Part shown: piece after piece, positions 1 through 64,000 of the stretch
How positions within the stretch are numbered: position 1 is the stretch's first letter
Layout of the letters: every line of letters starts with the position of its first letter
Source: Corynebacterium terpenotabidum Y-11
Lineage (GTDB): Bacteria > Actinomycetota > Actinomycetes > Mycobacteriales > Mycobacteriaceae
Length of the DNA: 64,000 bases
Assembly: GCF_000418365.1 (NCBI RefSeq)
Contig: NC_021663.1
Location: forward strand, 1-64,000
Reading direction: 5' to 3'
Translations under genes and position numbers: made by a program
Notes under the pieces: generated by a model
Database searches by the model: none
What the model saw: only the letters and a program-made list of their open reading frames with translations
What the model was told of the DNA's origin: nothing

Positions 1-1617
1 ATGACCACAGCCGAGGATTTCCCCGCGATCTGGGCCGACCTCGTTACTCGCTGGGTCGCCGCTGACGCGGAGTCGGCCGAGTTCCCGGAGATCACCCCCC
101 GATCGAAGAGTCTGCTCCAGCAATTGAGTCCGGTGGTACTGGTCAACGGCATCGCAGTGCTCACGGCCCCGGCCAAGTGGGTGCGTACCGAGACAGAGAA
201 GAAGATCAGTGGAGACATTTCCGAGGTCCTCACCCGCGAAGTCGGGATTCCGGTCACGCTCTCACTCAGTGTCAAGGAGACGACGCCCGACTCCCCGCTC
301 GAGATGCCGGCGGAGGACACAGACGCACCACCGTCGACGGAGGAACCGGAGGTCGAACGTGCCTCCGTTTTCGGGGACCTTCCCCCGGTCCCGCCCGGCC
401 CGGTCCACACCCCGGATCTCTGGGAGAACATCTCGGACGCCGGCTTCCCGGCGTCGGCCGGCACCGATGCATCCCAGGTCAGCGCGGCACCGGCAGAACG
501 ACCGGCACTGGAGGAGGCCAGCGTCCCGGTGGCCACCATTGTCCCGACGCCGACGCCGGCCACGGCCCACGCCGACGACGAGAACCGGTTGAACCCGAAG
601 TACACCTTCGAGACCTTCGTCACCGGCCCGTCCAACCAGTTTCCCGCCACCGCCTGCCGGGTCGTCGCCGAAAACCCCGGGAAGGCCTACAACCCGCTGT
701 TCATCTACGGTCAACCGGGGCTGGGTAAGACCCACCTGCTCCACGCGATCGGTCACTACGCCCAGGAGCTCAGGCCGAAGATCCGGGTCCGGTACGTCTC
801 CAGTGAGGAGATGACCAACGAGTTCATCAACGCGATCCAGGGTGGACCGCTCGCCCTTGACCAGTTCAAGCGCAACTACCGCAACCTCGACCTGCTCATT
901 GTCGACGACATCCAGTTCCTCCAGGGCAAGGAGTCGACCCAGGAGGAGTTCTTCCACACCTTCAATGCGCTCTACCAGGCGAACCACCAGATCGTGTTGT
1001 CCTCGGACCGTCCGCCGTCGCAGCTGACCACCCTGGAGGACCGGCTGCGCACCAGGTTCGAGGGCGGCCTGACCACCGACGTCAAGACGCCGGATCTGGA
1101 GACCAGGATGGCGATTCTGGCGAAGAAGTCCCTGCTCAACGGTGCTGTCGTTCCGCCGGACGTGCTGGAATTCATCGCGAGCCGGAACGAGTCCTCCATC
1201 CGGGAGCTCGAGGGTGCCCTGACGCGGGTCGTGGCGTACTGCTCGATGACCGGGGAGCCGATCACCATCTCCGCTGCGGAGGTGGTGGTCAAGGATATTC
1301 TGCCGCAGGACGTGAAAATCACCGCGGAGATGGTGATCGAGGTCATCTCGGAGCATTTCAGTGTCTCCCTCGACCAGCTGACTGGTCCGTCGAAGGTGCG
1401 CAAGATCGTCACCGCCCGGCAGTTCGGAATGTTCCTCACCCGCGAGTACTGCGAGATGTCGACGACGAACATCGGCAAGGTCTACGGCGGACGCGACCAT
1501 ACGACGGTCATGCACGCGGAGAAGAAGATGCGGAAGTCGATCCAGGAGAACACCGTGATCTTCGAGCAGTTCCAGGAGCTCACCCAGAAGATCAAGTCCC
1601 GCGCGCGACAGCGCTGA
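1..1617 (+). CDS. dnaA: Chromosomal replication initiator DnaA
   Basis: This 538-residue AAA+ initiator binds DnaA boxes, melts oriC and recruits the DnaB helicase. The N-terminal interaction domain is followed by an acidic, Pro/Ala-rich linker (about residues 95-195). The AAA+ core has a Walker A motif GQPGLGKTH near residue 238 and a Walker B segment LLIVDDIQFL. The C-terminal domain IV ends with the DnaA signature GGRDHTTVMHA. The start is the first base of the window and gives a normal actinobacterial N-terminus, so the gene appears complete. The oriC with matching boxes lies directly downstream, the usual dnaA-oriC-dnaN order. Identification is secure. Confidence 0.99.
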   Translation: MTTAEDFPAIWADLVTRWVAADAESAEFPEITPRSKSLLQQLSPVVLVNGIAVLTAPAKWVRTETEKKISGDISEVLTREVGIPVTLSLSVKETTPDSPLEMPAEDTDAPPSTEEPEVERASVFGDLPPVPPGPVHTPDLWENISDAGFPASAGTDASQVSAAPAERPALEEASVPVATIVPTPTPATAHADDENRLNPKYTFETFVTGPSNQFPATACRVVAENPGKAYNPLFIYGQPGLGKTHLLHAIGHYAQELRPKIRVRYVSSEEMTNEFINAIQGGPLALDQFKRNYRNLDLLIVDDIQFLQGKESTQEEFFHTFNALYQANHQIVLSSDRPPSQLTTLEDRLRTRFEGGLTTDVKTPDLETRMAILAKKSLLNGAVVPPDVLEFIASRNESSIRELEGALTRVVAYCSMTGEPITISAAEVVVKDILPQDVKITAEMVIEVISEHFSVSLDQLTGPSKVRKIVTARQFGMFLTREYCEMSTTNIGKVYGGRDHTTVMHAEKKMRKSIQENTVIFEQFQELTQKIKSRARQR

Positions 1618-1659
1618 TCTGTACCGCTGATCTGTACCCCGGGGGGCGGGGGCGGGGAG

Positions 1660-2100
1660 AGAGCTCTGTCCACATTGTCCACAGAGTTATCCACAACGAT
1701 GTAATTACACGAGTGTGAGAGCACTGCACGCTGCGCTGTTCAGCGTGGGAGGGTCCCTTCCGGAGCCAGGAGCATCCACCGTCCGTGGATAACCCACCTG
1801 TCGCTGTGGATAAATAACAGGCGTGTGTTTCAGCAGGACGCGTCCGTGCGCCGGAAAACTTTGGAAATTGTGTTTATGCAGGTCACGGCACTGTGGCCCC
1901 TGTGCACAACCCCGGTGAAATCCGTGGATCAGCCGGTGGACACCGGGTGGACAGCCTCGGCCGCCCGGAAGTTATCCACAACTATGCCGAGTTGTCCACA
2001 ACCTTGTACCCCGCCAGCTCCACACGCCCCGATCTACTCCGAACAGGTCAGATCCACGGTTGTCCACAGCGTCCACACCCCCTACTGCTGTTGCTAGTGA
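1660..2100. other. oriC: Chromosomal replication origin oriC (DnaA-box cluster)
   Basis: The 725-base dnaA-dnaN gap holds a cluster of DnaA boxes (consensus TTATCCACA). Seen directly: TTGTCCACA at 1675-1683, TTATCCACA at 1687-1695, an inverted TTATCCACG at 1784-1792, an inverted TTATCCACA at 1805-1813, TTATCCACA at 1972-1980, and TTGTCCACA at 1992-2000 and 2060-2068. Comparatively AT-rich segments lie at 1809-1820 and 1859-1880, the likely unwinding zone. The remainder (2100-2342) is the leader of dnaN and holds no convincing gene. Placement between dnaA and dnaN is the standard actinobacterial arrangement. Confidence 0.93.
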
Positions 2101-2342
2101 TCTACTGGAGATCCTTCAAGAGAAAAAGGGGGTGGGGACAGACCGGTCCGCATGAGTCACCACCACACAGAGCAGAGAAGAGCACAAGCACCTCGCGGGA
2201 GCCCACCACTGTGGACTACTGTGGGGGCACGTACTGCGCCTCACATGAGCGCGACAACCGCGACAGCGTCGCCGGGGGAGCACCCGCTGACGCCGGTGTT
2301 CGAATCATGTTCGAAGGATTGACCTGCAGAAAGGGACGACGA

Positions 2343-3539
2343 GTGACCACCGACCAGCCGGGGGACCAGCAGTCCGTCAGCTTCACCGTGTCCAAGGACG
2401 ACTTCTCCTCGGCGCTGGCCTGGGTGGCACGAAGCCTCCCGAGCAAGGCCTCCCAGCCGATCCTCCGGGGCGTCCTCATCGAGGCCACTGACGAGGGTCT
2501 CCAGCTCTCCGGCTTCGACCGTGAGGTGTCGACGAAGGTCCGGGTCTCCGCGGATGTCACGGAACCCGGTCGGATCCTCGTCGCCGGACGCCTGGCGTCC
2601 AACATCATCGGTGCACTTCCGGAGAAGCCGGTCCGCATCGACTACGACGGCACCAAGGTCCTCGTGAACTGCGGCAGCTCCCACTTCGAACTGCCCGCCA
2701 TGACCATCGACGACTATCCTGTCCTCCCGGACTTCCCGGCCGTCGCCGGATCGCTGGATCCCTACCTCTTCTCCGAGGTCATCAGCCAGGTCGCCGTCGC
2801 CGCCGGTCGCGATGACACCCTCCCGATGCTGACCGGCATCCGGATGGAGATCGACGGCGAACATGTCGTTCTCGCCGCCACCGACCGTTTCCGCCTCGCT
2901 GTCCGAACCGTCGACTGGGCGCCCGCCCGGGCCGACATCTCCGCGGAACTGCTCATCCCGGCCCGGACCCTGGCAGATACCGCACGCTCCCTCGACTCCT
3001 CCGGCGAGCCCGTGGAGATCGCCCTGGACACCGACGGTCCTTCCGCCGGTCGTCTGCTCGGTATCGCCACCGATGACCGACGGTCGACCACCCGTCTCAT
3101 CGACGCGGACTTCCCGAAGTTCCGGCCGCTGCTGCCCAAGCAGAACACCGCCCTCGCCTCCGTCGAGATCGTTCCGCTGCTCGACGCCATCCGGCGTGTC
3201 TCCCTGGTCACGGAAGGTAATTCCCAGATCCGGATGGCGTTCGAGGAGGGCGGACTGACCATCTCCGGAGGTGGCAGTGACATCGGTGTGGCCGAGGAAC
3301 AGCTGCCGTGCGCCTTCATCGGCGAGCCACTGGTCATCGCCTTCAACCCGGGTTACCTCAAGGACGGTCTCGGCGCGATCCACACCGACCGGGTGGTCTT
3401 CGGTTTCACCCAGCCCTCGCGTCCGGCGATCCTGCTGCCCGAGCCGGAGAATCTCCCGGAGGCAGGCCCCGACGGTACCTTCCCCACCCCGGAGACCCCC
3501 TTCATCTACCTGCTGATGCCGGTCCGCCTGCCGGGCTGA
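2343..3539 (+). CDS. dnaN: DNA polymerase III beta sliding clamp
   Basis: This 398-residue processivity clamp forms a dimeric ring around DNA and tethers DNA polymerase III. The sequence has three repeated clamp domains, including VSKDDFSSALAWVARSLP near the start, the domain 2 segment MLTGIRMEIDGEHVVLAATD, and the C-terminal YLLMPVRLPG, which matches the conserved end of the family. The GTG at 2343 is preceded by an AAAGGGA Shine-Dalgarno sequence and gives the family length. The frame stays open upstream into the oriC leader, but that extension has no clamp similarity. recF follows 6 bases downstream, so the two are probably cotranscribed. Confidence 0.97.
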   Translation: MTTDQPGDQQSVSFTVSKDDFSSALAWVARSLPSKASQPILRGVLIEATDEGLQLSGFDREVSTKVRVSADVTEPGRILVAGRLASNIIGALPEKPVRIDYDGTKVLVNCGSSHFELPAMTIDDYPVLPDFPAVAGSLDPYLFSEVISQVAVAAGRDDTLPMLTGIRMEIDGEHVVLAATDRFRLAVRTVDWAPARADISAELLIPARTLADTARSLDSSGEPVEIALDTDGPSAGRLLGIATDDRRSTTRLIDADFPKFRPLLPKQNTALASVEIVPLLDAIRRVSLVTEGNSQIRMAFEEGGLTISGGGSDIGVAEEQLPCAFIGEPLVIAFNPGYLKDGLGAIHTDRVVFGFTQPSRPAILLPEPENLPEAGPDGTFPTPETPFIYLLMPVRLPG

Positions 3540-3545
3540 TCCGGT

Positions 3546-4739
3546 ATGTACCTGCGTTCCCTGCACCTCGGGGACTTCCGTTCCTGGGCCTCCCTCGACC
3601 TGGACCTGGACCCGGGGGTCACCGTCTTCGCCGGGCCGAACGGCAATGGCAAGACGAATATCGTCGAGGCGGTGGGCTATCTCGCCCACCTGTCCTCGCA
3701 CCGGGTCAACGGGGACGCAGCCCTGGTCCGGGAGGGATGTGATGCGGCGCGGATCTCGGCCACCGCGGTGAACCACGGGCGGGAACTCACCGCCCACCTC
3801 GTCATCAACAGTCGCGGGGCCAACCGTGCCGCCGTGAACCGCACCGCGCTGAAGAGCCAACGGGGGCTCGCCGGCATCGTCCGCACCACCATGTTCTCCC
3901 CCGAAGATCTGGGTCTGGTCCGTGGTGAACCGGACCAGCGACGGCATTTCCTCGATCAGGTCGTTGCCGCCCGGTATCCCCGACTGGCCGGAGTGCGGTC
4001 CGACTACGACAAGGTGCTGCGGCAACGCAATGCGCTGCTGAAGTCCGCGTCCTCCCCGGAGTCGGTGGCGGACACCCTCGATGTCTGGGACGGGCAGCTC
4101 GCCCACCTCGGCGGGGAGATCATGTCCGCCCGGGCACAGGTCGTGCATGATCTGGCACCGCACGTTGCCGAGACCTACGCGCACCTCGCGCCCGGGTCCC
4201 GGCCGGCGCTCATCGGTTACACCTCCACGCTGGACGCCGAACTCGCTGACGTCGGCGTCCAGCTCACCGCGCCGGAGCCCGCCGTCGTCGATCCCGAGGT
4301 CGCCGAGGCGGTGCTGCTGTCCCGACTGGCCGCACGGCGGGACGCCGAGGTCGACCGGGGAGTCACCCTCACCGGACCGCACCGTGACGACCTGCAGCTG
4401 ATCCTGGGGACGCACCCGGCGAAAGGGTTCGCCAGCCACGGCGAATCCTGGTCCTTCGCGCTGACGCTGCGCCTGGCGTCCCACCGGATGCAGCGCGCCG
4501 ACGGCACCGAGCCGGTCGTCATCCTCGACGATGTCTTCGCTGAACTCGATACCGCCCGGCGTGCCCAGCTGGTCACCCTCGCCATGGAGGCGGAGCAGGT
4601 GCTCATCACCGCTGCGGTGGGCGAGGACATCCCCCCTGAACTGCGGGGATCTGCCCGGATCCATGAGGTCCGGGCGCGGGTTACGGACGAGGGGCGGATC
4701 TCGGAACTGGATCCCGGGCAGGACGCCGACGATGAGTGA
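3546..4739 (+). CDS. recF: DNA replication and repair protein RecF
   Basis: RecF is an SMC-like ATPase that helps load RecA at single-strand gaps with RecO and RecR. The 397-residue product starts [14 protein letters not shown], a typical RecF N-terminus. It has the Walker [10 protein letters not shown] near residue 31, the signature region around LTGPHRDDL near residue 275, and the Walker B/D-loop [16 protein letters not shown] near residue 320. The start ATG lies 6 bases after dnaN. The stop overlaps the start of the DciA-family gene by 8 bases, so the dnaN-recF-dciA group is probably translationally coupled. Confidence 0.97.
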
Positions 4740-5304
4740 TTCCCACGATCCCGTCGCCGAGCAGTGGGAGAAGCTGCGTCGGCTGTCCCGATCGGCCGGG
4801 CAGGACGCGAAGGGCACAGCAGCGTCCGACGGTCTGTCACCGACACCGGTGCCGCCACGGACTCCATACAACCCCCGACGTCGTCGTGGTCGGAAGCCGG
4901 AGAAGATGAAGACCCGCTATGACGGGCGGATGGACCGCAGCTACCGGGATCCGGGTCAGTTCGGCGATCTCGTCCAGCGGGAGATCCGCCGGAACGGGTG
5001 GAACCGTAATTTCGCGGTCGGCACGCTCAAAGGCAACTGGGCGGGGATCGTCGGTGAGGATGTGGCCCGACACACCTGGGTGGTCATGTACAAGGAGAAG
5101 GAACGTCAGCTCCACATCGAGTGCGATTCCACGGCCTGGGCGACGAATCTGCGGTTGATGCAGACGATGATCCTGCAGACCATCGCGAAGAAGGTCGGTG
5201 GCGACGTCGTCGCTGAACTGCGTATTTACGGTCCGCGTCCGCCGAGCTGGCGCAAGGGCAGGTACCACGTCAAAGGTCGTGGTCCACGGGACACCTACGG
5301 ATAG
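4732..5304 (+). CDS. dciA: DUF721 / DciA-family protein, predicted replicative helicase loader
   Basis: This 190-residue protein belongs to the DUF721 family found between recF and gyrB in actinobacteria (Rv0004 in M. tuberculosis). The family is now associated with DciA, which assists DnaB helicase loading in bacteria lacking DnaC/DnaI. The N-terminus is charged and probably disordered. The conserved C-terminal domain covers about residues 80-180, including [16 protein letters not shown] and WATNLRLMQ. The ATG at 4732 overlaps the recF stop. Longer upstream starts would run through recF and are unlikely. Family assignment is strong. The loader role is inferred from the family. Confidence 0.9.
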
Positions 5305-5332
5305 CGACGAACGGGTACCATGGAGTGGTTAA

Positions 5333-8283
<2,951 letters not shown>

Positions 8284-8291
<8 letters not shown>

Positions 8292-9459
8292 GCGGATCCG
8301 ACCACAGCTGGTGGAGTGCGGTCACCGCGGCGGCCCGGGAGAGGATCCCGTCGCCGGCGCGTTGGATGCTCAGTTGGCGGCGCGGTGCCCCGGTGTGCAG
8401 ATGTGCGGCAATGGTCTTCACCGCCGTCGGATCGGCGGTGAAGGCCTCACCGGCGAAGACGACGGTTGCCGGGTCGACAACCTCCACGGCCAGCGCGATG
8501 ATCCGGCCGAGCAGATCGGCCCGTTCGTTGAGCAGCTCGCGGGCCACGGGGTTCCGGGTGGCCAGGGAGACCAGTTCCGGCAGTGTGGAGACCGGCAGGC
8601 CGCGGTCCCGGGCCGCCTCCAGGACTGCGGTAGTACCGAGCGGATGTCCGGAACCACCGCGGGACCAGCCGAATGAGCCGGATTCGGCGATGCGGCTGAA
8701 CGCGGTGGGGGTGGTACCGGTGAAGGGCTGGTGGACGGCGTTACCGACGATCCAGGCGTGGGCGACGAGCTCACGGGCGTAGATGTACAGGGTGGACCGG
8801 CCGCCGGGGACATCGGTGTGGGCGGGGGGCAGCGGCGCACTGCCCAGCTCGGCGCCCGCCATTGCCCCGACACCGGTGGACAGGGAGAGCGGCACATCGG
8901 AGCTGGTCCGGGCCAGCAGGCTGGCGGCGTCCACACGGTCCCAGCCGTAGGCCGGGGAGGTGATCCGTCCTGTGGCGTCCACCGGTGCGGAGAAGGCGAT
9001 GCCGATACCGACGGGGTCGGACAGTCCTCGACCCAGCGTGGTCAGGCCGTGATGGACGGCCTCGAGAGCCTCCGGTGGGGTGAGTTCGGGCAGTGGGAGT
9101 CGGAGGGTGCGGGACCGGAGGATGCGTCCGGTGGCGTCGACGGCGACGAGTTGGGTGCTCTGCAGTCCCACGTGGGCGCCGAGCGCGGTGATGTGGTTCC
9201 CCGTGGGATGGAGAGTGGATCCTGGTCGGCCGATGGTGGCGGCGTCGGTCCTGGTCGGCGTGTTCTGGGCGACCAGTCCGGCCTCAATCAGCGCGGCGAC
9301 ATGCCTGGTCACGGTCGGTTGCGAGAGGTCGAGGTCGTCGTGCAGTCGACTACGCGTGATGCCCGGGCTGGTCCGGATCTGATGGAGGACGCGGGCCGGT
9401 CCGGTGTCCGGCGTTGCGAACCGGGCGATGGAGACGGACGGGAGCGTGGCGAGAGTCAT
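8284..9459 (-). CDS. ROK-family transcriptional regulator (NagC/XylR type)
   Basis: The N-terminal winged helix-turn-helix includes ITRSRLHDDLDLSQPTVTRHVAALIEAGLV (residues about 35-65). It is followed by a ROK sugar-kinase-like domain with ALGAHVGLQSTQLVAVDATGRI and VGIGIAFSAPVD. The typical ROK zinc motif (CxCGxxGC) is not obvious, which suggests a pure regulator. The ATG at 9459 follows GGTGGA at 4-base spacing; ATG 9471 would add four residues. It is transcribed divergently from the sulfonate operon and could regulate it or sense a sugar. The ligand is unknown. Confidence 0.85.
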
Positions 9460-9493
9460 GGAGTCCACCATAGATCAGTCGGAGCGAAAAGAA

Positions 9494-9509
9494 CAGACCG
9501 CTCTGTCTG
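9494..9509. promoter_or_regulatory. Predicted McbR operator upstream of ssuD
   Basis: CAGAC-N6-GTCTG at 9494-9509 sits inside a longer perfect palindrome with 8-base arms (GAACAGAC ... GTCTGTTC, 9491-9512). The C. glutamicum sulfur repressor McbR recognises TAGAC-N6-GTCTA. The site lies between the divergent ROK gene and ssuD, 62 bases before the ssuD ATG. Repression by McbR when sulfur is plentiful is inferred. Confidence 0.75.
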
Positions 9510-9571
9510 TTCGTTTCATGGGGAGTTGAAGTGTGGCTCCGGTCTTCCGTCCGGTGGTCTACTCGGCGACC

Positions 9572-10783
9572 ATGACCACAACATCCCGCGATTCTCTTCC
9601 CGCATCCCCCAATGTGACCCTCCACTGGTTCCTGCCGACCAACGGCGATTCCCGGGGTATCGTCGGCGGCGGCCACGGTGCCGAGGCTCAACTCGGTGAT
9701 CGTTTTCCTGACCTGCGGTATCTCACCCAGGTGGCGCAGGCTGCGGAGTACAACGGCTTCGAGGCCGTACTGACCCCGACCGGCCACTGGTGCCACGATT
9801 CCTGGCTGGCGACCTCGGCGCTGCTGTCGGCGACCGAGCGGCTGAAGTTCCTCGTCGCCTACCGGCCGAGCCTCGTCCCGGCGACGCTGCTGGCCCAGCA
9901 GGCACTGACCTACCAGGAACTCTCTGGCGACCGGCTGCTGCTCAACGTGGTGGTGGGCGGGGAGGACGCCGAACAGCGGACGTTCGGGGACTGGTCGTCG
10001 AAGGAGGAGCGGTACGCGCTCGCTGACGAGGCATTGGCTGTGGCCGACCACTTGTGGACGTCACCGCATCCGGTGACGGTCTCCGGCGAGCATCTGCAGA
10101 TCGAAGGCGCGACGCTGGCCCGACGCCCACGGACCGCTCCTCCGGTGTTCTTCGGAGGTTCCTCGCCGGCCGGGATCGAAGTCGCCGCGAAGCGCGCGGA
10201 CGTGTATCTGACCTGGGGTGAGCACCCGGATGCTGTCGCCGAAAAGTTGTCCAGGGTGCAGGAGGCGGCCCGTCGCCACGGCCGGGTGCTGGAGTACGGT
10301 ATCCGGCTCCATGTCATTTCCCGGGACACGGAGGAGGAAGCATGGGCGGAGGCGCAGAAACTCTATGATTCCCTATCCGCGGAGGAAGTTGCCCGCGCCC
10401 AGGCGGGTCTGAAGACCTCGCAGTCGGAGGGGCAGCGTCGGATGTCCGAGATCCACGGCAGAGGTTCCGGATTTGTCGCGGGCGGAGATGCCCGGGCTCT
10501 GGAGTTCGCCCCCGGACTGTGGTCGGGCATCGGTCTGGTCCGTGGCGGAGCGGGCACCGCTCTGGTCGGTTCCCATGACCGGGTGGCGGAGACGATCGAC
10601 CAGTTCCGCCGCGCGGGCATCGGTCATTTCATTCTTTCCGGGTATCCGCATATCGAAGAGGCCTTCCGGGTGGGGGAGGGGACGGTGCCTGCCCTGTTGC
10701 GCCGTGGTGTCACAGTGACGAATCATCCGGCACCTCAGGTAGGGGCCGATGAGTCCGCCGAACCGGCAAGACATTCGGCATGA
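9572..10783 (+). CDS. ssuD: LLM-class FMNH2-dependent alkanesulfonate monooxygenase
   Basis: SsuD uses FMNH2 and O2 to cleave alkanesulfonates to aldehyde and sulfite, supplying sulfur. The 403-residue protein is a luciferase-like TIM barrel with the family segments LHWFLPTNGDSR, AEYNGFEAVLTPTG, RPSLVPATLLAQQALTYQELSGDRLLLNVVVGG and PPVFFGGSSPAGIEVAAK. These match SsuD closely, and the length agrees with about 380-400 for the family. ATG 9572 gives the best-supported N-terminus; an upstream GTG at 9533 would add 13 atypical residues. It is the first gene of a tightly coupled operon with an ABC transporter, behind a predicted McbR operator. FMNH2 is probably supplied by the reductase at 15162. 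Confidence 0.93.
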   Translation: MTTTSRDSLPASPNVTLHWFLPTNGDSRGIVGGGHGAEAQLGDRFPDLRYLTQVAQAAEYNGFEAVLTPTGHWCHDSWLATSALLSATERLKFLVAYRPSLVPATLLAQQALTYQELSGDRLLLNVVVGGEDAEQRTFGDWSSKEERYALADEALAVADHLWTSPHPVTVSGEHLQIEGATLARRPRTAPPVFFGGSSPAGIEVAAKRADVYLTWGEHPDAVAEKLSRVQEAARRHGRVLEYGIRLHVISRDTEEEAWAEAQKLYDSLSAEEVARAQAGLKTSQSEGQRRMSEIHGRGSGFVAGGDARALEFAPGLWSGIGLVRGGAGTALVGSHDRVAETIDQFRRAGIGHFILSGYPHIEEAFRVGEGTVPALLRRGVTVTNHPAPQVGADESAEPARHSA

Positions 10784-11688
10784 CGACGACAACTGACTCT
10801 CAGACCGGCTCTGTCGCACCGGCTACGGCCGAGGCCCCCGACGGTCGACTCCGCGAACGCGAACGTGGAGTACGGAAGGGTGGACGCCGCTCGCGTCGGT
10901 GGTTGCTCCATCTCGGGACGCTCACCGGTGTGATCGCCGTATGGTGGGCGATCGCCCGCTGGGCCGGACTTGATCCTGTTGTTCTCCCCGGCCCCGGTGA
11001 GGTGGCCGAACGCCTGGTAACGACGAATCTTTGTCGGGACGGGTCCGGCGCGAGTGCCCGCCAGGAGTGCGGTGTGCAGGGCTATTTCCTGTGGCAGCAT
11101 CTCCTCGCGACGATCGAGCGCATCGCCGTAGGCCTCGGTGCCGGTACCCTCGTGGGCATTCTCCTGGGATGGCTCTTGGGCTCCAGCGCGACGGTACGGT
11201 CCGTCGTCGAGCCGTATCTGTCCTTCCTGCGGGCTCTTCCGCCACTCGGCTATATCGGTCTCCTTATCGTCTGGTTCGGCATCGGTGACGAGTCGAAGGT
11301 GGTCCTGCTCTTCCTTGCCTCCTTCCCGACGGTCGCCGTCGCGACATTGGCTGGCGTGACCGGAATCCGGCGGGATTGGCTTCTGGCGTCCCAGTCGTTG
11401 GGGGCGAACCGCCGACAGGTCTTCAGTAGCGTCCTGTTGCCGGGGGCTCTGCCCGACATCATCGGAGGCATTCGACTGGCGTCCGGTCTGTGCTGGTCCG
11501 CGATCGTCGCCGCCGAGATGAATGACGGGATTCCGGGTATCGGTGGACTCGCCTACATTTCGGGAACTCAGTTGGACACCTCGCTGGCGATTGCCTGCCT
11601 CATCGTCATCGGTGTCGCCGCACTGCTCCTCGATCAGCTTCTGCTGTGGGTGGAGCGCACCTACTCACCCTGGAGGACCAAGCAGTGA
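10780..11688 (+). CDS. ssuC: Sulfonate ABC transporter permease
   Basis: This 302-residue inner-membrane permease of the SsuC/TauC family forms the channel of a sulfonate importer. A charged cytoplasmic N-terminus (about 45 residues) precedes the first membrane segment TLTGVIAVWWAIARW. Several helices follow, with the permease EAA-loop region around GVTGIRRDWLLASQSLGANRRQVFSSV (contacts the ATPase). The ATG overlaps the ssuD stop in an ATGA junction, and its own stop overlaps the GTG of ssuA. A periplasmic-side insert containing two cysteines (residues about 86-98) lies after the first helix and is longer than in E. coli SsuC. Confidence 0.93.
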   Translation: MTTTTDSQTGSVAPATAEAPDGRLRERERGVRKGGRRSRRWLLHLGTLTGVIAVWWAIARWAGLDPVVLPGPGEVAERLVTTNLCRDGSGASARQECGVQGYFLWQHLLATIERIAVGLGAGTLVGILLGWLLGSSATVRSVVEPYLSFLRALPPLGYIGLLIVWFGIGDESKVVLLFLASFPTVAVATLAGVTGIRRDWLLASQSLGANRRQVFSSVLLPGALPDIIGGIRLASGLCWSAIVAAEMNDGIPGIGGLAYISGTQLDTSLAIACLIVIGVAALLLDQLLLWVERTYSPWRTKQ

Positions 11689-12788
11689 TTCCCCCGTCAG
11701 CTTTCTTCCGGTTTCACGTGAAACCGTCCTCTCGTGCCCTCCGGGCACTGGGTGGAGCTACCACAGCATTCTGTGCCTTGGCGGTGACCTCCTGCGTCGG
11801 TCCGCCGGCCGCAGAATGGGCTGATGCGGCTGCGGAGGTGGAATGTCCGGTCACCCCGTCAGAGGCGGACGGACGTATCCGTATCGGCTATCTCGGCAGT
11901 CCCGCTGCAGATCTCTATACGCAGGACCAGAAGCTCGCCGAAGCGTGCCTCCCGAACGCTGAAGTGACCTGGACCAGGTTCCCGACCGGCCAGGATATTG
12001 TCCAGGGTTTCGCGGCAGGCTCAGTGGATATTGCCGCTCTCGGCTCCACGCCGACCACCAAGGCGCTCAGCGCGCCGTTGAACCTTGACGTCTCCGTTGT
12101 AGCGGTCAACGCGGTGATCGGTGCCAGCGAAGCACTGGTGGCGAAGGACGCGGAGTCGATCAAGGATCTCGTCGGAGCCAGGATCGCGGTGCCGTTCTCC
12201 TCGACCTCCCACTACAGTCTGCTCAACGCCCTCATCGACGCGGGGCTGGATCCGCAACGGGACGTGGAGATCGTCAACATTTCTCCCGACAAGCTTCCGG
12301 CAGCGTGGAAGTCAGACGAGATTGACGCCGCCTACGTCTGGGATCCAACCTTGGCCGAATTGAAGGAGGGCAGCGGAGGGACGGTCCCGGGCCGCGTCCT
12401 CACCGACTCCGCCGAGCAGGCCGAGGCGGGCCATGCGACATACAACGTCAGTCTTGCGGACAACGCGTGGATCGACTCTCACCAGGAACTGCTGGACACC
12501 TTCCTGGAGCTTCAGGCATGGGTTGTCGACCATGCCGATGAGGACCCGGAAGATTTCGCCACGGTGAATGCCGCGGCGTCGGGTATGGACGAGGACGCGG
12601 CACGGCTGCAGATCAGTGGACAGCAGTTCATCCACGGGTCCGAGCAGGCGCAATATCTCACGGAGTTCCCGGACGCCATCTTCGCCACGGCCGAGTTCCT
12701 TAAGGAACAGGGGGAAATCCCCTCGGTGAAGGAGCGTGAGGATTACGCTGCGGCGACCCGTCCCGAACTCTGGAAGGACTTCTCATGA
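11685..12788 (+). CDS. ssuA: Sulfonate ABC transporter substrate-binding lipoprotein
   Basis: This 367-residue extracytoplasmic binding protein delivers sulfonates (possibly taurine-like compounds) to SsuC. The signal peptide ends with lipobox VTSC (Cys about residue 37), so it should be lipid anchored. The mature part shows the SsuA/TauA pattern: IRIGYLGSPAADLYTQDQK, TWTRFPTGQDIVQGFAAGSVDIAALGSTPTTKA, VPFSSTSHYSLLNALIDAGL and AAYVWDPTLAEL. The GTG at 11685 is preceded by GGAGG (11672-11676) and overlaps the ssuC stop. The codons for the signal-peptide residues RFHVKP contain a parS site, so part of this N-terminus may be constrained by ParB binding. Confidence 0.93.
   Translation: MIPPSAFFRFHVKPSSRALRALGGATTAFCALAVTSCVGPPAAEWADAAAEVECPVTPSEADGRIRIGYLGSPAADLYTQDQKLAEACLPNAEVTWTRFPTGQDIVQGFAAGSVDIAALGSTPTTKALSAPLNLDVSVVAVNAVIGASEALVAKDAESIKDLVGARIAVPFSSTSHYSLLNALIDAGLDPQRDVEIVNISPDKLPAAWKSDEIDAAYVWDPTLAELKEGSGGTVPGRVLTDSAEQAEAGHATYNVSLADNAWIDSHQELLDTFLELQAWVVDHADEDPEDFATVNAAASGMDEDAARLQISGQQFIHGSEQAQYLTEFPDAIFATAEFLKEQGEIPSVKEREDYAAATRPELWKDFS
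11710..11725. promoter_or_regulatory. parS site (ParB binding) inside ssuA
   Basis: GGTTTCACGTGAAACC is a perfect 16-bp palindrome. It differs only at the outermost base of each arm from the consensus parS TGTTTCACGTGAAACA. It lies 25 bases into the ssuA coding sequence. ParB bound here would promote origin segregation. Confidence 0.9.
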
Positions 12789-13585
12789 TCTCCCTGACTG
12801 ATGTCTCCCACGTCTACGAGACAGATGCCGGTGACGCTGTCGAGGCGCTGAGCGATGTGACTCTGTCGATCGCCGATGCCGAAATCGTGTGTCTTGTCGG
12901 CCCGTCCGGGTGCGGTAAGTCCACCTTGCTTCGGATTCTCGCTGGCTTCCTGCCGGCGAGTTCCGGGGAGATTCTCGTCGGTGGTGCTCCAGTGGCCGGT
13001 GCGGACCCGGACCGAGGTGTGGTCTTCCAGCAGCCGACCCTGTTCCCCTGGTACACGGTGCGGGAGAATGTCCGTCTCAGCTACCGCTATTCCGGGGACG
13101 AGGAGCAGAAGGTCGCGGCTGATGAACTGATTGAGTTGGTCGGTCTCGATGATGCGGTGGACCGTCTTCCCCACGAGTTGTCCGGAGGTATGCAGCAGCG
13201 GACGCAGATTGCCCGTGTTCTCGCCGCCGGGCCCTCCTATGTGCTGATGGACGAGCCGTTCGGTGCGCTGGACCCGTTCACCCGCGAGCAGCTCCAGGCT
13301 GAACTGCTCCGGGTCTGGGGCCGTGACCGACCGACGATCGTCTTCGTCACGCACAGTGTCGAGGAGGCGTTGCTGATCGGTCATCGCGTCGTGGTGATGG
13401 CAGCTCGACCCGGTCGAGTGATCGAGGACGTGCGGGTTCCGGAGCATCTCCGGGTGTCCGCCGAGGGTGTTTCACGTGAAACGGTTCAAGCTGATCTGCG
13501 TGCAGCCACGGCCGACCCGGACTTCGTGGCCCTGCGGCACCAGGTCACGGAAGCCATCAATGCCGCGCATGTCGTCGGCGCCTAG
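12785..13585 (+). CDS. ssuB: Sulfonate ABC transporter ATP-binding protein
   Basis: This 266-residue ATPase powers the SsuABC importer. Walker A GPSGCGKST lies at residues 39-47, the Q-loop in VVFQQPTLFPW, the ABC signature is LSGGMQQR, Walker B is VLMDEPFGALD, and the switch His is in FVTHSVEEAL. The ATG overlaps the ssuA stop (ATGA), completing a D-C-A-B operon in which every junction overlaps. The 3' third carries a parS site, in codons for GVSRET near residue 229. The stop overlaps that of the convergent HNH gene by 4 bases. Confidence 0.94.
   Translation: MISLTDVSHVYETDAGDAVEALSDVTLSIADAEIVCLVGPSGCGKSTLLRILAGFLPASSGEILVGGAPVAGADPDRGVVFQQPTLFPWYTVRENVRLSYRYSGDEEQKVAADELIELVGLDDAVDRLPHELSGGMQQRTQIARVLAAGPSYVLMDEPFGALDPFTREQLQAELLRVWGRDRPTIVFVTHSVEEALLIGHRVVVMAARPGRVIEDVRVPEHLRVSAEGVSRETVQADLRAATADPDFVALRHQVTEAINAAHVVGA
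13468..13483. promoter_or_regulatory. parS site inside ssuB
   Basis: TGTTTCACGTGAAACG matches 15 of 16 bases of the parS consensus TGTTTCACGTGAAACA. It lies within the coding sequence of the transporter ATPase. It is 1.76 kb from the first parS, so the two probably nucleate one ParB cluster. Confidence 0.92.
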
Positions 13586-14985
13586 AACGGGACCTCCCTG
13601 TCTGTGGGGGCAGCGGGAGCGGGGCGGGCCTCTGCGACAGCGGCGGTGACCCGGGCCAGTTCGTCCAGCCGGAGCCGGTTGTGTTCGCGGAGCGTCGAGT
13701 AGCGCCTCGAGGCCCGGCTGCGGAAGGTGGAGCGGGCGTACACCGCCAGGGGACCGGTGGGTTCCGTCATGAGGACGTGGCCGTCATCGATACTTGTCCA
13801 CATTTCGGTTCCTTCGGCAGTGACGGTGACATCAAACCATCCCATGGTCTTCATGAGGTGATGCCGTCGACAGAGGCAGTGGAGGTTCGTGGTCGACGTC
13901 GCTCCGCCGCTCTGGAACCGCATGATGTGGTCGAGGTCGCACTGGTCCGCCGGAACCTCGCAGCCGGGAAAGCGGCAGGTGCCGTCCCTTCCGCGGACGA
14001 AGCTGGCGATCGCCTCGGTCGGTGTGTATGCCTCGGTGGAGGCGTGTCCGGTTACGCGCAGGCTCGTCACCCGGGCCATGAAGTTCTCGGTGGCGATGGC
14101 GCTGAGCCAGGTACCGTCCGAGGTCGCCGCGACCGGTGATTCGGGTTCCCGGTAGATGTTGAGGGTGACGGCGACCTCGGCCGTCCCACGCACCATGTGC
14201 ATCAGTGCATCAGCGCGGGAACAGGCGAGCTTCCGGCAGACGGCATTCAGTACCGCGCACAGTTCCGCCGCTTCGGGATCGGTGAGGACCGCGGTCACGG
14301 TGGTGGTGGGGGAGTCCGGAAAACTCAAGACGTCGACTCGTCGGTGTGCGAGCGAACGGTCGGTCGCCCGCTGGGCGGCGGTCCGTGTGGTGGCCTGCTC
14401 ACCGGGATCGAGCGGGCGGGCCAGCGCATCGTGTTCGGCGATCACCTTCTGGATTCGGTGGTGGAGCGCCCGGACACCGGGCAGGGTCTCCCCGTCGCGC
14501 CGCGGAGTCAGCACGCGGATCAGTGCGTGTTCGATGCTGTGCTCCGGCTCGTCCCCCTCATCCTGGGTAATTCCGTCACAGCACCGGGCCAGCATGGTGA
14601 GGTGGTCCAGGCCGAGCATGCCGTGGGAGAGGTGCACGGCAAGCTGTGGGAACGCGACAAGCAACAGCCCGATATCGCAGTAGGCCGATACCCTGTGCCG
14701 CGGCAGACTGAACCGGGCGGTGAGCGTGGACAGATGCTTCTCGACATCGGCGTCGGGATCGGGCGTGCAATGGCGTGCCAGGACGAGATGGTCCCTGTTC
14801 ATACTGCGCAGAACAAGTGTTGGTGTGTCGGTATCTGTCTCGGAGGCCCAGCGGTGGCGGTCCGGAAGCGGTACCGGGGTGAAGCAGGCACTGATGAGAT
14901 CGAAGGACGGATGCTGGTCAGAGATCGGCGGAGGGGACGGTGGTGGACTTGGTGGTGACGGTGGTGGTGACGGTGGCGCGGTCAT
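13582..14985 (-). CDS. DUF222 / 13E12-repeat protein with C-terminal HNH nuclease domain
   Basis: The 467-residue product has the actinobacterial 13E12-type layout. A helical DUF222 domain (about residues 60-330) includes ALIRVLTPRRDGETLPGVRALHHRI. A C-terminal HNH module shows CRFPGCEVPADQCDLDHIMRFQSGGATS followed by NLHCLCRRHHLMKT, with both Zn-binding Cys pairs and the HNH histidines present. The N-terminus starts with a Pro/Ser run. ATG 14985 is chosen; the open frame continues to 15105, but that extension would run over a predicted McbR operator. The family is multicopy and mobile in actinobacteria, and its function is not established. Confidence 0.83.
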   Translation of the reverse strand: MTAPPSPPPSPPSPPPSPPPISDQHPSFDLISACFTPVPLPDRHRWASETDTDTPTLVLRSMNRDHLVLARHCTPDPDADVEKHLSTLTARFSLPRHRVSAYCDIGLLLVAFPQLAVHLSHGMLGLDHLTMLARCCDGITQDEGDEPEHSIEHALIRVLTPRRDGETLPGVRALHHRIQKVIAEHDALARPLDPGEQATTRTAAQRATDRSLAHRRVDVLSFPDSPTTTVTAVLTDPEAAELCAVLNAVCRKLACSRADALMHMVRGTAEVAVTLNIYREPESPVAATSDGTWLSAIATENFMARVTSLRVTGHASTEAYTPTEAIASFVRGRDGTCRFPGCEVPADQCDLDHIMRFQSGGATSTTNLHCLCRRHHLMKTMGWFDVTVTAEGTEMWTSIDDGHVLMTEPTGPLAVYARSTFRSRASRRYSTLREHNRLRLDELARVTAAVAEARPAPAAPTDREVPF

Positions 14986-15056
14986 GACGGTGAGGTTATC
15001 GGGGACCCGGACGCCGACATCGGCACCTTCGGTATAAATCGAACATCGCCTTACAA

Positions 15057-15072
15057 CAGACCGCTCGGTCTG
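15057..15072. promoter_or_regulatory. Predicted McbR operator, HNH-gene side of divergent region
   Basis: CAGACCGCTCGGTCTG reads CAGAC-N6-GTCTG, and all 16 bases are palindromic. It matches the McbR motif and lies 65 bases behind the second operator that faces the flavin reductase. It is upstream of the chosen HNH gene start, so it may control that gene, the reductase, or both. Confidence 0.72.
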
Positions 15073-15136
15073 CCTAATTTTCACGGCGCGACCTGCGCAG
15101 ATCATGTTCGAAGGGCTGAAACCACTTGCAAAGTCG

Positions 15137-15152
15137 CAGACCGAGTGGTCTA
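15137..15152. promoter_or_regulatory. Predicted McbR operator upstream of the flavin reductase
   Basis: CAGACCGAGTGGTCTA reads CAGAC-N6-GTCTA and ends 9 bases before the ATG at 15162. In that position a bound repressor would cover the promoter -10 or start region. It matches the C. glutamicum McbR consensus apart from the first base. Confidence 0.75.
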
Positions 15153-15161
15153 CTTATCGGC

Positions 15162-15632
15162 ATGACCACAGCACTTCACGCGGCCCCCGCCGCCTCCAAC
15201 ACCGGAAATGTCGCCGACCAGGCCCGACTTCCGCTGGCCGTCCTGGCCGCGGAGGTCAACGGTCGGATGATGTGCGTGGTCATCGACTCCTTCTTCGATG
15301 AGAGTCTTGCGCCCGGGCTGGTCTCCGTCCGTATCCCCACCGACCATCCCTCCTGGGAGGCGCTGCGCACCGCCCCGGTCCTCGGCGTCTCTGTCCTCAA
15401 CCCTCTCCAGACGCTGGCTGCCGGGCAGTTCACCCGGGAGCATCTGCCGGAGAGCCTCACCGCCGCCACGGCCGGTGCCGGTCTTGTCGAGGGGGCATCC
15501 GTCCAGATGACCACCCGGCTCTACCAGGAGTTCGACGCCGGCAGCCACACCGTCGCCCTCCTCCATGTCACCGGACGGGCCACCGGCGAGGTGGCTGAGG
15601 GACAGCGTCCCTATCTTTACCTCGCCGCCTGA
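15162..15632 (+). CDS. Flavin reductase-like domain protein (putative FMN reductase partner of SsuD)
   Basis: The 156-residue protein resembles the flavin-reductase-like split-barrel family that reduces FMN with NAD(P)H for two-component monooxygenases. Supporting segments are LAVLAAEVNGRMMCVVIDSF, APVLGVSVLNPLQTLAAGQFT and the C-terminal HTVALLHVTGRAT. It is slightly short for the family. The ATG at 15162 follows a McbR-type operator, and starts further upstream would lie within or before that operator. The shared operator type ties it to ssuD and the other sulfur genes. Supplying FMNH2 to those monooxygenases is an inference. Confidence 0.78.
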   Translation: MTTALHAAPAASNTGNVADQARLPLAVLAAEVNGRMMCVVIDSFFDESLAPGLVSVRIPTDHPSWEALRTAPVLGVSVLNPLQTLAAGQFTREHLPESLTAATAGAGLVEGASVQMTTRLYQEFDAGSHTVALLHVTGRATGEVAEGQRPYLYLAA

Positions 15633-16516
15633 TCCCCGGCCGCCGCTTCAGCGGCCTCGATCTCGGCGTTAAACTCCCGCTTGCCGGCCTGCCATTCGTC
15701 CTCGATCATGCCGAGCCGCCAGTAGCCGGAAATGGAGACGTCGGACTTCGGGACCCCGTTGTCCACGAAGAGATAACGCCGCAGATCCCGGATCATCTCC
15801 GCCACCCCGTGCACGAACCAGGACGCGCCCTGTTCGGCGGCCAGCCCGGACGCCGTCACGGCGCGGACCAGCTCTGAGCCATGGATCGCGCCGTTCCGGT
15901 GCACTCGGTGGATGCGCACCTGAGCCCCGGATGCAGGGACCGGAATCTCCAGTTCATGGTCGGCGTCCTCCTCCTCGAGGAACACCTCGGCGCTGCTTCC
16001 CGCCGGCAGTGCCTCCACTGCCGCGAGGATCGCCGGGGCAGCTGCCTCGTCACCGGCGAAGATGAACCGGGAGACCTCGGGGGAGGGACGCCATGAGCCG
16101 CCCGGGCCGGCGAAGGCGATCCGGGCCCCGGGTTCCACGGTCGCGGCCCAGGGGCCGGCGAGCCCGGCGTCCCCATGGACGACGAAGTCCACGTCGACGG
16201 TGTTAGCGTCGGCGTCCCACGAACGCAGGGTGTACGTCCGCATCACCGGCCACTGGTCACGGGGCAGGGTTTCGCGCAGAGTAGCCGGATCCACGGTCGG
16301 GTCCTCCCAGGACCAGGACGCCCCGGCCGGCGGGAAGAGCAGCTTGATGTAATGGTCGGTGAACTCCAGGCCCATCCCGGAGACCGGAATAGCAGGTCGG
16401 AGCGTCAGTCGGACCATGCCGCCGGGGATCCGACGGCTGGCGGTGACGGTCGCCAGGTGGGGGACAGGGGGGCGACGGCGGGCAGGGCGTCCGGATTCCG
16501 GTGTAGTCGAGGTCAT
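15617..16516 (-). CDS. Siderophore-interacting protein (FAD-dependent ferric-siderophore reductase)
   Basis: The 299-residue protein fits the SIP/ViuB family, which uses FAD and NAD(P)H to reduce ferric-siderophores in the cytoplasm and release iron. The FAD-binding beta-barrel includes HYIKLLFPP and MRTYTLRSWDADANTVDVDFVVHGD, followed by GPWAATVEPGARIAFAGPGG. The NAD-binding part includes IFAGDEAAAPAILAAVEALP, and the C-terminal SIP helix shows SISGYWRLGMIEDEW. It overlaps the convergent flavin reductase by 16 bases and is divergent from gyrA. No convincing iron box was found before it. Confidence 0.9.
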   Translation of the reverse strand: MTSTTPESGRPARRRPPVPHLATVTASRRIPGGMVRLTLRPAIPVSGMGLEFTDHYIKLLFPPAGASWSWEDPTVDPATLRETLPRDQWPVMRTYTLRSWDADANTVDVDFVVHGDAGLAGPWAATVEPGARIAFAGPGGSWRPSPEVSRFIFAGDEAAAPAILAAVEALPAGSSAEVFLEEEDADHELEIPVPASGAQVRIHRVHRNGAIHGSELVRAVTASGLAAEQGASWFVHGVAEMIRDLRRYLFVDNGVPKSDVSISGYWRLGMIEDEWQAGKREFNAEIEAAEAAAGDQAAR

Positions 16517-16581
16517 AGAGGCCAGGGTAACCCTGATCCATCCTGACGTGCCGTGACCTGCGGTAAAGCTGTCCTCTGACG

Positions 16582-16590
16582 TGCTAGAAT
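16582..16590 (+). promoter_or_regulatory. Extended -10 promoter of gyrA
   Basis: TGCTAGAAT (16582-16590) fits an extended -10 (TGN-TANNNT). It is about 40 bases before the chosen GTG start of gyrA. It overlaps an upstream in-frame ATG at 16589, which argues against that ATG being the start. Confidence 0.55.
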
Positions 16591-16630
16591 GGGCGGGTCA
16601 TATCCAGGCAGCCAGAAGGGATCGCACTAC

Positions 16631-19141
16631 GTGAGCGACGACACCACAGGCGGCGGCGAGACGCTGTTCGACCGCATCACCCCCATCGACCTCACCGAGG
16701 AGATGCGGAACAGCTACATCGACTACGCCATGAGCGTGATCGTGGGACGGGCCCTTCCCGAGGTCCGTGACGGCATGAAGCCGGTCCACCGACGCGTGAT
16801 CTACGCGATGTACGACTCGGGCTTCCGGCCCGACCGCGGCTACGTGAAGTCCGCCAAGCCGGTCGCCGAGACCATGGGTAACTACCACCCCCACGGCGAC
16901 ACGGCCATCTACGACACCCTGGTGCGTATGGCCCAGCCCTGGTCGATGCGCTACCCGCTCGTCGACGGGCAGGGGAACTTCGGTTCCCGCGGCAATGACG
17001 GCCCCGCCGCCATGCGGTACACCGAGTGCCGACTCACTCCGCTGGCCCTCGAGATGGTCCGCGACATCCGTGAGAACACCGTCGACTTCACCCCGAACTA
17101 CGACGGGAAGACGCAGGAACCGACCGTTCTGCCGTCCCGCGTCCCGAACCTGCTCATGAACGGGTCTGGCGGCATCGCCGTCGGTATGGCGACGAATATC
17201 CCGCCGCACAACCTCAATGAGCTGGCGGACGCCATCTTCTGGCTGCTCGCCAACCCGGAGGCGGACGAGGCGTCCGCCCTGGAGGCCTGCATGGCACGGG
17301 TCAAGGGCCCGGACTTCCCGACCGCCGGGCTCATCGTCGGTGACCAGGGCATCCGGGACGCCTACACCACCGGTCGTGGCTCGATCCGCATGCGTGGCCG
17401 CTCCACCATCGAGGAGGACGGCAGCCGACAGACCATCGTCATCACCGAGCTGCCGTACCAGGTCAACCCGGACAACCTCGTCTCCTCGATCGCCGAGCAG
17501 GTCCGCGACGGCAAGATCGCCGGTATCGCCAAGATCGACGACGAATCCTCCGACCGCGTCGGCATGCGCATCGTCGTCACCCTCAAGCGGGACGCCGTGC
17601 CGCGGGTCGTGCTCAACAACCTGTACAAGCACTCCCAGCTGCAGACGAGCTTCGGCGCGAACATGCTCTCCATCGTCGAGGGTGTACCGCGGACCCTGCG
17701 TCTCGATCAGATGCTCACGCTCTACGTGAAGCACCAGATCGAAGTCATCGTCCGGCGGACGCAGTACCGTCTCGACGAGGCGGAGAAGCGCGCACACATC
17801 CTGCGTGGCCTGGTGAAGGCCCTCGACGCCCTCGACGAGGTCATCGCCCTCATCCGCCGGTCCGCCACAGTGGACATCGCTCGGGAAGGCCTCAAAGACC
17901 TCCTCGACATCGACGACATCCAGGCGGACGCCATCCTTGCGATGCAGCTGCGTCGTCTGGCGGCCCTGGAGCGGCAGAAGATCATCGACGAACTGGCGGA
18001 GATCGAGGAGATCATCGCGGACCTGAAGGACATCCTGGCGTCCCCCGAGCGTCAGCGCACCATCGTCCACGACGAGCTCGCCGAGATCGTCGAGAAGTTC
18101 GGCGATGAGCGACGCACCGAAATCGTCGGCGCCACCGGCGAGGTGTCCGAAGAGGACCTCATCGCCCGGGAGAACGTGGTCGTCACGATCACCTCCACCG
18201 GCTACGCGAAGCGGACCAAGGTCGACAGCTACCGGTCGCAGCGTCGTGGTGGCAAGGGCGTGCGCGGTGCGGAACTGAAGCAGGACGACATCGTGCGTCA
18301 CTTCTTCGTCTGCTCCACCCACGACATCATCATGTTCCTCACCAACTTCGGCCGGGTCTACCGGCTGAAGGCCTTCGAACTGCCCGAGGCGTCCCGTACC
18401 GCACGCGGCCAGCACGTCGCCAACCTGCTGGAGTTCCAGCCCGGCGAGCAGATCGCGGAGATCATCCAGATCCAGTCCTTCGAGGACGCCCCCTATCTCG
18501 TCCTCGCCACCCAGCAGGGACGGGTGAAGAAGTCGCGGCTCACCGACTACGACACCGCCCGGTCCGGTGGGCTCATCGCCATCAATCTCAACGAGGGCGA
18601 CAAGCTCATCGGTGCTCAGCTGTGCACCGATGACGACGACCTGCTCCTCGTCTCCGAGGAGGGTCAGGCCCTGCGCTTCACCGCCGACGATGACACGCTG
18701 CGTCCGATGGGCCGTGCCACCGCCGGTGTGAAGGGCATGCGGTTCCGCGGCGATGACCAGCTGCTCTCGCTCACCGTGGTGCGGGAGGATTCCTGCCTCC
18801 TGGTCGCCACCTCCGGCGGCTACGGTAAGCGCACCCCGATGGAGGAGTACCCGGTCAAGGGCCGCGGCACCATGGGTGTGGTCACCTTCAAGTACGACCC
18901 GAAGCGCGGCAAGCTCATCGGTGCCGTCGCGGTCGGCGAGGAGGACGAGATCTTCGCCGTCACCAGCGCCGGCGTCATCATCCGCACCGGTGTCGGCCAG
19001 ATCCGGAAGACCTCGCGGGCCACCATGGGTGTCCGCCTCGTTGACCTGGAGAAGGGCGTCGAACTGCTCGCCATCGACCGGAACGTCGAGGACGAGGGTG
19101 AGGACACCGCCCAGCAGCTCGCTGAGAACGACGACCAGTAG
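16631..19141 (+). CDS. gyrA: DNA gyrase subunit A
   Basis: GyrA is the DNA breakage-rejoining subunit of gyrase. The 836-residue product has the N-terminal EEMRNSYIDYAMSVIVGRALPEVRDG, the catalytic Tyr in AAMRYTECRL (Tyr about 130), the GyrA box QRRGGKGV, and C-terminal beta-pinwheel repeats. The GTG at 16631 follows AGAAGGG (16613-16620); the upstream ATG 16589 falls in the promoter. In the quinolone region the sequence reads HGDTAIYD, with Thr91 at the E. coli Ser83 position and Asp95 at Asp87. The tail is acidic. It is separated from gyrB by nine genes of other function. Confidence 0.97.
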   Translation: MSDDTTGGGETLFDRITPIDLTEEMRNSYIDYAMSVIVGRALPEVRDGMKPVHRRVIYAMYDSGFRPDRGYVKSAKPVAETMGNYHPHGDTAIYDTLVRMAQPWSMRYPLVDGQGNFGSRGNDGPAAMRYTECRLTPLALEMVRDIRENTVDFTPNYDGKTQEPTVLPSRVPNLLMNGSGGIAVGMATNIPPHNLNELADAIFWLLANPEADEASALEACMARVKGPDFPTAGLIVGDQGIRDAYTTGRGSIRMRGRSTIEEDGSRQTIVITELPYQVNPDNLVSSIAEQVRDGKIAGIAKIDDESSDRVGMRIVVTLKRDAVPRVVLNNLYKHSQLQTSFGANMLSIVEGVPRTLRLDQMLTLYVKHQIEVIVRRTQYRLDEAEKRAHILRGLVKALDALDEVIALIRRSATVDIAREGLKDLLDIDDIQADAILAMQLRRLAALERQKIIDELAEIEEIIADLKDILASPERQRTIVHDELAEIVEKFGDERRTEIVGATGEVSEEDLIARENVVVTITSTGYAKRTKVDSYRSQRRGGKGVRGAELKQDDIVRHFFVCSTHDIIMFLTNFGRVYRLKAFELPEASRTARGQHVANLLEFQPGEQIAEIIQIQSFEDAPYLVLATQQGRVKKSRLTDYDTARSGGLIAINLNEGDKLIGAQLCTDDDDLLLVSEEGQALRFTADDDTLRPMGRATAGVKGMRFRGDDQLLSLTVVREDSCLLVATSGGYGKRTPMEEYPVKGRGTMGVVTFKYDPKRGKLIGAVAVGEEDEIFAVTSAGVIIRTGVGQIRKTSRATMGVRLVDLEKGVELLAIDRNVEDEGEDTAQQLAENDDQ

Positions 19142-19152
19142 GGCCGGCCACC

Positions 19153-19665
19153 GTGACTGACGATCGGCGGCAGGTCCGCACCACCCTCACCTCCATCGAC
19201 CCCCGCAGTGCGGCGAGGATCGGGGCGGCGGTGGGTGCGTGCCTGTTCATGGCCTGGATGGTCGCTGCGGTGCTTCTCTACGTCCTGCTCGGTGCGACCG
19301 GGGTGTGGGGCAGGGTGAACAGTCTCGCCGGTGACCTGCTCGGTTCCGACGGGATGAGTGCCGGCATGTTCTTCGGGATCGCTGCAGTCATCGGCGTGCT
19401 CGAGGTCGGGGTGACGGTCCTGTCTGTGCCGTTGGCCGCGGTGCTGTACAACGCGGTGGCGGGCTATGTGGGTGGTCTGCGGATCTCGTTGGGGGAGGGG
19501 ACCGTGGTTGAGGACGCTGACGGCGGCTCCGGCACCTCTGACGCCGTTGACGCCGTTGCCGAGAGCACAGCGCCGGAGACACCGGCCCCGGTCAGTGGTG
19601 CTGGCGCCGCCGGATGGGGCGTGCCAAGCGGGAAGTCGACCGGTGGTGCGCACCGTGCGCGCTGA
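19153..19665 (+). CDS. DUF3566 transmembrane protein
   Basis: This 170-residue membrane protein is the conserved gene downstream of gyrA in actinobacteria (Rv0007 position). Two membrane segments are visible: GACLFMAWMVAAVLLYVLLG (about residues 33-53) and FFGIAAVIGVLEVGVTVLSV (about 74-95). They are followed by a C-terminal stretch rich in Ala, Pro and acidic residues. The N-terminus contains LTSIDPRSAARIG. The GTG at 19153 is 11 bases after gyrA, so cotranscription is likely. The function of the family is unknown; a cell-envelope or division role is only suggested by its neighbours in mycobacteria. Confidence 0.85.
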   Translation: MTDDRRQVRTTLTSIDPRSAARIGAAVGACLFMAWMVAAVLLYVLLGATGVWGRVNSLAGDLLGSDGMSAGMFFGIAAVIGVLEVGVTVLSVPLAAVLYNAVAGYVGGLRISLGEGTVVEDADGGSGTSDAVDAVAESTAPETPAPVSGAGAAGWGVPSGKSTGGAHRAR

Positions 19666-19762
19666 CCGCCCGGCGAATGCCCCGGATACCGGGAAAAAGA
19701 CAGCGTGACCTGTTGGTTTGCGGGTTTCGGTGAGGTGTCTGTATAGTTTCCATTCGTTCGAG

Positions 19763-19839
19763 GGGCCTATAGCTCAGGTGGTTAGAGCGCGTCACTGATA
19801 ATGACGAGGTCGCAGGTTCAAATCCTGCTAGGCCCACCA
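19763..19839 (+). tRNA. tRNA-Ile (anticodon GAT)
   Basis: A complete cloverleaf is seen. The acceptor GGGCCTA pairs with TAGGCCC, the D-arm is GCTCAGGTGGTTAGAGC, the anticodon loop CTGATAA gives anticodon GAT, and the T-arm contains GGTTCAAATCC. The 3' CCA is encoded (19837-19839). It is followed 10 bases later by tRNA-Ala, the ileT-alaT pair conserved after gyrA in actinobacteria. Confidence 0.98.
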
Positions 19840-19849
19840 ACGAACTTTT

Positions 19850-19922
19850 GGGGCTGTAGCTCAATTGGTAGAGCATCTGCTTTGCAAGCAGAAGGTCAGG
19901 GGTTCGATTCCCCTCAGCTCCA
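19850..19922 (+). tRNA. tRNA-Ala (anticodon TGC)
   Basis: The acceptor GGGGCTG pairs with CAGCTCC (one G-U). The anticodon stem-loop TCTGC-TTTGCAA-GCAGA gives anticodon TGC, and the T-arm contains GGTTCGATTCC. The CCA end is not encoded. A weak hairpin (AGGGC ... GCCCT, about 19943-19972) follows and may terminate the tRNA transcript. Confidence 0.98.
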
Positions 19923-20216
19923 CAAGTAAAACAGCAGGTCACAGGGCATTTTCCGGAAACGGGGAGCGCCCTCTACTCGCGTTGTGGTGGCACATTGGTG
20001 GCATCACCGATGGCCCTTCCGGTGCGCACCACTACATCATCCAGGATGTCATCGAACACCTCCTCAGCGCTGTTCGGCGTCATGGATAGTATCGCGGCTT
20101 CGCGGCCCTGCGGCACCGCGTCACGCTGCCGGGAGAACGGCTGGGAGAATGGCCGGGACCAGTGAGAGTCGCGACCGGGACCCGCCGTCTCCGCTTCGAC
20201 ACCTGCGCTCTGAGCC

Positions 20217-20294
20217 CCACAGGGGCCCTTTCCGAGCAGGAATGGGCCGAGTTGAGTAACTCGACCCGCCTGTGCTCGAAAAGGGCCCCTGTGG
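20217..20294. repeat. 78-nt imperfect inverted repeat with a nested hairpin
   Basis: The left arm 20217-20240 (CCACAGGGGCCCTTTCCGAG...) pairs with the right arm 20271-20294 over about 22 of 24 bases. The centre holds a second perfect hairpin, CGAGTT-GAGT-AACTCG. It could be a structured RNA, a strong bidirectional terminator, or a remnant of a small non-autonomous element. Confidence 0.6.
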
Positions 20295-20358
20295 AGCTGT
20301 GCGGCGCGGTCTCCTGCGGGACTCCTCTGCCGGATGAACCAGGCCCCGGAGACGCCAA

Positions 20359-20386
20359 CGCGCCCCCGCCGATGGGCGGGGGCGCG
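20359..20386 (-). terminator. Putative terminator of the GDSL hydrolase gene
   Basis: CGCGCCCCCGCC and GGCGGGGGCGCG form a perfect 12-bp stem with a 4-base loop. It lies 14 bases past the stop of the minus-strand gene at 20400. No T-run follows, so termination is inferred from the stem and position. Confidence 0.5.
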
Positions 20387-20399
20387 ACAGGAGATCAGA

Positions 20400-21275
20400 T
20401 CAGGCGAGTCCGGCGTAGGCGCCGAGGACCGAGTGGCCTTCATCGGTCATGTGCAGCGGCAGGTTACGGCGCGTGGAGGTCGTGTCGATGATGCCGACGA
20501 TGTACCGGTCATTGGAGCACATCTCGTGGCCCTCGCTGGCGGCCTTGAGCGAGACGAAGCGTCCGCCACCGGCGGCGGCACCGTCGATGCCGGCCTGTTC
20601 CATGGCCCACTCGACCTCGCTGATGTTCACGCCGAAGGTCGGGACGTTGACGTCCGGGATGAGGTTGATGGCACAGACCTCGCCGGCGGCGTTGGTGATG
20701 TGCGGCATACCGAGGACCTTGACGTCGGCGGCGCCGGCGTTCTTCGCGGCGCGCACGGCGTCCGCGATGGAGTTCTTGAGGTTCTCCTGGATCTCAGAGA
20801 CCGGCATGTGGTCGTTGAGGATGTAGGGGTAGGTGTCGTTCGCCCCGGCGAGCATGTAGACGGTCGCTCCGGCGATGTCACCGTTGGCGGCGGCCTCGTT
20901 CACCTGGTCGATGACATGGGCGCCACCGGTGCGGTAGGACGCTCCGGCGCAGGTGTAGTTCTGCACATTCTGGCCGCTGGAGGAGGCGATCGCGTCCGCG
21001 AAGCGGTTGTCGGTGCCGCACCCGGTCCGGGAGAGGATGGGATCGGGGAGAGAGACGCCCTTACCGGCGAGGTAGTTGTAGATGTCCGGGTTGGCGGGCA
21101 GCGAGTCGCCGACGAGGACGGCGAGGCCTCCGTCAGCCTCGGCGGCGGGGGCGCCGTCACCGGAGATGGCGATGGCGCCTGCGGCGATACCGGCGACTGC
21201 CAGTGCGGCAGTGGCGGTGGCGGCGATACGGTTACGCAGGCGGTGGCCGGCGGCTCGGCTGTGGCGTGTGCTCAT
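20400..21275 (-). CDS. Secreted SGNH/GDSL-family hydrolase
   Basis: The 291-residue product has a twin-Arg-free basic N-terminus and a hydrophobic stretch (about residues 17-37), so it is exported or membrane anchored. The mature part begins AVLVGDSLPAN, with the GDS nucleophile block (Ser about 58). Further SGNH blocks are the YMLAGANDTYP segment (block III Asn) and the C-terminal MTDEGH carrying the catalytic Asp-His. This is the layout of corynebacterial and mycobacterial secreted esterases or lipases. ATG 21275 is used, with GAGAGG upstream; an upstream ATG at 21308 would add 11 residues. The substrate is unknown. Confidence 0.85.
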   Translation of the reverse strand: MSTRHSRAAGHRLRNRIAATATAALAVAGIAAGAIAISGDGAPAAEADGGLAVLVGDSLPANPDIYNYLAGKGVSLPDPILSRTGCGTDNRFADAIASSSGQNVQNYTCAGASYRTGGAHVIDQVNEAAANGDIAGATVYMLAGANDTYPYILNDHMPVSEIQENLKNSIADAVRAAKNAGAADVKVLGMPHITNAAGEVCAINLIPDVNVPTFGVNISEVEWAMEQAGIDGAAAGGGRFVSLKAASEGHEMCSNDRYIVGIIDTTSTRRNLPLHMTDEGHSVLGAYAGLA

Positions 21276-21695
21276 GGGTTTGAGCGTCCTCTCGTTGTCT
21301 CTCATCATCAGGTGCCCCGTATGGGGTACCGCTGGCGCGCGGCGTCGTACAGTCCAGCGTGCAGATCACCGGAAACGTTACACATCCGTGACATGAAATG
21401 CGACCGGGCGGTTCACTCATCATACCTGGTGTCACAGGAAAACCATGAGTCACAAGAAACTACAGTGCTGTCATTCGCTATGCACTGCCGATGAGATGGA
21501 GTCCAGGGGGTGGACAGTCGGCGGCTGCACTGTAACCTCGGTGCAAGAAAGTGATCGGAGTCAGATACCCCACACGTCGGCACCGTAACGTTTTGGCGTT
21601 CTCCACCGCTGAAACAACAAGGATTTAGAGACGAACAGATAGTGTTATGTCTCGTCCGTGACGAGTCACCACCCCGACAGGAAGGCCCCTGCCCC
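21276..21695. other. Divergent intergenic region, no gene seen
   Basis: This 420-base gap separates the GDSL hydrolase (minus) from the acyl-CoA synthetase (plus). It must contain both promoters. No coding frame or strong repeat was recognised, and no McbR or DtxR box was seen. Confidence 0.5.
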
Positions 21696-23360
21696 GTGAT
21701 CAACGTGTTCGACAGCACCCAGCGTCAACTTTTCCTCAGTGATGCGAAGGGGATGCTCCGCGGCGGAAAGGCTGTGCTCGATACCGGGCTGCTCAAGGGT
21801 GGTACTCCGGCGGAGCACCTGGCGTCCGCGAAGGCGCTGGTCAAGTACGGTGCGTCCATGACCGGCCTGCTCGAGTCCGGTACCGCGCGCTATCCGGAGC
21901 GCACCGTGCTGGTGGATGACGACGGTGAGCTGACCTACCGTGAACTGCGGACCCAGGCCCGTCTCACCGCCCGGATTCTGGCCACGCACGGCATCAACGA
22001 GAAGAGCCGGATCGGCATCCTCGCCCGCAACGGCCGTGGCTTCATGATCCCGCTGAGCGCCAAGGGGTACCTGGGGAACACCATCTTCCTGCTCAATGTC
22101 GGTGCGAGTAAGCAGCAGCTCCACGACATTGCCGTGGAGCATGAGCTTGACGTGCTGTTCGCGGATTCGGAGTTTGACGCGAAGCTCCCGACGGACGTTG
22201 AAGGTCTGACGATCATCCATGCCTGGGTGGGGGAGGGCTACCGGACCGACATCGATTACCCGACCATCGAGGAATTCTGGGCGTCGCCGGGCCCCGAGGA
22301 TGACACGCTGCCGAAGAAGGTGCACCAGGGCGGCGTCGTCCTCATGTCCTCGGGAACGTCCGGCACGCCGAAGGCGGTCAACCACTCCGAACCGCTGCTC
22401 CCCTTCGGCGTCATCGGTCCGCCGGTCGAGATGTTTGACGTCAGCGCGGGCGCAGTGCTGCAGATGACCGCCAGCATGTTCCACGTCCTCGGTTGGGGAG
22501 TGTCGGTCATCGCCCTGCTCGCCGGTTGCCAGCTCGTCACCCAGCGCGTCTTCGATCCGGAAAATGTGCTCCGTCAGGTCGACAAGTACAAGTGCGACGG
22601 CATCATCAGTTCGGCGGTCTTCCTCAAGGACCAGCTCGCCGTCGACCTCGCCAACCCCGGCAAGTACGACCACTCCTCGGTGAAGTTCATCATGAACGCC
22701 GGCAACGCCATGAGCGAGGATCTGGTGCTCGGCCTGGAGAAGCAGTACGGCTACATTCTGGGTTCCGGCTACGGATCCACCGAGGGTCTTCTCGTCGCCT
22801 TCGCCGGTCCCGAGGATCTCAAGGCTGACCCGACGACGGCGGGCTACCCGGTGTGGAACGGTCGGCTCGAGGTGCTCGGTGAGGACGGGAAGCCCGTCGC
22901 TCCCGGTGAGGTCGGCATCATCCACGCCCGCAATGTCATGGCCATGGAGGGGTACCTGGGTGACCGCGATGTCGCCGAGGAGACCGACGGCATGCTCAAC
23001 CTCGGTGACAAGGGCGTCATCGATCCGGAATCCGGCCGGTTGCGCGTTCTCGGTCGTGACAACGAGATGATCATTGTCGGTGGCGAGAACATCTGGCCGT
23101 CCTCGGTCTCCGACCTGATCTGCCGGATGGAGGGCGTGGCGGACGCCTACTGCGTGGGCGTGGAGGACGAGCGGACCTTCCAGCGGGTCAAGGCGTATGT
23201 GGTCGTCGACGGTTCTGCCGAGGTCACCGAGGACGCGGTGCGCACCTACGTCGAGGACAACCTCATCGTCCCGGCGATCCCCCGCGATGTGGTCCTGCAG
23301 ACCGAGGCGCTGCCGCGCAATGCCATCGGCAAGGTCGTCAAGCGCGATCTGACCGACTGA
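21696..23360 (+). CDS. AMP-binding acyl-CoA synthetase (FadD-like)
   Basis: The 554-residue protein activates a carboxylic acid, probably a fatty acid, through an acyl-adenylate to the CoA thioester. The family P-loop reads MSSGTSGTPKAVNHS and the A5 motif GYGSTEG. The segment GMLNLGDKG carries the ATP-binding Asp, and the end PRNAIGKVVKRDL carries the catalytic Lys of motif A10. The GTG at 21696 has AGGAAGG about 10 bases upstream; longer starts are possible but not supported. It is a single gene, followed by a parS site. The chain length of the substrate is not visible. Confidence 0.88.
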   Translation: MINVFDSTQRQLFLSDAKGMLRGGKAVLDTGLLKGGTPAEHLASAKALVKYGASMTGLLESGTARYPERTVLVDDDGELTYRELRTQARLTARILATHGINEKSRIGILARNGRGFMIPLSAKGYLGNTIFLLNVGASKQQLHDIAVEHELDVLFADSEFDAKLPTDVEGLTIIHAWVGEGYRTDIDYPTIEEFWASPGPEDDTLPKKVHQGGVVLMSSGTSGTPKAVNHSEPLLPFGVIGPPVEMFDVSAGAVLQMTASMFHVLGWGVSVIALLAGCQLVTQRVFDPENVLRQVDKYKCDGIISSAVFLKDQLAVDLANPGKYDHSSVKFIMNAGNAMSEDLVLGLEKQYGYILGSGYGSTEGLLVAFAGPEDLKADPTTAGYPVWNGRLEVLGEDGKPVAPGEVGIIHARNVMAMEGYLGDRDVAEETDGMLNLGDKGVIDPESGRLRVLGRDNEMIIVGGENIWPSSVSDLICRMEGVADAYCVGVEDERTFQRVKAYVVVDGSAEVTEDAVRTYVEDNLIVPAIPRDVVLQTEALPRNAIGKVVKRDLTD

Positions 23361-23382
23361 TCCACCTGGGGGGTAGGGCGGG

Positions 23383-23398
23383 CGTTTCACGTGAAACG
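23383..23398. promoter_or_regulatory. parS site between the acyl-CoA synthetase and the transporter operon
   Basis: CGTTTCACGTGAAACG is a perfect 16-bp palindrome with the parS core, differing from consensus at the outermost base of each arm. It lies 53 bases before the predicted McbR operator of the following operon. Confidence 0.9.
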
Positions 23399-23450
23399 CC
23401 TCTCAGGACAGTCCTCCGATTCACTCCGAGTGGAACTCTGGGGAGCAGAA

Positions 23451-23466
23451 CAGACAGCATGGTCTA
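23451..23466. promoter_or_regulatory. Predicted McbR operator of the transporter/sulfatase operon
   Basis: CAGACAGCATGGTCTA reads CAGAC-N6-GTCTA and ends 9 bases before the ATG at 23476. The distance is identical to the operator before the flavin reductase start, so a shared promoter architecture is likely. It would place five downstream coupled genes under sulfur control. Confidence 0.75.
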
Positions 23467-23475
23467 CTTCTGTCC

Positions 23476-25056
23476 ATGGACTTCCGCTTCCCCCGAATCA
23501 TCCCGCTGACCGCTGCCGTTCTGAGCACCGCACTGGTGGCCTCCTGTGCCTCCGCTGTCGGGGAGAGACGGTCAGCCTCCGATGGGCCACCGGTGGACGG
23601 GGGGACCGTCCGGATCGGAGCGCTCAGCGATCTGCGTCCGAAGACGCTGTACGCCGGAGCCACCACCGCCGAACAGACCGTCTCCGGACTGGTCTTCGAC
23701 ACCCTCACCGACTATTCCACCGAGGATCTCACGCCCCGGCCCGGCCTCGCCGAATCCTGGGAGGTCAGTGGCGACGGCACCACCGTCACCCTGCACCTGC
23801 GCGAGGGCGTCACCTTCCACAACGGGGCGTCCTTCACCTCCACCGACGTGAAGGCGAGTCTGGCGAACTACGCGGACCCGACGCACTCCGGCCAGCTCGC
23901 CCGGACTGCCGCACTCATCACCGACGTCGACACCACCGATCCGTACACTGCTGTCCTGCAGCTGAGCACGGGGGTCAACAACCTCTTCGACCTCCTCGAC
24001 ATCGTCCCGGTCATCGACGCTGATGATGTCGACGGCTTCAACGCCGGCACCACCATCAACGGCACCGGTGCCTTCCGCTTCGGCACCTGGCATCCCGGGG
24101 CCCGGCTGGAACTGCCGGCCAATGAGAACTACTGGCGGGGCGCCCCGCTGCTGGACGCCGCCGAACTCACTGTCGTCCCCGATGAGCGCACCCTCTACTC
24201 GCAGCTGCGCTCCGGCCAGCTCGACATCGTCGCCGATGCCGGCGCGCGGGACGCCGAAGCCCTCGACGGCAATGATCTCTTCACCGTCGTCGACCGCACC
24301 GGCGTCGACGCCAACGAGTACCTCGGGCTGAACACCACCCACCCGGCGCTCGCCGACCGTCGGGTCCGCCAGGCGATCGGCTTCGCCGTCGACCGGGACC
24401 GCATCCTTTCGGAGGTCTACCAGGGGCGGGGGAGGACCACGTCGTTGCCCTGGCCCACCTACTCCCCGGCATACGACGCGGCCGCGAACGAGCACTACAC
24501 GCTCGACGCCGATCGCGCCCGGGCACTTCTCGCCGAGGTCGCCGGTGACGAGGATCTGCCGGAGATCCCGGTCAGCTACACCGCGGGCAGCACGACCGAT
24601 CAGAACATTGCCCAGATTGTCGCCGCGAATCTGGAGGCTGTCGGACTGCGCAGTCGACTGGATCCGCAGGAGAGTGCGGTGATGCTCGACCGGCTGCGCG
24701 GCGGCGCCTTCGAGGGGGCGTGGGTCTTCGGCCACAGCTTCGCCCAGTACACCCCGGCGACCCTGCCGGTCAGTGCCTTCCCCTTCAACTCGGAGAAGAA
24801 CGCCTCGAACTTCCAGGACGCCGCGTATTCCGCGGATGCTTCGGCAGCCTGGACCGCTGCAGACCCGGACAGTGCCGCAGCCCGCGACATCTACCAACAG
24901 CGCAACAGTGATCTGCTCGACGGCGCTTTCGTCCTCGAGCTCGTCGCCCCGGACAGCCCGCTGATCACCACCTCCTCCCTGCACGACGTCGCCTGGTCGA
25001 AGCGTTCCGAATTCGATCTCTCACGCGCCTACTTCACCGGACAGGACAACTCATGA
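23476..25056 (+). CDS. Peptide/nickel-type ABC transporter substrate-binding lipoprotein
   Basis: This 526-residue solute-binding protein is of the SBP_bac_5 (DppA/OppA) family. The signal peptide ends with the lipobox VASC (Cys about residue 24). Family features include VRIGALSDLRPKTLYAG, PGLAESWEVSGDGTTVTLHLREGVTFHNG, VDRDRILSEVYQGRG and the Asn-rich C-terminal part. It is the first gene of an operon whose last gene is a sulfatase. The ligand may therefore be a sulfate ester or another organosulfur compound rather than a peptide; this is inferred from context and the McbR-type operator. The next gene overlaps by 4 bases. Confidence 0.9.
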   Translation: MDFRFPRIIPLTAAVLSTALVASCASAVGERRSASDGPPVDGGTVRIGALSDLRPKTLYAGATTAEQTVSGLVFDTLTDYSTEDLTPRPGLAESWEVSGDGTTVTLHLREGVTFHNGASFTSTDVKASLANYADPTHSGQLARTAALITDVDTTDPYTAVLQLSTGVNNLFDLLDIVPVIDADDVDGFNAGTTINGTGAFRFGTWHPGARLELPANENYWRGAPLLDAAELTVVPDERTLYSQLRSGQLDIVADAGARDAEALDGNDLFTVVDRTGVDANEYLGLNTTHPALADRRVRQAIGFAVDRDRILSEVYQGRGRTTSLPWPTYSPAYDAAANEHYTLDADRARALLAEVAGDEDLPEIPVSYTAGSTTDQNIAQIVAANLEAVGLRSRLDPQESAVMLDRLRGGAFEGAWVFGHSFAQYTPATLPVSAFPFNSEKNASNFQDAAYSADASAAWTAADPDSAAARDIYQQRNSDLLDGAFVLELVAPDSPLITTSSLHDVAWSKRSEFDLSRAYFTGQDNS

Positions 25057-26000
25057 CCCGCTATCTGCTCAGCCGTCTGCCCGCCGCCCTCGGCGTCATC
25101 GTCGTCGGCACGATCATCGTCTTCGCCCTGCTCCGTCTCATTCCCGGCGATCCCGCCGCCTCCCTGGCCGGGCCGGATGCACCACCGGAGACGGTCGCCG
25201 CACTGCGCAGCCAACTCGGTCTCGATGAACCGGCGGTTACCCAGTACCTCCACTGGATCGGTGGACTGCTCACCGGTGATCCGGGACAGTCCCTCGTCCT
25301 CGGCGGGTCCGTCGCGTCCCTGCTGGGGGCAGCGGTGGGGAATACGCTGGTTCTCACCGGGGCGGCGCTAGTGCTGGCCCTGCTGTTCACCGCGCTGTTC
25401 AGTGTGGCGCCGGAACCGGTCCGGACCGCGTTCTCTTCCCTTGCCGTGGCCGTCCCAAATTTCGTCACTGGTACGGTCGGGCTGATCCTCGTCGGTGTGG
25501 TCTGGGCGATCCTGCCCGCCGGGGGAGTGCCCCGAAACGGACTGTTGGACGACCCGTGGATCACCGCGCAGTACCTGCTGCTGCCGGCAACCTGCCTCGC
25601 TCTCCCCGTCGCCGCCACACTGACCCGGTATCTCGCGGACGCCGTGGCGTCCGAACTCACCCAGCCCTACGTCACCACGGCGACGGCCACTGGGCAGTCC
25701 CACCGACGGATCCTCCTCACCCAGGTTCTGCCCAATGCGCTGCCGCCGGCGCTCACCGTGCTGGGCATGCAGATCGGCCAGTTGCTCGGTGGCGCGGTGA
25801 TCGTGGAGTTCCTCTTCGCCTGGCCGGGGTTGGGCTATCTCGCTCAACAGGCCGTGACCCAGCGGGACTACCCGGTGGTGCAGGTTCTGCTGCTGGCGTC
25901 GGTGGTCACCTTCGTTCTCATCCAGTTGCTCACCGACCTCGCCCACGCCGCGCTTGACCCGCGCATCCGACTGACCGCACCGACAGGAGCCACCGCATGA
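25053..26000 (+). CDS. ABC transporter permease, DppB type
   Basis: This 315-residue inner-membrane subunit has the DppB/OppB layout. The first helix is PAALGVIVVGTIIVFALLRLIPGDPAA, followed by the conserved LGLDEPAVTQYLHWIGGLLTGDPGQS loop and about five more helices. The permease loop includes YVTTATATGQSHRRILLTQVLPNALPPAL (contacts the ATPase). The ATG overlaps the stop of the binding protein (ATGA), and the stop overlaps the next permease in the same way. It acts with the DppC-type partner as a heterodimeric channel. Confidence 0.92.
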   Translation: MTRYLLSRLPAALGVIVVGTIIVFALLRLIPGDPAASLAGPDAPPETVAALRSQLGLDEPAVTQYLHWIGGLLTGDPGQSLVLGGSVASLLGAAVGNTLVLTGAALVLALLFTALFSVAPEPVRTAFSSLAVAVPNFVTGTVGLILVGVVWAILPAGGVPRNGLLDDPWITAQYLLLPATCLALPVAATLTRYLADAVASELTQPYVTTATATGQSHRRILLTQVLPNALPPALTVLGMQIGQLLGGAVIVEFLFAWPGLGYLAQQAVTQRDYPVVQVLLLASVVTFVLIQLLTDLAHAALDPRIRLTAPTGATA

Positions 26001-26821
26001 ACACCCTCATCCGTTCCCTCACCCGGGGCAGAGGCTTGGTCGGGGTGATCGCCGTCGGCATCATCGCGCTGGCCGGGCTCGCCGCCCCGTGGCTCGCCCC
26101 CTATGCACCCGACGCCCAGATCCCGGGCGCGAATTTGCTGGCGCCCTCACCCGGTCACTGGTTCGGCACCGACGCCGTCAACGAGGACCTCTTCTCCCGC
26201 ACCCTCTACGGCATCCGGGTCAACCTGTTCATCGTCGTGGCCGCGGTACCGACCGGCGCTGTGCTCGGGACAACCCTCGGACTGCTCTCGGTCCGCTTCG
26301 CCCGGGCGGACACCCTCGTCCAGCGCACCTTCGACCTGCTCCTGGCGTTCCCGGCGATCCTGCTGGCCATCGCCCTGACCATGCTGCTGGGGCCTGGTCT
26401 GCGCACCGTGTTCCTCGTCGTCGTCCTCGCGGAGATCCCGGTGTTCGGACGCCTGGTCCGCGGCGTCGGCCGGTCGGTACGGGAACGGCCCTGTGTCGAG
26501 GCGGCGCGGACCGTCGGTGCGTCCGAGAACTGGATCCTGCGCCACCACATCCTGCCGAACAGCATCGAACCACTCATCGTCCAGCTCGCGCTGGGCATGT
26601 CGGTCGCCGTGTTCGTCGAGGGCGCGATGAGTTTCCTCGGCCTCGGTGTCGTCCCGCCCACCGCATCGCTGGGTTCCCTCATCAATGAAGGTGCGGCCTA
26701 CGCCTGGCACGCCCCCTTCTACGCCGTCGGCCCGTTGGCCGTGGTCATCGTTCTCACCGTCGGGCTCCTGCTCATCTCCCAGGCGCTGTCGCGCGCCTCC
26801 CGTCGAGAGGTTGTCTCATGA
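25997..26821 (+). CDS. ABC transporter permease, DppC type
   Basis: This 274-residue permease partner has the N-terminal helix VGVIAVGIIALAGLAAPWLAPY and the family motif HWFGTDAVNEDLFSRTLYGIRVNLFI, as in DppC/OppC. The EAA loop VEAARTVGASENWILRHHILPNSIEPLIVQ follows, and the gene ends with several hydrophobic helices. The ATG overlaps the upstream permease stop, and its stop overlaps the ATPase gene. Translation is probably coupled throughout the operon. Confidence 0.92.
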   Translation: MNTLIRSLTRGRGLVGVIAVGIIALAGLAAPWLAPYAPDAQIPGANLLAPSPGHWFGTDAVNEDLFSRTLYGIRVNLFIVVAAVPTGAVLGTTLGLLSVRFARADTLVQRTFDLLLAFPAILLAIALTMLLGPGLRTVFLVVVLAEIPVFGRLVRGVGRSVRERPCVEAARTVGASENWILRHHILPNSIEPLIVQLALGMSVAVFVEGAMSFLGLGVVPPTASLGSLINEGAAYAWHAPFYAVGPLAVVIVLTVGLLLISQALSRASRREVVS

Positions 26822-28431
26822 CCACATCCGTCCACACGCCGGTCCTGTCCGTCCGGCACCTGGCCATCTCCTTCGCCCACCCGCGCCCTGCTGTGGTGGA
26901 CGTCTCCTTCGACCTGCACCACGGGGAACTGCTGGCGCTGGTCGGCGAGTCCGGGTCCGGAAAGTCCATGACGGCCCGCGCGGTCCTCGGCCTGCTGCCG
27001 CCCGGGGCACAGGCGCAGGGGTCGGTTCTGCTGGACGGCGCGGAGATCCTCGGCGTCGACGAACAGACGCTGCGTCATATCCGGGGACGCCGCATCGGCC
27101 TCATCTTCCAGGAGCCGCAGAGTGCTCTCAACCCGGTCCGCACGATCGGCTGGCAGCTGGCCGCCGCCGTGCGCGCCCATGACCGGTCGATCAGCCGGAG
27201 GGACGCCCGCGCGACGGCCCTGGAGCTGCTGGAGACGGTGGAGATCCCGGACGCGGCGGCACGGTTGGCGTCCTACCCCCACCAGCTGTCCGGCGGGCAA
27301 CGTCAGCGCGTCGCCATCGCCCTGGCACTCGCCGGCAACCCGGAGATCCTGCTCGCCGATGAACCGACGACGGCGCTCGATGTGACGGTGCAGGCCGGGA
27401 TCCTGGCGCTGCTCGACCGGCTGCGTCGGGAACGCGGTCTATCGGTCGTCCTCATCACCCATGACATGGGAGTGGTCGCCGAACATGCCGACCGGGTGGT
27501 GGTGCTCCGTCTCGGAGTGGTGGTCGAGGAAGGTCCGGTGCGGTCGATCATCGATGCCCCGGCGGAGCCGTACACCCGCGAACTCATCGCCGCGGTGCCC
27601 CGGCTGCGGGTTGGCGGGGAGGAGGCAGCGTCGGAGGCAGCGTCGGAGGCAGATACCGTGGCCTCCGCCCGGGGCGTCTCGGTCCGCTACCCGGGCGCCA
27701 CGGTGGACGCCGTGGCCGGGGTCGATCTGGCGGTCCGGGCCGGGGAGACCCTCGGGCTCGTCGGGGAATCCGGGTCGGGCAAGTCCACCCTCGGACGGAT
27801 CCTCGCCGGGATCAGTGCCCCGACCAGCGGGGAGGTGGTGTCGCCGGTGCCACGGCGCACAGCCGTGATCCAGCAGGACCCGGTCGCTGCACTCGACCCG
27901 CGCAAGACCGTCGGCTGGTCCGTCGCCGAGCCCTTGGCTGTCCACCAGGTGGGCGACCGGGCCACCCGGCGGGCCCGTGTCGCCGAGCTGTTGGCGGCTG
28001 TGCAGCTGCCCACGGACGTCGCCGACCGGTACCCGCATGAACTGTCCGGTGGGCAGCGGCAACGCATTGCCGTGGCCCGGGCACTCGCTCTGGACCCGGA
28101 GCTGCTCATCGCCGATGAGCCGACCAGTGCCCTGGACGTGCGCGTCCAGGCCGAGGTCATTGCTCTGCTCACGCGGCTCCAGCAGGAGTCCGGATTCGCG
28201 ATGGTGCTCATCAGCCATGATCTGGCCGTGGTCTCCGGGATCACCGACCGCGTGGTGGTGCTGCGCCAGGGCGCCGTGGTGGAACAGGGTCCCACCGGCG
28301 CCGTGTTCGCGGACCCCGCCACGACCTACACCAGGGAACTGCTGCAGGCGGTCCCCCAGGTATCTGCACCAGATTCCTCATCAGTTTCCTCATCAGTGAC
28401 GTCGTCCATCTTCCAAGGAGTTCACCAGTGA
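26818..28431 (+). CDS. Fused dual ABC ATPase (DppD-DppF type)
   Basis: The 537-residue protein contains two complete ATP-binding domains in one chain. Domain 1 has GESGSGKS near residue 43, LSGGQRQRVAIALAL and LLADEPTTALD. Domain 2 has GESGSGKST near residue 317, LSGGQRQRIAVARAL and LIADEPTSALD. Both have switch histidines (ITHDMGVV, ISHDLAVV). Such fusions replace separate DppD and DppF subunits. The linker has a short tandem repeat (ASEAASEAD), and the tail is Ser-rich. The operon context suggests import of an organosulfur compound. It overlaps the next gene by 4 bases. Confidence 0.93.
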   Translation: MTTSVHTPVLSVRHLAISFAHPRPAVVDVSFDLHHGELLALVGESGSGKSMTARAVLGLLPPGAQAQGSVLLDGAEILGVDEQTLRHIRGRRIGLIFQEPQSALNPVRTIGWQLAAAVRAHDRSISRRDARATALELLETVEIPDAAARLASYPHQLSGGQRQRVAIALALAGNPEILLADEPTTALDVTVQAGILALLDRLRRERGLSVVLITHDMGVVAEHADRVVVLRLGVVVEEGPVRSIIDAPAEPYTRELIAAVPRLRVGGEEAASEAASEADTVASARGVSVRYPGATVDAVAGVDLAVRAGETLGLVGESGSGKSTLGRILAGISAPTSGEVVSPVPRRTAVIQQDPVAALDPRKTVGWSVAEPLAVHQVGDRATRRARVAELLAAVQLPTDVADRYPHELSGGQRQRIAVARALALDPELLIADEPTSALDVRVQAEVIALLTRLQQESGFAMVLISHDLAVVSGITDRVVVLRQGAVVEQGPTGAVFADPATTYTRELLQAVPQVSAPDSSSVSSSVTSSIFQGVHQ

Positions 28432-30788
28432 CCGTTCCCCCCTACGCCCGCGGCTACGAGGATTTCCCTGGCCGGGTAGGGCGCACCGTCGCCGAATCGA
28501 CCCCGGCCTGGCCGGAGCCGGTGCGTCCGCCGGCCGGAGCGCCGAATGTCATTGTCGTCCTCCTCGATGACATGGGGTACTCCGACATCGGCCCCTTCGG
28601 CTCCGAGGTGCCGACCCCTGCGCTGCAGCGGCTCGCCGACGAAGGCTTCAGCTTCACCAACTACCACACCACCCCGGTGTGCTCCCCGGCCCGCGCCGCC
28701 GTGCTGACCGGACTGAACCCGCACCGCGCCGGGTTCGCCACCGTCGCGAACTCCGATCCCGGCTTCCCCGGGATGCGGCTCGAACTCGCCGAGGATGTCA
28801 CCACCCTCGCTGAGGTGCTCCACGGGCAGGGGTACGCGACCGCCGCAGTGGGGAAGTGGCATCTCACCCGGGACAGTCTCAACCATGAGGGAGCGGACAA
28901 GGCCGCCTGGCCGGTGCAGCGTGGCTTCGACCACTACTACGGGTCCCTGGAGGGGCTGAACTCCTTCTTCCACCCCAACCAGATCGTCCGGGACAATACG
29001 GTCATCCAGCATGAGCAGACCCCGGAGGGTTACTACCTCACCGACGACTACACCGACGAAGCGGTGAACTTCATCAAGGGCACCCGCGCGAGCAGTGACC
29101 GACCCTTCTTCCTCTACTTCGCGCACACCGCCATGCACGGTCCGTTGGGCGCGAAGACCGAGGACATCGACCGCCACCGGGGACGCTACGCCGACGGGTG
29201 GGACGCCCTGCGTCGTGCGCGCTACGCCCGCCAGCTCGAGCTGGGGATCATCCCGGAGGGCACCGACCTGCCCGAGGCGGTCGGCAGGCTGGGCCGGGAG
29301 GTCACGGACTGGGAGTCGCTCGATGCGGAGACCCGGGACCTGTACGCGAAGTACCAGGAGGTGTACGCCGCGATGGTCGACAGTGTCGACCAGTCACTGG
29401 GCCGGATCATCGACCTGCTCGACACCCTGGGGGAGAAGGACAATACGATCATCGTCTTCACCTCCGACAATGGCGGTTCCGCCGAGGGCGGTCCGGAGGG
29501 GACGCGGTCCTACTTCAGCCGTTTCGCCCACGTCCCGGGACTGCCGGCGGACTGGACCGCCGACGTGGACCGGGATCCGTCGCTCATCGGCGGACCGCGG
29601 TCGATGGCGCACTACCCGGAGGGCTGGGGGATGGCGTCCAATACGCCCTTCCGGTTCTACAAGGGACAGACCTTCGCCGGTGGCGTGCGGGTGCCGCTGC
29701 TGCTGAGCTGGCCGGCCGGACTCGGTACCGGCGGGTCGGCGCGGGAGGGGCTGCGTCACCAGTACCAGTACGTCACCGACCTCACGCCGACGATCCTCGA
29801 CCTCGTCGGCGTCCCGCACCCGTCGACGACCGGGGGCACGCGGCACGGGCGGCCGGTGAAGGACATCGACGGGGTGAGTTTCGCCCCGGTGCTGCGGGAC
29901 GCCGCGCATCCGTCGACCCGCCCGGAGCAGTATGCCGAGTTCGGCGGCAACCGTGGTCTCTACCGGGACGGCTGGAAGATCCTCACGAACCACCGGTTCG
30001 GCACGCCCTTCGATGACGCAGAGTGGCAGCTGTTCAATGTCACCGAGGACCCGACCGAGATCCATGATCTTGCCGCGGAGTACCCGGAGCTGGTCCGTGA
30101 CATGGCGGCCAGGTGGGAACGCCTGGCGTGGGAGAACACGGTCTTCCCGCTCAATGATCATTCGGACGCCCGCGCCGGGTTGCGGCGGGCCTCGGACGTG
30201 GAACTGGAACAGCCGGTGACGCTGTGGCCGGGAACGCCGAAACTGGAGCGCTACCGGTCGTCCCGGTTGACGCAGCTGCGGAGCTTCGATGTCGTCATCG
30301 ACGTGGAGATCGGGGAGGGGGACGCCGGCGTCCTTGTCTCCCACGGTGACCAGGGTGGCGGCTATGTGGTGTGGGTCGACAGCGGTGCCGACGGGGCCGA
30401 CGGTGCCGACGGGGCCACAGTGCATCTTGCGGTCAACGAGTACGGCGACCTGCACGAGGTGGCGGTGCCGGTGGGTCCGGGTCGGCAGATCGTACGGGTG
30501 CATTCGGCGGCGCTGCCGCAGTTCCGGACGACGTGGACTGTCACGGTCGGGGAGGCGTCGGCGCAGATCGAGGATGTGTGGGCACTGCTCGGCATGGCGC
30601 CGTTCAGCGGGATCGACGTGGGTGTCAACCGTGGCGGTCCGGTGCACTGGGACAACTACGTTGCCCACGGATCCTGGCGCTACACCGGGGACCTGCATAC
30701 GGTGCGCTATGAGCCGGGGGAGCGGGCACCCTACAGCCCGGACGTGCTCGCCGAGCTGGCACGGGACGCCGCGGAGGTCTTTGACTGA
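28428..30788 (+). CDS. Type I arylsulfatase family protein
   Basis: This 786-residue sulfatase should hydrolyse sulfate esters to release sulfate. It has the metal-binding VVLLDDMGYSD (Asp47/Asp48) and the modification motif C85-S-P-A-R, whose Cys would become formylglycine, with the conserved AVLTG that follows. GKWHL and SDNGG motifs are also present. No signal peptide is seen, so the substrate is probably imported by the coupled transporter. The region after about residue 600 is an additional domain beyond the sulfatase core. GTG 28428 overlaps the ATPase stop. A formylglycine-generating enzyme is required and is not in this window. Confidence 0.92.
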   Translation: MTVPPYARGYEDFPGRVGRTVAESTPAWPEPVRPPAGAPNVIVVLLDDMGYSDIGPFGSEVPTPALQRLADEGFSFTNYHTTPVCSPARAAVLTGLNPHRAGFATVANSDPGFPGMRLELAEDVTTLAEVLHGQGYATAAVGKWHLTRDSLNHEGADKAAWPVQRGFDHYYGSLEGLNSFFHPNQIVRDNTVIQHEQTPEGYYLTDDYTDEAVNFIKGTRASSDRPFFLYFAHTAMHGPLGAKTEDIDRHRGRYADGWDALRRARYARQLELGIIPEGTDLPEAVGRLGREVTDWESLDAETRDLYAKYQEVYAAMVDSVDQSLGRIIDLLDTLGEKDNTIIVFTSDNGGSAEGGPEGTRSYFSRFAHVPGLPADWTADVDRDPSLIGGPRSMAHYPEGWGMASNTPFRFYKGQTFAGGVRVPLLLSWPAGLGTGGSAREGLRHQYQYVTDLTPTILDLVGVPHPSTTGGTRHGRPVKDIDGVSFAPVLRDAAHPSTRPEQYAEFGGNRGLYRDGWKILTNHRFGTPFDDAEWQLFNVTEDPTEIHDLAAEYPELVRDMAARWERLAWENTVFPLNDHSDARAGLRRASDVELEQPVTLWPGTPKLERYRSSRLTQLRSFDVVIDVEIGEGDAGVLVSHGDQGGGYVVWVDSGADGADGADGATVHLAVNEYGDLHEVAVPVGPGRQIVRVHSAALPQFRTTWTVTVGEASAQIEDVWALLGMAPFSGIDVGVNRGGPVHWDNYVAHGSWRYTGDLHTVRYEPGERAPYSPDVLAELARDAAEVFD

Positions 30789-30827
30789 GCCGTCAGTTGG
30801 CGTCTGCTGGCGTCTGCTGGCGTCGGT

Positions 30828-30843
30828 GGTTTCACGTGAAACC
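30828..30843. promoter_or_regulatory. parS site downstream of the sulfatase
   Basis: GGTTTCACGTGAAACC lies within a longer perfect palindrome covering 30825-30846. It matches the parS core and is the most origin-distal of four sites in the window. A short tandem repeat (CGTCTGCTGG, 30801-30820) precedes it. Confidence 0.9.
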
Positions 30844-30882
30844 ACCGCGGAAGGTGTCGGGGGTCACCGATACGATGGGCTG

Positions 30883-31833
30883 ATGCACTTCACCCTGGAA
30901 TTCACCGGCCCGGACCGGCATCGTGCCGCAGAGATCGTCGCGACGGCGACCGCCGTCACCGTGGACGATCTTCCCGAGGCGGTGGTGGGCCTGTTCCAGG
31001 ATCTCGCCGCCCATACGGTCACCACGGTTGCGGCGTACCGGGATGCGGCAGCGGGTGCCGGCTTCCCCAGCTACACCGACCCGAACTCCGGTGAGACGGC
31101 CATCTTCGTCCAGGTGACCCGACCGGACGGTGCCGTGGACACGTTGACTGCGCAGGTGGATCCGCAGGTGCACGGGATGCTGGGGGACTGCACCGGACTC
31201 CAGCTCGCCGGCCTGTGGATCCAGGCGCTGCAGTCGCTCCTGGGCCAGGGGAGGTTCGCGGAACCGGAGATGGAACGCGCGATCCTGGCCTGTTGCGGTG
31301 GTGCCGTTGTCGCGGCCGTCCGGGCTGAGCCGAAGACGGACGGCTACCTGCCCGACGAGATCCAGGCCCGCCGAAAGAGGTGGGAGGAGCAGGATCTGAC
31401 GTCGGTCCCGGAGCAGGTGAGGGAGGCACTGGGAGATGTTGCTGAGATGTTCTACTCGGTCGCCGAGGGCACGGAGCGCCCACTGACGGCCCGGGACCTC
31501 ACGGTGCTGTTGGAGACGGAGCACGGGCCGCTGCTGGTCGTCGATATCGTGGACGGGGAGGCCGGTACAGATCTCGCGGTGACCAGCATCGAGCCGCAGA
31601 TCCTCCTGGGGCTTGAGGCGATGTGCCGTAAGGACCGGGATCTGCTGCAGGATTGGTGGGTCGGTGCCCTGCGGGACGCCGCCGTGGCAGAGGGCTCCGC
31701 CGGGCGACGGGCCGGAAGCTATGAACGCTCGCTGGAGATGAACGCGCGGACCCCGTTCCGCGACGGGAACGAGGAATACCGGCGTCCGCACGGGGTGGCG
31801 GTGCGGATCATCGGGGCAGCGGAGAGCGACTGA
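30883..31833 (+). CDS. Unknown protein between the sulfatase operon and tauD
   Basis: The 316-residue product is not recognised. It is soluble, acidic and mostly alpha/beta in character, with no signal peptide or membrane segment. A cysteine pair occurs in ILACCGGAVV (about residue 130), and the C-terminus is charged (PFRDGNEEYRRPHG). A -10-like TACGAT (30871-30876) ends 6 bases before the ATG, suggesting its own leaderless promoter. The frame is open further upstream through the sulfatase gene, but that part is a shadow. Its position between McbR-type units hints at, but does not show, a sulfur role. Confidence 0.7.
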   Translation: MHFTLEFTGPDRHRAAEIVATATAVTVDDLPEAVVGLFQDLAAHTVTTVAAYRDAAAGAGFPSYTDPNSGETAIFVQVTRPDGAVDTLTAQVDPQVHGMLGDCTGLQLAGLWIQALQSLLGQGRFAEPEMERAILACCGGAVVAAVRAEPKTDGYLPDEIQARRKRWEEQDLTSVPEQVREALGDVAEMFYSVAEGTERPLTARDLTVLLETEHGPLLVVDIVDGEAGTDLAVTSIEPQILLGLEAMCRKDRDLLQDWWVGALRDAAVAEGSAGRRAGSYERSLEMNARTPFRDGNEEYRRPHGVAVRIIGAAESD

Positions 31834-31951
31834 CTGCCCGGGGCCACCTCGTCAGGGTGAGGACGGGGACGGCGGGATGTTCGGTTCGAGGTGACCGGAA
31901 GGGTGGAAGAGGTTGCGCTGACCTCGTAGAGTCCGGGACCGTACCAACAAA

Positions 31952-31967
31952 CAGACAGAGCGGTCTA
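31952..31967. promoter_or_regulatory. Predicted McbR operator upstream of tauD
   Basis: CAGACAGAGCGGTCTA reads CAGAC-N6-GTCTA, 32 bases before the tauD ATG. It shares CAGACAG and GGTCTA with the operator before the transporter operon, consistent with one regulator. Confidence 0.75.
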
Positions 31968-31999
31968 TATTCCGCACTTCCCAACCTGAAGGATCAGCC

Positions 32000-32923
32000 A
32001 TGACCAGCACACTCACCCGCACTCCCACCGTCACCCGACTGGGGAAGAACATCGGAGCCGTCATCGACGGCATCAACCTGTCCGGTGACATCACCGACGA
32101 CGAGGTCGAGTTCATCCGTACCGCACTCGCGACCCACAAGGCGGTCGGCTTCCGCGGCCAGTTCCTCGACGATGACTCCCAGTACGCCTTCGCCTCCCGC
32201 ATCGGTACGCCCACTCTCGCCCACCCGACGGTGCATTCCACCGGCCTGGACCGACTGGTCATCGAAGGGGCGGCGAACTCCTGGCACACCGACGTCTCCT
32301 TCGTCGACCGGGTGCCGAAGACCAGCGTCCTGCGGGCCGTCACCCTGCCGCCCTACGGCGGATCCACGATCTTCGCCAACACCGTCGCCGCCTACAACGC
32401 ACTGCCGGACGCGCTGCGCGTCCTCGCGGACAACCTGTGGGCGGTCCACTCCAATGAGTACGACTACGCCGGCAGTACCGCGGCCAATGTCGACTACCGC
32501 CGCGAGTTCACCCGCGTGCCCTTCGAGACGGAGCACCCGGTGGTGCACGTTCACCCGGAGACCGGCGAGCGTGCGCTGTTGCTCGGCCATTTCGTCAAGG
32601 GGTTCCTCGGGCTGAAGTCCCGCGAGTTCCAGGACCTCTACGACATCTACCAGGACCGCATCACCCGGCCGGACAACGTCTTCCGCTGGGACTGGCAGGA
32701 GGGCGACGTGCTGCTGTGGGACAACCGCTCCACCCAGCACTACGGCGTCCACGATTTCGGTGACCACGTTCGCAACCTGCACCGGGTCACCCTCGCCGGA
32801 ACCGTGCCGACCTCGGTCGACGGGGAGCAGTCCAGGATCATCACCGGAGACGCCTCGGAGTACTCGGTGATCGACGAGGTGCGTCCGCTGGTGGACTATC
32901 AGGGGGACGCCGCGGTGCTGTGA
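32000..32923 (+). CDS. tauD: TauD/TfdA-family Fe(II)/2-oxoglutarate dioxygenase
   Basis: This 307-residue enzyme oxidises an organosulfur substrate with O2 and 2-oxoglutarate, releasing sulfite (taurine or sulfonate) or sulfate (alkyl sulfate esters). The metal triad starts with W-H96-T-D98 and finishes with a His in the C-terminal part (candidate RNLHRVTLAG). The co-substrate-binding Arg is expected nearby, and the N-terminal IGAVIDGINLSGDI is typical. ATG 32000 has GAAGGA upstream. The window cannot separate taurine dioxygenase from alkylsulfatase (AtsK-like), and the neighbouring sulfatase makes the second plausible. It is monocistronic, just before tRNA-Ala. Confidence 0.9.
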   Translation: MTSTLTRTPTVTRLGKNIGAVIDGINLSGDITDDEVEFIRTALATHKAVGFRGQFLDDDSQYAFASRIGTPTLAHPTVHSTGLDRLVIEGAANSWHTDVSFVDRVPKTSVLRAVTLPPYGGSTIFANTVAAYNALPDALRVLADNLWAVHSNEYDYAGSTAANVDYRREFTRVPFETEHPVVHVHPETGERALLLGHFVKGFLGLKSREFQDLYDIYQDRITRPDNVFRWDWQEGDVLLWDNRSTQHYGVHDFGDHVRNLHRVTLAGTVPTSVDGEQSRIITGDASEYSVIDEVRPLVDYQGDAAVL

Positions 32924-33003
32924 GGAGACGACTATGACATCTCCTGACGGGGGTGTATGCTCTCTCGATGTTGTCTTCGGTGCATACCGGGGACGACAGT
33001 GAC

Positions 33004-33076
33004 GGGGCTATAGCTCAGTTGGTAGAGCGTTGCGTTCGCAATGCAAAGGTCTGGGGTTCGATTCCCCATAGCTCCA
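33004..33076 (+). tRNA. tRNA-Ala (anticodon CGC), integration site of the island
   Basis: The acceptor GGGGCTA pairs with TAGCTCC, the D-arm is GCTCAGTTGGTAGAGC, and the anticodon loop TTCGCAA gives CGC. The T-arm GGTTCGATTCC is present, and CCA is not encoded. The last bases (from 33060) are repeated exactly at 41128-41145, so the gene stays functional after integration. Confidence 0.97.
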
Positions 33077-33077
33077 C
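33060..33077. repeat. attL, 18-bp direct repeat
   Basis: GATTCCCCATAGCTCCAC at the tRNA-Ala 3' end is identical to the copy at 41128-41145. It includes the T-stem 3' strand and acceptor 3' strand of the tRNA, a common attB target for tyrosine integrases. Confidence 0.92.
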
Positions 33078-33088
33078 TATCATGGAAT

Positions 33089-33111
33089 CCGTTGGTCATT
33101 CAGACCAGCGG
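33089..33111 (+). terminator. Hairpin after tRNA-Ala, supplied by the island
   Basis: CCGTTGGTC and GACCAGCGG form a 9-bp stem (one G-U) with loop ATTCA, followed by a T-containing tail (GTTCTTTGC). It could terminate the tRNA transcript in place of the original hairpin, now at 41154-41185 beyond the island. Confidence 0.5.
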
Positions 33112-33190
33112 GTTCTTTGCTTTGTGCAGGTCATGGGCATGATCGTACTACACCGGTGCACGGCAGGGGGCCGCGATGAACGGCACTGTT

Positions 33191-33259
33191 GCCCAACAGT
33201 TGCCCAACACACCCAACACGTACCCAACGAGTGCCCAACAGTTTGGGTGGCCGTTGGGT
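33191..33259. repeat. Arm-type integrase-binding repeats, left end
   Basis: Five direct copies of the core CCCAAC occur at 33192, 33203, 33212, 33223 and 33234, mostly 11 bases apart. An inverted copy (CGTTGGGT) lies at 33252-33259. The same motif appears near the right end. Regular helical spacing beside the integrase gene is typical of arm sites. Confidence 0.75.
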
Positions 33260-33279
33260 GGGGAGCGGAGAGCGGACAC

Positions 33280-34593
33280 ATGGCACGGAATGATCGTCGG
33301 GATTGGGGAGAGGTCCAGCGGAGGAAGACGGCGAAGGGGTGGCGCTACTACCCGCGCTACAGGCTTCCGGGTACTGACCGGAGATTCACGCCGGGGGTTG
33401 CGTTTGAGACGCGGGGTGCTGCTGACGGTTGGTTGAAGGCTGAGCGGGAGCGGTGGGAGGACGCTGTAGCGACCGGGACGATTGCACAGTGGTTGCCGCC
33501 ACGACAGTTCCGGGCTGCTGCGGTGGTGGAGCGTGAGCGGGCCGCTGTGACGGTTGCGGACATGATCGGTAGGTGGATTGCGTACAAGGCTGCTACGTCG
33601 TGGGAGGAGTCCACTAGGCAGACTGTGGAACGGCAGTTGACGTTGCGGGTGCTGGACGTTGACGGGGACGCTGGTAGGTTCGCCGCACTGCCGCTGGTGG
33701 ACGTGAAGCGTCGGGACGCTAACGAGTGGTGGTCTGCGGTGTGGGCACAGTTCCCGGATACGGCGGCGACGAACAATGCGGCGAAGAAGCATGTGACTGC
33801 TGCGTTCCGTTGGGCGGCGCGTGAGGAGTTGATTCCGGCTAGTCCTGTTGATCTTGAGTCGCGTCGGGTGAAGGTTGGGCAGGGTGCTTCCCGGTCGGAC
33901 CTGCCGACGATCGCGGATATTCGGATGATCCTTGCGGCAACGCCGGAGAGGTATCGGTTCCCTACGGCTTTGGCGCTGGTGCATGGTCTGCGGACTCAGG
34001 AGGTGTTGGGGCTACGTCGGTGGCAGGTGAAGTGCTCTGTGGACGCTACAGGCAGTGTCTCGTGGGTGATTGATCTGTCTGATCGGGAGCGTGTTCGGGC
34101 TGCTGTGCGGCTTATGGTGGATGGGAAGCAACAGATGGTGGATAAGGGATTGAAGACGGAAGATTCCTACCGGGTGGTGCCGTTGTTCCCGGAGTTCAAC
34201 GAGTTGTGCGAGCGGCATATGCGCCTGCATGCCGCGCCGGGTGCTGAGGGTGTGGTGGTGGTGACGCGCAACGGTACGCGGCTGTTGGATACGTCGTGGA
34301 ACACAACGCTGTCTCGTGCGGCTGGCCGTGCTGCTGACGCTCTGACTGAGGGATTGCCGGAGGGTGAGGCCGCTGTGGTGCGTAAGCGGGTCACGGACGT
34401 GCGGAAGCATGATGGACGCCGTTTCGTTGCGACTGAGTTGCTGGAAGCGGGTATGACACCGGTGGCGGCTGGTGCGTTCATTGGCGACAGGAATGCTGCG
34501 GTAATTCAGGAGCACTACCTACGGCAGACGGCAGAGCGGACCGCTGAGGGGCTGGCACGGGTCGCGGAGCGGTTGCGCGGTTCGGGGGAGTAG
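33280..34593 (+). CDS. int: Tyrosine recombinase / integrase of the island
   Basis: The 437-residue integrase excises and inserts the element by site-specific recombination. An N-terminal arm-binding part (YPRYRLPGTDRRFTPG) and a core-binding SAM-like domain (VADMIGRWIAYK) precede the catalytic domain. Catalytic residues visible are R238 in HGLRTQEVLGLRRW, H377-x-x-R380 in KHDGRRFVATELLEAG, and the nucleophile Y413 in QEHYLRQT. ATG 33280 is chosen because the upstream open frame crosses the arm repeats and the tRNA. The gene starts 0.2 kb from attL and reads inward. All key residues are present, so it is probably active. Confidence 0.93.
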   Translation: MARNDRRDWGEVQRRKTAKGWRYYPRYRLPGTDRRFTPGVAFETRGAADGWLKAERERWEDAVATGTIAQWLPPRQFRAAAVVERERAAVTVADMIGRWIAYKAATSWEESTRQTVERQLTLRVLDVDGDAGRFAALPLVDVKRRDANEWWSAVWAQFPDTAATNNAAKKHVTAAFRWAAREELIPASPVDLESRRVKVGQGASRSDLPTIADIRMILAATPERYRFPTALALVHGLRTQEVLGLRRWQVKCSVDATGSVSWVIDLSDRERVRAAVRLMVDGKQQMVDKGLKTEDSYRVVPLFPEFNELCERHMRLHAAPGAEGVVVVTRNGTRLLDTSWNTTLSRAAGRAADALTEGLPEGEAAVVRKRVTDVRKHDGRRFVATELLEAGMTPVAAGAFIGDRNAAVIQEHYLRQTAERTAEGLARVAERLRGSGE

Positions 34594-35030
34594 TCGCGCC
34601 GGGGTGTGGCCGTGAGGGGCGGCTGTCAGATTGTGACATTTGGCGAACTTTGGGGGGATAGGTACCCCTCGTTTGGCGGCACGTCCCCGACCTGCGGCTT
34701 TTCGGGAGGGGAGATAATTGGCGACTGTTATAGTTAGAGGGAGACGAAGAGCGAAAAAATGTGACCTTTTACCTGTGGCCCCGCTTTTTGTTCACCTCGT
34801 TTTGCTGACTGTGCTTGACCTGCACATTTGACTTGCGTCACCGAATGTGCATGTGCTACAATCGGGGGGTAGGTATGTCACCGGCTGGATGATTGGCCGT
34901 ACACCTGCACTTTCGTCTCACTGACGATCACGGTTTCCGCCAGGGGAGCGGAACTGTCTCCAAACCATTGTGCCCACGCTGCATCGCGGCTGGGTCACTT
35001 CTGCATGTCCGAAGAAAGGAACATTTACCA
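34594..35030. other. Intergenic region with candidate promoter of the HTH operon
   Basis: No gene is seen in these 437 bases. The sequence is AT-richer than its surroundings. An extended -10-like TGCTACAAT (34854-34862) is the best promoter candidate for the following genes. The Shine-Dalgarno sequence GAAGAAAGGA of the excisionase-like gene is at 35011-35020. Confidence 0.45.
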
Positions 35031-35219
35031 ATGAACACACCGAAGTACATTAGCGCCAATCGCGCTGCGGAGATTCTGGGCGTCACCCGGCGAACCATCT
35101 TCCGCAAACTGGACGCTGGACTACTCACCCGATACGCAATGGGTGGTCTGCTCCGCCTAGACGAGAACGAATTGCATGCGGTCATGGCCGCTGCTAACCG
35201 CAACACCGCCGACGATTAG
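35031..35219 (+). CDS. Small HTH protein, excisionase/AlpA-like
   Basis: The 62-residue protein has a MerR/excisionase-type helix-turn-helix (ISANRAAEILGVTRRTIFRKLDAGLL) followed by a short wing and LDENELHAVM. Such proteins act as recombination directionality factors or small regulators beside integrases. ATG 35031 has GAAAGGA 11 bases upstream. The next HTH gene starts 10 bases after its stop, so they are probably cotranscribed. Directionality-factor function is inferred from position and family. Confidence 0.75.
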   Translation: MNTPKYISANRAAEILGVTRRTIFRKLDAGLLTRYAMGGLLRLDENELHAVMAAANRNTADD

Positions 35220-35228
35220 GAGCGCCTT

Positions 35229-35468
35229 TTGACTGATCTTGATTCACTGTCCGGCATTGACCTCGGTGGCCGTGCCGTATTGAACCAGAAAGACGCCGCG
35301 CAATTCCTGGGCGTGAGCGTTGACACTATTCGCCACCGTACGAATGACGGGACTCTGGACTGCTACCGGCTAGGGGCGTGCGGTAAAGAGCGCCTGTACC
35401 GCGTCTCTGACCTGTTGGCCGCACTGGTCCTCATTCCGACTGCTGGCACGATTGCTGCCGGTCGCTAA
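35229..35468 (+). CDS. Second small HTH protein, excisionase family
   Basis: The 79-residue product carries VLNQKDAAQFLGVSVDTIRHRTNDGTLDCYRL, a helix-turn-helix like that of the excisionase family, then RLYRVSDLLAALVL. The start is a TTG at 35229 behind TAGGAG, which overlaps the previous stop. Two tandem small HTH proteins suggest one directionality factor and one regulator, but which is which cannot be told. Confidence 0.7.
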   Translation: MTDLDSLSGIDLGGRAVLNQKDAAQFLGVSVDTIRHRTNDGTLDCYRLGACGKERLYRVSDLLAALVLIPTAGTIAAGR

Positions 35469-35493
35469 ACACCCACAACCGAAAGGGAACAAC

Positions 35494-36666
35494 ATGAACA
35501 CTATTCCGAACACCCCGCTACCCGCGAATCTCAGCGTCGCAGACGACCACCGTAGGGCTTATGCCCGACCCGCTGATTTCGTCCGTCCTACGGCCTATGA
35601 GAGCCGTCTAGAGGCTATTGCAGGGGCGTGGAACGTCGCCCCGGAAGACCTACTGCACAAGGGCTATGTGGACGCTAAGGCTGAGGTTGAGAAGGTTGAA
35701 GCGGAGATTGCCGAGTACGCCCCGGTTTCGCTTCCTGACGCTTCCGTGCTGCGTGAGAAGAATGACGCCGGTCGCCGGAAGATCATCAATGATACGCGTG
35801 CGGAGAATGAGTACCGGGCACAGGTGAGGGCTGAACTGCATGAGGTCCGGCAGTCCACTGTGGAGACGCTAGAGGCGAATAAGGCCCCGGAGTTGACGTT
35901 TAACCACGTCATGTCTGTTCTGCTGGTCGCTGAGACTGCGGCGAAGGTCCGGGCAATGGCTAAGTACCTTGGCGCTTACTCTAACCACGACGTGCTACCG
36001 CTCACCCTAAAGACCGGTAATGATTTGCGTGACGCTGTGGCTGCTAATGCCGTCATTCCTGAGTTCCGCGCCGGGCTAAATCGTCTACTCATGCTTGATC
36101 TACTGCTGCCGAATCCTGCCGAGGGTTATGCGCTGTTCACGGACCCCGGTATCTCCGGTTATCTCACATTCCGCCACAACGTTTCCAACTCTGGAAAGGT
36201 CATTAGCACCGTCTGCGATTGGAATACCGCTGACGAGGTAACCCACAAGGTTGCAGAGGATTTCCGGGAAGCGTTTATCGGCGGGTTTACCGACGGCATT
36301 GCCGGTCGCCGTCTGAGCGATAACAACCAGTTCTCAGGTATCGGTTCCGGTGATAAGACTGTGACGCCTTTGGCGCGCGGTCTGATTGGTGATCTGACGC
36401 TTGACGTGGCCCCGTCTTGGGACGTGCTGCAGGACCGTCTGCGGCGTTTCAGCGAGGCTAACCGGAAGGCTGAGGACCGGGACAATCGTTTCAGTGCTGA
36501 CGTGTTTGAAGATTCGGAGTCTCATATCCTGAATCGTGAGACCGGTCAGTATGAGCGGGTTATCATTCGCCGTAATCTGCGTGACAATTCGGTCCAGCGG
36601 ATCACTGTTGGTTCGACGGTGCCGGAACCGGATTCCGCGCCGTTCATCCAGCCCGTTCGGAACTAG
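35494..36666 (+). CDS. Island protein of unknown function (390 aa)
   Basis: The protein is not recognised. It is soluble and rich in charged helices, with a probable coiled coil around residues 60-125 (KAEVEKVEAEIAEYAP). A mixed alpha/beta half follows, with LTFNHVMSVLLVAETAAKVRAMAKYL, and the tail is Pro-rich. ATG 35494 has GAAAGGGA upstream. It is the largest cargo gene after the integrase and follows the two HTH genes closely. Position and length would fit a replication or regulatory protein of the element, but no motif supports that. Confidence 0.75.
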   Translation: MNTIPNTPLPANLSVADDHRRAYARPADFVRPTAYESRLEAIAGAWNVAPEDLLHKGYVDAKAEVEKVEAEIAEYAPVSLPDASVLREKNDAGRRKIINDTRAENEYRAQVRAELHEVRQSTVETLEANKAPELTFNHVMSVLLVAETAAKVRAMAKYLGAYSNHDVLPLTLKTGNDLRDAVAANAVIPEFRAGLNRLLMLDLLLPNPAEGYALFTDPGISGYLTFRHNVSNSGKVISTVCDWNTADEVTHKVAEDFREAFIGGFTDGIAGRRLSDNNQFSGIGSGDKTVTPLARGLIGDLTLDVAPSWDVLQDRLRRFSEANRKAEDRDNRFSADVFEDSESHILNRETGQYERVIIRRNLRDNSVQRITVGSTVPEPDSAPFIQPVRN

Positions 36667-36683
36667 GCTGAGGTGACTGACGT

Positions 36684-36824
36684 ATGACTCATTTTGAACA
36701 ATTTGTGTCCGATTTCATTGGGAGACTAGACCGGATAGACCAGCAGTGCGGCGATGTTGAAAAAACCATCTCTGACCTGCGAGAAAGCCTTGTACGCCCA
36801 TTTGCGGGACTAAACACCCTGTAA
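36684..36824 (+). CDS. Small unknown island protein (46 aa)
   Basis: A short frame begins with ATG 36684 preceded by GAGG (36670-36673, 10 bases upstream). It encodes a helical, charged peptide (MTHFEQFVSDFIGRLDRIDQ at the N-terminus, ending FAGLNTL) with a coiled-coil-like pattern. It lies 17 bases after the 390-residue gene. It is likely a real small gene from spacing and composition, with function unknown. Confidence 0.5.
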   Translation: MTHFEQFVSDFIGRLDRIDQQCGDVEKTISDLRESLVRPFAGLNTL

Positions 36825-36893
36825 CCCTACCAATACCCGTTCAGGGGCTTAAACAGCCTCTCAGCGGGCCTACAATTAACGAGAGAGAGTGAA

Positions 36894-37136
36894 ATGACTG
36901 AGTTTAACTACATCAATACCGAGGACGCTAGTCGCGGCGCACAGAAGCGCGAAACGTTGGGGTCCATCCCTTGTGGTTTCCGTGAGCGAGGAGGACGCCG
37001 GGAATACGCCGACCTTGACGTGTTCACCGTCACCGACGAGGTGAGGGGGACGGCCTATTCATACCTGTGCGTTGCGGATACGGAGATTAGGGTCACTGCA
37101 AAGAGCGCGGCGATTCTGTCGGCACTGCTGGGATAG
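36894..37136 (+). CDS. Small unknown island protein (80 aa)
   Basis: The 80-residue product has alternating strand-like segments (YADLDVFTVTDEVRGTAYSYLCVADTEIRVTAKSAAILSALLG). It is probably a small alpha/beta protein. ATG 36894 has GAGAGAG just upstream. It begins the compact cluster of four small genes (36894-37970). No family is recognised. Confidence 0.62.
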   Translation: MTEFNYINTEDASRGAQKRETLGSIPCGFRERGGRREYADLDVFTVTDEVRGTAYSYLCVADTEIRVTAKSAAILSALLG

Positions 37137-37148
37137 GAGAAGCGACGA

Positions 37149-37505
37149 ATGAGCGTGAATATAGCGAGTGAGGACTGGGTTCGCTGGGGCCTTAGCGTGT
37201 GGCGGAAGGCCGTTCGTGAGAATAACGACATTAGCGCGGAAATGAAGTTGAGCATCCTTGATCTAGAAGACCGAATGAAAGATTGTCGAGTCCGACTGTC
37301 TGCGCTCGAAGAGGAAGACGAGACTGCCGGTAACTGTCTGGTCAGCGCCGCGACTACCGCTTGCGAGCACGGGTTAATGGACCTCAGAAAGGCACACGGC
37401 GACACGATTTTCTGGGCATCTATGCCGCTCGCCGTTCCGTTCTGGGCGGCAGTAATAGAGGATTACCGCAAGGCAAAACGGGAACAAAAAGGAGATAAGG
37501 AATGA
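37149..37505 (+). CDS. Small unknown island protein (118 aa)
   Basis: The 118-residue protein has a helical, acidic N-terminal half with a likely coiled coil (AEMKLSILDLEDRMKDCRVRLSALEEEDE trimmed here to about residues 30-60). A hydrophobic segment follows (WASMPLAVPFWAAVIEDY), which may be membrane-associated or a buried helix. It begins 12 bases after the previous gene, and its stop overlaps the next start (ATGA). Confidence 0.62.
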   Translation: MSVNIASEDWVRWGLSVWRKAVRENNDISAEMKLSILDLEDRMKDCRVRLSALEEEDETAGNCLVSAATTACEHGLMDLRKAHGDTIFWASMPLAVPFWAAVIEDYRKAKREQKGDKE

Positions 37506-37663
37506 GCACCGTGAAGGTAGACAGGTACCGCACTAAGGCCGGTGACCTGTTGTGGCGAATCTCTAATGGTAGGCGTGACCTACTGCTAGACGATAAGAGC
37601 ATGAATGAAGTATTGGCGACCGTCAGAAAGGCGAAAAACAATGAGCGAGAAGTACGACAGTAG
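37502..37663 (+). CDS. Small unknown island protein (53 aa)
   Basis: The 53-residue basic protein starts MSTVKVDRYRTKAGDLLWRI and ends in a charged helix (EVLATVRKAKNNEREVRQ). The ATG overlaps the previous stop (ATGA at 37502-37505). Its 3' end overlaps the next gene by 23 bases in another frame, as in tightly packed phage-like operons. Function unknown. Confidence 0.6.
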   Translation: MSTVKVDRYRTKAGDLLWRISNGRRDLLLDDKSMNEVLATVRKAKNNEREVRQ

Positions 37664-37970
37664 CAGGACGGTTATCGCGGGAGGATGGTTCGCAATGGGC
37701 CGGAAGTTTTGTGAAAGGCAGTCGAAGAGCGCTAGCAACCGGAAGTGGCAGAGAGTGGCGTTCTACTGTTACGCGAACATGAAGGCCGGTGGTCGGTGCG
37801 AGTTGAAGCCTGGCGAGTTGTGCCGTGCGGTGGATACGACGGAGACGCAAATCTACAAGATGATCGCTAAGGCTGTGGATGAGGGATGGTTGGCCCGTGG
37901 GTCTACGCCGTCGTGTTTGCGTGTTTCGGGGCATGATATGCAGATGAATCGGGAGTATTACGGCGGGTAG
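37641..37970 (+). CDS. Probable winged-helix DNA-binding protein
   Basis: The 109-residue product contains ELKPGELCRAVDTTETQIYKMIAKAVDEGWL followed by a short beta wing (TPSCLRVSG). This is the layout of a winged helix-turn-helix. ATG 37641 has GAAAGG 9 bases upstream. It lies immediately before the three palindromic repeats at 38017-38078, which it may bind as a repressor or replication initiator; that link is inferred from position only. Confidence 0.6.
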   Translation: MSEKYDSSRTVIAGGWFAMGRKFCERQSKSASNRKWQRVAFYCYANMKAGGRCELKPGELCRAVDTTETQIYKMIAKAVDEGWLARGSTPSCLRVSGHDMQMNREYYGG

Positions 37971-38278
37971 TTGGGGCTGCAAGTCTGCTACCGTCGAAAC
38001 GCTGTGACCTGCGGTTTTATCCTGGGGGGATAACCCCGATTATCCTGGGGGGATAAGATTATTATCCTGGGGGGATAATAGAAACAGGGGTTGACCTGCT
38101 AAAACGTATTCGTCTCTATGATTCTATCTAGCGTAGCAGTCAACTCAACCACTATTCACGGCACTTTCTCGCACCGACAGGTGCGCCCCTCACCTTTGCT
38201 CACCCACCGCTTGCGGTTCGCCACTACTCACCACCTTTTCATTGCCAATAATGATATTCATCTACGAAAGGACCACGA
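37971..38278. other. Regulatory interval of the island
   Basis: No gene is seen here. It contains the three palindromic repeats, a TTGACC -35-like hexamer (38091) with TATGAT (38117-38122) as a possible but over-spaced -10, and the Shine-Dalgarno GAAAGGA (38266-38272) of the next small gene. Confidence 0.5.
38017..38078. repeat. Three 17-bp palindromic iteron-like repeats
   Basis: TTATCCTGGGGGGATAA occurs three times without a mismatch, at 38017-38033, 38040-38056 and 38062-38078. Each has perfect 6-bp inverted arms TTATCC/GGATAA. The starts are 23 and 22 bases apart, about two helical turns. A TTGACC hexamer follows at 38091-38096. They may be operators or replication iterons. Confidence 0.8.
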
Positions 38279-38473
38279 TTGGACACACATCACCTACCCC
38301 TCACTACGGCCCCGCAGGACGAGGGAAAATCTGAGCGCTACAGCCGTTTCCGGGTAGAGGCACGGGACGGTCAGTTCTGGATCGTGGCCCCCCGACGACG
38401 GTTAGTGCTGGCCCGGAGCCAGGCGCAAGCGTTTGCCGACGTTCTGAATGATTGGTTGCTGGACACCGAATAG
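38279..38473 (+). CDS. Small unknown island protein (64 aa)
   Basis: The 64-residue protein starts at TTG 38279, six bases after GAAAGGA. Its central part FRVEARDGQFWIVAPRRRLVLARSQAQAFADVLNDWL looks like two strands and a helix. It is the first gene downstream of the palindromic repeats and could be under their control. No family is recognised. Confidence 0.6.
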   Translation: MDTHHLPLTTAPQDEGKSERYSRFRVEARDGQFWIVAPRRRLVLARSQAQAFADVLNDWLLDTE

Positions 38474-38600
38474 GATCGCCCCCAACCCCCTCTAATTCGC
38501 GCTCATTGGCCCCTCTGAGCGTCTAACACTGCATGGCCCACCACTGACACACCCTAGGGAGATTTAATCGCTTAAAACCGTAGAATGGAGAAAAATCAAA

Positions 38601-38846
38601 ATGGAAATCCTGCACCCGAACATGAACGACGGGTTTGAGTCCGACACTTGGGCAGACGATCTGACAATCACCGAGTCCTTCGACCGACCTGAGCATGTGT
38701 CGTGGGCGAACCGGAAGCGTCCTACTACGCCGCCACGAGACCCGTGGAATGGCCCTATTGACCAGTTTCTCGACTACTTGACCGGCACCACCACGGCACC
38801 GCCTACGCCGTCTATGTCGAGGATCACCACGGACCCGTGGGAATGA
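38601..38846 (+). CDS. Small unknown protein, possibly the N-terminal part of the ART-like protein
   Basis: The 81-residue product is acidic at the start (MNDGFESDTWADDLTITESF) and ends in a Thr/Pro-rich stretch (TGTTTAPPTPSMS) unlike the rest. GGAG lies 10 bases before ATG 38601. From about 38785 the frame shared with the next gene reads far more protein-like (GTAYAVYVEDHHGPVGMTFV). The two genes may therefore be one gene split by a frameshift near the repeated ACC/CAC triplets at 38783-38800. Alternatively this is a coupled antitoxin-like partner. Both readings are inference. Confidence 0.55.
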   Translation: MEILHPNMNDGFESDTWADDLTITESFDRPEHVSWANRKRPTTPPRDPWNGPIDQFLDYLTGTTTAPPTPSMSRITTDPWE

Positions 38847-39361
38847 CGTTTGTCCACGAGGACGGCCACATCACCCGGTTACGGGCGAAACTACTGACCG
38901 GGCAATCACCGACGCCGTTGCAACTACTCACCGCATGGACCCGTAGCGGACACCCCGAACTACTCATGCCGCAAGAAGAGTGGATAGACCTCTTCCGCAA
39001 GGCCCACATGCCCACACCAGACCAGCCCGTCACCGTGTACCGGGGCGCACACGTAGACGAATGGACCTATCAGCACTTCAGCATGTCGTGGACGACCAGC
39101 CGTCAGGCCGCTGTGGTGTTCGCCCGGCAACGTCCAGAGGACCGCACCGTACTAGAGGCCACAGCGCCCCTAGGGGCCGTTCTCGTGGACTGTGAAGCCG
39201 TCTATGCACGGGCACGGGCACAGGGGTTACGGCTGTCCACAGCGGAACCGGAAATCATCGTGGACCCGCTACTACTCACCGACGTTCGGCAGGTACCGGA
39301 GCGACAACAGAACGACCGATTGGCACTAGACACATTCATTAAACAGAGGAGACAATTATGA
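38843..39361 (+). CDS. ADP-ribosyltransferase-like protein
   Basis: The 172-residue protein carries the order of motifs seen in R-S-E ADP-ribosyltransferases: VYRG (Arg67), SWTTS (residues 82-86) and E135-x-E137 in AEPEIIVDP. Spacing is compatible with a minimal ART fold. Such enzymes move ADP-ribose from NAD to proteins or nucleic acids and occur as phage effectors or toxins. ATG 38843 overlaps the previous stop (ATGA). The same frame is open and protein-like upstream to about 38762 without a start codon, so a lost or frameshifted N-terminus is possible. The assignment rests on motifs only. Confidence 0.5.
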   Translation: MTFVHEDGHITRLRAKLLTGQSPTPLQLLTAWTRSGHPELLMPQEEWIDLFRKAHMPTPDQPVTVYRGAHVDEWTYQHFSMSWTTSRQAAVVFARQRPEDRTVLEATAPLGAVLVDCEAVYARARAQGLRLSTAEPEIIVDPLLLTDVRQVPERQQNDRLALDTFIKQRRQL

Positions 39362-40035
39362 ATACGAAACAACTAGACCGGAACACCGGCTACACCGAAG
39401 AGGATACGAACAGCCCGCATTTCATCGCCGGTAGCGGCTACCGAAGCGTTCCGGGCTTCCCGAATATTCACGTGCTGGCAGATGGTACCGAAGTTTGGAA
39501 TGCGAAGACGGGGAAGGCATACAAGATTTGGCTGAACTATGCTGGATACCCAATGGTGACGTTTTGCGGACGAAAGTGGCGAGTGCAGAGGCTGGTGCTT
39601 GCTGCATGGTTCCCCGGCTGTCTTGACGATGGATCGTTTGCCCTTCACAGGACACCTAAGCGGGATTTTGCGGCGGTGTGGAACCTCAGGCCTGGGACAC
39701 AGGCCGAAAACGTGCAGGATCGTCTACGAGATGGAAACGACCACAACGCGAGGAAGGCCCTATGCGTCAACGGTCATCCGATCGTGGGGGCTAACCTCGT
39801 GAAGGCCGAACTAATCCTAGGTCATCGCAAGTGCCGATCATGCGCTAATGCTCGTGCGAAGATTCGTGACGCTCGGAAGCGCAAGGGCGTTGACCTTTCC
39901 GACCAGTTCCAGAGGTTCGCTGACCAGTACTGTGACCAGTATCTCGCGGATACTTTTCTACCGCTTCCGCTGACTCCGGTCGACGTGCTTCAACGCCGCG
40001 TGGACGCCGTGACGGACGTGGAGTGGTGTGATTAA
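39358..40035 (+). CDS. HNH-endonuclease-like phage-type protein
   Basis: The 225-residue protein resembles NUMOD4/HNH proteins of phages. It has GFPNIHVLADGTEVWNAKTGK, then YPMVTFCGRKWRVQRLVLAAWFPG, then ALHRTPKRDFAAVWNLRPGTQAENVQD, the pattern of an HNH_3 fold. The usual VNHxDG is replaced by ALHRTPKRD, so one catalytic residue may be changed. A second part has four Cys/His positions (CVNGHPIVG ... HRKCRSCANARAKIRDARKRKG), probably a zinc-binding module. The ATG overlaps the previous stop. It could be a homing or packaging-associated nuclease. Confidence 0.62.
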   Translation: MNTKQLDRNTGYTEEDTNSPHFIAGSGYRSVPGFPNIHVLADGTEVWNAKTGKAYKIWLNYAGYPMVTFCGRKWRVQRLVLAAWFPGCLDDGSFALHRTPKRDFAAVWNLRPGTQAENVQDRLRDGNDHNARKALCVNGHPIVGANLVKAELILGHRKCRSCANARAKIRDARKRKGVDLSDQFQRFADQYCDQYLADTFLPLPLTPVDVLQRRVDAVTDVEWCD

Positions 40036-40628
40036 TTAACCTTGGGGTTAGAAAGGCAGGTCAGGGGGTGTTTTCACTGAGGGTCAGGATTTTACGGATT
40101 GTTCCGCTAAATCCCTGACCAGCGGAAACGTCGGACGCCCCCGGCAATGCTTCCCGGTGCCGGGAACGTATGCCCTGACCAGCAATGTTGGGGGCGTACC
40201 CAAAAAGGTTCACAACACCTCCCAGATTTTCGCGGGTGACTAGTTTTGACCTATGCCAAAAAGTCCATTACCTGGGATGAAACACCGTTGAAAAGTAGGA
40301 AACTCGTACACCGAGAGGCCCATACAGCGTGACACCCTGTGCGCAAACGCGGCTTTCAGGAGTGCTCGCAATCGAAGGCGCTATGACACCGGACTGGCCG
40401 TAGTCGCTGGCCTGGGGTGCCCCCCGGGGGTCTGGTCGGGGTGTGGTTTGCCTTATGAAACTGTGGTATTGGTGGGGGGTTAGTTCGCCGTTCGGGGTGG
40501 GGTGGTTTTCGGTGGCGGCACCGAGAAGGCCTAGCCGGTCTTGTTGTCGGTGTCCTGTGTGCCGGGGAGGGGTTTTGACGGCTGTCCATAACAAGTCCTC
40601 GGTGGTGTGGGGAGACTGGCGCGGAGGT

Positions 40629-40648
40629 TTTCTCCCAAGCGGGAGAAA
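40629..40648. repeat. Perfect 8-bp hairpin
   Basis: TTTCTCCC and GGGAGAAA form an 8-bp perfect stem with loop AAGC. It is in the noncoding right part of the island; a terminator or processing signal is possible. Confidence 0.5.
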
Positions 40649-40880
40649 GTCCTGCCCCTGTCGTCTGTGCCGCTGTTCCCGGTCCTGCCGTCCTGGTGAC
40701 CGTTTCACCACCAATGGTGAATAGTCCGGCTAGCGTCCCTGTTTGCCCCCTGTACGGCGCTCTGCGGCCCTTATAGGCCGTGGCCCTTACCAGACGTAGA
40801 AAGTAGCCCCCTCATGGCCTGTAGTGGTCCTGTGGGGGCTTTGTCGTGCCTGTGGTGGGGTCTAGTGTCTGGTGTGCGTG

Positions 40881-40943
40881 GTCTCGGGCGTGCTGTGCAA
40901 GGTCTCGGGCGTGCTGTGCAAGGTCTCGTGCGTACTGTGCCAC
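40881..40943. repeat. Three tandem 21-bp repeats
   Basis: The unit GTCTCGGGCGTGCTGTGCAAG is present twice exactly (40881-40901, 40902-40922), described here in part, and once with changes (40923-40943). On the minus strand a 54-codon frame (40976 to 40812) reads it as the heptad ARDLAQH three times. No good ribosome binding site precedes that frame, so coding is doubtful. Confidence 0.65.
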
Positions 40944-41048
40944 GTCGGCGTTAGTGTTGGGCGTGTCCGTGTCCATGCTTCCGGGGTGGATGGTGGTCGG
41001 GGTTGTGGTGGTGTTGCTCCCGGTTAGGGTTACCTTTGTTTGTGGTAT

Positions 41049-41091
41049 ACCCAACCACTGCCCAACAAGACTGTCCGGTCGGTTGTTGGGT
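41049..41091. repeat. Arm-type integrase-binding repeats, right end
   Basis: ACCCAACC (41049-41056), GCCCAACA (41060-41067) and the inverted TGTTGGGT (41084-41091) repeat the motif found beside the integrase gene. They sit 37-80 bases inside attR, as expected for the second attP arm. Confidence 0.72.
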
Positions 41092-41127
41092 AGGGCTGTG
41101 ACCAGCGGCGATAGTGTGTAAGTGGTG

Positions 41128-41145
41128 GATTCCCCATAGCTCCAC
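41128..41145. repeat. attR, 18-bp direct repeat
   Basis: This exact copy of GATTCCCCATAGCTCCAC from the tRNA-Ala(CGC) 3' end marks the right boundary of the island. The bases upstream do not form the rest of a tRNA. Confidence 0.92.
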
Positions 41146-41496
41146 AGCATGCGAGGGCACTTTCCGAGAGATCGGGGAGTGCCCTTTTCCGTTGTTCCGG
41201 GCCGGATGTGGTCGGGGTGCCCCGGCGTCCACCTCGCCCTGCTGGTGAAATTTCTTCACATTCCGCCGTCCCGGATGTAACGCTTTGTGCCCCACCCCCG
41301 ATAGAGGGAAAGCAGAACTATGGCCACTGGCGGACGGAGGACCGGGAAGAATCCGGGAAACTGCTGGTGGGTGCATAGAATAGCGCTCGGGCTGCGGGCG
41401 CTCCCGCCGCATGCCAAAATGTGAGATGCGCTACATTAGGCCAACCTCACCAGTTTGGGCCGGGAAAAACTGCGGCACAACGGTACCCTGACCCGC
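41146..41496. other. Intergenic region after the island
   Basis: Apart from the displaced terminator, the 350 bases hold no gene. The end carries TACCCT (41484-41489), a -10-like hexamer 7 bases before the ATG of the secreted protein, suggesting a leaderless promoter. Confidence 0.45.
41154..41185 (+). terminator. Displaced terminator of tRNA-Ala
   Basis: AGGGCACT and AGTGCCCT form an 8-bp stem with an inner TCCGA/TCGGG helix, followed by TTT. It lies just beyond attR and was probably the native terminator of the tRNA before integration. Confidence 0.6.
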
Positions 41497-42882
41497 ATGA
41501 CGTTGAAGATGAGCCGCCTGTCGCGCGGCGCCGCCGCCCTTCTCCTGGCGGCCACCACCGCCGGCACCACTGTCGTCGTCGCGCCTGCCGCGACCGCAGA
41601 GAGTGTTGCCCCCCTCTCCACCGAGACGGAGGAGACGACCGACTCCGCCCCCGAATGTAAGGACGCGAACACCATCTCCGTGCTCGCCGCCTTCGACCAG
41701 ATGGCTGCCGAGACCAAGGCCGGCATCCCGGCTCAGTTCGGGTCGATGTTCGACACCAACGTGAACAACCTCCGGGCGTCCCTGATCAGCACCGATGTCG
41801 CCTACATCGACGTCTCCCGCGACGCCTCCGAGATCAACTCGGTCGCCGAGGAGAATGAGGACCCCTACGCGAACTTCGCGGTCGCCCGTCTCGACAAGAT
41901 CCGCAACGGTCAGGAAGACGCCGTCGTCGCCTTCCAGGACCTCAGCCTCTCCGAGGTTGTCGAGACCCTGGTGCTCGGCATGTACACCTTCACCGTGCCG
42001 CTGGACGTCGTCGCCCAGGCCATGCCGTCGATCATGCCGATCCCGGGCACCGAAGCTGTCGCCGGCACCCCGCTCATCGGTGGTTACCTCACCGTCGGCT
42101 TCCTCGCGAAGCTGCCCTTCCAGCTCGGCTCCAAGGGGATCAAGGCCCTGGCCAACGCCCTCCAGGACAACCTCACCTCCCGATGCTGGGAGGGGGAGGA
42201 CGCCCCGTCCGATGAGGAGCGGCTGTCCTCCGGTGGCGCCAACCCGGTGATCCCGGTGCAGGACGCCGAGCGCGGCAATGCTGCCTACATGTCCCTGGAT
42301 GACGCCGAGACCTGCGTCCCGGCCTCCGCTGAGACCCTCGGTGCCGCCCTGGACCGCGTGGACCAGGACATGCGTCCGCAGATCCCGGCCGACAAGCTCG
42401 ACGCCTACGACGCCGAGGTCGCCCGCCTCCGGGCCAATGCGCAGACCGCGCGGGTCGCCAACAACTTCATCATGAAGGACGAGGAGGACCTCAACCCGAT
42501 TCTCGTGATGATCGACAACCCGCTGGTCACCTTCACCTGGGGTGCGATCGAAGGTGCCTTCGACGGCACCTCGAACCAGACGACCGCCGTCGCCGACCTC
42601 ACCGTCGGCAATGGTGTGGACTACGCCACCGTCGCCGACGCCCTGGCCGGCCTGATCATCGGCCAGATCTGGGACTCGGCCACCGCCAGCACCGAACAGA
42701 ACTACGACGTCGGCAGCCTGTTCGACCTGGGTGGCACGCAGAGCGCGAAGGGCTACAGCGTCCTGCCGAACCTGACGAACGTGGCGTTCTACTTCACCGG
42801 TACCGCCCTCGAGGTCTACGACCACGTCATCGACACCATGTGCCTCGCCGGCACCGAAGGCACCGTCACCCCCGAGGAGTAG
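41497..42882 (+). CDS. Secreted protein of unknown function
   Basis: The 461-residue product has a cleavable signal peptide (RLSRGAAALLLAATTAGTTVVVAPAATA, cleavage after about residue 34). The mature protein is acidic and mostly helical. It contains cysteines at ECKD, SRCWEG, ETCVPA and TMCLAG, which could form two disulfides. A hydrophobic, Gly/Pro-rich stretch occurs at about residues 165-225 (MPIPGTEAVAGTPLIGGYLTVGFLAKL). No family is recognised, though it looks like a corynebacterial envelope protein. ATG 41497 fits a leaderless start; ATG 41509 is possible. Confidence 0.8.
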   Translation: MTLKMSRLSRGAAALLLAATTAGTTVVVAPAATAESVAPLSTETEETTDSAPECKDANTISVLAAFDQMAAETKAGIPAQFGSMFDTNVNNLRASLISTDVAYIDVSRDASEINSVAEENEDPYANFAVARLDKIRNGQEDAVVAFQDLSLSEVVETLVLGMYTFTVPLDVVAQAMPSIMPIPGTEAVAGTPLIGGYLTVGFLAKLPFQLGSKGIKALANALQDNLTSRCWEGEDAPSDEERLSSGGANPVIPVQDAERGNAAYMSLDDAETCVPASAETLGAALDRVDQDMRPQIPADKLDAYDAEVARLRANAQTARVANNFIMKDEEDLNPILVMIDNPLVTFTWGAIEGAFDGTSNQTTAVADLTVGNGVDYATVADALAGLIIGQIWDSATASTEQNYDVGSLFDLGGTQSAKGYSVLPNLTNVAFYFTGTALEVYDHVIDTMCLAGTEGTVTPEE

Positions 42883-42919
42883 TCACCGGTAGTACGGACA
42901 ACCTCGAATAAGCACGGTC

Positions 42920-42954
42920 AACCGCCCGACGCCAGTCCCCTGGCGCGGGCGGTT
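42920..42954. terminator. Bidirectional terminator between convergent genes
   Basis: AACCGCCCGACGCCA pairs with TGGCGCGGGCGGTT around a short loop, with one unpaired base. It sits between the stop of the secreted protein gene and the stop of the ABC1 kinase gene, and can serve both strands. Confidence 0.7.
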
Positions 42955-45110
42955 TACCGTTGCCCCGACCGCCCGGCGAACAGCACCATCGCCACGGTCC
43001 GCAGGGCCATGAGGAAGCCGCAGAACAGCACCAGATAACCCAATGCAGCATGCCAGGTCAGTTCGTCGACGAGGATCGGACCGCGGTTCCCGAAGGCGAT
43101 GAGCATCACCCCGCCGAGGATGCAGCAGCCGGCCACCATCGCCACGGTGATCTGCTGCAGCAACCCGGTGAGGAACGCCCGGTCACCGGGGTTCCGGAAC
43201 ATCCGCATACTGATCGACATGCGTCCGCCCTGCAGGTCACCGACAATGCCGGACAACTGCCGGGGCAGGTCACGCAGCAGCGGGAGGGATTCCAGCAGCA
43301 CACCTTCTGCGGCGTCCTTCACCGAGGACGGACTGAACTGACTCTTCACCACCTCCGTGCCCTCTCGCCGGGCGGTCTCCACCAGGGGATACTCCGGGTC
43401 CAGCACGCGCAGTGTGCCCTCCAGCTCCGCGAGACCCCGCAGGGCCGCCGCGATGGTCTCCGGCACACCCAGCCGGTACTCGTTGAACACGGCGGTCAGC
43501 CGGGAGAACAGGGCGGCACCCTCACCCTGGCTGATCCCGCCACCGAACCGGACCAGCAGGGCACTCACCGAGCGCTGCAGCCCACGGATGTCCAGGTCAT
43601 CGGGCCGGTCGACCAGCAACAGCAGGGCATCGGTGAGGATGCGGGCGTCCCCGTGGTCGATGGCGGCGAAGACGGACGCCAGGTTGTGCCGGTCGGCGGC
43701 ATCGAGATGCCCCACCGCCCCGAAGTCGAGCATGCCCAGCCCCACGGCGCGCGTCGTCACCGTCTCCTGCGCCGAGGACGCGGAGACCGAGAGCCGCCCC
43801 AGCGACCCCCCGTGCTCCGCCGACGAGGACGAGGACACCGTCACATCGTGCATCACCAGGATATTCCCGGGGTGCGGGTCGGCCTGGAACACCCCGTACT
43901 CCATCATCTGCCGCAGCACCGACCCCATGAGCAGGTCGCCGAGTTCGCGGCGTCCCTCCGGCCCGAGCTCCGCCAGCTCCTCGGCAGCCGCACCGAGCGG
44001 CGTGCCGATGAGCTCATCCATCACCAACAGCCGGGTGGAGCAGTACTCCTCGTAGATCTTCGGCATGATCAGCCCCGTCGCCGCGAGCGGCTCCGCCATC
44101 TGCCGCATATTCGTCGCCTCGGTGCGGTAGTCCAGCTCCTCGGCCAGCGATGAGGTGAAGGACGCCGCCAGCCGCCGCAGACCCATGTCCCGGGCCCACT
44201 CCGTCGACCGTTCCAGCCGGGCACAGACCCGCAGCACGATATCGGAATCCCGGGTGACCTCCTCGACCACGCCGGGGCGCTGGACCTTCAACACCACCGC
44301 CGTCCCGTCGGTGAGGGTGGCCCGGTGGATCTGCGCGACGGAGGCAGCCGCCATCGGCTCGTGCTCCACGGAGGCGAAGACCTCGTCCGGATCCGCCCCC
44401 AGTTCAGCGACGAGAGCCTCCCGGATCACCGGCCACTCAGCGGGCGTGGCAGAGGTCTGCAGCCGGGACAGCTCCCGGGTGAACACAGGCGGCAGGATCG
44501 ATTCCCGGGTCGACAGGTTCTGCCCCAGCTTCACGAAGGTCGTCCCCGATTCCTCCAGGGCCTCGCGGAACGACCGGGCGATCCGCCCGGCGGCCCCGGC
44601 GTCCCGACCGGGACGCCCCGTCGTCAGCCCGTGGCGGACGAAGACCGCGAGGACCTGCCGGTAGCGACGGTTCCGCCCCCGGGTATCCCTCACCCCCCGG
44701 AGCCAGGTCAGCGGGCTCGACGCGGAGCCGGTCGGCACAATGAGCTCCAGCACCGTCAACGCCGCCGCCCCGAACCCCAGCATCCACAACAGGGCGATCC
44801 CACCGAGAATAATCGCCGGACCGGCATCGATGCCGGCGTCCCAGAACTGGTCCACCGCGAGGTAGACCAGCCCGCCGGTCGCCAGGGAGACCACCAGTGC
44901 CACGGCGATCGACCGTGGCCGGCCCACCGGCACGCCGAGGACCCGGCGCATCACCACGGCGAGCAGCCAGGTGACCGCAGCGAGCGCGGCGGTGCCGAGG
45001 ATCAGCGCCAGCGGGATGAGCAGCCAGCCGGCGACCGAGGTGGCCCGACTGTCCTCTGCCACCAGCTGGAGCGAGGAAACTGTATGACTGTCAACTACCA
45101 TGGTCGCCAA
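42954..45110 (-). CDS. ABC1/UbiB (AarF)-family atypical kinase, membrane protein
   Basis: The 718-residue protein has three or more N-terminal membrane helices (LLIPLALILGTAALAAVTWLLAVV onward). The ABC1 kinase-like core follows: the KxGQ motif FVKLGQNLSTR, the Ala-rich loop AAASVAQIHRA, the lysine-containing VLKVQRPG, the metal-site QADPHPGN and the later DFGAVG. It ends with two more helices. UbiB-type proteins support isoprenoid quinone metabolism or lipid homeostasis; actinobacteria make menaquinone, so the role here is uncertain. It is transcribed divergently from the LLM monooxygenase gene. Confidence 0.88.
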   Translation of the reverse strand: MATMVVDSHTVSSLQLVAEDSRATSVAGWLLIPLALILGTAALAAVTWLLAVVMRRVLGVPVGRPRSIAVALVVSLATGGLVYLAVDQFWDAGIDAGPAIILGGIALLWMLGFGAAALTVLELIVPTGSASSPLTWLRGVRDTRGRNRRYRQVLAVFVRHGLTTGRPGRDAGAAGRIARSFREALEESGTTFVKLGQNLSTRESILPPVFTRELSRLQTSATPAEWPVIREALVAELGADPDEVFASVEHEPMAAASVAQIHRATLTDGTAVVLKVQRPGVVEEVTRDSDIVLRVCARLERSTEWARDMGLRRLAASFTSSLAEELDYRTEATNMRQMAEPLAATGLIMPKIYEEYCSTRLLVMDELIGTPLGAAAEELAELGPEGRRELGDLLMGSVLRQMMEYGVFQADPHPGNILVMHDVTVSSSSSAEHGGSLGRLSVSASSAQETVTTRAVGLGMLDFGAVGHLDAADRHNLASVFAAIDHGDARILTDALLLLVDRPDDLDIRGLQRSVSALLVRFGGGISQGEGAALFSRLTAVFNEYRLGVPETIAAALRGLAELEGTLRVLDPEYPLVETARREGTEVVKSQFSPSSVKDAAEGVLLESLPLLRDLPRQLSGIVGDLQGGRMSISMRMFRNPGDRAFLTGLLQQITVAMVAGCCILGGVMLIAFGNRGPILVDELTWHAALGYLVLFCGFLMALRTVAMVLFAGRSGQR

Positions 45111-45172
45111 GGCTACCGTCGGTCGGCAACACCACCCCCGGTTCGCGCACCACCGTAAAGGAAAACGACCCT

Positions 45173-46516
45173 ATGACAGAGTTCGGGCAGGCCCAGGTCC
45201 ACCTCAATCTCTTCGCCAGCGGATGTGGTCACCACTCCGCCGCCTGGCGGGCAGCGGATTCCGCCGTGGACCGGATCGGCGACATCACCTGGTGGGAGGA
45301 GATGGCCGGTATCGCGGAGCGGGGACTGTTGGACGCGGTCTTCTTCCCCGACGGTCAGGCGGCCCGGACCGACGCCCTGGCGTCCGGCCCGACCTGGTTC
45401 CTCGAACCGATGACCACACTCGCCGCGATCGCCCGGGCGACCGGACACATCGGCCTCATCTCCTCGGTCTCCTCGACGTTCTGGTCCCCGTTCCACGCGG
45501 CCCGCGTCCTCGCGAGCATCGACCACATCTCCGGTGGACGCGCCGGGCTGAACCTCGTCACCTCCCAGCTGGATGCCGAAGCGCGCAACCACGGGATGGA
45601 CGCCCTGCCGAACCACGCCCTGCGCTACGCCCGGGCCGGGGAGTTCGCCGAGACCCTCAAGGAACTCTGGGGATCGTGGCCGGCGGAATCGGTGGTCGCC
45701 GACCGGTCGGGGCTGTACACCGACACCACCCGGATGCACGCCGTGAACCACCACGACCGGTGGTTCTCCGTCGCCGGGCCGTTGAACATCCCGTCCCCGC
45801 CGCAGAAGCAGCCGATGATCTTCCAGGCCGGGGTCTCCGAGCCGGGCCGCGACCTGGCCGCCTCCCACGCCGACGGGGTGTTCAGCGTCTCCTGGGACGC
45901 GCTGGGAGCGAAGGGGTTCCGCAATGATGTCCGGGCCCGTACCCACGCAGCGGGACGCAACCCCGACAACGTTCTGGTCATGCCCGGGCTCGTGGTGTAC
46001 CTGGGGTCCACCGAGGAGGAGGCGCGGCGTCACCAGCAGGAACTCAACGCACTGCTGCCGGTGGAAGCGGCACTGCGCAACCTCTCCACCTTCATCGGGC
46101 AGGACGTCACAGACTGGGACCCGGATGCCGAGGTGCCGCCGCTGGCACCGGTGGCCGAGACCGCGAACCCGTCGGGACGCTACGCCCTGGTCCGGCACAT
46201 CACGGAGAACACCGGAGTGCGGGGCGGGTCGAGCCGCGGCGAGGACGACCGGCGGCGTCCCACCGTCCGGGAACTGCTGGGGTACCTCGCCGCCGGTGGC
46301 GGGCACGCCACGGTGGTCGGCACGCCGGAGCAGGTCGCCGATGAGATCCTGCGCTGGGTCGACGGGGGAGCGGCCGACGGGTTCAACATCATGCCGCCGT
46401 CGTTGCCCGGTGACCTGACGGATTTCGTGGACCATGTCGTCCCGGTGCTGCAGGCACGCGGCAGGTTCCGTACCTCCTACGAGGGGACGACGCTGCGGGA
46501 GCACTTCGCCGGGTAG
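45173..46516 (+). CDS. LLM-class monooxygenase, NtaA/SnaA/DszA family
   Basis: This 447-residue flavin-dependent monooxygenase of the NtaA/SnaA/DszA subfamily requires FMNH2 from a partner reductase. Typical segments are LNLFASGCGHHSAAWR, ITWWEEMAGIAERGLLDAVFFPDG, ARVLASIDHISGGRAGLNLVTS, FQAGVSEPGRDLAASHADGVFS and the C-terminal DGFNIMPPSLPGDL. Members oxidise aminopolycarboxylates, sulfur heterocycles or other compounds, so the substrate is open. No McbR-type operator is seen before it, unlike the other LLM gene. AAAGGA precedes the ATG. Confidence 0.88.
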   Translation: MTEFGQAQVHLNLFASGCGHHSAAWRAADSAVDRIGDITWWEEMAGIAERGLLDAVFFPDGQAARTDALASGPTWFLEPMTTLAAIARATGHIGLISSVSSTFWSPFHAARVLASIDHISGGRAGLNLVTSQLDAEARNHGMDALPNHALRYARAGEFAETLKELWGSWPAESVVADRSGLYTDTTRMHAVNHHDRWFSVAGPLNIPSPPQKQPMIFQAGVSEPGRDLAASHADGVFSVSWDALGAKGFRNDVRARTHAAGRNPDNVLVMPGLVVYLGSTEEEARRHQQELNALLPVEAALRNLSTFIGQDVTDWDPDAEVPPLAPVAETANPSGRYALVRHITENTGVRGGSSRGEDDRRRPTVRELLGYLAAGGGHATVVGTPEQVADEILRWVDGGAADGFNIMPPSLPGDLTDFVDHVVPVLQARGRFRTSYEGTTLREHFAG

Positions 46517-46568
46517 GGCGGGGTGGGTCTGGCCGGGTGCAGAGGGTCCGCGTGGGACAATCGCAGAC

Positions 46569-47687
46569 ATGACCGACGCCCCTGGGACCTTTTCCGTGAC
46601 CGCTCCCGTCACTGCCGATGACACGACCACGGCGGACGCCGCCTACGCGCAGATGCGCCGCGGCGTCACCCTGCTCTGGCAGGGGGACTTCCACAACGGA
46701 CGCCAGCTGCTCACCGCCGTCGGCAAGCGCATCGACCGGCAGGAGACGAAGCGTTCCCGCACGACCCCGGCCCCCCGGGACGCGGCGGAGGCCTTCACCC
46801 GGCAACGGGATCAGCGCGCCCGACGGGCCGGGATCCTCGGGCGGCTGCTCGTCGAGGTCACGGTCAGGGACGGGGAGTGGACGCTGGACCTGCGCCGGGC
46901 ACCGGAGGTGGCGGCGGCATGTGCCCACGCATGGGGTCCGGCAGGATCAGCGCGCCGGGTGCCGTTGACGGAACTGCAGGGTGTGCTCGGCGCGTACCAG
47001 TGGCATCTCCGGGGTGTGGACGTTCCCGTGCTGGGGGAGAAGATCTACCCGGACTACGGCGTCTTCTCCCCGACGCGCAGTGAGTACGTCGATCTGGTGG
47101 ACGCCGTGGCCGCTGCCCACCTCGCTGCCGGTGCGTCCGTCCTGGAGATCGGCACCGGCACCGGCGTCCTTGCTGCGGTCCTGGTCCGGCGGGGTGCCGG
47201 GCATGTCGTGGCGACGGATGTGAGCCCGCGGGCGGTGGCGTGTGCCCGGACGAATCTGGAGCGACTCGGGGCAGGGGAGAAGGCCGATGTGATGGTGGCG
47301 GATCTGTGGCCCGCGCCGACCCCGGACGGACCGGTGCGGTCCGATGTGGTGGTGTTCAATCCACCGTGGCTGCCCGGATCCCCGACCTCGGAGCTGGAAC
47401 TGGGGATCTACGACGAGGGGTCGGACGCACTGCGTCGCTTCCTCGTCGGCCTGGGGGAGCACCTCACCGACCGGGGGGAGGGGTGGCTGGTGCTCTCCGA
47501 TTTCGCCGAGCATCTGGCGCTGCGGACCCGGTCTGAACTGGAGACATGGATCCAGGACGCCGGGCTGCAGGTGCTGGGCCGGGAGGATACGGTTCCGCGT
47601 CATCCGAAGGTGCGCGACGCCACTGACCCGCTGCACGTCGCCCGGGCCCGTGAGGTCACCTCACTGTGGCGGTTGGGGCGTCAGTGA
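46569..47687 (+). CDS. Class I SAM-dependent methyltransferase (small-domain type)
   Basis: The 372-residue protein has an N-terminal domain of unknown role (residues 1-150). It is followed by a Rossmann methyltransferase domain with the SAM motif VLEIGTGTGVLAAVLV, the acidic loop VVATDVSPRA, and the catalytic NPPW in VVFNPPWLPG. That NPPY/W motif is typical of enzymes that methylate a nitrogen in RNA or protein (RlmG/PrmC-like). ATG 46569 lies 7 bases after GACAAT, consistent with a leaderless transcript; longer frames upstream overlap the LLM gene. The target is unknown. Confidence 0.83.
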   Translation: MTDAPGTFSVTAPVTADDTTTADAAYAQMRRGVTLLWQGDFHNGRQLLTAVGKRIDRQETKRSRTTPAPRDAAEAFTRQRDQRARRAGILGRLLVEVTVRDGEWTLDLRRAPEVAAACAHAWGPAGSARRVPLTELQGVLGAYQWHLRGVDVPVLGEKIYPDYGVFSPTRSEYVDLVDAVAAAHLAAGASVLEIGTGTGVLAAVLVRRGAGHVVATDVSPRAVACARTNLERLGAGEKADVMVADLWPAPTPDGPVRSDVVVFNPPWLPGSPTSELELGIYDEGSDALRRFLVGLGEHLTDRGEGWLVLSDFAEHLALRTRSELETWIQDAGLQVLGREDTVPRHPKVRDATDPLHVARAREVTSLWRLGRQ

Positions 47688-47828
47688 GGCGGGCTGTGGT
47701 GCCGGACTGTGGTGCCGCAGCCTGATCCGGCGCACGGGGGTGACCCGGTGAGGGGCTGTGCAGTTCGATTGTGAAAATAAACGGGATAACCGCCGAATGC
47801 GGCCCATTCCATTGCTACACTCCGCCAC

Positions 47829-48968
47829 ATGTTCACGAGGAAAATCACATCGGCTGCCGCATCTGTGCTGGCGGCCGCAGGTCTGGTTATCGCTGCGCCC
47901 CACGCCGTCGCAGCTCCCGATGCTCCGCTCGGATCGGTCGGCATCGCCGGCCCGGCCTACCCCGCAACGCCTGCCCCGCAGGACAGCACCACCGGCAACG
48001 GGCCCGGGGCATCGGACTTCATTGACGCCTTCGTCCAGTCCTTCGCCAATCCGCGTCTGGCCCCGGTCGGTGCCGACGACTGGAACTGCCAGCCCACCGC
48101 CGAGCACCCCACACCGGTCGTGCTCATCCACGGGACCTGGGAGAATGCCTACGACAACTGGTCGGCGATGGCTCCGGAGCTCAAGGCGGAGGGTTACTGC
48201 GTCTTCACCCCGAACTACGGTGCCGCCGATCTGCTGACCAAGGGCGGGGCCGGCGAGGTCCTGCCGAATACCTTCGGGACGAAGGATATCGCCGAATCTG
48301 CGGGGGAGATCGCCACCTACGTGGACGCCGTGCTCGCCGCCACCGGTGCGGACAAGGTCGATCTGGTCGGCCATTCCCAGGGCGGGCTGCTCGCCCGCCA
48401 GTACCTTAAGTTCAACGGCGGGGCGGCCAAGGTCGACAAGGTCGTCACCCTGGGTGCCACGAATCACGGGACCACCCTGTCCGGCATCGGGAACCTCGAC
48501 CGGTTCATCGGTGATCTCGGCCTCAATCTCGACCCGCTGCTGGACTACGTCGTCGGTGAATCCGGCATGCAGCAGGTCTACGACTCTCCGTTGCAGACCA
48601 GCCTGAACGCGGGCGGGGACACCCTGCCGGGCATCACCTACACCGTCATCGGAACGCAGTATGACGAGGTCACGACCCCGTACGACAGCACCTTCCTCAC
48701 CGCCGGTGAGGGTGCGACGGTCACCAACATCACCCTGCAGGACGGCTGTGCGGCGGACCATTCCGACCACGTCTCCATGACGTATTCGCCGCGGCTCATC
48801 GACCTGGTGAAGAACGCCCTGGCGCCGGGGACCGTGGCTGAGCCGCGCTGCACCGCGAATTCGCCGATCATGGGGGCTGGATCTGAGGTTCCCTTGGCTG
48901 AGGGGTTGACCCCGGCCCTGGGCTGGTTGGCGCAGAACACCCAGCCGTGGGTTGCTCCGTGGAAGTAG
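47829..48968 (+). CDS. Secreted lipase/esterase (alpha/beta hydrolase)
   Basis: The 379-residue exported enzyme has a signal peptide (MFTRKITSAAASVLAAAGLV, cleaved about residue 28). The mature part shows the lipase pattern TPVVLIHGTWENAYDNW (oxyanion region), the nucleophile elbow GHSQGG, and a late CAADHSDHVSM that probably bears the catalytic His. It resembles secreted triacylglycerol lipases of corynebacteria and mycobacteria. ATG 47829 lies 7 bases after TACACT, so it is probably leaderless. Cysteines in the mature protein may form disulfides. Confidence 0.9.
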   Translation: MFTRKITSAAASVLAAAGLVIAAPHAVAAPDAPLGSVGIAGPAYPATPAPQDSTTGNGPGASDFIDAFVQSFANPRLAPVGADDWNCQPTAEHPTPVVLIHGTWENAYDNWSAMAPELKAEGYCVFTPNYGAADLLTKGGAGEVLPNTFGTKDIAESAGEIATYVDAVLAATGADKVDLVGHSQGGLLARQYLKFNGGAAKVDKVVTLGATNHGTTLSGIGNLDRFIGDLGLNLDPLLDYVVGESGMQQVYDSPLQTSLNAGGDTLPGITYTVIGTQYDEVTTPYDSTFLTAGEGATVTNITLQDGCAADHSDHVSMTYSPRLIDLVKNALAPGTVAEPRCTANSPIMGAGSEVPLAEGLTPALGWLAQNTQPWVAPWK

Positions 48969-49002
48969 ATCCCATCCGAGCTCCCATGAGCACACCGAAG
49001 AC

Positions 49003-49067
49003 ATCGTCATCTCCGGCACCGCCGCCGGTATCGGCCGTGAGGTCGCACTGAAATTCAACAACGCCGG
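49003..49067 (+). pseudogene. Fragment of a short-chain dehydrogenase gene
   Basis: The 65 bases match 51640-51704, the start of the intact SDR gene, at 63 of 65 positions. They encode the TGxxxGIG nucleotide-binding segment. There is no start codon, and the similarity stops abruptly at 49067, so it is a duplicated fragment or recombination scar. Confidence 0.75.
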
Positions 49068-49173
49068 GGACGCGGGAGAACGTGCGCACGTTGTTCGTGA
49101 CCATCGTGTATCTCCTGGCCTGGGCATGTCCGGCAATCACAAGGTCATCGGCGCCGATCGGGGTCAGGAGGGC
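49066..49173 (-). pseudogene. Remnant of a VapC-like PIN-domain toxin gene
   Basis: On the minus strand the frame reads TPIGADDLVIAGHAQARRY and then MVTNNVRTFSRVP, the C-terminal part of VapC/FitB PIN nucleases. Typical residues DDLVIAGHA and the Thr-Asn-Asn block are kept. The N-terminal two thirds, with the first catalytic acids, and any antitoxin gene are missing. It ends exactly where the SDR fragment begins. Confidence 0.65.
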
Positions 49174-49204
49174 GCAGGGGTGGTCCCTCCGTCGGAGAAT
49201 GTAT

Positions 49205-49223
49205 GCAGGTAAGCCTTGCCAGA
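49205..49223. promoter_or_regulatory. DtxR-like iron box upstream of the siderophore receptor
   Basis: GCAGGTAAGCCTTGCCAGA agrees with the DtxR/IdeR consensus TWAGGTTAGSCTAACCTWA at about 12 of 19 positions. It has AGGTAAGCCT intact in the left half and centre. It is 54 bases before the ATG at 49277, so iron repression of that gene is likely. Confidence 0.55.
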
Positions 49224-49276
49224 CTCAATGCCCGGACGTAGTGTGACCTTGCATACCGACGACATCAGGAGTCCCC

Positions 49277-50380
49277 ATGACGATCCGCCGCCTCCCGTTG
49301 GCTGCCCTGGCCACCCTCTCGAGCCTCAGCCTCGTACTCACCGCCTGTTCTTCCGACGACGAGGACGCCTCCAGCAGTGCAGGCGCCACAGCGTCTGTCG
49401 CCGGAGATACCGGAGTATCCGTCAACCAGGCGTCCTACCCGGTCACCTTCACCTCGCCGTGGGGTGACTCGACCCTGGAAGAGGCACCGACCCGCATCGC
49501 CACCATCGGATACAAGGACGCCGACATCCTCGCCTCTCTCGGCGAGGTTCCGGTCCTTATGGGAGACTCCACCCTCAATCAGGAGGTCTGGACCGTCGAC
49601 GCGTTCGCCGGTGCCGAGCCGGAGAAGACCTTCACCTACGCCGACGACGGCAGCATCGACATCGAACAGCTCGCCGCCGCGGAGCCCGACCTCATTGTCG
49701 CCAGCCAGATGGACCTCAGTGACAACTACGATGAGTTGTCCAAGATCGCCCCGGTCATCGCCGCCGAGACCGAGGACGACATCTCCGGTAACTGGCAGCA
49801 GACACTCACGAGCCTCGGTGAGGCGCTCGGAAAACAGGCTGATGCCGCGCAGGTCATCGAGGACACGACCCAGGCCGCCGCCACGGTGAGGGAGGAGCAC
49901 CCCGAGTTCGACGGTAAGTCGATCTCCATGCTCAACTACTTCGGTCTCGACACGATCCGCTACCTCAACGCCGCCGGGACGGATGCCGCCAAGCTCATGG
50001 AATCCATCGGATTCACCACCATCGACGGCTCCGACGGCTTCGGCAGTGACAACATCTCCGCCGAACGTCTCGATGACACCGCCGCCGACGTCATGGTCAT
50101 CTTGGACAACTCCCAGGGACAGATCGACGACCTGCTCAGTAACCCCACCTTCCAGGCGATTCCTGCGGTCCAGGAGGGGCGCGTCCTGGTGATCCACAAC
50201 AAGGCCTTCGATACCGGGGAATCCGCCTTCACCGTCAACGACGATGATGAGCAGCAGAAGGGCAACCTCGCCTGGGCTCTGGGCTACCCCGGACCGCTGT
50301 CGACCCAGTGGGCGTTGGAGACCCTCGCCCCGCTGCTGAAGAACACGGTCGAGGGGACGTCGGCGGATGACTCCCAGTAG
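49277..50380 (+). CDS. Iron-siderophore ABC transporter substrate-binding lipoprotein
   Basis: This 367-residue receptor of the FecB/FepB type captures ferric-siderophores outside the membrane. The lipobox is LTAC (Cys about residue 24), followed by a Ser/Asp-rich linker. The family segments PTRIATIGYKDADILASLG, IEQLAAAEPDLIVAS, VIAAETEDDISGNWQQTLTSLGEALGKQ and EGRVLVIHNKAFDTG are present. It has no adjacent permease or ATPase gene, so it must share a transporter encoded elsewhere. Iron control is suggested by the upstream box. The 3' end overlaps the next gene by 14 bases. Confidence 0.88.
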   Translation: MTIRRLPLAALATLSSLSLVLTACSSDDEDASSSAGATASVAGDTGVSVNQASYPVTFTSPWGDSTLEEAPTRIATIGYKDADILASLGEVPVLMGDSTLNQEVWTVDAFAGAEPEKTFTYADDGSIDIEQLAAAEPDLIVASQMDLSDNYDELSKIAPVIAAETEDDISGNWQQTLTSLGEALGKQADAAQVIEDTTQAAATVREEHPEFDGKSISMLNYFGLDTIRYLNAAGTDAAKLMESIGFTTIDGSDGFGSDNISAERLDDTAADVMVILDNSQGQIDDLLSNPTFQAIPAVQEGRVLVIHNKAFDTGESAFTVNDDDEQQKGNLAWALGYPGPLSTQWALETLAPLLKNTVEGTSADDSQ

Positions 50381-51536
50381 TACCCGCCGCCGCCTCCGAG
50401 TGGTCGCGGCCGCGACCCTGGCCTGTGCGGTAGCGACAGTCACCGTCACCCCCGCGGCCACCGGCACCGAGGTGATCTCCGTGGATTCCTCGGAACTGTC
50501 GATCCCGCTGCTTCGCGGTGCCGCCGCCGTCCACCGCATCACCTACACATCGGTCGATGCCCAGGGCCGCCCGGTGGAGACCAAGGCGAACCTCTACATC
50601 CCCGAGAAGAAGCGCGCCGACGGATCCGTGCGCCTGATGGCCTACGCCCACGGAACCATCGGGCTGGGCCCGGAATGCTCCTTCGGTACCCGCTTCAATG
50701 GATCGGGACGCTTCGATGACTGGCTCGGCCCATGGCTGGAGTCCGGATACGCACTCGTCATACCGGAGTACGCCGGGCTCGCAGACGACAGCGGTCACGC
50801 CTACAACCACGGTGATCCGGCCGCACGCAACACCATTGACGCGGTGCGGGCTGCCCGGGCACTCTATCCCGAACTCGGTGGCCAGGAACTGGCACCCGGG
50901 TTCGTCACCGACGGCGGCTCCCAGGGCGGACACACCTCGGTGTGGGTCAACCATCTGCTGGCGACCGAGCCCCAGTACGCCGATGAGACACTGGTGGGCA
51001 CCTCGGTCACGTCACTGCCCGCGGACATCGGCGGTTACGTCGGCCTCATCAACCCGCTCGTGCCCGACGTGCCCGTGTTCGAGAGCTGGCGACTGACGAC
51101 CTACCTCGCCTACCTCCTGGCCGGTATGGAGAACGCCGGTGTGGGCATCTCCGACAGTCCGGTCTTTACCGACACCGCCCGTTCCCTGGTGGAGCCGGCG
51201 AAGACGGTCTGCTACCCGAACATGGAGCCGGTCACCGCCGGGATCGCACCTGGATCCCTCGTCACCAGGCCCTTGTTAGGTACGGAGGAACTGGCGAAAC
51301 TCACGAAGTACGCGGAGGTCCCGGATCAGGGCTTCGGTGCCCCGATGCTGGTCCAGCAGGGCGGGATCGATGAGGTCACTCCGGCGTCCCAGACCACCGA
51401 CTGGGTCGACCGCTCGCGGAGTGCCGGGGCGAACATCGATCTGCGGATGTACCCGACACAGGGTCACGGACTGTCGTCGGACTCGGAGACAACCGCACTG
51501 GCCTGGGTAGAGGGGCTCAACTGGCCGGCAGCGTAA
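50367..51536 (+). CDS. Secretory lipase-family alpha/beta hydrolase
   Basis: The 389-residue exported protein has a signal peptide (RRRLRVVAAATLACAVATVTV). The secretory lipase (LIP) pattern includes VRLMAYAHGTIGLGPECSFG, the nucleophile elbow DGGSQGG, PMLVQQGGIDEVTP (the acid region) and YPTQGHGLSSDSETTALAW (the catalytic His). It overlaps the siderophore receptor by 14 bases, so its translation may be coupled and iron dependent. An esterase or lipase acting on host or environmental lipids is likely; the substrate is unknown. Confidence 0.85.
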   Translation: MTPSSTRRRLRVVAAATLACAVATVTVTPAATGTEVISVDSSELSIPLLRGAAAVHRITYTSVDAQGRPVETKANLYIPEKKRADGSVRLMAYAHGTIGLGPECSFGTRFNGSGRFDDWLGPWLESGYALVIPEYAGLADDSGHAYNHGDPAARNTIDAVRAARALYPELGGQELAPGFVTDGGSQGGHTSVWVNHLLATEPQYADETLVGTSVTSLPADIGGYVGLINPLVPDVPVFESWRLTTYLAYLLAGMENAGVGISDSPVFTDTARSLVEPAKTVCYPNMEPVTAGIAPGSLVTRPLLGTEELAKLTKYAEVPDQGFGAPMLVQQGGIDEVTPASQTTDWVDRSRSAGANIDLRMYPTQGHGLSSDSETTALAWVEGLNWPAA

Positions 51537-51621
51537 GCGCCGACACCCCGGAGAGGCGCTCCCGGAACATAAGTGGCTGAAAGCAGTGCGCGGATATCAT
51601 CGCAGAGGTAGTTTTAGTTCT

Positions 51622-52398
51622 ATGATCAATCAGAAGAGCATCTTCATCTCCGGCGCCGCCGCCGGTATCGGCCGTGAGGTCGCACTGAAATTCAACAACG
51701 CCGGCTGGATTGTCGGTGCCTATGACATCGACGAGGAAGGCCTGGGCAAGCTCAAGGCTGAGGCTCCCGGGATCATCACCGGCAAGCTCGACGTCACCGA
51801 CTTCGCCAACTGGGAGGAAGCCCTCGCGGACTTCACTTCCCACACCACCGGCAAGCTCGATGTCCTCGACAACAACGCCGGCATCATCGGTGACTTCGAC
51901 ATCGCCAAGCAGCCCGCCGGACTGATCGCCAAGCAGATCGAGATCAACTGCACCGGCATCACCTTCGGTGCCAAGGCCGCCTACCCCTACCTCAAGGCGA
52001 CCAAGGGCGCACACATGCTGTCCATGGGGTCGGCGTCCGGCATCTACGGCCAGCCGCACATCACCCCCTACTCCGCCTCCAAGTTCTACGTCCACGGGTT
52101 CACCCAGGCCATGAGCCTGGAGTGGCGCAAGGATGACATCCGCGTCGTCAACATCATGCCGCTGTGGGTCAAGACCAAGCTCTCCGACGTGGAAGCCAAG
52201 TCCACCAAGCGGCTCGGTGTGCGGATCAAGACCGAGGACGTCGCCAACGCCGTGTGGAAGGCCGTCCACCCGCAGAACTGGATCGAGCGGCAGCGTCAGG
52301 ATTACTCCGTCTCCCTCCCGGACCTCGTGCTGCGCTGGTCCGCCCGCTTCGCCCCGGCGCCGGTGGTCCGCCAGGTCAACAGGCTCATCGCCGGCTAG
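51622..52398 (+). CDS. Short-chain dehydrogenase/reductase
   Basis: This 258-residue SDR uses NAD(P)H to oxidise or reduce a carbonyl or alcohol. It has the dinucleotide motif SGAAAGIGREV, the NNAG motif, the active-site Ser in MGSASGIYG, and the YSASK catalytic pair. The acidic residue in YDIDEEG after strand 2 favours NAD(H). The start is ATG 51622; GAGG lies 13 bases upstream. A 65-bp copy of its 5' end is found at 49003-49067. A terminator follows. The physiological substrate is unknown. Confidence 0.9.
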   Translation: MINQKSIFISGAAAGIGREVALKFNNAGWIVGAYDIDEEGLGKLKAEAPGIITGKLDVTDFANWEEALADFTSHTTGKLDVLDNNAGIIGDFDIAKQPAGLIAKQIEINCTGITFGAKAAYPYLKATKGAHMLSMGSASGIYGQPHITPYSASKFYVHGFTQAMSLEWRKDDIRVVNIMPLWVKTKLSDVEAKSTKRLGVRIKTEDVANAVWKAVHPQNWIERQRQDYSVSLPDLVLRWSARFAPAPVVRQVNRLIAG

Positions 52399-52436
52399 TT
52401 CAGCCGGTAGGTCGCGTCAGACGATAGACCACGTGC

Positions 52437-52483
52437 AGGCCCCCACCTCCGGGCCCCACCTCCGATCAGGGCGGTGGGGGCCT
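52437..52483 (+). terminator. Terminator after the SDR gene
   Basis: AGGCCCCCACC (52437-52447) pairs with GGTGGGGGCCT (52473-52483) as an 11-bp perfect stem, followed by TCTCGTTCTT. It is 39 bases past the SDR stop. Confidence 0.75.
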
Positions 52484-52503
52484 TCTCGTTCTTCCGGATC
52501 CGG

Positions 52504-52599
52504 CCCCGTCTGTCGGGAGTGGTACCGGTACTGAGCCCCGTCTGTCGGGAGTGGTACCGGTACTGAGCCCCGTCTGTCGGGAGTAGTACCGAGGTGCGG
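52504..52599. repeat. Three tandem 32-bp repeats
   Basis: A 32-bp unit beginning CCCCGTCTGTCGGGAGTGGT is repeated at 52504-52535, 52536-52567 and 52568-52599; the third copy diverges at its end. Each contains the palindrome-like GGTACCGGTACT. The repeats lie in the 354-base gap between the SDR gene and the SdpI-like gene, which otherwise holds only the terminator. Confidence 0.8.
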
Positions 52600-52752
52600 A
52601 AATCAGGTACCTGACTTCCGCACGGGGATACTATTCCCGACCTGGGGATGGGGCGCAGCAGGTGCTTGCCTTTCGTCCACGAGCTCGCGGGCGCGGGGCG
52701 GGTGTTTGTACGGTGGTCGGGTAACCACCGAGGACAGTGAAAGGTTGTACCG

Positions 52753-53127
52753 ATGGCTGGGGATCTGAGTCTGCTTGTCGGGGTCGTCATCCTTACCGGG
52801 GTGAGCGGGTTCCTGGCCACCGCGTGCAGGACAGGGACGCTGCCCCGTAACGGCGTGGTCGGCGTCCGGACGAAGGCGACGATGTCTTCCGATGAGGCGT
52901 GGGACGCCGGGCACCGGGCTGCTGCCCCCGCCTTGCGGAGGACCGCCTGGTTTGGGCTGGTCCTGATCGCGATCACGGTGATTGTGCTGGTCATCGTGGA
53001 GCCGGGAGAGGACCCGGGCTGGGAGTTCCTCTTTCCGGTGGTCGGATTCGTCGGTGTGACCGTCGGGATCTGCCTGGCCGGGGTGGTGGCGAACCGGGTG
53101 GCGAAGGAGATCCTCGCCCAAGAATGA
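52753..53127 (+). CDS. SdpI-family small membrane protein
   Basis: The 124-residue protein has three membrane segments: LSLLVGVVILTGVSGFLATA, FGLVLIAITVIVLVIV and FPVVGFVGVTVGICLAGVVA. Between the first two lies the SdpI/YhfL signature NGVVGVRTKATMSSDEAWDAGHRAA. In Bacillus SdpI gives immunity to the SdpC toxin; in actinobacteria such proteins are common and of unknown role. ATG 52753 follows GAAAGG. No toxin partner is seen nearby. Confidence 0.82.
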   Translation: MAGDLSLLVGVVILTGVSGFLATACRTGTLPRNGVVGVRTKATMSSDEAWDAGHRAAAPALRRTAWFGLVLIAITVIVLVIVEPGEDPGWEFLFPVVGFVGVTVGICLAGVVANRVAKEILAQE

Positions 53128-53254
53128 ATCAGCTGGTGGGGTTCCCACCCCGACGCGACGATTGGCGTCCGTGTGGTGGACGCGACCGAGACCGGGACGT
53201 CGGCAGATCAGTGTGCCGCCAGGAGCTCAGCGGGGAGGGCCGCTGAGTGCCGGA

Positions 53255-53297
53255 CAGCGAGAACCCCGGCACTCGGGAATGAGTGCCGGGGTCGCTG
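53255..53297 (-). terminator. Terminator after the 38-residue peptide gene
   Basis: CAGCGA...CCCCGGCACTC pairs with GAGTGCCGGGG...TCGCTG with a three-base bulge and a loop of six. It lies 18 bases beyond the minus-strand stop at 53316. Confidence 0.65.
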
Positions 53298-53315
53298 TGG
53301 GCGATGTCGCGTCTG

Positions 53316-53432
53316 TTAGAACAGGGAGCCGACGACGTCGCTGACCGAACCGGTCACGGTGCTGAAGAGGGTGGTCACGAAGGTGAGGATGGTGTCGAAG
53401 ATGCTGGAAGCGGAAGAAACGATGCTGCTCAT
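53316..53432 (-). CDS. 38-residue amphipathic peptide, porin-like candidate
   Basis: This small gene is strongly supported by its signals: AAGGAG lies 6 bases before the ATG at 53432, and a terminator follows the stop. The peptide starts MSSIVSSASSIFDTILTF and ends VVGSLF. It has no Lys or Arg, two Asp, many Ser/Thr, and bulky hydrophobics every three to four residues, so it should form one long amphipathic helix. This recalls the tiny corynebacterial outer-membrane channel proteins PorA/PorH (about 40-57 residues, acidic, no signal peptide), but no sequence match is recognised. Modulin-like peptides are an alternative. Confidence 0.7.
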   Translation of the reverse strand: MSSIVSSASSIFDTILTFVTTLFSTVTGSVSDVVGSLF

Positions 53433-53768
53433 GGTGAGCTCCTTGTCAGATAGGGAACCTTGGTAGGGTCGCTCTGATCGTTATCAGAACGTGACCATTA
53501 CGTTACCTCACCGTGACTATCCAGCGCCACCGCAACGAGGGACTCACAGGGAACCGACAGGAAATAACCACTCCTGACCAGCGGATCTGTGTGAAATCCC
53601 GCGTCGCCCACGCGCTCCGGGAGCGCTCTGCGGCACAGGTCCAGGTCTGCGTGCCCGAGTGGTCCGATCCGTCGGGCGGGATGATGTTCTCCGCAACTAC
53701 TTCGATGCGATTGAGGGGGAGTCCGGAGATCTCGAGCGGCTCACCCTGCTGCAGGGCCCTTCGGCGCC
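53433..53768. other. Intergenic region upstream of the small peptide gene
   Basis: It contains a perfect 6-bp inverted repeat TCTGAT-CGTT-ATCAGA (53473-53488), 41 bases before the peptide gene's ATG, which may be an operator. The part 53600-53768 reads protein-like in more than one frame, but none has a start, stop and motif together. It may be a decayed gene. Confidence 0.4.
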
Positions 53769-54665
53769 TCACACCCCCAGCAACCGCCGCAACACCTGCA
53801 CCACACCCTCCTCGGTGTTGGGCGGGGCGATGAACTGCGCCGCCCGCTGCACCGCCGGGTGCCCGTTGTCCATGGCGAAGGACCAGTCCGCCTCCACCAT
53901 CATCTCCAGGTCATTGAGGTAGTCGCCGAACACCGCCGTGCCTGACCGCGGCACACCCAATGTCATCTCCAGCGCCCGCAGCGCCCGCCCCTTGTTCGCC
54001 GAGCCGTTCATGATGTCGATCCAGTGCTTCCCCGAGACCACCACCTGGTGCGATCCCCGCAGATCCGCCACTCCCGGACCACCGCCGGTGAATAGGGCCG
54101 GCGCGGCTTGCGCCGCCGAATCGAAATCGAAGACCGCGCACTTGAGCACCGTGCCCTCGGCCAACTCCGCCACGGAGTGCAGGTTCGGCACGATCTCGAG
54201 GCAGTGGTAGTAGCGTCCGGCCTCCGCAAGGAAGGCGGCGTCCTCCCGTTCGACGTAGGCCGTGCGCGGACCGCACACCACCAGCCCGATATTGCGCGCC
54301 GATTCCGCCGTCCGGACGATGTCGATGATCTGTTCCACCGTCGGCGAATCCACCGGTGAGGTGGAGACCACCTCGTCGTCATGCACGACCAGGGTGCCGT
54401 TCTCGCAGAGGAAGGTGCGGAGCCCGTGGGCGGCGAACATGCCCTTGAGCGTGGCGTACTGGCGACCGGACGCAGGGACCACGACAATCCCGCGGGACCG
54501 CATCACCGGCAGCAGTTCCCAGAATGCCTCCGGCACGTCGTCATTCCCGTTGAGCAGGGTGCCGTCCATGTCGAGGACGACAAGTTGCAGGTCCGGGACC
54601 GGGCCGGTGATGTCGGTCCAGGGGCGGGGAGTGTGGACGTCGGGGTGCTCCGTCATGGCATCCAT
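53769..54665 (-). CDS. HAD-superfamily hydrolase, Cof type
   Basis: The 298-residue phosphatase has the HAD motif I VVLDMDGTLLNG (nucleophile and acid Asp), motif II in VVVPASGRQ, motif III Lys in NKGRALRALE, and motif IV in TAVFGDYLNDLEMM. The large cap domain and length match Cof-type IIB phosphatases, which act on sugar phosphates or cofactors such as FMN and PLP. ATG 54665 is chosen; ATG 54656 is also possible. The frame is open further upstream without family similarity. The substrate is unknown. Confidence 0.88.
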   Translation of the reverse strand: MDAMTEHPDVHTPRPWTDITGPVPDLQLVVLDMDGTLLNGNDDVPEAFWELLPVMRSRGIVVVPASGRQYATLKGMFAAHGLRTFLCENGTLVVHDDEVVSTSPVDSPTVEQIIDIVRTAESARNIGLVVCGPRTAYVEREDAAFLAEAGRYYHCLEIVPNLHSVAELAEGTVLKCAVFDFDSAAQAAPALFTGGGPGVADLRGSHQVVVSGKHWIDIMNGSANKGRALRALEMTLGVPRSGTAVFGDYLNDLEMMVEADWSFAMDNGHPAVQRAAQFIAPPNTEEGVVQVLRRLLGV

Positions 54666-54762
54666 CGTGGCACATATCCCGATCCCGGCCCGGTTTTCCT
54701 CCGCGTCCGTCCCGTCACAGGGGGACGGTGGGCGGGAGGGATGACCCGCTACACTGCGAGGT

Positions 54763-54942
54763 ATGGGCATCTATTTCCGCAAGCGCCAGAAGACCGGTAA
54801 GGACTCCTGGATCAACTACTCCGGCTCCGGCGCCTCGATGTCGCGACGCTTCGGGCCGATCACCGTCAACTCCCGCGGCACGTACTCCGTCAAGCTCCCC
54901 GGCGGTGTGAACATCCGCGGCAGCTTCAAGAAGAAGAAGTAG
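54763..54942 (+). CDS. Small DUF4236-like protein (59 aa)
   Basis: The short, very basic product MGIYFRKRQKTGKDSWINYS continues with GSGASMSRRFGPITVNSRGTY and ends in a KKKK tail. This layout (FRKR, then glycine/serine-rich strands SGSGASMS, TVNSRGTYSVKLPGG) matches the DUF4236 domain seen in many bacteria, of unknown function. TACACT ends 7 bases before the ATG. The next gene starts 14 bases downstream, so the two may be cotranscribed. Confidence 0.75.
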   Translation: MGIYFRKRQKTGKDSWINYSGSGASMSRRFGPITVNSRGTYSVKLPGGVNIRGSFKKKK

Positions 54943-54955
54943 GACGCGATCCACC

Positions 54956-55165
54956 ATGGATCTCTCAATCCTCGACCGCATCCCGCCGTGGGTCGACGGG
55001 CTGGTCTCGTTCATCATCTTCCTGGCCCTGGTCATTGCCAGTGCCGGACCGCTGGTCTCCATCCCCGTCCTGGTGATCCTCAACCTGCTGTCCGGTTGGA
55101 TCCGCAGCTACCACAACAAGCAGAAGAAGCAGGCAGCCCGCGACGCTGCCGCCCTCGCCCACTGA
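54956..55165 (+). CDS. Small membrane protein (69 aa)
   Basis: The 69-residue protein has two hydrophobic segments, VDGLVSFIIFLALVIASAGPL and VSIPVLVILNLLSGWI, then a basic tail (SYHNKQKKQAARDAA). It is a likely two-pass or hairpin inner-membrane protein. It follows the DUF4236-like gene closely. Function unknown. Confidence 0.7.
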   Translation: MDLSILDRIPPWVDGLVSFIIFLALVIASAGPLVSIPVLVILNLLSGWIRSYHNKQKKQAARDAAALAH

Positions 55166-55186
55166 CGAATGCCCGACCCGGCGACG

Positions 55187-56092
55187 TCAGATGTCGACGT
55201 CGAAGTCGTCCTCGGCGGTGAGCTGGCGACCCTCGGCCTGCAGGCGGGCGATCGCACCCAGCCGGGCCACGTCCGCGTCGGTCCCGGTCTTCCCGGTCCG
55301 CCAGTAACCGAACACCTGCAGGTGTGACTTCGGCAGACCCAGGTCTTTCAGACAGAACGTGCGCACCGCCCTGATGTCCTCCCGTTCACCGGCTGCCCAG
55401 ACGGTGTCCCCGGGAGCCACCGGCAGATCCGGTAGCGCGTCAGCCAGGGGAGTGGCGGACGCGGTGACGAACTGCAGCTGAGCCCCCGGGAAATCTGCCG
55501 CATAGGTGCCCACCTGCGGGTTCTCCTCCGGCACCGCGAGAATCACCGACGCTACCCCGGGAATGCTCCGGGCGATGGCGGACGCCGCCGGGTATGCCGA
55601 GCCGTCGGCGAGCAGGTGGATGCGGGACGCTGTATCTACCGCTGTATCCACCGGAGCGGCGTGCGGACGCGGACCCGCGAAGTCCACCCGGTCACCCGGA
55701 GTGAGCCCGGCCACCCAGCGCATCATCGGTGAGGTGTCCCCGTGGATCACGATGTCGATGTCCACGGTCGATGTCGCGTAGTCGACCGCAGCCAGGGTGT
55801 AGACGCGTCGGCACACCCCGGGCTGTCCGATCATCGGACCCAGGGCGTCTTCCGGATCAGGGATCGCCAGACGCACCGCCAGATTCGGATGGCGCCAGGT
55901 CTCCGGATCCGTGGCCGCCATCCCCTCCACCGTGCCGGTGACCCTGGCCAGCCACGGGTACCGGCGGGTCACCGCCGTGACGGTCAGGGTGAGGTCGTTG
56001 AGCCCGGCCCGGTGCTGCGGACTGTTGAGCGTGGCGTTGACGGTGGCGGTATCGAGGCCGGTATCGAGACCGGTATCGGGGGCGTCTGACAT
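55187..56092 (-). CDS. Siderophore-interacting protein (second copy)
   Basis: The 301-residue protein is of the SIP family. The FAD-binding part includes CRRVYTLAAVDYATSTVDIDIVIHGD and the GLTPGDRVDFAGPRPH loop. The NAD-binding part includes LADGSAYPAASAIARSIPG, and the C-terminal segment VFGYWRTGKTGTDADV is the SIP signature. It lies 59 bases downstream of a siderophore receptor gene on the same strand, so the two are probably one operon for uptake and reduction of one siderophore. The N-terminus contains a short repeat (DTGLDTGLDTA). It differs clearly from the SIP at 15617. Confidence 0.86.
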   Translation of the reverse strand: MSDAPDTGLDTGLDTATVNATLNSPQHRAGLNDLTLTVTAVTRRYPWLARVTGTVEGMAATDPETWRHPNLAVRLAIPDPEDALGPMIGQPGVCRRVYTLAAVDYATSTVDIDIVIHGDTSPMMRWVAGLTPGDRVDFAGPRPHAAPVDTAVDTASRIHLLADGSAYPAASAIARSIPGVASVILAVPEENPQVGTYAADFPGAQLQFVTASATPLADALPDLPVAPGDTVWAAGEREDIRAVRTFCLKDLGLPKSHLQVFGYWRTGKTGTDADVARLGAIARLQAEGRQLTAEDDFDVDI

Positions 56093-56151
56093 GGTTCTGT
56101 CCTTTCCGGAACAGGGTGCTGCAGTGCAGGTGCAGTGCGGCTGCAGTGCAG

Positions 56152-57141
56152 CTACAGCGCGGCGAAGTAAGGGTCGAGCGCGTCAATCACCCACGGGACG
56201 CTGAGCACCGATGGTGCACCGAGCGCCGTCGCGGTGATGGTGTCGAGCTGGGGTGCCGTCCCCCGCTGCACCGGTCCGAGCTCCGACCAGCCAGGCAGCT
56301 GATCCGGGGTCTCCCCGGAGATCCACAGCGCCAGGAAGTCCACGTCGAGTAGGTCGAGGTTCTCCGCGGACACCACCTTCCCCCGCCCGGATTCCGTCCC
56401 CGAGATCCGGTCGGCGGCGGAGACCATGCCCAGGTCGGTGAAGAATACGTTGGATGCGTCGTCCGGGGAGGTGATCACGGTGAAGGCCGACTCCCGGTAG
56501 GCGGCATAGGCGAAGGACGCCCCGGTCACTGCCGGGTAGGTCGTGGCCACCTCGGCCAGCGCGGCGTCCACGTCCTCGACCGCGGAGGTGGCCTCCTCCT
56601 CCTTGTCGACGATCTTCCCGGCGAGAGCGGTGACCTCACGCCAGTCGTCGACCATGCCCTCGCCGACGGTCGCCACGGTCGGTGCGATGGCGGACAACTC
56701 ATCGTAGGTCTCCTGATCCGCCAGGTAGCCGGCGAAGATCACGTCGGGATCCTCCGCCGCGATCGCCTCCATCCCGGCGGTCGAGATCAGGTCAGCGGAG
56801 GTGACTGTGACCGGGATGGTCTTCTCCGCGATTTCCGTGCCGTCCGGGACCCACGGCATCCCCTCGGCGAGGGGGGCAGTGGCGAACTGGACGGCGACCG
56901 GTTCATCGAGGGCTGCGAAGGCGTCCGTCCAGGTCCGGCTGAAGCTCACCGCCCGGTCCGGGTCGGTCGGCACCTCCGTGGTCCCGAAGGCGTGGGTGAT
57001 GCTGATGGTGCCGGGGGTCGCATCACCGCTCGCGGCTGCGTCCTCCGCGTCATCGTCGGAACAGGCGGTGAGGGCGAGTGCGCAGGCCACGGCGGTGGCC
57101 GCGGACAGGGTACGGATCGAACCTCGGGACAGGAACATCAT
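56152..57141 (-). CDS. Iron-siderophore ABC transporter substrate-binding lipoprotein (second)
   Basis: The 329-residue receptor has the lipobox LTAC (Cys about residue 27) followed by an acidic linker. Binding-protein segments include ISITHAFGTTEVPTDPDRAVSFSRTWTDAFAALDEPVAVQ, AIAAEDPDVIFAG, IAPTVATVGEGMVDDWREVTALAGKIVDKEEEA and the C-terminal VPWVIDALDPYFAAL. It is transcribed away from the double AraC regulator, with a 19-bp palindromic iron box between them. No permease or ATPase gene is nearby. Confidence 0.87.
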   Translation of the reverse strand: MMFLSRGSIRTLSAATAVACALALTACSDDDAEDAAASGDATPGTISITHAFGTTEVPTDPDRAVSFSRTWTDAFAALDEPVAVQFATAPLAEGMPWVPDGTEIAEKTIPVTVTSADLISTAGMEAIAAEDPDVIFAGYLADQETYDELSAIAPTVATVGEGMVDDWREVTALAGKIVDKEEEATSAVEDVDAALAEVATTYPAVTGASFAYAAYRESAFTVITSPDDASNVFFTDLGMVSAADRISGTESGRGKVVSAENLDLLDVDFLALWISGETPDQLPGWSELGPVQRGTAPQLDTITATALGAPSVLSVPWVIDALDPYFAAL

Positions 57142-57175
57142 CGTCTCCTCGTGGACGTCAGTGAAGCAGGTCAGG

Positions 57176-57194
57176 TGAGCTGAGCCTCAGCTCA
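57176..57194. promoter_or_regulatory. Palindromic DtxR-like iron box
   Basis: TGAGCTGAGCCTCAGCTCA is a perfect 9-1-9 palindrome and agrees with the DtxR consensus at about 13 of 19 positions. It lies 35 bases before the siderophore receptor start (minus) and 31 before the AraC-type gene (plus), so it could control both. Confidence 0.6.
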
Positions 57195-57224
57195 TGTCAC
57201 GCCGACGAGTGTAGGGTGACCGGT

Positions 57225-58652
57225 ATGGCCGTAGTTGACCGAAACAGTCAGGAAGTTGAACTCCGGTCATCGCATGTCTGGTGGGTCCTCGCCGGTGTGC
57301 TCCACCTGTCCTGCCACGACCCTGCTCACGGCCCCAACGGGCATCGTCAGCTCCTCCGTCTGACGGCAGGACAAGCCGCCCACCTGCACTCCGGCCAACG
57401 GATCCGGGTGATGCGCAACGACCGGACCGTGGCACTGGGCTTCCGCACTCACCGCGGCACCCCGCTCCCGATCCTCCCCGGGGATCCGGTCGGCACCGGC
57501 GAGGTCCACGGACCGTGGCAGGAGATCCTCTTCGGTCGCTTCGTCGACAGTCTGCGCTACCTCAGCACCCCCACGGCGCCGACGCCTGGGCCATCGTCCC
57601 ACCCGACACTGCGTCCTCCTCTGCCGGAGGACGCGGCGGCGCATGCCGTCGCCCAGCTGATCCTCGACGACCCGGCCTCGAGGTACCGCATCCCCGAGCT
57701 GGCCGCCGCGGTCTTCGTCTCCCCGTCCACTCTCAACCGGCGCTTCCGGGCGGAGACGGGCTGCAGCGTCGGCCAGTGGCGTGCCCGCGTCCGCCTGCAC
57801 CGTGCCGCCGTCGACCTGGCGGTCCCCGGGACCGGGGTGGAAGCCGCCGCACACCAGGTCGGGCTGACCGCAGCATCCTCCCTGTGTCGGCTGTTCCGCA
57901 CCGGCACCGGCATGACGCCGACGGCCTACCGGGACCGCGGTGGGCAGGACCCTCCACCCGGTCTGCCCGGCACCGGTGCGCTGGAGACCCGGGCCCGGAC
58001 CAACCGGTTCCACGTCCTGATCTGGGCGTTCCGTGGTTCCTGCCGGGTGACTGTCGGGGCGGGGACGCGGACAGTCACCGAGGGAGAGCTGGTCTGGCTG
58101 CCGGCCGGGCACCCGAATCACATCACCATGGACCCCGGTGGACTCATCCTCCCGGTGGGTGCCCGTGCCGCCCGCGTCCCGGACTCTCTCGGCCCCGTGT
58201 CCGGCCCGGTGTCCGGCGCCGGGCTGACTCGGGAGGATCTGATCGGCGTGTCAGGACGGGAGTACGACCCGGTCGCTCCAGAACGCACGGCAATCGTCGA
58301 CCGGCTGTTCTACAGCTGGCTGTCCACCGGTGCCGATCTGCCGGATACCCACCTCACCGGGCGGATCCTGGATATCTTCCGGGCGGACCCGTCCGTGACC
58401 CGCAGCGTGGACCAGTGGTGTGACCTGCTCGGCTGTAGCGTCGGCGAGTTCCGGGACGCACTCGACGCCCTCGGTGCCCCGCATCTGCCGCAGTGGCACA
58501 GCCGTGTCCGGATGGCGATCGCGCGTCGGCTCCTGGCCTCCGGCGTCGGCGTCGGTGAGGTCGCCGTCCACCTCGGGTACCGGTCCACCTCATCGTTCAG
58601 CCATGTCTTCCGCCGCGCCCACGGGTACAGCCCCCGGCAGTGCCCGGAGTAG
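57225..58652 (+). CDS. AraC-family regulator with duplicated sensor-HTH modules
   Basis: The 475-residue protein appears to contain two AraC-type units in tandem. Unit 1 has a cupin-like N-terminus (LTAGQAAHLHSGQRIRV) and an AraC DNA-binding domain (IPELAAAVFVSPSTLNRRFR and VGLTAASSLCRLFRTGTGMTPTAYR; about residues 145-240). Unit 2 has another cupin-like part (TEGELVWLPAGHPNHITM; about 265-310) and a second HTH domain (residues 385-475, HLGYRSTSSFSHVFRRAHGYSPRQ). AraC proteins normally have one such unit. TAGGGT ends 7 bases before ATG 57225. It shares an iron box with the divergent siderophore receptor and probably regulates it. Confidence 0.82.
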   Translation: MAVVDRNSQEVELRSSHVWWVLAGVLHLSCHDPAHGPNGHRQLLRLTAGQAAHLHSGQRIRVMRNDRTVALGFRTHRGTPLPILPGDPVGTGEVHGPWQEILFGRFVDSLRYLSTPTAPTPGPSSHPTLRPPLPEDAAAHAVAQLILDDPASRYRIPELAAAVFVSPSTLNRRFRAETGCSVGQWRARVRLHRAAVDLAVPGTGVEAAAHQVGLTAASSLCRLFRTGTGMTPTAYRDRGGQDPPPGLPGTGALETRARTNRFHVLIWAFRGSCRVTVGAGTRTVTEGELVWLPAGHPNHITMDPGGLILPVGARAARVPDSLGPVSGPVSGAGLTREDLIGVSGREYDPVAPERTAIVDRLFYSWLSTGADLPDTHLTGRILDIFRADPSVTRSVDQWCDLLGCSVGEFRDALDALGAPHLPQWHSRVRMAIARRLLASGVGVGEVAVHLGYRSTSSFSHVFRRAHGYSPRQCPE

Positions 58653-58672
58653 TGCCCGGAGTAGTGCCCGTC

Positions 58673-59581
58673 TCAGATCTCCGGGGACTCCCGCCGCGCC
58701 GCGGACGCCAGGGCCGCGCGGAACGCCCGCACCGCCGGATGCCCGGTCTGCCCCTCCCGCACCGCCGTGTACAGCAGGCGCGCCGGGCCACCGGGCAGTG
58801 GCAGGGCCCGGGTCTGGTCGAGGAACGAGCCGACCAGCAGCGACGGGATCACCGCCACGGCATGACCGGTCCGCACCAGATGCGCCTGGAGCAGGGGATC
58901 GTCGGTGTCGCACAGCACCTCGGGGACGACGCCGGCCTGGGCGAGCATGCGCCGGACCCATCGTCCGCCGGGCAGGTACTCCGGGTCGATCGCCCAGCGG
59001 GCGTCGGCGAGTTCCGTCAGGTCGGCGGGCTCGGTGGGTTCCGGTCGGTCCGCCGGCATCACCAGCAGCATCGGGTCAGCGAAGAGTTCCTGGCGTTCCA
59101 TGCCGGGACGCACCGGATCCGGTTCGTCCGGCCACTGGTCCCCGATGACCAGGTCGTAGAGGTGCGCGGCCAGGCCGTCGAAGGCGGCGCCGATCTCCCG
59201 GTGGAAGACCTCCACCCGCAGGTCAGGGTGCCGGGCGGACAGCAGGGTCAGCGCCGTCGGCAGGATGGTCGCCAGTGCGGAGTGGAAGGACGTCACCCGC
59301 AGCGTCCCGGAGACTGTCGGTGTGGACGCCGCAAGGTCGGCCTCTGCCCGGTCGAGGACAGCGAGGATTTCGTCGGTACGGCTGACGAGCATGCGTGCGG
59401 CATCGGTGAGTTTCACCCCACGGCCCACCGGTTCTAACAGCGGGACGCCCGCCTCCTTCTCCAACTGGGAGAGCTGATGGGAGACCGCGGAGGGGGAGTA
59501 GTTGAGGTCCCGGGCGACGGCGGCGAGCGTGCCGCGTCGGTGCAGTTCGCGCAGCAGGGTCAGGCGGTGAACATTCAACAT
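58673..59581 (-). CDS. LysR-family transcriptional regulator
   Basis: The 302-residue regulator has the N-terminal winged HTH (LTLLRELHRRGTLAAVARDLNYSPSAVSHQLSQLEKEAG) and the LysR substrate domain (SGTLRVTSFHSALATILPTALTLLSARHPDLRVEV). It is divergent from the EamA exporter gene with 66 bases between starts, the classic layout for LysR control of the adjacent transporter. AT-rich dyads near 59579-59600 may be its operator. The effector is unknown, though an amino acid is plausible. Confidence 0.9.
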   Translation of the reverse strand: MLNVHRLTLLRELHRRGTLAAVARDLNYSPSAVSHQLSQLEKEAGVPLLEPVGRGVKLTDAARMLVSRTDEILAVLDRAEADLAASTPTVSGTLRVTSFHSALATILPTALTLLSARHPDLRVEVFHREIGAAFDGLAAHLYDLVIGDQWPDEPDPVRPGMERQELFADPMLLVMPADRPEPTEPADLTELADARWAIDPEYLPGGRWVRRMLAQAGVVPEVLCDTDDPLLQAHLVRTGHAVAVIPSLLVGSFLDQTRALPLPGGPARLLYTAVREGQTGHPAVRAFRAALASAARRESPEI

Positions 59582-59647
59582 AATTCACCATTATTGACCT
59601 AATACTTGAGCTGGACCGGGCAATCGGCGGAAGAGCACAATAGTCCG

Positions 59648-60673
59648 GTGAGAACCTCCGCCCGCACCTCGGCAACCGGGATGACGCTCCCGGTGCTCTG
59701 CATCCTCGGCTCCTGCGCGTCCCTCCAGTTCGGCGCGGCCACCGCCGTCCCTCTCTTCGACGACCTCGGCACCTGGGGGGTGACGCTGCTGCGGCTCGGC
59801 ATCGGCGGGCTGCTCCTGCTCGCCGTCTCCCGCCCCGCCGTCCGGGCCTGGCGGGCCGGGGAGTGGCGGAACGTCTTCTGGCTCGCGGTGACGATGGCGT
59901 TGATGAACGGCTTCTACTACGCCGCGATCGGACGCATCCCACTGTCCGCCGCCGTCGCCCTGGAATTCAGCGGGCCGTTGATCTTCTCCGCCCTCACCTC
60001 CCGGAACCGGCGTGACCTGATCTGGGTCGGCTTCGCGGCGGCGGGGATGACGGTACTCGGCGCCGAATCCGTGGTCGGCGGCGCAGACCTGGACCCGGTC
60101 GGGGTGGTCTTCGCCCTCATCGCCGGGGTGTTCTGGGTCGGCTACATCGTCTTCTCCGCGCAGGTCGGACAACGGATCCCCGGCACGGGCGGCCTGGCCG
60201 TCTCCATGGTGCTGGGGGCGGTACTGCTCATCCCGGTCGGGGCGCACGGTGCGCTCGCCGGTGTCGCCGGTGGTGACGGCGGGCTGCTCACCCGGCCCGG
60301 CCTGTTCTGGTTCGCCGCGGTGACCTCACTGCTGGCGTCCGTCCTGCCCTACACCCTGGAACTCGTGGCCCTGCGCCGGATCTCCGGGGCGGTGTTCAGC
60401 ATCCTGGTCAGTCTGGAACCGGCCTTCGCCGCGGTTGCCGGGCTGATGCTGCTGAACCAGGAGATCACCGGCTACCGCATCGTCACCATCGTGCTGGTCA
60501 TCTGCGCCTCCGCCGGGATCACCTGGTCAACCCGGTATTCAGCGCAGCCGCATCAGGACGCCGCGACGGACGTCGGGGCGGGCACGGTCGCGGCGGCTGC
60601 CGCGGCGTCCTCCCCGAAGACCATCTCGGTGGTGACATCGCCGCGGGACAGCTCCGGCCACTCGGCGAGGTAG
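59648..60673 (+). CDS. EamA/RhtA-family transporter
   Basis: This 341-residue inner-membrane protein has about ten hydrophobic segments and two EamA repeats. Typical segments are LFDDLGTWGVTLLRLGIGGLLLL, FYYAAIGRIPLSAAVALEFSGPL and ELVALRRISGAVFSILVSLEPAFAAVAGLMLL, close to RhtA-type amino-acid exporters. The GTG at 59648 follows CACAAT at 6 bases, consistent with a leaderless start. The last 40 residues have no membrane character. They overlap the convergent monooxygenase gene by 121 bases, so the tail is probably a readthrough into the opposite gene. Confidence 0.87.
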   Translation: MRTSARTSATGMTLPVLCILGSCASLQFGAATAVPLFDDLGTWGVTLLRLGIGGLLLLAVSRPAVRAWRAGEWRNVFWLAVTMALMNGFYYAAIGRIPLSAAVALEFSGPLIFSALTSRNRRDLIWVGFAAAGMTVLGAESVVGGADLDPVGVVFALIAGVFWVGYIVFSAQVGQRIPGTGGLAVSMVLGAVLLIPVGAHGALAGVAGGDGGLLTRPGLFWFAAVTSLLASVLPYTLELVALRRISGAVFSILVSLEPAFAAVAGLMLLNQEITGYRIVTIVLVICASAGITWSTRYSAQPHQDAATDVGAGTVAAAAAASSPKTISVVTSPRDSSGHSAR

Positions 60674-62109
60674 TCCTGCCGGTAAAGCCACGGTGACCGG
60701 TCACCCTGACGCGGAGTGAGGTGCTGACCGCGCTTGATGTAGCCGGCGTCGAACTCCAGCAGTTCCCGGCGCTCGACGTCTGCCCCCGGGATCACCGGTG
60801 CGGCCAGTTCCGTGCCCTGCTGCTCCATGTGATGCCACAGCCGGACCATGTACCGGGCGGTGAGATCGGCCCGGGTCGTCCAGGACTGGTTGAGGTAGCC
60901 GACGGAGAAGCTCACGTTCGGCATCCCCGACAGCAGCACGCCACGGTAGGCGACGAGATCGGAGATATCGACCGGTTTCCCGTCGATCAGGGCGGTCGCC
61001 CCGCCGAACATCTGCAGCTGGAGGCCGGTGGCGGAGATGACCGTGTCCGCCGCCAGGACACGGCCGTCGCTCAGCCGGACGCCCTCGGGGACGAAGCGGT
61101 CGATCGTTGCGGTCACCACCTCGGCTTTCCCGGACTTGACGGCCGCGAAGAGGTCCCCCTTCGGGGCCTTGCAGACGCGCTGGTCCCAGGGGTTGTAGGG
61201 CGGGGTGAAGTCCTTCTTGATCTGGTCCGGGGTGAGCCAGATCCGCTGCAGGCCGTGGAGGTACCAGCGGAAGATGAACGGTGCGTGGCGGGCGACGTGC
61301 CACTGCATCATGTCGCGGACGATGTGGTTGGCGCGGGCGATCTTGTGTGCCAGGGCCTTCTTCGGGATGATCCGGGTCCAGATATTCGTGATGAGGTCGA
61401 AGTCCGGCAGGGCGGCGACCCACGTCGGTGTGCGCTGCAGCATCGTGACCTGTGCGCCAAGGTCGGCCAGTGCGGGGACCAGGGTGACGGCGGTGGCACC
61501 GGAGCCGATGATGAGGATCTTCTTCCCGGTCACGTCCCCCTGCTCCTCGGGCTTCCACGCCTGGGCGTGGATGAGGGTGCCGGTGTAGTCCTCCTGGCCG
61601 GGGTAGTGCGGCAGATGGCCGTCCCGGTGGTTGTAGTAGCCGCAGGCCAGGTGGAGTCGCCGGGTCCGGATGACGGTTTCGGTGCGGTTCACGTCCGGAG
61701 CGTCCGACCGGTCATCGGGGCCGTGGTCATGGGCGGGGACGGTGGTGACCTCCCACAGGCCGGAGGCGGTGTCGAAGTTCACCGACTTCACCCAGGTGTT
61801 GAGGCGGATACGGTCGAGGGCACCGTCAGTCCGGGCGGCGTCCCGCAGGTACTCGCGGATGTCGGCGCCTGCGCCGAGGGTGTGCTTGCCCTCCCACGGC
61901 TTGTAGGGCAGGGCGAAGGACGCCATGTCGGAGTCGGACCGGATGCCCGGGTAGGTGAAGGTGTTCCAGGTGCCGCCCAGATCGGTGTTGGAGTCGACAA
62001 TCTCCCAGTTCCAGTCGGGGAACTCCCGGGCGACGTGGTGGGCCATGTCGATACCGGCGACGCCTGCGCCGACAATGAGCAGGTCCAGAGGTGCGGTGGC
62101 TGATGTCAT
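60553..62109 (-). CDS. Flavin-containing monooxygenase, Baeyer-Villiger type
   Basis: This 518-residue FAD/NADPH monooxygenase has the N-terminal FAD motif GAGVAG (residues 14-19), a BVMO-like fingerprint YTGTLIHAQAW (pattern FxGxxxHxxxW), and the second Rossmann motif IIGSGATAVTLVP for NADPH. These enzymes convert ketones to esters or oxygenate heteroatoms. The length is typical. The C-terminal Ala-rich tail is antisense to the 3' end of the EamA gene. The substrate is not visible. Confidence 0.9.
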   Translation of the reverse strand: MTSATAPLDLLIVGAGVAGIDMAHHVAREFPDWNWEIVDSNTDLGGTWNTFTYPGIRSDSDMASFALPYKPWEGKHTLGAGADIREYLRDAARTDGALDRIRLNTWVKSVNFDTASGLWEVTTVPAHDHGPDDRSDAPDVNRTETVIRTRRLHLACGYYNHRDGHLPHYPGQEDYTGTLIHAQAWKPEEQGDVTGKKILIIGSGATAVTLVPALADLGAQVTMLQRTPTWVAALPDFDLITNIWTRIIPKKALAHKIARANHIVRDMMQWHVARHAPFIFRWYLHGLQRIWLTPDQIKKDFTPPYNPWDQRVCKAPKGDLFAAVKSGKAEVVTATIDRFVPEGVRLSDGRVLAADTVISATGLQLQMFGGATALIDGKPVDISDLVAYRGVLLSGMPNVSFSVGYLNQSWTTRADLTARYMVRLWHHMEQQGTELAAPVIPGADVERRELLEFDAGYIKRGQHLTPRQGDRSPWLYRQDYLAEWPELSRGDVTTEMVFGEDAAAAAATVPAPTSVAAS

Positions 62110-62189
62110 GGGACCACGGTAGCGTTTTTCACGTTCTGTAGTGCCCGTTAGGAAAATATTGCGGAAGGGAACCTGCCTCGGCCACGACG

Positions 62190-62240
62190 ACGGGCCCGGA
62201 CGCCGAGAGAGCTGGGTGCTCGTCCGGTGTCCGGGCCCGT
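62190..62240 (-). terminator. Terminator of the Ala/Lys-rich membrane protein gene
   Basis: ACGGGCCCGGAC (62190-62201) and GTCCGGGCCCGT (62229-62240) form a perfect 12-bp stem. It lies 25 bases beyond the stop of the minus-strand gene at 62265. Confidence 0.65.
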
Positions 62241-62264
62241 GCGGGTGGCGTCAGTTCATGACAC

Positions 62265-63506
62265 TCAGAGGCGGTGCTTTCCGCCGTCCTCGTCGTCCTG
62301 GGCGTCTGCGGAATCCTCGGCCGCAGCCGGGGCAGCCGGGGCTGCGGGTGCTGCGGGTGCTGCGGGGGCAGCCGGTGCGGCAGGGGCAGCGGGAGCGGCC
62401 GGAGCGGCCGGTGCGGCAGGAGCAGCCGGAGCGGCGGGTGCGGCCGGTGCGGCAGGAGCTGCCGGGGCGTCCTCGGTCACCTCGGTAGTCACGTCCTCCG
62501 CCTCTTCCGGGGCCTCCTCCGGGGCGGCTTCCGCAGTGGCGGCCGGAGTGGCCTCGGCAGTGGTCTCCGGCGCGGCCTTCGGTGCATCAGTGCGCGGGGC
62601 AGAGGCCGGGGCGGGGGTCTCCGGCTTACGGAACTTCGCGGCGAGGAATGCCACAACGCCCGCGACGAGGGCGATGACCAGCAGGGAGGCGACCAGACCA
62701 CCCTTCTTCTTATCGGCCTTGTCAGCCTTCTTCTGGTACTTCGACCGGACCTTGTCGGCCTTCTTCTTCGCCGACTTCTCGATCTTCGCGGTGGACTTCT
62801 TCAGCTGCTTCTCGGCGATGGCGGCGTCCTTCTTCGCCTTCGCGGCGGCAGTCTTAGCAGCCTTCTTCGACGCCTTGGCCGCCTTCTTCGCCTTCTCCTC
62901 CACCGTGGCGACGACCGCGGGGGCCGCATCCGTGACAGTGTCGAGAGCGCCAGCGCCGGCGTCCTTCAGGTCAGCGACCGTCGACCGCACGGCAGCCGCG
63001 GCAGCGGACGCCTGCGTCCGGGCCTTCTTCGACAGACGGCAGCCCTTCTCGGCCGCGGCGTCCCCGGCGTCCTTCACCGTGGCGGTCACCGTCGGAGTTC
63101 CGCTGATCTTCGCAACCTTCTTCGCCACCTTCTCCTCCTTCTTCTGGGCCTTCTTGTCAGCCTTCTCAGCCTGTGCGGCCTTCTTGTCGGCCTTCACCGT
63201 GATCTTGTCGGCCTTCTTCCGGGCCTTCTCTGCCTTGGCGGCGAGCTTTGCGGCCTTGGCCTCAGCGGCGCTCCTCGCCTGGGCGTCAGCCTCGTCTTCC
63301 TCGGCAATGATCTGCCGGACGACGGCCCGGGCATGGCCCGGAGCCGCGGCCAGCAGCGCGTCCCGCTCTTCGGGCGTGGTCGACCGGGTACGGAGAGCGG
63401 CGAGCTCCTGCGCTTCGGTGGACTGCGCGCTCTCCTTGTGGTCCTTGTTCCATGCCCGGGCGCGCTGGACGGCGAGCAGGGCGATTCGTGCGTTGTTGAG
63501 GGCCAT
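62265..63506 (-). CDS. Ala/Lys-rich membrane protein with coiled coil and PA repeats
   Basis: The 413-residue protein has three parts. Residues 1-275 are a Lys/Ala-rich helical region, likely coiled coil and reminiscent of histone-like tails (KAEKARKKADKITVKADKKA). One membrane segment follows (VASLLVIALVAGVVAFLAAKF). Then comes an acidic Ala/Pro tail with about fourteen PAA units, ending EDGGKHRL. ATG 63506 is chosen because GAAGGAG lies 9 bases upstream; an upstream ATG adds ten residues. Low-complexity composition limits family assignment. A role in binding DNA or cell wall from the membrane is possible but not shown. Confidence 0.75.
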   Translation of the reverse strand: MALNNARIALLAVQRARAWNKDHKESAQSTEAQELAALRTRSTTPEERDALLAAAPGHARAVVRQIIAEEDEADAQARSAAEAKAAKLAAKAEKARKKADKITVKADKKAAQAEKADKKAQKKEEKVAKKVAKISGTPTVTATVKDAGDAAAEKGCRLSKKARTQASAAAAAVRSTVADLKDAGAGALDTVTDAAPAVVATVEEKAKKAAKASKKAAKTAAAKAKKDAAIAEKQLKKSTAKIEKSAKKKADKVRSKYQKKADKADKKKGGLVASLLVIALVAGVVAFLAAKFRKPETPAPASAPRTDAPKAAPETTAEATPAATAEAAPEEAPEEAEDVTTEVTEDAPAAPAAPAAPAAPAAPAAPAAPAAPAAPAAPAAPAAPAAPAAPAAPAAAEDSADAQDDEDGGKHRL

Positions 63507-63669
63507 GGCCCGGTACTCCTTCGCTGTGGCGTGCACCTGTCGTGTCGGTGGGTTTGGGATCCGATCATAAACTCATCAGGCGAACCTGGGGGCCGATTTG
63601 GGACGGCTTCCGTGCACACCGGGGGCATGGCCGACACAGTTGTCACGACCTTCGGTACGCTGGATCACC

Positions 63670-64000
63670 ATGAGCGCCCAGAAGACTGCGACCGCGGTTC
63701 TGCACACGAACCTCGGCGACATCAGCATCGACCTGTTCGGAAACCACGCCCCCCAGACCGTCGAGAACTTCATCGGCCTGGCGACCGGCGACAAGGAAAA
63801 GGCCCCCTACACCCAGCCGAACGCCTCCGGCACCACCGAAGGCCCGTTCTACGACGGTGCGATCTTCCACCGCATCATCGACGGTTTCATGATCCAGGGC
63901 GGCGACCCGACCGGCACCGGTCGTGGCGGCCCCGGCTACCGCTTCGCCGACGAGTTCCACCCGGAGCTGCAGTTCGACCGTCCGTTCCTTCTCGCGATGG
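63670..64000 (+). CDS. ppiA: Peptidyl-prolyl cis-trans isomerase (cyclophilin), cut by window end
   Basis: The first 110 residues of a cyclophilin are visible: [33 protein letters not shown], then [31 protein letters not shown], with the active-site Arg in FHR and the QGGDP motif. The enzyme isomerises proline peptide bonds in the cytoplasm. TACGCT ends 8 bases before ATG 63670, consistent with a leaderless mRNA. ppiA near the origin after the tRNA pair is conserved in actinobacteria. The remainder of the gene lies outside the window. Confidence 0.95.

Follow-up and report, generated by a model that had tools for sequence, protein, structure and literature searches.

What kind of mobile element lies directly behind a tRNA-Ala(CGC) gene of Corynebacterium terpenotabidum Y-11, and by what means might it travel? 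The initial annotation of the window (the whole stretch of DNA that was analysed, 64,000 nucleotides long) described an 8.1-kb insertion resembling a phage satellite. The analysis presented here deals in turn with its ends, its genes and relatives, a regulatory unit that appears to pass from one element to another, and the candidates for its vehicle.

The insertion and its ends

The integration target, tRNA-Ala(CGC), is kept intact (33004..33077, + strand; found by ARAGORN and, at 70.6 bits, by Rfam RF00005), and the element proper follows it directly at 33078-41145, a length of 8.07 kb. An 18-bp direct repeat, GATTCCCCATAGCTCCAC, marks both junctions: attL (33060..33077, +) is matched exactly by attR (41128..41145, +), as the initial annotation had it; its placing of the insertion in this tRNA gene also stands, while the starting point moves from 33060 to 33078. 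At the left end, directly 3' of the tRNA, the sequence forms a terminator-like hairpin (33084..33120, +), and the same genome has a 54-bp stretch with 80% identity to this region immediately 3' of tRNA-Pro. A further terminator-like hairpin (AGGGCACTTTCC...) is found 9 nt past attR. The empty-site pattern matched 4 of the 242 genomes of the genus, among them G019 (L060) and G164 (L061), in which tRNA-Ala(CGC) is intact, the element is absent, and sequence of the AGGGCACTTTCC kind comes after 11 and 15 nt, respectively. With this kind of sequence so close behind the tRNA in element-free genomes, the insertion is real. Its GC content is 57.9%, against 66.9% in the remaining window. A tRNA target, a direct repeat copied exactly at the opposite end, an integrase beside attL and relatives with an empty site (G019 and G164) are the marks of a site-specific integrative element.

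The tyrosine integrase (33280..34593, +; 437 aa) matches phrog_1 at 2.8e-29; its PF00589 match (1.8e-5) scores 25.1 bits, just below the curated cut-off of 27.1 bits. Its open reading frame is intact, as had been claimed. Two excisionase-type helix-turn-helix genes stand behind it: xis1 (35031..35219, +; 62 aa; TIGR01764, 33.1 bits with a cut-off of 28.8) and the AlpA/MerR-like xis2 (35229..35468, +; 79 aa, TTG start; PF12728 HTH_17, 30.0 bits with a cut-off of 27). Arm-type repeats, CCCAAC(A/G), number 13 in the element when both strands are counted: six within the 85 bp of the left cluster (33178..33262), two near attR (41061 and 41084, in the right arm-type region at 41048..41092) and five scattered. 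The related C. variabile element introduced below has six near its left end, one near its right end and three scattered; the one in tRNA-Arg has three at the left and three at the right. The pairing of these repeats near both ends, noted at the outset, is thus borne out, and with att repeats, integrase, xis-type genes and arm-type repeats all in place the element looks, on the reading of its sequence, intact and excisable.

Gene content and relatives

The initial annotation had proposed a search for relatives with the same gene order, and such relatives exist; they make up a recurring family. A counterpart in Corynebacterium variabile NBRC 15286 (L006) has all 13 of the window's genes in order, every one of them open in both elements. 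A diverged element of similar gene order (L007) occupies tRNA-Arg(TCT) in another Corynebacterium genome and retains 9 of the 13 in order; a truncated fourth copy (L059) resides in that same genome. The conserved order is int - xis1 - xis2 - (g390) - (g80) - g53 - g109 - three palindromes - g81 - ADP-ribosyltransferase-like gene. Between the window and L006, dN/dS lies at 0.065-0.54 in the 12 genes of the 13 for which it is computable: the genes of the element are under purifying selection.

The cargo had been called mostly unrecognised. That description holds for most genes and fails for the two excisionase-type genes and for an HNH/homing-type endonuclease (39358..40035, +; 225 aa; phrog_1492, 6.2e-24; PADLOC homing endonuclease, 7.9e-4), which reach family level; of the HNH protein, L007 has just the C-terminal part, at another place in the element. 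The small genes, all on the + strand, are g46 (36684..36824; open in L006 at 47% identity), g80 (36894..37136; 66% in L006, 34% in L007), g118 (37149..37505; 86% in L006, no hit in L007), g53 (37502..37663; overlapping both neighbours, with homologues in L006, L007 and L059), g64 (38279..38473; the first gene behind the palindromes, 53% in L006) and g81 (38601..38846; homologues in L006, L007 and L059). The ADP-ribosyltransferase-like character of g174 (38837..39361, +) was recognised by eye and recall in an alignment, from a motif only (YRGA / SWTT / EPE); neither Pfam nor PDB searches support it, and the structure model is poor (pLDDT 48.4). Two g174-related open reading frames adjoin the tmRNA gene in another genome, G194.

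The largest gene of no assigned family, g390 (35494..36666, +; 390 aa), has 11 homologues by protein search, occurs in 3 of the 242 genus genomes, and has so far been seen only in this family of small elements. It gave no significant family or fold match (Pfam, PHROGs, NCBIfam, PDB profile, Foldseek). A role as replication initiator found no support: its model has a mean pLDDT of 56.9 with no Foldseek match at E<=0.001, and the truncated L059 lacks g390 by tblastn. Its only PDB profile lead, gyrase A, is sub-threshold (E 0.016).

PHROGs, run on all 13 proteins, and Pfam and NCBIfam, run on 10 of the 13, recognised no replication, capsid, portal, terminase, relaxase, T4SS or FtsK/TraB-type gene, and no primase, helicase or Rep, in agreement with the original statement that structural and transfer genes are lacking. 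To judge from its sequence, the element is intact, integrates site-specifically and belongs to a family of small Corynebacterium elements that carry no recognised transfer genes.

A putative exchangeable regulator and its palindromes

In all four elements (the window's, L006, L007 and L059) g109 is followed by three palindromes of about 19 bp and then by TGACCTGC. The 109-aa product of g109 (37641..37970, +) is a putative winged-helix DNA-binding protein, compared across the elements by alignment and identity; its sub-threshold PDB profile leads, AdcR (E 0.098) and a CRP/FNR protein (E 0.12), are both regulators of the winged-helix type, and the window protein has no Pfam family match above E 1. 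The window's palindromes, imperfect as dyads, are three copies of TTATCCTGGGGGGATAA (38017-38033, 38040-38056 and 38062-38078) at 23/22-bp spacing, which is 22/21 once among the four elements. A search for TTATCCTGGGGGGATAA allowing <=2 mismatches returned three matches, all exact, and none in 100 shuffles; the dyad score alone is reached by 3/300 shuffles for the window and 0/300 for each of the other three elements. The third palindrome frame starts 32 bp away from TGACCTGC (38092..38099, +), a possible -35 region, in the window, L006 and L007, and 30 bp away in L059; the palindromes end about 10 bp upstream of the box. The possible -10 picked out by eye, 20-21 bp past TGACC, is at a long distance for a sigma-70 promoter.

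The palindromes fall into three unrelated sequence classes across the four elements, and the class tracks the g109 protein rather than the element backbone. The window and L006 are 97% identical in the integrase, 94% in xis2, 83% in g390 and 81% in the ADP-ribosyltransferase-like protein, but only 32% in g109; L006 and L007 share only 36% in the integrase, 45% in g390 and 27% in the ADP-ribosyltransferase-like protein, but 84% in g109, and a segment that spans g109 and the palindromes (L006 8105-9031 and L007 9302-10233) is 73% identical in nucleotides over 938 columns. Divergence between the window and L006 is not confined to g109, for g46, g53, g64 and xis1 reach just 47-57% identity; g53 departs from the pattern of the swap (window-L007 62%, window-L006 53%, L006-L007 49%). 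Since palindrome class and g109 identity are discordant with backbone identity, we take g109 and its palindromes for a cassette of regulator and operators (or of initiator and iterons) that can be swapped. This unit and its seeming exchange between elements are new here. Searches of an open-access library listed no paper recognisable, by its title or the start of its abstract, as describing this Corynebacterium element family.

How might such a unit work? g109, as a dimeric winged-helix regulator, would bind the three palindromes, whose place just upstream of the TGACCTGC box would be that of operators before a promoter, and would in this way act as the switch of the second operon (g64, g81, the ADP-ribosyltransferase-like gene and the HNH gene). 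Exchange of the unit between backbones would leave related elements with different specificities; lambdoid phages likewise exchange their immunity regions as cassettes. The palindromes might instead be iterons of a replication origin with g109 as initiator or accessory, so that exchange alters the compatibility of replicons and not immunity, an alternative that we take seriously and yet consider doubtful. Three repeats spaced by two helical turns, coming right after the gene of a small putative DNA-binding protein in 4/4 elements, would suit it, as would the usual need of an excising element for a replicon when no primase, helicase or Rep is recognised; but the sites have the palindromic form that is usual for operators and keep a fixed distance to TGACCTGC, 109 aa is small for an initiator, and the L006 g109 homologue is matched by none of 72,556 plasmid records.

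What might move the element

The right end (40036..41127) is a conserved non-coding region of about 1.1 kb containing inverted repeats. It matches C. variabile at 79% over query positions 167-1092 and at 74% over 19-158; there is no continuous frame, and a coding reading was rejected because the matches break between frames. Matches at E<=0.1 occur in 77 of the 242 genus genomes; those other than G000 and G233 are about 50 nt or shorter (best E 3.0e-4). Nine of the matches and the neighbourhoods from five genomes were inspected, and a helper cos site was rejected: the hits that seem to cluster near the G/C-rich 40400-40450 are to unrelated, mostly coding-looking sequence. A recurrent AGGTCAGGGGGTGTTTT motif fared no better as a helper signal; in L036 it makes up one side of a terminator-like hairpin next to tRNA-His, and it is read as a terminator. 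The element and the prophage-capsid regions compared from two related hosts showed no cos/pac-like stretch in common, their shared hits being of only 20-28 nt, save for one chromosomal small-peptide gene.

With a regulator-operator unit preferred, our overall reading, in which we place slightly better than even confidence, is that of an intact integrative element carrying an exchanged g109-palindrome unit and moved by a helper. Upon activation, int and xis might excise the element as a circle, which might then be carried by a helper, either a phage or a conjugative element, possibly by way of a site within the conserved 1.1-kb right end; these two steps have the least support of all. Of the initial interpretation, an intact, excisable-looking element of a recurring family, without recognised structural or transfer genes, is supported, and a phage satellite so far is not: no packaging or capsid-redirecting gene was recognised, no cos/pac-like stretch was seen to be shared, the analysis identified no helper sequence, cos, pac or oriT, and in the genome to which the window belongs no portal, TerL_ATPase or HK97-type capsid match rose above threshold. 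IMG/VR viral contigs include no relative of g390 or of the integrase, and none with exact palindrome pairs. The label "satellite" is a plausible hypothesis, and a conjugative element might just as well mobilise the element. More tentatively, and against our own expectation, the family might be a new minimal one of actinobacterial phage satellites, in which g109 and its three cognate palindromes are swapped as heteroimmunity (or incompatibility) cassettes, and the genus-restricted g390 and the conserved right end carry an undescribed route of replication and packaging.

The specific form of conjugative passage, an integrative mobilisable element whose sole transfer function is an oriT, with 40036-41127 as its candidate region, we hold to be unlikely: the conservation and the inverted repeats of the non-coding right end and the want of a recognised phage-derived packaging gene would agree with it, but no relaxase or FtsK/TraB gene is recognised, no plasmid record matches 33078-40078 (the part searched), and no known oriT was identified. 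That the element is what remains of a decayed prophage, the outcome named beforehand as refuting the initial interpretation, is very improbable: tyrosine integrase, HTH and HNH genes are common in prophages too, but 13/13 genes are uninterrupted in both species compared, 12 of them showing dN/dS below 1, both ends are intact, 33078-41145 has no DNA match among 50,697 phage records and g390 none in phage records, and relatives with similar gene order sit at a different tRNA.

Many small (<15 kb) prophage-like elements of actinobacteria could be satellites, according to PMC10023795. The present element is a concrete and complete example of such small elements, with relatives and a specific hypothesis attached; if the hypothesis is right, Corynebacterium has a compact, testable satellite-like family and, in it, natural regulator-operator pairs that cover three specificities and sit on related backbones.

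Among known systems, the pSAM2-like integrative conjugative elements of actinobacteria combine tRNA integration, int/xis and regulator genes with Rep and an FtsK-like Tra; our element shares the former and has no recognised counterpart of the latter two. The Streptomyces satellites Mulch and Flayer (PMC10690885) resemble it in having an actinobacterial host and no primase and differ in encoding capsid and packaging genes; no capsid, portal or terminase of its own, a feature of these and of capsid-forming PICIs, was recognised by PHROGs in the element's 13 proteins. PICMIs, the minimal satellites of Vibrionaceae, are modelled in PMC10803314 on a PF12728 AlpA-type HTH, a mandatory primase (DUF3987/DUF5906) and a fis site; small size, an integrase with an AlpA-type HTH (xis2 matches PF12728), large non-coding stretches and the lack of capsid-remodelling genes are common ground, whereas our element has no primase hit (Pfam, 10 of 13 proteins), uses tRNA-Ala rather than fis and belongs to another phylum. 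Like PICIs, as PMC6092414 describes them, it carries its integrase at one end, has small genes for regulation and excision, integrates site-specifically and is without recognised structural or lytic genes; unlike them, it is 8.07 kb rather than the typical 12-15 kb and has no recognised pri/rep module, terS or packaging-interference gene, nor a demonstrated helper. g109 with its palindromes, and xis2, are candidates for a master transcriptional regulator of the PICI type. Finally, the hitcher genetic elements of PMC11389934 are likewise integrative elements that need the transfer machinery of another; what sets ours apart from them is the putative swappable cassette of a regulator and its sites.

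The element and its family

The tRNA-Ala(CGC) gene (33004-33077) is intact, and its last 18 bases recur at 41128-41145 as an exact direct repeat, just as the initial annotation had it. Between the repeats lie 13 plausible genes, plus strand throughout: an integrase, two small HTH proteins (xis1 and xis2), a 390-aa protein (g390) and five small genes, of which g109 (37641-37970) is the last; then a 0.3-kb gap with three palindromes, followed by g64, g81, the ART-like g174 and an HNH gene. The right end is 1.1 kb of DNA with no consistent reading frame. GC content is 57.9% in the element vs 66.9% outside. At its left end the element supplies a terminator-like hairpin of its own; directly behind tRNA-Pro in the same genome lies a 54-bp stretch related to this hairpin. 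Two other Corynebacterium genomes carry an uninterrupted tRNA-Ala(CGC) gene, and GGGCACT, with which the hairpin behind attR begins in both the window and C. variabile NBRC 15286, comes 11 nt behind it in G019 and 15 nt behind it in G164; this tRNA-then-hairpin pattern occurs in just these 4 of 242 genomes.

The C. variabile element (L006) has all 13 genes in the same order, in the same tRNA and with the same 18-bp att. None of the 13 genes has an internal stop in this comparison, and dN/dS runs from 0.065 (int) to 0.54 (g46) in 12 genes (for g109, dS is not computable); dS exceeds 1 in 6 of the 12, so those ratios are rough. This speaks strongly against the element being a decayed prophage fragment, the result that would have refuted the initial annotation. 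A second relative (L007), in genome G163, occupies tRNA-Arg(TCT), where its att repeat measures 15 bp; it keeps 9 of the 13 genes in order, together with only the C-terminal piece of HNH, placed elsewhere; g46, g118 and g64 were not found in it. Relatives with the same or a similar gene order, for which the initial annotation suggested a search, exist. G163 also holds a fourth copy, which begins on contig C31, at tRNA-Ala(CGC), and runs on into C45 (L059), the two parts being linked by an integrase split across both. This copy lacks g390 and has a truncated ART-like gene, and the 12 kb of its sequence that were read show no attR. Homologues of g390 number at least 11 in about 5.8 billion proteins (scored: the 7998 candidates sharing most words); the three that carry an organism name all come from Corynebacterium, two from C. 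variabile and one from C. neomassiliense. The gene is present in 3 of 242 genus genomes, the element's own counted; in an even draw of 397 order genomes only the own genome was hit, G233 (C. variabile) and G163 not being among the hits. The element is real, intact and a member of a recurring family.

Three side observations concern other loci and the right end. An unrelated element (G227, L035 6636-12941; integrase 28% identical) lies behind tRNA-Ala(TGC), with ORFs named by eye as AAA helicase-like, HNH-like and methylase-like. In G194 the tmRNA gene, another common integration site, is followed directly by two relatives of the ART-like ORF (L043 9481-11041). In C. variabile the beginning of the non-coding right end (L006 10912-11200) has 4 copies of the TGACCAGC motif, vs 2 in the matching part of the window.

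Proposed exchange of g109 and the palindromes

Between the window and L006, the integrase is 97% identical, xis2 94%, g390 83% and the ART-like protein 81%; g109, at 32%, is the lowest of the 13. Between L006 and L007 the integrase is 36% identical, g390 45% and ART 27%; g109 is 84% identical and the 92-aa HNH-like protein preceding it 74%, and DNA identity is 73% across the 938 alignment columns that span the gene for this protein, g109 and the palindromes. The picture is not a simple one: window and L006 also diverge in g46, g53, g64 and xis1 (47-57% identity), and the window's g53 resembles its L007 counterpart (62%) more than that of L006 (53%), which means that more than one exchange has taken place.

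Three copies of TTATCCTGGGGGGATAA lie behind g109 in the window (none in 100 shuffles), CTATACGAATATCGTATAG-type sites in L006, sites with the same arms and varied centres in L007, and TACTTACTATACTAAGTA-type sites in L059. Spacings are 23 and 22 in three elements, 22 and 21 in L059; TGACCTGC follows the start of the third site by 32, 32, 32 and 30 bp. The window's triple-dyad score was reached in 3 of 300 shuffles, that of each other element in 0 of 300. Palindrome sequence tracks g109, not the backbone: L006 and L007 are alike in both, while the window and L059 are each distinct. It is mainly for this reason that we think g109 the putative reader of the palindromes; its look and two sub-threshold PDB hits make it a putative winged-helix protein. 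There is a persuasive case, from sequence comparison, that g109 and the palindromes form a putative swappable DNA-binding cassette. That the palindromes are operators, in an element as described here, is somewhat better than an even bet; that they are iterons, a reading differing only in the role of g109, is distinctly less probable.

Gene content, helpers and known satellites

Searches of Pfam and NCBIfam (10 of 13 proteins each), PHROGs (13 of 13) and PADLOC (8 of 13) recognized just four proteins: the integrase, the HNH protein and, both with scores above cut-off, xis1 (TIGR01764) and xis2 (HTH_17); g390, g80, g118, g109, g81 and g174 had no significant match. These searches gave no meaningful match to a replication, capsid, portal, terminase, relaxase or FtsK-type protein, which bears out the original description of an element without recognized structural or transfer genes. 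Weak small-terminase matches of the HTH proteins (the best, xis2, at 0.0025) are taken as reflecting the shared HTH.

Among the three hosts, HK97-type capsid matches number three in C. variabile, one in G163 and none in the window's own genome; portal (PF04860) and TerL (PF03354) were above cut-off in none of the three (control searches were positive in 4, 3 and 4 of 14 genomes). Matches between the capsid-gene surroundings and the elements are 20-28 nt long, apart from three: in L007 a small-peptide gene accounts for one of 76 bp and one of 49 bp, and a third, also of 49 bp, is 73% identical; consequently neither these searches nor the capsid-region comparison shows a helper. The small-peptide gene (L007 12016-12156, minus strand) encodes 46 aa; its 76-bp match, 83% identical, is in the same genome (G163:C3, L069 17299-17374), and the peptide resembles, we presume, the small pore proteins of corynebacteria. 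The window's own genome holds a sub-threshold portal fragment with an internal stop (L044, G000:C1:2199757-2199954), possibly a prophage remnant.

The bold form of the proposal, a satellite family, is put forward as doubtful. As PICIs are characterized in PMC6092414, the 8.1-kb element, with no replication module recognized, is not one in the strict sense; nor, by PMC10803314, is it strictly a PICMI, no primase being recognized and the site being a tRNA gene. The comparison also drew on PMC10023795 (small actinobacterial prophage-like elements), PMC11389934 (hitcher elements) and PMC10690885 (the Mulch and Flayer satellites). The element could nonetheless work like a PICI or a PICMI.
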